Assembly: GCA_963930775.1 (NCBI GenBank)
Contig: OZ005692.1
Location: forward strand, 10,025,029 to 10,089,028
Origin: Cliona cf. orientalis
Taxonomy: Eukaryota; Porifera; Demospongiae; Clionaida; Clionaidae
DNA: 64,000 nt
Reading direction: 5' to 3'
The translations under genes were made by a program, and so were the position numbers. Positions 1 to 64,000 of this stretch are shown here, one piece after another; position 1 is the first letter of the stretch; each line of letters starts with the position of its first letter. The notes under the pieces are model-generated. The model made no database searches. It was not told the DNA's origin and worked only from the letters and a program-made list of their open reading frames with translations.

Positions 1-919
1 CGAGTATATAATCATAGTAATAATATAGATTAACCTTGTCCCCAGGCTCCCCTCAAGTTCTCAATGTTTCATTGAGAACTTGAGTCATTGATCAGACTCA
101 CAAAGACTCAAAATTTATAATAGTAGTTAGTTGCATGCTGGTTCTCTTACGATATGTAGCATAAGGAGCAATTGAAAGGACACTTGTGCAGAATTCTGGC
201 CTGCGACACTCCTCAGTCATCTGAACCACAGCTACTGTCACATAAACAACTGCGAGCACTGTTACAGTATGAGACTTCATGAATGTAGCTAACACTGTCA
301 GAATTATTGTCTAAGGTTTATGGATCTAGCTAGATAATTATTATACTAGCTCTTGACCTAGCTAGCTACTTACTAAATCATCTTATAGCTATGCATGCAT
401 GATCACTTTTGGTAGCTCTTAGCTACTAGCTATCATAGGGTGGTGTTGCTTGAAGTGGCTGGATGATTGTATGAGCAGTTGAAACCAATGCAATGCAATT
501 CAGGGCCCACCACAGCACTTCTATACAAATTCCAACTATAAATTTGTGTCGCTATGGACTGTGCAGTAGCTATATAGCTAAAATTATCATACAGTAAGCA
601 TACAGAGGTGCAATGCAGTCAGTTGACCCATGCAAGAATCTATTATAGATAATATTATGCTAAAGTACAAGAGCAATAACAAATTAATTAGCCATACAAA
701 TCTAATTTAACAGGTAGTAAGCTAGTAATAGACTAACATTAACAATGAGTTATGACAGCTGAAGAAGGGATAAAATAAATTATGCGACTGTATAGAAAGT
801 AGCTAGACATCATGCATGAAGCTGATGGCTCCTTTAATTTCAGCAAAGGCTGGTAGTGTTCACGCATGCGCAGTCCACAGCGGCCGGTACGCGACTATAT
901 CGGGTAAAGATCATCACTT
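1..919. other. Intergenic, AT-rich, no supported gene
   Basis: No exon with convincing splice sites or a recognisable protein was found here. The stretch has many short palindromic words (such as agctagctagct and tgcatgca) and AT-rich runs. A 65-codon minus-strand frame at 98-295 has a hydrophobic start, but no other support. Confidence 0.5.
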
Positions 920-1354
920 TCATACGATGTCTTCAGCTTTCGTTGGTTGTTGAGTCACGATCACCACAGTGCGCTTAGTCTTATCGTGATCGTGATCTGG
1001 CTGTGCCTCAGAGTCACTAGCTGGTTGACACTGAGTACAGCTACATGAAACGTTCGAACAGTAATAACAGACGCCACATAGTAGGATGACGAGACACGTA
1101 AGGCAGAAACTGCGCATCGCGTAGAGACAGGACACGAAAGTCATCCAAAGGGCGCGCGGGAACAGACACCAGCAGCTGAGACACCAACACAGGCAGTTCC
1201 ACGCCAGTCCCGACTGGCGCTGGTTATCGTATTCTCCGTCACCCGAGCCGAAGTCACAGTTTCGCTGACTTCTACACAAGTATCGCCATTCATTGGTACA
1301 TTCTGTATACTTCTCTTTAATCTCTTCGTCGTCTTCGCAACCGCACAACTCCAT
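920..1354 (-). CDS. Small cysteine-rich membrane protein, family unknown
   Basis: This single uninterrupted frame of 144 codons starts at an ATG whose complement lies at 1352-1354 and stops at 920-922. The N-terminal third is acidic and polar with scattered cysteines (for example ELCGCEDDEE). Residues about 50-105 are very rich in Cys, Trp and Leu and contain one or two hydrophobic stretches (around CLTCLVILLCGVCYYC) that look like membrane segments. The C-terminus is polar and charged (PDHDHDKTKR). About 20 cysteines in 144 residues is unlike random frames nearby. No family is recognised. It could be a palmitoylated or disulfide-rich one-pass membrane protein, or one exon of a longer gene. 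It lies downstream of the dystrophin stop on the same strand, with about 430 bp between. Confidence 0.5.
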   Translation of the reverse strand: MELCGCEDDEEIKEKYTECTNEWRYLCRSQRNCDFGSGDGEYDNQRQSGLAWNCLCWCLSCWCLFPRALWMTFVSCLYAMRSFCLTCLVILLCGVCYYCSNVSCSCTQCQPASDSEAQPDHDHDKTKRTVVIVTQQPTKAEDIV

Positions 1355-1785
1355 ATTACTATAGCTGTCCTTCAGATTAAGTCTGTGATCAATTTTTCAT
1401 TAGCTAGTGTATACTATTATTACAATAGATAGACGCTATCTTGACACGAACCATTGAGAACTATTATGACATTATAATATAATCGTGAATAATATGCTGC
1501 GTAATTGTGATAGGTTAAGTCCCGCGGCCCGGGCTTCGGAAATGATGGATCAATAATTATCGCTATAAAACTTCCGCGTGGCATTCCAAGGTTCTTCATT
1601 AATCATTAAAAAATTTTTTTGTGCAATAATAATTATTATAACACATTGCTAAGCTTATAGATACAGTAATCATGACATAAAATAAATATGAACTCAACAA
1701 TTTTCACACAAAAATTAATACAGATCTATTAAAAATTTTTTGTCTTTAATAATAACTAGTGCTTACAGCAGTGATAAAATTCACC
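1355..1785. other. Spacer between dystrophin stop and the Cys-rich gene
   Basis: AT-rich DNA with no coding signal. It should hold the dystrophin 3' UTR and the promoter of the 920-1354 gene. A GC-rich patch (cccgcggcccggg) sits near 1520. Confidence 0.5.
1745..1750 (-). terminator. Possible poly(A) signal of dystrophin (ATTAAA)
   Basis: ATTAAA on the minus strand, about 35 bases after the dystrophin stop codon. It is a common variant poly(A) signal, but its short distance from the stop and the AT-rich surroundings make it tentative. Confidence 0.25.
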
Positions 1786-41799
<40,014 letters not shown>

Positions 41800-41867
41800 C
41801 TAAAGTGAGTGTGTGTATTTGTATAGTGGATTAAGTTCATATTCACATAGCATAATAATACGTATAC

Positions 41868-42082
41868 AGTCGAACCTCCAAACAAAGGACACTTTGGGGA
41901 CAATATAAATTCAGCTGTTTTGTCCCTTATAGAGAGGTTGTCCTCTTCTCGGAGGTTCTCAATGAGTATATAAGCTATAGGAAATAGTAGCGTTTTTGGG
42001 ACCCCAAACAGTGGTCCCTATAGATAGGTTTAACATACAGTGTCCCTTTCTTGGCGGGTCCTTCATTAGAGGTTCAACTGTA
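41868..42082. mobile_element. Foldback element with cagtcgaacctc ends
   Basis: Left tacagtcgaacctccaaac and right gaggttcaactgta pair as inverted ends. The ends are flanked by TA. Ends of the type CAGT-N-GAACCTC with TA targets are known from pogo/Tc1-like non-autonomous elements. There is no coding capacity. Confidence 0.55.
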
Positions 42083-43489
42083 TTATCATTAAATTTTACA
42101 AATGCGCCATACAAGTTTGTTATTGAAAATAAATGGCCATACTTCCTCCTTTGATACTACAAATATTTTCACCTCTTTCCAGCTCTCTCTCTCTCTTTTA
42201 GAGAGAGAGAGACCCCTGGCCAGATGCTATACATTGTAAAATCCAATGTTTAGTACACGTCATTCCAAACAAGGAAGTAGGTATGAATGGCCGCTGCTAT
42301 AGACGACGTTAATTCACAGTGATCTTGTTACCGCGGCAATGGTGAAATTTAACACTATGATATGCCCATATGCATGCAATACACATGTACATACCTCAGG
42401 CAACAATTTGAAAATGTATGCGCATGTGTACGTATACTATAATAATATTAGCATGTAATGTAGAGTACTATGTGACATTGTATAAAATTAATGTGCATGT
42501 GCATTTTTCAATCATTCACGTGCACAGTGTCTCACACACGCATCATCGGGATTAATTACAAGCAACATTGCTCATCCCATCAGCCTAGAGATACTCCCTA
42601 AATATCACTCGACAAATTGTTTTGGATTTGGACCCGAGCTTACGACTGTATGATATCCGTGAGACCCTCCCACTAGTTACTTAATTAATAGGGATAACCC
42701 CAATAATTAATTACTGTAATTCAAGCGCCCACTGTTTATAACAGCAAACAACGCTCGGAACGGTAAACGATGCATGGTTTGCTACTACCTGTACCGGCAG
42801 CTGAAGGCCGAATACCTACAGCTTTTCATTTGGGAATTTGGTGCTTATTCACTTGCCACTCCCACCCACACACACACACATACATGTACATACATACGGT
42901 GACCACAATCTATAGAGTTCTAGCATATTAATTATGCACTACAACGTAATCAGCGGTTTACTTAAACTTAAAGGATCTCGGAATGATCATGGCCGATTCT
43001 GCTGGAGCAACTCTATGATATCACACAAAGGGCAGAGGAATTGCAAGAATGCTTACATCCCATAAGCCCCCAATTCCCAAATCATCCAATCATCTAAGAT
43101 CTATGGGAGAATACTGCATGAACAATGATTACTGTAACATCGATCACCCTGGGCAAAGATTGTAAGCGCAGAGATTGTATTCTAATGGAATGAACTTTAG
43201 TTTGACATTGGCAAGTTATGCTGGCATACAGAACTTTACATAAAATTAATAATATACATCTAATTTAAGTAACACCTCTTCATAACGACCCATCTACTTG
43301 ACGTTTGGTAATAATAAATTATCATGTGTCATGGTGGTGTTGTTGGCAATGCCAGTATGACTGTTTGGATGGAATTGTCATACCAATTCCTCAGTTAATG
43401 GTAAAAATTACCCCCAGTTTTTGGTTAATTAATTAGGACATTTGGCGAATTATGAAGGTACAAGGTCATTCACCCCCACTCCTCTCTCA

Positions 43490-43668
<179 letters not shown>

Positions 43669-44479
43669 CCTTCACTGACCATGCTCATAACATTAACGTC
43701 TAACAAACCCCTCAATCTGGTCAATTAGTATCGCTAGGCAACGGCACATGCACACCTGAGTGCTGGACACACCATATAAGGGCATAGGTGTAACATTAGC
43801 CATACAAAAAACGTCACCTACAATATATTCTATAGCAGTAATAATATGTACGTTGCACTAAGTAGTGTCTAGCATTGTATTCAGTCCAAGGCATAATCTA
43901 CATGACTGGACCATCAGCCAAAATAATAAACTACTGTAACATGTGCGATAATTCCATGGTGTTAAATAGACACCTACAGTATATATACACATAATTTAAG
44001 CATACAGTAGACTACAATATGAGGCACATTAGCATACACTATGATGTAGCATATAAAATTATGTCAGAGTTTACGTGTCCTGTCTAGCTCTATAGCAGGT
44101 GGGGGCATCACCCAGAATATTATATTATTATACCCAATACTAAGGTGCATGGTTGACTATTGTTCGAAGAGGCCGCCTCCCATTGGAGGTGGCTGGCCTC
44201 TTGCCAAAGTGAATGGTGCAGTACTTGCATATTGTAGGGGAGGGAAAGCGGCAGTGATGTAATTATTACATCATTGTATACGCATAGTACATGTGTATGT
44301 GTGTATATACGTATGTGATGTGAGTTTTTGAATGTGTGTGTCATGTCATGTTTGTGTGCGTTTCTACGGCTTTGTGATTGTTAGCTTGTAAATGTCTTGA
44401 TAAGGGCTTGTTGAAAGATTGTAGAAGTCTTGTTAGATATGAACAAGCTGAGCAAATAACAGATCGAGGGCTCTCTGTC

Positions 44480-44528
44480 CCCCCCTCTCTCTCCCTCACT
44501 GCCTCCCTCTCTCTCTCTCTCTCTCTCT

Positions 44529-44559
<31 letters not shown>

Positions 44560-44665
44560 CCTCTCTCCCTCTCTCTCCCTCTCCCTCCCTCACTCTCTCT
44601 CTCTCTCCCTCTCCCTCCCTCTCTCTCCCTCCCTCTCTCTCTCTCTCTCTCCCTCAATCACTGCC
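44480..44665. repeat. CT/CCCT pyrimidine tract
   Basis: Impure (CT)n and (CCCT)n blocks. Confidence 0.9.
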
Positions 44666-45369
44666 TCCCTCATAACACAATGGCTGGTGGCATGCAACAA
44701 CTTGCTAACATGAGAACGTACTCTGCTATAAAAACATTTAAACATGTCGTAAGTAAAAGGCACCAATTACAGGCTACACACATGTATACACACACTCACA
44801 AACAAACATATACACATTAATTTTGCATAATAATATCATTAGTAACACAAAGAGGCTTACAATGTCATGTGTTTTGGCAGGTATACATATTGGGGGGCTA
44901 GAGTAAATCCATTCGGTTATTACTAGTGGAGCAAGCAGTTTCTCCCAAAACCGTTCAGTGTACACTGTCAAAAAGTTGTAATAATAAACAAGCTAGCTTG
45001 GTGCTGTTGTCCACTTGGGCTATTTGTAAAAAATCACATCTGAGTCAACTTATGTGAGATAGCCAACACGATCAAGGTACGTATCTCATCAAGTTATCAG
45101 CTATTATTGAAAACTTGACAGCCGACTTTCATGATCAACCCCTGAGTATAAACCTATAATACGTATATTATAGTTTCTTATCATGGTATTAGCTGATACA
45201 GGATAAAAAGTTGGCCACATGTGGTGATCATTCAGAAAATAACACATCTATCAAAGCTTGATACGTACTATAATAATAATAGGTGCTTGGCTCAATAGTT
45301 GTAAGTAGTCAACTAGTTTCAGAATAGTGGAATCAAACTTGAAGGAAAGGCTTACTATTATTGTAATAA

Positions 45370-45578
<209 letters not shown>

Positions 45579-45747
45579 TATTTACCACAAATCAGTGATG
45601 GTTTGACCACACGAATACTTGTGGGATCTGCAGATGACTAAATTAGGGAGTTGGCCATTCAATGGAACACTGACTCTACACACCTGTGGAATCATGCATG
45701 CTACATGTGGCTGGGGTAAGGTAATCTAACAGTTAACCATCGATGTA

Positions 45748-45750
<3 letters not shown>

Positions 45751-45790
<40 letters not shown>
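45751..45790. repeat. (AC)n microsatellite
   Basis: About 20 AC units. Confidence 0.95.
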
Positions 45791-45795
<5 letters not shown>

Positions 45796-46038
45796 TATAA
45801 TATGCTTGTACACATGTCTACACATCTAAAATACATGCACTCTTAATTGTAAGAAGAAGAACATAATGAGATTCCTTTACCGCATCCGTGATTCTCAAAA
45901 TCATGACCATTTAATGGCTTTGTTTACAACTACGATAGCAACACTCTTGTCTTCACACGTGCATATGAAGATGTACATGTATGCATGATATTAGTGAGGC
46001 TGGTATGGCTTTATTATACAGCTTCTTTGATATACATA

Positions 46039-46224
<186 letters not shown>

Positions 46225-47006
46225 CCTCTTCTGAAACACCGTAATGAATATTTATTGCACCAAAGCAGTGTGCCATTAGTGCTAATCTTCTGCTAATAAC
46301 AGTCTACACTGGTATGGGCTCAGCAGCTAATTAAAACTGGCCTATAGTACTCACAGGCCACTGCATGGTGCACTGGCGTAAATTGGAGCCAATAATATAA
46401 CAACATCAATTATGGCCTTGTCAACAATGCTGGGTCTCTAGACGCTACAAATCTATCATACTAATGCACATGCACGCACTCTCAAAATATACACATTCAC
46501 ATAATATAATATCACCTACATTCTCGTACAGCATTGAGAGCAACCTTCACGGACTTAAAAGATAATAGCAGGGGCAACCCTTCACTTTATGTAATTAATA
46601 CTCTTGTTGCCACATACATGTACGGGCACGCTCATAATTACTATAGTGGTCGATGTGAAATACTAGAGGGCTGAGGTATGGGGACAATCCAAATACCACG
46701 ATAAAGGGAGTATAATATTTCAGGTCAACAGATCTGTGGTAAATGTACTATCATACGTCACATAATTATCATTGGAGTGATAACCACAAGTCTTAGACCA
46801 CTATCCAGCTCCCAGGCTGCAGTGTATGTATGCTATCCAGCATTCAACATTGAGGAATGGGAGCAGGGATAACCTCTGTAATTATGGAATACTTGATGAT
46901 GGTGCGTATGCATAGTCTAGTAGACAAGGAATAGTTGTGTTGGTATTTGAAACATAGTACAATCACATTATTCTGTTTATGTTTCTCTGCATACCAGAGA
47001 AACATG

Positions 47007-47043
<37 letters not shown>

Positions 47044-47521
47044 AGAGGGAGAGAGAGAGGGGGGGGGGGGGGGAGAGACTCATGCAGACAGCATCCACAC
47101 ATCTACTATACATTGGCTTATTGTATAATTATTATTAATATCTAAGTGAATATTATACAGTTGAGCAGCAGCAGCTGGCTGCCTCCCGCGGCTGGCCCAT
47201 CAATCTTGAGTGGGGTGGGCGACAGCCACACATAAAAGAGCGACATTGACACAACGCCAAATTAGACGTAACCTTTTGACAGGACTAAAGTGGTGGGGTG
47301 TAGAGAGGCACATAATCTAATAGCAAATACATTATGTCACAGTGGACACATGGTTTACATTCTAGGATTGTGCATGGAAAATTATTCTCGCCAGGATGCC
47401 AGTTATGTACATCTTTATTTGTAGCTCTCTCTCTCTCTCTCTCTCTTTCTCTCCCTCTCCTATGATCACCATGCGTGCGTTGACACACCACAAACATGCA
47501 TATGCACACACATAAAGCACC

Positions 47522-47523
<2 letters not shown>

Positions 47524-47567
<44 letters not shown>

Positions 47568-47580
47568 ACACACACACATA
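47524..47580. repeat. (CA)n microsatellite
   Basis: About 25 CA units with one gta interruption. It is flanked on both sides by a duplicated cacccagcacacac. Confidence 0.9.
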
Positions 47581-47967
47581 GCACCCAGCACACACGTCAT
47601 TATTACAAATGCACACAGCAAACCTCCATTGTTCTCAGATGCAATATAAACTACGTGCTAAGTAGTAAACACAAAAGACCCCATCCGAGAAATTTACCCA
47701 CAAATTGACCATTCTAACCCTCATACCTAGCCCACTGCCCAGCTCATGAATTTATGCGCGCGCTAAGAGAGGAAGCAGACAACCCCCCTCGAGCGAACAG
47801 CTGCCGCTACAAACAATTCCACAATGCGCTAATTTGTCTAAAACAGACCACTTTGTGCGTAGCTAGCCTAGCACTAGCAAAGCTGATCCCGCTACAAACA
47901 AGTGCGACATCGCTACGTGATCAACGCAAAAGAAATGAAGTTTGTATCAGTTTAATACCGTGCTTAC

Positions 47968-48120
47968 CTTTAGATTTTGCTTCTTTAATACAGAATCTCT
48001 TTGAACTCGGTAGGTAGCTCAATCGCTAGCAGGCGGATCAGCTTGTAGGTCATGTAGGTCTTGAGATCGAGAGTAGGCGGTGCCAGCTCCCTAATTACAT
48101 TGGACACGCCCCCTCATCTG
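47968..48120 (-). other. Possible first, largely untranslated exon of dystrophin
   Basis: On the minus strand a good donor (ctaaag|gtaagc) ends at 47968. Upstream sequence contains a short frame starting MTYKLIRLLAIELP and ending TAA before the donor, so it would be 5' UTR with an upstream ORF. It lies about 45-60 bp from the divergent Pcc1 gene, as expected of a shared promoter. The link to the exon at 41799 is inferred only from position and strand. Confidence 0.3.
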
Positions 48121-48163
48121 GGACGTACGCATTGCTATGTCGACCATTACCTAACGTAAGACC
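48121..48163. promoter_or_regulatory. Candidate bidirectional promoter
   Basis: A short interval between the Pcc1 ATG (48164, plus strand) and the minus-strand donor-bearing exon. No TATA box is seen. Confidence 0.35.
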
Positions 48164-48756
48164 ATGGACGAAACTAAGACACTCGATCTGTAAGTCTAAC
48201 TCAGTCTAGCGACTTGGATGTTTTGTGTGATGATATTTATGTGTGTACAGTGAGCTTAGAGTTCCGTTTGAGACCGGTTTCCAAGCTGAGGTGGCCTACA
48301 ACACGCTAGTCGTGGATCCAGAGCCACGGAGGTCAGAGGTCAAGAAGACGCTGCGAGTCGATGGAAGCGTACTTCACGTGTAAGTACTACCATAATACGA
48401 CACTGACTAGCGATTTGCAAAATTTGCTATGCAAAATTAATAGCCACATACGGTACTAAAAACGCGTTTTGGGGGTGCTAAAGTTGGGCGATTTTGACAC
48501 CGAAATGGTACAGGGTCGACAATTATGTTCTGCTAGCACAATCCGCAGATATATCAAACGTACCCGCAAAAATTTATGACATTCAGTTTTAAGGCACAGT
48601 AGATGGATTTTAATCTGTGGGTGTTATACATAATTCCATAGGTCATTCTCTGCGAGAGAGGCCAGGATGTTGCGTGTTGCAGTGGGGTCTTTTTTCGACT
48701 ATCTCGCTCTAGTAACGGACACGATCCGGGAGTTTGGTGGACAAGAAAGAACATAA
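48164..48756 (+). CDS. Pcc1 / LAGE3, KEOPS (EKC) complex subunit
   Basis: Three exons: 48164-48189, 48251-48379, 48642-48756. Both introns are GT-AG and the phases join cleanly, giving 89 residues. The protein has the Pcc1 signature: ELRVPFETGFQAEVAYNTL, then VDPEPRR and KTLRVDGSVLHVSFSAREAR, and the C-terminal helix MLRVAVGSFFDYLALVTDTI with REFGGQ. Pcc1 is the dimerising small subunit of KEOPS, which makes the t6A modification at position 37 of ANN-decoding tRNAs. The length matches yeast and archaeal forms (80-90 residues) rather than the longer mammalian LAGE3. A poly(A) signal follows at 48838. Confidence 0.93.
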
Positions 48757-48837
48757 AACTAATGTATGATACATTATGAGTAGTGTTAAAGTTATTAAGC
48801 TGCATATTGTAGCCTGTGTATAGTAACTATTATGCGT

Positions 48838-48843
48838 AATAAA
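48838..48843 (+). terminator. Poly(A) signal of Pcc1
   Basis: aataaa 82 bases after the stop. Confidence 0.6.
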
Positions 48844-48905
48844 ATTGTTTACTTGAGTTTCAACTACTAGAGCAACACTTTGGATTAATTACTACTTCAA
48901 AGGTA

Positions 48906-49174
48906 TTAGGTGTCTTCATCATTATTATAGCTTTGAAGACGTGGGTCTTGTGCTTTTCTAGGAGGGTTGTCGTTAAGTATACTACAATAGGCTGCATTTT
49001 CTTCAACTTGTATCTCTGGCCCAATTGCATCGTCTCCTAAAAGATTCAATAATTAACATTATGCTATATTCATACCTTTAGGCTTATGCATATTTCCATA
49101 GGCCATGTTTTCTTGTATAGTTGCGATTGGTACTTCATAGTGGAGGGCTCCTCTTGAGTTATAATAATTACTGA
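48906..49174 (-). CDS. Tyrosine-rich cytoplasmic-tail-like exons (parent gene uncertain)
   Basis: Two minus-strand exons, 49174-49076 and 49036-48906, join at ctaaag|gtatga and cttttag|gagac in matching phase, giving 75 residues ending at TAA. Tyrosine-centred motifs repeat: HYEVPIATI, ENMAYGNMH, ENAAYCSIL and QSYNND. This pattern is typical of receptor tails with SH2/PTB docking sites. The exons lie 234 bp 3' of the Eph-like gene's terminal exon on the same strand and could be alternative last exons of that gene. However, no donor of the right phase was found in its hydrophobic segment, so the link is unproven. The 5' acceptor (actaag at 49175) has a weak pyrimidine tract. Confidence 0.5.
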
Positions 49175-49407
49175 CTTAGTCCTCTTATGGACCAGTAGTA
49201 TTGTAGGCTAGATAGATATTAAACTAAAGAGTCTAGACTCTATACTTTCTTGATCTCAATAATTATTATACAACACATGCTATGTCATGCATACACAGTC
49301 AGTAATCATGTGGTCTGATATAAAGAGTATAGACAAGACCACAAAAAATTTAATGATAATAATAAGGAATTGCTACGTACAGTACTATAGCTACTTGTAG
49401 TAGCAGT

Positions 49408-52400
49408 CTAAGCTACCAGAAATATCAAGACGAATACTGAAGGCACCGTGATGGTTGCCACCAGGACACCTATTGATAGTGCTGCTGAATTTATGCCAGT
49501 CATAGCCGCTGTGGTTTCAGAATTCAACGTCATAGCTAGACTCGTTTCTGAATACAACGTTGTAGAATCAGAATTCATTGTCATAGTTGCTGTGGTTTCA
49601 GAATTCAATGTTGTAGCTGGTGTAGTTTCTAAATTGAACACCATACTAGCTGCTGTGCTTTCTGAGTTCATTGTCGTAGTTGCTGTGATTTCTGAGCATA
49701 ACAATAATTGTAATAATCGTGGTGACCTTCAGCTTTGAATAATATGTGTGCAAAGCAAATCTTCTCCGGAGAAGATTTGCTTTGCACAAATATTCATAAT
49801 AATTACATCCCCAGTATAAATTTACTTTTTTGCGGTTATTAGGTAATTATGTTGTAACCTATGTCGTCATAGCGCTAAAATTCAGAGCCTTTACAGAACA
49901 CTTCTGAGACCTGAAAATCCACAGAATCATATATTAACTTACATACATATCCAGCGAATATATTAAAAGCTGAGTGCTACTTTCTCCGACAAGGAATGCT
50001 GGCCGAACTTCACGCGTTCTCTTGGCTGACGTAATCCTGTGGATAAATAAAGCTAGCCTTGCGCTATTTATAGCACGCGTCATGCCACGACCGATTTGAA
50101 GTTCGGAAGCTGTACTATGCTGTCGAGTTCATCTCCTTTGATTGAAGCATCGAAATTCGAAGTCGAAAGTTGATCTTAGACTCCATCTCTGCGATTGAGG
50201 CCCCGGCATCGATGTGTGTATTGACGACCTTTACCACATGCACCATTAGAACTATGCAGCCACTGGGGATGTGGTCAAGGGTTCATATTATGTTAAACAC
50301 AGCTTATGGGAACTTATATTAAAGGAAGGGGACCCCCTCCGTTTAATACAAGTTCCCATAAGCTATGTGTTCAACTGGAAGTTGCGACTACTATTGACTA
50401 GTAGTTGAGACAAGGATTCCCCCCACAGAAACAATAGGCCTGATTATAATATTTATGATATCATTGGTTTTAATCTCATGCATGAAGTGTTGATCAGATG
50501 CGTATAATAATACCGTGTTTATTCAAATGGAACACAAGCTAAAAAAATTTCAAATTTCACGCGATTTTGAGGTCTACATTAAGATACAATCCTATAGAAC
50601 ACGAATTTTCTTGTGCTAGTTAATAATTAGATCATGCATTTTATTAGCATAAAGCTATAGCCAATAGCCTTGCAATCAGGGTATGGGTGTGCAGGTCAGG
50701 GAACTAAAACTTAAATACTTGTTTCCTTATCAGTATACACTAAGCCCTCACTTATGCCTGATTTATGTGCACGGAGTTAAAAACCTTAAAACCATAAAAG
50801 CTAGTTTTATAAGCAAATATTTCAAGTACTAAGTAGGTCCCATATCAAGGCTTAATTTGGGGCAAAAATGGTCGAATTTTTGTTGATTAAAACCAGTCTT
50901 TGTGGTTTTTAAACTGAATTAAGGTATTTAGCTTCAGATACAAGTCTCCATGGTATACATTGTTTAGGAATTTTTTTTGTGATTTGCAGCCATTATAGAC
51001 TGTTGTTCATAGATTTTAGATGCTTTAGTGGGATTCTAAAGGTTTTAGGAGATCTTAGGATTTTAGAGGTTTTAGTGGGACTTCATGAGACTGATGTTAG
51101 AATTTTTAGTGTGGGATTTTAGGATTTTAGAGGCTTTAGTAGGTTTTAGAGGTTTTAGTAGGTCTCAGCAGGATTTTAGAGGTTTTATTAGGTCTCAGCA
51201 GGATTTTAGTGGTTTTAGTAGGTCTCAGCAGGATTTAGTGGTTTTAGTAGGTCTTAGCAGGATTTTAGAGGTTGTGTAATAGGATTTTAGAGGTTTTATT
51301 AGGTCTCACCGTCTCAGCAGGATTTTATAGAGGTTTTATTAGGTCTCAGCAGGATTTTAGTGGTTTTAGTAGGTCTTTGTAGGATTTGAGGTTATAATAG
51401 GATTTTAGAGGTCTTAGCAGGTTTTAGTAGGTCTCGGCAGGATTTTAGAGGTCACAGCAGGATGTTAAACCAGTCAAGCTTAAACCCATAGACATGCATG
51501 ATTGAGACCTTAGTAGAATGTTGGCGTAGTCAATCCTAGTGATGTTGTGGCCTAATTGCAGTCTAGTCTAATATACGCACAGTGCTTAAAACCATAAAGA
51601 CTAGTTTTATAAGCAAATAATTTAAGTAAGTAGGCCCCATATCAAGCCACATCAGGCAAAAACGAGGGCTTAGCGTATACTGCATCCTTTCCTATGATAC
51701 TATTACTATGTTTAAGCACAAGATCTAATTAGCACAAGAAAATTCACATTCTAGGATTTCTGGCTCCAAAGCTCATAATTACACCATGAATTTCGTCAAG
51801 CAGGATGGTCTTATGGTAAAATCTATGACATTAGCTATAGTGACCAAATTAATAGCTATAATAGCTCATATAATTATTATTAGGAACACAATAAACAATA
51901 GTTATTATATTATTATATTAAAGCTTACGTTCACATGTTTTGTTAGATAGCGAGAAACCAGCACTGCATCTACAGCCAGCATTGGGTACACGATTCCAAA
52001 CGCTTTCACTCAAGCAGATTACACGTGAAACATTTCCATTTTCAGGTTCTGCGTTGGCTACACAACTTGCTGTGACTAGAATCCCTGATTGACCTTCTGC
52101 AGGGGCAAACGTCTCGGGATAGATAATCAAGTCAGCCGTTTGCTGAGGACAGAAGTGATAGAACACTATCAATCGAGTGACCACAATGCAAGTGGCCTCA
52201 TCTTGAATGGCAAAGTAGAAGGAGGAATGATCAGTAGAAAAATTAATTGTGACAGTTTCATTCACTCTTGCTCCATTGGTGACATCTGATGAAACTCTTT
52301 GCACTTGTCGGTAGTTACTGATATTTCTTGCTGCAGTGCCATTCTCTGTAGATGTCTCATAGATGTGTGTATTGAAGGTTTGCTGGCAGTTCAAGGTGAC

Positions 52401-52959
52401 GTCACAGTTTTGTAGTCTAAGCTCTATCATCACGCTGACTTGAGGTAGCCTTGTTCCATCGACTGTCCTGTTGATGAGCTGTGTGATCAGCCAGTTGTCC
52501 TGTGGACCGGCAATGAACCCACACACTTGGACAGACTGTGTACATGCAGTGTTGGATTGCTGAATCCACTGTTACAGGATACATAATAATAATAATAATA
52601 TTATTATAATAATTATTATAGCAAAGAGGAGCAGGACCAATGCTTAAAATATTAATAATATTATAAGCATACAATTATAGATAGCTTATTATTATGAAAC
52701 TTACATTGGTTGTTAAACTTGGATCATTATTCATATCATTGTCCACCTGGTCCCACACAGCCCCAGTGAGGGGACGGAGAAGACTGCGATAGTTCCAGGA
52801 GTCCATCAACACCCCCATGTTGGTGGAGTAGGCCGGTGTTGGGACAACTCCAGTTGCTCTCAGCTGTTCACACAGTACCTCCTCATCTCCAGGGGCTACT
52901 GTTTTAACTATCGTGCAGAGATGCAATGATAACACTAGAAAGAAGTTTAAGAGAACCAT
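49408..52959 (-). CDS. Kinase-less Eph-like protein (Ephrin receptor ligand-binding domain)
   Basis: Exons 52959-52705, 52568-51929 and 49691-49408 join in phase (0, then 1) to give 392 residues. A signal peptide (MVLLNFFLVLSLHLC) precedes an Eph ligand-binding domain over about residues 22-245. Its landmarks are SWNYRSLL, VWDQVDND, VCGFIAGPQDNWLITQLI, LQNCDVTLNCQQTF, SSFYFAIQDEATCIVVTRL and VFYHFCPQQTADLIIYPE. The Cys-rich segment that follows (SCVANAE, GCRCSAGFSLSNKTCER) matches the start of the Eph cysteine-rich region. The last exon is a Thr/Ser/Asn-rich stalk of about 70 residues with repeated LNSETTA-like units. It ends in a hydrophobic segment (SIGVLVATITVPSVFVLIFL) that stops two residues later, as in GPI-anchor signals. 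Fibronectin III, kinase and SAM domains are not present in the read exons. Further exons in the 2.2-kb second intron cannot be excluded. Confidence 0.85.
49747..49788. repeat. 42-bp perfect palindrome
   Basis: tgtgcaaagcaaatcttctcc followed directly by its exact complement, with no spacer. It lies next to the left end of the 490-bp dispersed repeat, in an intron of the Eph-like gene. Confidence 0.9.
49798..50287. repeat. Dispersed 490-bp repeat, copy 1
   Basis: From aataattacatccccagtat to tggtcaagggttcata, nearly identical to 55360-55863 (about 97% by eye; a few small indels). It has subterminal inverted acatccccagt words and contains gacgacctttacc. No coding frame. A mobile element of unassigned class. 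Confidence 0.8.
50294..50371. mobile_element. Short foldback (hairpin) element
   Basis: Arms aacacagcttatgggaactt and aagttcccataagctatgtg with tattaaa/tttaata next to a centre of ggaaggggaccccctcc. It lies directly beside repeat copy 1 but not copy 2. Confidence 0.6.
50511..50655. mobile_element. MITE of the accgtgtttatgctaat family, diverged
   Basis: taccgtgtttattcaaatgg at the left and ttattagcataaagc at the right. Shares cacgcgattttgaggtc-like and aatttcttgtgcta-like interior words with other copies. Confidence 0.55.
51056..51470. repeat. Degenerate minisatellite, about 30-bp unit
   Basis: Units such as ggattttagaggttttagta then ggtctcagca are repeated about a dozen times with variation. 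Strong strand asymmetry (G/T on plus). In the second intron of the Eph-like gene. Confidence 0.85.
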
Positions 52960-53284
52960 TTTTGCATTTCGCGCAACACACCTAGCTACTCTTTAATTTC
53001 GAAATCGTTATGTACAGAGATCCTAATTCGGGGCGAGCCTGAGCGAGCCCCGAATATTACCTATAGCTATATACACGAGAGACAGGAATAGTCTGGCGGG
53101 AGGGGCTGGCCCGCCAGGCTAAGACAGGAAGCGATTTTATTCAAAATTAATGATCAAGCGAGCCCCGAATACATGTACGTACACGCAAGAGACAGGAAGC
53201 GGTTTTATTCAAGCGAGCCACGATGTTTGTGGCCACGCCCATCATCACGGACTCGCATATCATCGGCCTAGGCATTATTTTTCG

Positions 53285-53675
53285 TAGTCTCGTGCCCAGA
53301 CCCCACCCTCGAGGAGGAAAAGGGTCTGGTGAACTTGGGCAGAATCCTTGGGCCTGCGCTGAGGAATTTCCACGCGCCAATGAGATCGTAGCTTTGGCTC
53401 AGTCATATGACAAGCTTACCGCAGGAATGCAACATCGCTATACCGTCTGTATAGCTATTCAATTTCGCCGACCAATCAGATTCAAGGTTTGCTTTACTGC
53501 CGGTTGCGGGCATGCGATCACATGCAAACACAGCCATAGCAACCAATCAGAACCAAGCTTTGCATGGGCTTGTCAGCACATATGCGCATGCGTCGTAGAA
53601 CGAGAACCGAGGATTCAGCCCAAGTTCACCAGACCCTTTTCCTCCTTTTGGGGGTGGGGTCTGGGGACGAGACTA
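53285..53675. mobile_element. Long-armed foldback element with 9-bp target duplication, copy 1
   Basis: Arms of about 57 bp start tagtctcgtgcccagacccc and end ggggtctggggacgagacta. Perfect 9-bp direct repeats (tatttttcg) flank it at 53276 and 53676. Long inverted ends plus a 9-bp duplication are the hallmark of Mutator-like elements. The interior of about 270 bp has no transposase, so it is non-autonomous. Confidence 0.85.
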
Positions 53676-53935
53676 TATTTTTCGTGGGTAGAAAAATTTC
53701 GTAACTGCCAAATCAACCACGATAAAAATAGCACGCCAGTGAGGAGAGAGTTAAATTTTGAACGCGTAAGGTAATGGTCGTTATTGCAGACATGCTGAGG
53801 TGACCTGTACAAAGCTAAAGCAAAGGTGAGTGCTGGGCCACTCTGGGCAAGGCTCAGGTCCACAATTAATATCAATATCACTGATAGGTATACTTCAGTA
53901 AAGCTTAGCATGAAGGTGACTCACTGCATGGAAGC

Positions 53936-54270
53936 TAGTCTCGCAAGCCACACCCTTCAATCTCCGCACGCGAGAAAGAGGGTCTGGTAACTTCGCATAC
54001 ATGGAGTTGTACACGCTCCAAGATCCTGGAGCGACCAATCAGATTGCAGCTTTTCAGCGTTACCATAGCGCAATAACCGCGCATTGTTATTAAACATCGC
54101 GCGCCTATATGTGAATGCTAGGCAAGCGCGCGCCGCGCAATCTAAACTTAACGTGACGTCACGTAAAACGGTCCATTATTGCATTCCAGCAGCACAACTC
54201 TAGCTCTATGTACGCGAAGTTACCAGACCCTCTTTCTCTCGGAGATTGAAGGGTGTGGCTTGCGAGACTA
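53936..54270. mobile_element. Long-armed foldback element with 9-bp target duplication, copy 2
   Basis: Arms of about 75 bp start tagtctcgcaagccacaccc and end gggtgtggcttgcgagacta, with ccagaccctctttct in both. Perfect 9-bp flanks (catggaagc). It shares tagtctcg ends and ccagaccc words with copy 1. Mutator-like, non-autonomous. Confidence 0.85.
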
Positions 54271-55359
54271 CATGGAAGCTTGTCCCCTTGCTCAGATAGG
54301 GTATCCAACGAAAAAAACAAAATTTCCAAAAACCGCTCATTTTGCGGCATTTAGCTAGCCTACTGGGACGGTCCCTAAATCTCGAATGATACTGTGCAAA
54401 ATTACTCGTATGTGGAGATACAAAAATTTTGCGTTTTTTGGCGAAATTGTCGCGCCAGATGGTTAATATGCTCCAACCTGTGATTTATTGTGGCTGCCTT
54501 ACTAAATTGATTGTCCTCATCCAGTGACAGCATGAGGAAGCGTTTACAATACTGTATAACGATGGTACCCCACGTTTTGGCGAATTTTGCCAAAATTTGG
54601 AGAATAATTAAAGTCTCGATATCTCGGCAAATGAACATGGGGGCGTGACCTGGAGTGAGAATTAGTGTTAGTCCAAGAACATCTTCGTCCTACCAGAGTT
54701 TTGAGAAGTTTTGAAAAACTTCATTTTTTTGTGTGGAAACCCTAGCTCAGATCATACAGGTAATTGGACTCATGATGGTCATACTATTAAAGCTAGCATG
54801 TAGACTACACTATTCAATCTGACACTATAGCAAGCTATGGTACTTTCATGGCGGCGACACTCCTGCGCGCGTGCAATGCATCGAGGTAAAGGACGTCAAG
54901 CTAGCTTGGAGTGCTAGTGCCAGTAATTTGAATTGCCACATGCAGTAGTCTCGCGCGCCACCATGCACCCAATCCGAGAATGAAGGGTGTGGCTAGCGGG
55001 ACTAATGCATCATAATTGTTGATTAGATCATAGTATCTGAATGCTATCCACAGGCTGATGGGACTGCAGCTGTCATCAACAATGTTATACAAACTTTCTA
55101 TAATAGATAAACAATGAGTCAGTCTTATTGGGAGTGCTCAACTGCCTTGATAAATAAACATTGGCCATTGTCCGAGTCAATCCTTTATTGAATGGCACAG
55201 TGTAGCTTATAGCTAGGCTAGTCACGCTCCACGATGCACAAGCACAATGCCAGCTCCCCTTTTGGCACTCGTTCTCAAATTATGGTCCCAATTTTCACAA
55301 GTTCTGTTCCGTGAGAGCATTAGGTAGTTAGAGGTCTACTTGGCTATCTCATGATCAGC

Positions 55360-55863
55360 AATAATTACATCCCCAGTATAAATTTACTTTTTTGCGGTTA
55401 TTAGGTAATTATGTTGTAATTATGATGTAACCTATGTCGTCATAGCGCTAAAATTCAGAGCCTTTACAGAACACTTCTGAGACCTGAAAATCCACAGAAT
55501 CATATATTAACTTACATACATATCCAGCGAATACATTAAAAGCCGAGTGCTACTTTCTCCGACAAGTAATGCCGGCCGAACTTCACGCGTTCTCTTGGCT
55601 GACGTAATCCTGTGGATAAATAAAGCTAGCCTTGCGCTATTTATAGCACGCGTCATGCCACGACCGATCTGAAGTTCGGAAGCTGTACTGTGCTGTCGAG
55701 TTCGTCTCCTTTGATTGTTGAAGCATCGAAACTCGAAGTCGAAAGTTGATCTTAGACTCCATCTCTGCGATTGAGGCCCCGGCATCGATGTGTGTATTGA
55801 CGACCTTTACCACATGCACCATTAGAACTATGCAGCCACTGGGGATGTGGTCAAGGGTTCATA
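55360..55863. repeat. Dispersed 490-bp repeat, copy 2
   Basis: Same orientation as 49798-50287. Carries a small extra ttatgatgtaa duplication near 55420. The two copies flank the Eph-like gene, so recombination between them could delete or duplicate it. Confidence 0.8.
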
Positions 55864-56321
55864 ATTATTATAATATATGTATTGCACAACTATACAATAC
55901 CTGAGGTTTCTCAAACATTCACTGGGTTAGGTAACAATTAAACTTGGGTACCATTGCAACAGCTACCTCATAAACCATCCTTATAATCGTTGTTAGTCTG
56001 AGGGTACCAGCCCCTTCACAAGAGAGAGGGAAGGGGCTGGTACCTTGTTGTATGAACTGTTTCTTTTAGAGTTGGCTTAGCTTGCCTATCATAAAATTAA
56101 TTATTATGTGTTCAAATCTGCTGCCTTTTATGGAATCATGATCAGCTATAGAGCTAGAGGAAATGGTTTGTGGGATCACCCAACCTATTGTCTTGAATGC
56201 TATAAATAGTATAGTAGTAGAGCAGTATGCTATAAATAGAAGATGATCATTATTATTAGCATACAATAAACACAGACACACAAACATAAATAATGCCATG
56301 TATAGTACAGTTCACACGTAA

Positions 56322-59300
56322 TTATAATAATGCCAAAACAATAGAAGTTAGGAGCAGAGTTAAAGTGACTGTAGAAGTTGCTGTACATGTAGCTCCATTG
56401 ACTAAATTTCCAATGGATCCAATATTATCGACTGGAAGATTGTTCTCATTGACAATTCCCGGTGGCGGTAGTCCGGTCGAGGTGGACAGAGAGTCTACTG
56501 ACAATGTCGTCGTCGTCGGCGCTGCCGTGGTGGTCGGTGCTGTGATGAAAGAATGAACACATAAAACTACATCAATACCATAATCACAGTATAACAACTT
56601 CAATGAAACATTACTACTATTGCTATAATATGGGAGAGTATATACCGTTTATTAAGGATATTAAGAAATCCCTACATAGTTGTTTGCATACATCAACTAT
56701 AGTCGAGTCCCCATCACGTTTCAGATAATATTTAATTATCAGTGTTCTCACATTCTGTACAGTAATAATTAATTTATTATTAGCTTGGTTGCTAACTCTT
56801 CTGTAACTGTTTGCATACAACCATGACCCTCAATTGTGCTACTTTAACCATCATGTCCTGTGACTATCAAATTTTGTGGTTTCACTAAGTCGAAGAACAG
56901 AACAGGTATAGATATATAGATGCACACATGATGTACATCTACAGAATATACTACTCTATGCATACTAGTACAAGCTACATACGACAAACACGAAGTCTCA
57001 AATGGTCCCTTTTCCCACAGTTGGCCACATAATAATCATGACAATTCGCTCAGTAAGGATGCTAAGAAAAGTACTCCATGCGCAATCAGCTTCTCTGGGA
57101 GCTAAACTTGATAGTACTAACTACATACTGTGACAGTTCATCATCGGTAAATAAAAAAGAGATACTCACCTGGCTCTGTCTCTGCCCCGGTGGCAACGTA
57201 TAGCACCATCTTGAATCCTTGCAAACACTCTCCGCCTGATATGTTTGTGCCGTATCCAGCAAGAAACCCACTTCCAGTTGAATAGCCTATAATGAGTGAG
57301 CGTATGGAAAAAGCAAATTTAGATTACCATGTTTTGCAACACCACCAAAATATGCTTAATCACTATTATAGCAAGTATGGGAAAGGCAATTTCAATGATA
57401 TTTGTGTTAAAGGATAGTCAGGGTATACTAAAATACTAGTAACAAGAGCAGGGTCGAAAATTATGTTTTCTAACTAATACCATAAAAGGTTGAAGTGCTT
57501 AATGATTCATTAATAGGATACCATTGTGCTTAAGTAATAAGAATGCCATAGGATCTGGTAATAGGATGAAGCAATTTGCTATGTTCCAACTGTTGCTAGA
57601 GAGAACAGACAGGCTTGATGTGGGAAGAGCACTTATGTTAGTAATTCAATTTAGCTGAAAGATTAATGTTTCCAAGGGAACCTTTCCAAATCTACAGTCA
57701 TCTGAGGCAGCTAGTGACTCATCCCAGCTGCTACAAAACTTAGCAACCATTGACTGCAAAGTACAGGTGCAGGACAACTGTCAGTACAACAAACTTTACT
57801 ATGTACATGATCTTGCTACCAAACACATAACACAGCTGTGGGAAGACTAGCTACACATCCTGTGTGTAGGGGGACCCGGCTGTTTAGCTATCATTATCGT
57901 AACTATACACTCTCTTTCCCAGGAAAGCAGGATTCACTATATTGCCTCTGTTTGTAAGGATATTATGACAATGACTCGTCCAGGATGTGGGAGCCTTGGT
58001 AAGGTACCCTCAAGGTACAGCGCACCCCCCCCCCTTGCACCCCGCTATTCAGCCGACTTGGGGGCAGCAATGGGCTACATGATTGCCAATTATAACACCG
58101 TAACTCGATACTTGGAATTGTGTGATACGTTACTGATTGTTATGGCGCTCAAATTACTATAAACTTGCTATTGTAGTTCAGTAAGAAGGGAGGGAGGGCT
58201 TGGGAGTACGACTACTACCCTACGGTGGAGTCGATAACAATCGTAATTTTGTGAATTTCTAGACGAGTGGAGGACAAGTGGAGGGTAGTCTAGTGTGTAA
58301 TTCAATAATTGGATAAGTCTGATGAGAGTAGAGGGGCCTACACATATATTCGTTTGTGAAAGCTTAGAGGGCTGATCTCACTACAAATTGATTTCAAAAT
58401 GTAGTAATATTATAGTATAGTATGGTTTGCACAGTGAGGCTGAGTCAGGCCTAGAAGGATGGCTTTCTAGTACCACTTCTAAGAAAAAAGTTTCGTAAAC
58501 TTGCGTAGGAACTTCCCATATGCACACAATGAGCACATGTACATATATGAACACATCAGCTGTGGGCCTGACCCAGGGAAATCTACTACACACACTGTAT
58601 AACTATGTACCATTCCACTATCAGAGGTCTACCAAGCTCTGTTGTGGTCTAAGTGATCTCTTTGGCTTCCCAGCAGTTTAAACCTTCAAATGGGAGTAAC
58701 TTCAGCCACAGCAGAAGATTGGCTCTCACCCAACTAAGGGCACAAAGTCTTGGTACTGGTATATGTATGGATGGGAAGAGATGGAGTCACATGATGGTAT
58801 AGCTATGTCAACAGCAGCTAGTCCATTGTCATAACAATCCAGCATCACATTGTGTTATTGCACTTTTGAAGAGCTTTCAAATGTACTTAATTGAAGGTCT
58901 TTATCAAAGCTTCATGTCGCACTTTTCTCTCTATGAATATCATCAGGAAGTTCCTAGTACTGGTACACCTATATACACAAACTAACAATACTGAATAGAA
59001 TTCTCAAGGCAGGTGATGGGACTGCAACCTGCAGGTGGACTGTTCATCAAAAGTGTGTGGGTTGACCTCTCACTGCCACACACTGAAATTTGTGTGAGAA
59101 TATTGGCCACAATTGGTTCAAATTCTATCAACATCACCTCAGAGCTGGACCACCATAACCATGATGCAAATGAAAACAAAAAGCCTCCCCCATCCCTTCC
59201 CCCCACCATAATATTATGCTCTCCACCCCTCCCCTCCCTCCCCTGCTCTCTCTATCTCCCCTCTCCCTATTTCTCCTTCAGATGTAGGGAGAAAACCAGT

Positions 59301-62300
59301 CAGCCCTCTATAGATTTCTTCTCAGCTTTTCAACATTGTATGCAATAGCTGGAAGAGAGGAACTAAAAGTAGCAAAACAAACGTGGTAGTAGCTACCAGG
59401 GAAAGTTAGCAACCGCTAGCTTCATGATGTAGTGATGCATAAAGCACTTGTTGATACAATTTCTTAACCGGTATTCGAGAGTAAACATGCATATTCTTCA
59501 TAAAAATTCGATCCTCGTGTACCAAGCACATCGAGTACAGGAAGCGTATATACATAACATAGCAATGGGAACTGAAGAGGGTCCGGGAATGAAGTTTATG
59601 AGTTCAAAAAAAAACAACAAAATAAGTAACTTTTCAGAGCAAGTTAGCAACCGTGAGCTTAGCGAGTGATGTATAAACCACTTACTGATTCCCATGGAGG
59701 GAAACTCCGGCATGAATCCATCGATCGAACTAGGAAATAACCGCGTAAATCCTTACAACAGTAGAGGTTTCCCAACTGAAACAGGAAATACATGTACTCA
59801 GCGGCATGCCAAACTCACTAGTTTCACTAGAACTACCAATACCAGAGCCATGCAATAACATGGCAAAAATTACTATACTTATTACAATAATTATACAATA
59901 GGGCTGTATATAAAATTATATAGTAAGCTTGTATGCCAAGGCAAAGCCATAATTATATATAATAAAAGGCTAACTAGAATTCTTCACAAAGTCATGAGGG
60001 GACACCACGTCATGCAGCACTGCGACCGGTACACAAAATTAATGACAATTAAACATAAGCCCTATAACAGGTAGCAAGCACTGAGTGCAGCCATGCGCAA
60101 TAATTACCGCATATAAACGGAAAAGCAACACAAATTCGAAGATCTACTATAATAGGTCAGCAACATCACATGCAAGCACCCGTGCATGTCGAAAATAATT
60201 AATATCAAGAGTAAACAGCCATAAATAGGTAGGTAGTGGATTCCACAAGCACCCATGCATGTCGAAATCATTATTCACAGGGAAATCACTATAATAGGTA
60301 GTGTATTCCACAAGCAGCCACATGCATGTCGCATACTCTGAGAGGAAAACAGGATCCATGAGAACTAGAGGTACAGCCAAGCTATGGAGGATATCAACTG
60401 GCAATGGACTAGTGTTCTACAACTTAATTGCTGTGACATGCGTGCGTGCATGCATATGCACACACTCCTAGGTACGCCGTGTAGCTATATAGTACAATGT
60501 ATATACCAGGGACCCCCTTTTGTGGGACTGGCATGCAGCTTATACCGACTATTGTGGGTAAGAACAAGATGATTGTAAGAACTATGTATCCACTCAGGTA
60601 ACCCCTTATCGATAATATAGCTACTCTTTGATCCATTTCATCTTCAGAACGTGAATTCTGGTAACACTTCCACTTTCACAAGGTTCAACCCCACCATAGT
60701 CCCCCCAGTCATTGACTGGATGGCTTCACTAACCTGGGGTTAATGCGATTTAGCAAAGAAACACAGGAGGGAGGGTGGGCAGAGTCAAGCGGGCATAATA
60801 GGGTCCATTGGCCCACAGTGGGGTCAGTTGGCTGACAGCGATAAATATTGTATTTTGAATAGACAGAGTTAAAGCACCCCCACCTCTCCGCTATTGCATA
60901 TAGCCAGGAACTGAGCTGAAATTATTGTATTGTGTATACAGTGCTTGTTGCTACTGTGTATACTCGCTCTTGTTGTGCACGCAAACACGCGCACATGTGT
61001 AGTATGCATAGGTACCGATACAAATCATGTCGTGTAAACAGAAGCAACCTGTCTCTTCTCTTCTAGCAATCTCGCAATCTCTCTCTCTCCCACTCCCTCT
61101 CCCTCCTTTCTCCATTCTTCCCTTCTCCATCTCTCTCTCCCACTCCCTCTCCCTCCCTTTCTCCATCTCTCCCTTTTCCCCCATTTTCTATTCTTCTTCT
61201 ACCTCTCACTTACTGATAAGGTAGTAGGTTTTGCCTGCTGTGAAGCTGAGGGCACTATTAAGGGAGTTGGAGTCAGTCCTGATAGCCATCAACACCTCAT
61301 CATGACAGATCTGTCTTGTGGTAGTGGTAGGTGTACAGTCCACCTGTTCCGCCATTCCTGTTGCATCACAGTTGCACTGGTCATACTGCTGAATATGCTC
61401 CTATAGAAGAACAAAGGGAAAATGTGGCTGCATGAAGTCTTTAAACTTTTGCAGAAGAAATAATCTTCCATAACCAATCCTGTAATCCTAGCAAGATGAA
61501 CTATCCCAGAGTGCCAGCTCAGCTAGGCGTAACTACGCAGAGCAAGCATGCTATGCATCTTGTCTCCAGGCCCATTCCCAGATTTCAAGTGTAAATGTTG
61601 TTAAGAGTATACTAAACATTGGAATGGGTCTGGAGACTGGGGATCGAGACATTTTAGGGGGTGGTTAGTTAGATAGAGGTGTAAATGTTCCTTCAATTAG
61701 CTCATGTGGGTGGGTCTCCTTTATTTCTCTTTTCGGTGCACTGCGACAATTAGTTGTCACCTGGCGTGCAGGTCATGTCACTACAAGCCATTTCACAGCC
61801 CATTGTGTAGGCTAGCAGCGCCCGTTTTCGTACATCATTTCACGGATGATTTCACACCTTGACGGCACACTGAGAAGCTCAAAAGAGCTGGTAATGATGT
61901 AGTCTAAGGTCTTAGTTCTAGGTGGGGGGTGGGGGGGGGGGGGCATGGTTCGGTTCAATGAGCTTCCCTAAGCAAACAATGTACCAGCGAAATGGGATAT
62001 ACCAACAGTTTATTGAGTCAGGTGCAGTGAGGTGCCCCCTTACAGCAGTTCAGTACCAAATCCCTAGAATAGAAAGATTTAGTGTAAACAGGAGGTTATG
62101 GTACACCTCGCTGTCCAAATCATACTTGCTATGATAAGTAATGGCCATCTCACTATCTATCACTGCTTGCTTGCTTATTCTGTGGTTAACAGGTAATATC
62201 AGCCCAGCAACCTGCCCCTACCTTATGGAGCTAGCTCTGACTGATGAGCTGACAGTATTGCATGCAGCACCAAAAATAAATCCACACAGCTGTACTGAGA

Positions 62301-63032
62301 TCATTACTAAGCTTAGCTATCTCCTCATCTTCGGGCCACAATCAGACATAACTGATCACCCAAAAAATTTGTGCACAAACAAGCTTGCTAGTTCGAAGGT
62401 CAGTGTATTAAAACAAGCTAGTCCTGGAAATTGAAAGATGTTTTTTTTACCTGTATCCAAATGTTGCTGGTTGCGTTGGGTGGACAGGTGATGTTGAGAT
62501 TATCGCCAAGGTAAACTCTCAAGGGAGAACTGCATATGTGTGGTATGGGACAGAAATGCAGGCAGATTCAATGATAAAGATGAAATCATTCATGATATTA
62601 TTATTTGTGATAGACAAGTTGACTAGCACTAATGCACTACAGAGATGTGTTGAAAACAGAAAAGTTATGAAGAGTTTTGATATCACACTACTATTAAAGA
62701 CACTTTCCCGGGCTCTACTGGGATTCTCTATTACCTTTTTGCGTTCTGAGTGAAGCATGGGCTTTCATGCTATATTAGATTTTATGTATGCACATGAAAC
62801 CCGCTGCATAGCTAAGTGACTATGGCAGAGATGGAGCTAGCATGCATTTATCACGTTGGCATGCATACCACACCGTATCACACTAGTACCGTTACCTTGG
62901 AGGGTACGTGGACGAGACGTTTGCAGACCAGGTGAAGTTGACCGTTCTTGTCGCTTTCGACACGGAGATCATGTGCGAGCCCTCTAGCAGCGCGAATAGC
63001 ACCGTCACAACGAAAGATATCACCAAAGTCAT
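56322..63032 (-). CDS. Ephrin with GPI-type C-terminus
   Basis: Five exons (63032-62896, 62529-62451, 61400-61214, 57286-57170, 56539-56322) join in matching phases to give 245 residues, the usual ephrin-A size. A signal peptide (MTLVISFVVTVLFALLEG) leads into RTVNFTWSANVSS, in the place of the ephrin vFWNSSNP strand. Then come YLGDNLNITCPP (compare DYLDIYCPHY), a Cys-rich middle (QCNCDATG, EQVDC, RQICHDE), LSFTAGKTYYLISYSTGSG (compare FTPGKEFKEGHSYYYIS) and GGECLQGFKMVLYV, the final ephrin strand. A Thr/Pro stalk follows, then a terminal hydrophobic stretch (STVTLTLLLTSIVLALL) with no cytoplasmic tail, as in GPI-anchored ephrins. Several N-glycosylation sites are visible. Ephrins bind Eph receptors at cell contacts; the next gene downstream on this strand carries an Eph ligand-binding domain. 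Confidence 0.88.
57287..61213. other. Ephrin intron 3, 3.9 kb
   Basis: No coding exon supported on either strand. It contains a tandem repeat at 60169-60330 and pyrimidine-rich tracts at 59195-59280 and 61070-61205. The latter adjoins the donor of exon 61400-61214. Confidence 0.6.
60169..60330. repeat. Tandem repeat, about 2.5 units of roughly 65-70 bp
   Basis: caagcacccgtgcatgtcga, caagcacccatgcatgtcga and caagcagccacatgcatgtc start successive units, with ataataggtagtgtattcca between them. Confidence 0.75.
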
Positions 63033-64000
63033 CGCCACAGAGTTCACAGCAGGTATATGGTACAAATTTTATAAAATCTTATCAAATTTTTACTTCTCCT
63101 GTATAAAGACGTTCTTCTCTAGCTGCAGCTGCTAATAAAGGCTCGCACTTCCTCCAAAAAAAATGCGCTATTGCGCATGCGTATAAGGTAACAAAAGTGC
63201 CACAATGATCAATCCCGCTTGAGACAGATGGATCATAGTGTCAATAGCTATTGCAACCTTGATTCATGTAGCTATAGATAGCTGTGGTCAAAATTAATGG
63301 CAGTGCTGTGATGACAAGGGTGTGCTATATACATCCCATGGTAACACGACATGTACACTAGGTGTGCAGCAAGTTGTAGGGAAACATCCATATTTTTATT
63401 ACTGCAAAGATAATTTAAAACCCTTTACACTGCCTATTAGAGGACATAAAACCTGATAGCATTGTTCGTCACAAACGCAACAATTCATAATAATGATTAT
63501 TATTATGCTATCAATTATTGCCATACCAACAATACGAGTAAATACACCGATTGTATAGACTAGAAAGGATTCTAAGTAATTATATTATTATACATTTATG
63601 ATATGCAAGCTAATAGCAGCCACTATATTAAACACTAATAGCATTAATGTTGTATTACACCCACTTCTGATATCGGCGATTGTACATGATCGTTTCAGTC
63701 ATTTGTTCTGTGATGTGGGGAGTGTCTACAAGTTGCTGTGAGATTTCCGGCTCCACAAGACATGCAACTTGTGCAATAATTATTAATGTGGCAGTGCAGT
63801 CAGATTTCTGATGAAAGTTTTATGATCAGCGGGCGTAGTGGTACGAGGGTCACAGCATCAAAGAGATCAAACTAATAACTACATTGATTTTTAGGAGTAG
63901 ATAGTTCTGGATTTACATGAAATTGTTCTCCCACCTCAAATTGTACGATCAAAGTTAATAAAAAATAATATTATAATATTGTTTAGGTATAATATTATTA
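63033..64000. other. Upstream region of the ephrin gene
   Basis: Holds the presumed ephrin promoter. A TATA-like ttttataaaatt lies at about 63067-63078, only 35-45 bases before the ATG, so its role is unclear. A short GC-richer patch (tgcgctattgcgcatgcg) at 63163-63181 is another candidate core. The rest to the window end is AT-rich with no supported gene. Confidence 0.4.

Follow-up and report, generated by a model that had tools for sequence, protein, structure and literature searches.

Proteins that carry an Eph ligand-binding domain (LBD) without a tyrosine kinase have been described in sponges, cnidarians, ctenophores and one choanoflagellate by Krishnan et al. (2019; PMC6485061), who suggested a role in adhesion and cautioned about partial gene models. 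The parts of that paper covered here report neither a GPI-type Eph protein nor linkage of Eph to ephrin genes. Sponge ephrins, as presented in sections of the same paper and of Arcas et al. (2019; PMC6993872), have an ephrin domain, a C-terminal hydrophobic segment and a GPI-type site, while the portion of PMC12065747 consulted describes, for Botryllus fuhc and Hydractinia alr, recognition genes that share a locus and in some cases have ITIM-type tails. A literature search for Eph/ephrin microsynteny or tandem linkage in sponges, with preprints and most subscription papers outside its scope, returned nothing, and one for Eph receptors that are GPI-anchored or lack the kinase gave, at the level of the listing, only a review on bone formation.

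Here we analysed a 64-kb stretch of the genome of the sponge Cliona cf. orientalis (the window), in which Rfam at gathering scores gave no match. We confirmed that an Eph-like gene (49408-52959) and an ephrin gene (56322-63032) adjoin on the minus strand. A sequence-only reading had proposed the pair, and its coordinates, strand and identities were right: matches to PF00812 and PF01404, named beforehand as the check on the two assignments, both exceed their cut-offs, as does PF25599.

Table 1. Exons of the Eph-like and ephrin genes, in positions of the window.
Feature	Position	Strand	Description
Eph-like exon 1	52705-52959	-	Signal peptide and start of ligand-binding domain; hydrophobic N-terminus; donor gtaagt, phase 0
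Eph-like exon 2	51929-52568	-	Bulk of Ephrin_lbd plus cysteine-rich domain; PF01404 4.2e-14, PF25599 3.4e-7
Eph-like terminal exon	49408-49691	-	Ser/Thr-rich stalk, GPI-type hydrophobic end, stop; phase-matched acceptor
Possible alternative last exon	48906-49036	-	Acidic, 42 aa, then stop; phase fits; best score of small predictor
Ephrin exon 1	62896-63032	-	Signal peptide and domain start; phase identical in all four C4 ephrins
Ephrin exon 2	62451-62529	-	79 nt, first conserved Cys; recognised by eye
Ephrin exon 3	61214-61400	-	Core carrying FTAGKTYY
Ephrin exon 4	57170-57286	-	Domain end, GGEC
Ephrin exon 5	56322-56539	-	Thr/Pro-rich stalk, GPI-type hydrophobic end, stop

The three exons of the Eph-like gene encode a protein of 392 aa, with open frames and usable splice sites throughout. 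Once assembled, it matches PF01404 with 53.6 bits (cut-off 27; 3.7e-14) and PF25599, the Eph cysteine-rich domain (CRD), with 29.3 bits (cut-off 27; 9.1e-7). Its nearest solved relatives are Eph ectodomains, spanning LBD and CRD, with EphA4 the best PDB chain (E = 5.8e-19). The four cysteines that form two disulphides in the LBD, at positions given in the part of PMC6485061 consulted, are present (VQVC, QNC, LNC and ATC) and align with those of EphA4. Exon 2 shares 53-61% identity with 11 further type I LBD exons in an alignment, and exon 1 shares 47-76% with exon 1 stretches in the five remaining Eph-type genes of C4. Copies of a dispersed repeat, 95.6% identical, lie either side of exons 1-2 (49791-50290 and 55360-55863).

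The ephrin gene encodes 245 aa in five exons, and every splice phase fits. The product matches PF00812 with 30.9 bits (cut-off 25; 2.9e-7) and, in the PDB, ephrin-B2 (E = 4e-4), with which the conserved W, F (of LSF) and YY align, residues also named in the part of PMC6485061 consulted. The first (ITC) and last (GGEC) cysteines align as well; the middle two do not, exon 3 offering four candidates. Counterparts of exon 2 in the other three C4 ephrins are 70-78% identical. In one pairwise alignment, the hydrophobic residues that ephrin-B2 has in its G-H receptor-binding loop are missing from this protein (NSLNS-A versus FSPNLWG), so that any binding may be weak or different in kind. When the genome was searched with PF00812 in six frames at E 0.001, with one candidate scored, nothing was found, which we attribute to the small size of ephrin exons.

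Eph receptor tyrosine kinases share with the Eph-like protein the LBD and CRD, both above Pfam cut-offs, but continue into EGF-like, Fn3 and kinase parts, with a one-pass helix in place of the GPI-type end. Queries with EGF-like and Fn3 domains found no match near the Eph-like gene at E 0.01, and juxtamembrane and kinase pieces of Eph type gave no match better than E 0.17 across the surrounding 104 kb, bearing out the earlier reading of a gene without a kinase. Among the matches listed in a genome-wide kinase family search (119 of 2,511 candidates scored), none fell on C4 10.0-10.3 Mb; the apparent absence of a kinase is read instead from the local comparison with Eph kinase pieces. The gene apparently encodes a kinase-less protein with an Eph LBD, like those of PMC6485061 in the parts covered; in the present case its end is read directly from contiguous DNA. 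Elsewhere in the genome, Eph juxtamembrane, kinase and SAM parts were located on C8, the nearest upstream LBD being 60% identical. Another C8 gene (4.85; L005) was rejected as a classical Eph, since fn3, Ig and Calx-beta domains follow and the part of it that was read has no kinase match, and an 'Ig-like' part called by eye in the C6 and C17 genes gave no Pfam match in L019.

An EGF-like exon is present in L010, L012 and L013 and, in divergent form, in L002, and its absence from the Eph-like gene would fit a decaying duplicate cut off after the CRD exon, as would the repeats flanking exons 1-2. We consider such decay very improbable: the intact frames and splice sites count against it, as do pairwise dN/dS values for the LBD exon of 0.25/0.90, 0.28/0.79 and 0.28/1.78 (the last dS near saturation) and a 30-nt tandem repeat in the stalk (4.1 copies, 68% matches) that keeps the frame.

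Both proteins end as had been proposed, in a Ser/Thr-rich stretch followed by a hydrophobic segment free of charged residues up to the stop; the Eph-like stalk is 44% Ser plus Thr and has no Lys or Arg. By sequence rule alone (a signal peptide, then a small omega site and spacer ahead of an uncharged hydrophobic end), both proteins are candidates for GPI anchoring. Using a rule for terminal exons (phase, Ser/Thr content and hydrophobicity) that was set after exon 49408-49691 had been seen, we estimated the chance of such an exon at about 0.02 within the 2.5 kb that follow exon 2 and at about 0.07 over all 7.9 kb scanned. Across both strands of 238 kb, five distinct terminal exons satisfied this rule, three from expected genes and two unexplained, and it picked up just two of the four cluster ephrins. 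The phase-matched stalk and hydrophobic end, their rarity by chance and an ATTAAA at 49354, starting 54 nt past the stop, favour GPI anchorage of the Eph-like protein. In the other direction, this exon has a codon score close to zero (1.9 over 94 codons), lower than those of the alternative last exon (9.5 over 42 codons) and of an open frame that the opposite strand carries here (23.6 over 108), and a small gene predictor passed it over. Trained on 3,420 codons, that predictor is a guide only; it overran into the next gene for L010 and L013 and into an ephrin for L001.

These scores bear on whether the main product is instead a secreted LBD-CRD protein, a soluble antagonist made by joining exon 2 to the alternative last exon or by retaining intron 2, in which case read-through of the exon 2 donor would add three residues before a stop. 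The alternative exon fits in phase and tops the small predictor, and only eight terminal exons in 238 kb, itself included, score as well (about 0.1 expected per 3 kb). Its peptide, however, has no second occurrence in the genome, and its polyadenylation context (AGTAAA at 48853) is weaker. Nor can the sole transmembrane-type exon identified join it in a well-scoring frame: when the hydrophobic exon was read as transmembrane and spliced to it, the only donor was weak (GTAGCT, phase 0) and the resulting frame scored -17.6. We regard a soluble main product as unlikely.

Our preferred reading, to which we assign a probability of roughly 0.55, is that the Eph-like protein binds ephrins while tethered to the cell surface and does not signal through a kinase, being a GPI-type paralogue of the genome's Eph kinases acting as decoy or adhesion partner. 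The gene would have kept the ephrin-binding and cysteine-rich domains, with a mucin-like stalk and GPI signal substituting for all parts after the CRD. Placed on the outer membrane leaflet, the protein could bind ephrins of a neighbouring or the same cell and, giving no forward kinase signal, compete with kinase Ephs; the neighbouring ephrin would likewise be GPI-type. TRAIL-R3 (DcR1), a GPI-anchored decoy receptor of an unrelated family, has the layout proposed here, a ligand-binding ectodomain without signalling domain; the decoy role of the Eph-like protein is putative.

The domains, apparent lack of a kinase, GPI-type ends and adjacency agree with the earlier picture of a receptor ectodomain beside its likely ligand; binding between the two, decoy or cis-inhibitor action and co-regulation, which it also raised, are hypothetical. 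The two genes do not stand alone, both belonging to a C4 cluster of at least three Eph-type and four ephrin genes. The ephrins stand in a tandem row with a common exon plan, flanked on both sides by Eph-type genes, and three further Eph-type genes lie about 150 kb off. The sponge ephrins in the consulted parts of PMC6485061 and PMC6993872 match the one here in domain and in a C-terminal hydrophobic segment with a GPI-type site, predicted by rule in this case; what differs is that four of the seven ephrins found in this genome lie in a single tandem array next to Eph-type genes. Genome-wide, 22 of 25 LBD exons are locally grouped, and a scan of prokaryote genome contigs revealed no relatives of the LBD exon.

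Because the pair is part of a multi-gene cluster, its linkage can be explained by a single ancestral pair of neighbours that was duplicated in tandem. Linkage without functional meaning, the Eph and ephrin ancestors having been chance neighbours duplicated in place, is a serious possibility, if somewhat short of even odds. The local grouping of LBD exons fits it, as does a possible, though weakly supported, single clade uniting all six Eph-type genes of C4 (78/69, 82% of bootstrap trees). Against it, random placement of nine Eph and four ephrin units yields a gap of ≤5 kb with a probability of about 0.009, a value that is suggestive only, the distance having been chosen post hoc.

Two cluster members have transmembrane tails bearing ITIM-like motifs. 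As in fuhc and alr, candidate recognition genes here share one locus and some have ITIM-like tails; those systems, in the part of PMC12065747 consulted, differ in that they use other receptor domains, are strongly polymorphic and have been tested functionally. The C4 region might be a cell-recognition complex in which GPI-type ephrins are linked to kinase-less Eph-type receptors, an activating, inhibitory and decoy set for self or allorecognition, although we think this improbable. Receptor outputs would then differ, from a GPI decoy to short tyrosine-motif tails and ITIM-like ones, the Eph/ephrin fold serving instead of immunoglobulin domains.

Linked kinase-less Eph-type and ephrin genes may reflect an early form of cell-to-cell recognition. 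If the preferred reading is true, an early animal lineage would have Eph receptors stripped of the kinase, tethered like ephrins and gene-linked to them, and contact-dependent recognition by Eph/ephrin domains could do without a kinase. The locus would offer a natural test case for the decoy and adhesion roles suggested for kinase-less Ephs, and C4 would be a candidate recognition locus whose polymorphism is directly testable.

The Eph-like protein encoded in the window scored above the Pfam cut-offs for both the Eph ligand-binding domain (LBD; PF01404, 53.6 bits, cut-off 27) and the Eph cysteine-rich domain (CRD; PF25599, 29.3 bits, cut-off 27). It matched Eph ectodomains of solved structure across both domains (EphA4, E 5.8e-19), with all four LBD cysteines aligned to their EphA4 counterparts. 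The neighbouring ephrin matched PF00812 (30.9 bits, cut-off 25) and the ephrin-B2 structure (E 4e-4), with the landmark W, F and YY residues in register and the first and last domain cysteines aligned. Both identities proposed by the sequence-only reading are thus borne out by Pfam. The middle two ephrin cysteines are not clearly placed, because exon 3 usually holds four (six of the seven ephrins; two in ephrin L032), and pairwise alignment of the G-H loop (NSLNS-A versus FSPNLWG in ephrin-B2) revealed that the hydrophobic residues are absent. The two other ephrins scanned also exceeded the PF00812 cut-off (L029, 37.9 bits; L030, 26.7 bits).

Exons 2 and 3 of the Eph-like gene share a Gln codon, contributing 1 nt and 2 nt, respectively. 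As the outer ephrin exons are out of phase without it, a 79-nt exon 2, easy to overlook, was sought and spotted by eye; the four domain exons have identical junctions in the other three ephrins of the cluster.

Positions of the window pair, the C4 cluster and other features (plain numbers, window coordinates)
Feature	Position	Strand	Remarks
Eph-like gene, three exons	52959-52705, 52568-51929, 49691-49408	minus	Splice phases consistent
Candidate alternative last exon	49036-48906	minus	Codon-model score 9.5
Ephrin 1, five exons	63032-62896, 62529-62451, 61400-61214, 57286-57170, 56539-56322	minus	
Dispersed repeat	49791-50290, 55360-55863		Pair 95.6% identical, bracketing Eph exons 1 and 2; other copies in cluster, on C8 and on C2 diverge further
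Pcc1/LAGE3 homologue exon	48252-48379	plus	PF09341 39 bits, cut-off 20.9; past 3' end of Eph-like gene, opposite strand
GA/CT simple repeats	44400-46300		Lengthy; several frames open
Three secreted-looking-protein ORFs	17767-18699, 20322-21137, 29041-29865	plus	Mutually similar by eye; nothing above cut-off in Pfam
Eph-like gene and ephrin 1	C4:10025029-10089028 (window), first in cluster order	minus	
Ephrins 2-4	C4:10.097, 10.100-10.102, 10.105 Mb	minus	
Eph-type L001	C4:10.112 Mb	minus	
Eph-type L002	C4:10.124 Mb	plus	
Eph-type L012, L013, L010	C4:10.226-10.231 Mb	minus	
L012 and L013 last exons	C4:10.224-10.231 Mb	minus	Repeated VYYATV-like tyrosine motifs, ITIM-like
Mobile-element-like ORF	C8:5527835-5529442		Tyrosine recombinase by eye; separates LBD from kinase part of C8 Eph locus
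L005 and L037	C8:4.849-4.862 Mb		Eph LBD, then fn3, Ig, Calx-beta; no kinase within stretch read
L017 with L049	C17:7.464-7.468 Mb		LBD gene, Pro/Thr-rich stalk, helix, short tail ending ENPIYNKDSEK; L049 kinase-like stretch on strand opposite L017

Both window proteins end in a Ser/Thr-rich stretch, small residues compatible with an omega site and a hydrophobic segment with zero charged residues to the stop. By rule, these ends are candidate GPI-anchor signals, as had been suspected from sequence. The Eph-like stalk is coded by 30-nt repeats (4.1 copies), Lys and Arg are absent from residue 300 onward, and an ATTAAA signal begins 54 nt past the stop. Over 238 kb, both strands, five distinct terminal exons satisfied the rule: those of the two window genes, one further ephrin and two unexplained; it missed two of the four C4 ephrins. 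However, the Eph-like GPI exon scored just 1.9 in a codon model, its opposite strand scored 23.6, and a gene predictor chose another last exon (49036-48906) over it, all of which count against the GPI exon. Eight terminal exons in 238 kb, the predictor's choice among them, score this well. That exon is acidic, its single Y-x-x-I motif is no more than chance would give, the genome has just one copy of it and, in its well-scoring frame, it is not joinable to the hydrophobic exon. It is a possible alternative last exon of the Eph-like gene.

Using juxtamembrane and kinase pieces from two C8 Eph-type loci (L040 and L041) as queries, we found no match below E 0.17 in 104 kb of C4, in agreement with the earlier view of a kinase-less gene, and none below 0.64 in another 15 kb. 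L040 encodes a tyrosine kinase together with an Eph juxtamembrane segment (PF14575 above cut-off) and a SAM domain, and has an fn3 domain that barely clears its cut-off. Order and strand over about 13.6 kb, which contains a mobile-element-like ORF, suggest that it forms one gene with L006, the closest upstream LBD (60% identical to the window LBD). The second C8 locus (C8:1.177 Mb) fell under the PF14575 cut-off, with no LBD nearby in the genome PF01404 search. In total, Eph kinase parts were found downstream of 1 of 25 LBD loci, and kinase-free ends were read, along putative exon chains, for the window gene, L002, L012, L013 and L017.

Across the genome (216.8 Mb, 149 contigs), PF01404 detected these 25 LBD exons, of which 17 exceeded the cut-off and one carries an in-frame stop. 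We located seven ephrin loci, six of them recovered by another search; the seventh, L032, reached only E 0.12 and was assigned by eye. The adjacency of the window pair stands, and the pair proved to be part of a larger Eph/ephrin cluster on C4, ordered here from the sequence on either side of 10.129-10.220 Mb. Under random placement of 9 Eph and 4 ephrin units, the probability of a gap of ≤5 kb is about 0.009 (0.04 for 100 kb), the distance having been picked post hoc. Such linkage may reflect mere tandem duplication of one neighbour pair. In an LBD tree of 22 of the 25 exons (L009 entered as the window gene; L014, L016 and L018 omitted), 12 'type I' rows formed one group (100/99), while the six C4 genes grouped weakly (78/69, 82% of bootstrap trees), with the bootstrap unsettled and several long branches.

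Other Eph-type genes have varied outputs. In L002 an LBD above cut-off is followed by a Cys-rich part without a PF25599 match; the gene also has an exon judged EGF-like from similarity, a helix and, in its tail, YVNI. L012 and L013, recent kinase-less duplicates of each other, have LBD and CRD above cut-off (the L013 EGF-like part is under the PF07699 cut-off), a helix and tails with ITIM-like VYYATV and VYYSTI or VYYNTI. Two such motifs arose in 2-4% of shuffles per tail (20 motif-by-tail tests), making the apparent excess suggestive only, and tail dN of 0.13 against dS of 0.19 indicates that constraint is not strong. L001 probably continues into a helix and short tail, with which L017 also terminates.

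Sponge Ephs and ephrins, GPI sites on the ephrins and kinase-less Eph architectures, with warnings of partial gene models, appear in the portions consulted of Krishnan et al. 2019 (PMC6485061), and those of Arcas et al. 2019 (PMC6993872) concur on the ephrins. Neither a GPI-type Eph nor Eph-ephrin gene linkage was found in the literature searched, including those portions. As tunicate and cnidarian recognition loci carry ITIM-type tails, according to the part consulted of a Botryllus review (PMC12065747), the C4 cluster might, in a bold and low-probability reading, be a cell-recognition complex on the Eph/ephrin fold. What is established for the window Eph-like gene is its domains, its ends (by rule), the lack of kinase pieces nearby and dN below dS. 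Most likely, its product is tethered to the cell surface and binds ephrins but sends no forward signal, a decoy or adhesion partner: a lipid anchor would hold it at the surface, where it would bind ephrins and either compete as a decoy or serve adhesion.
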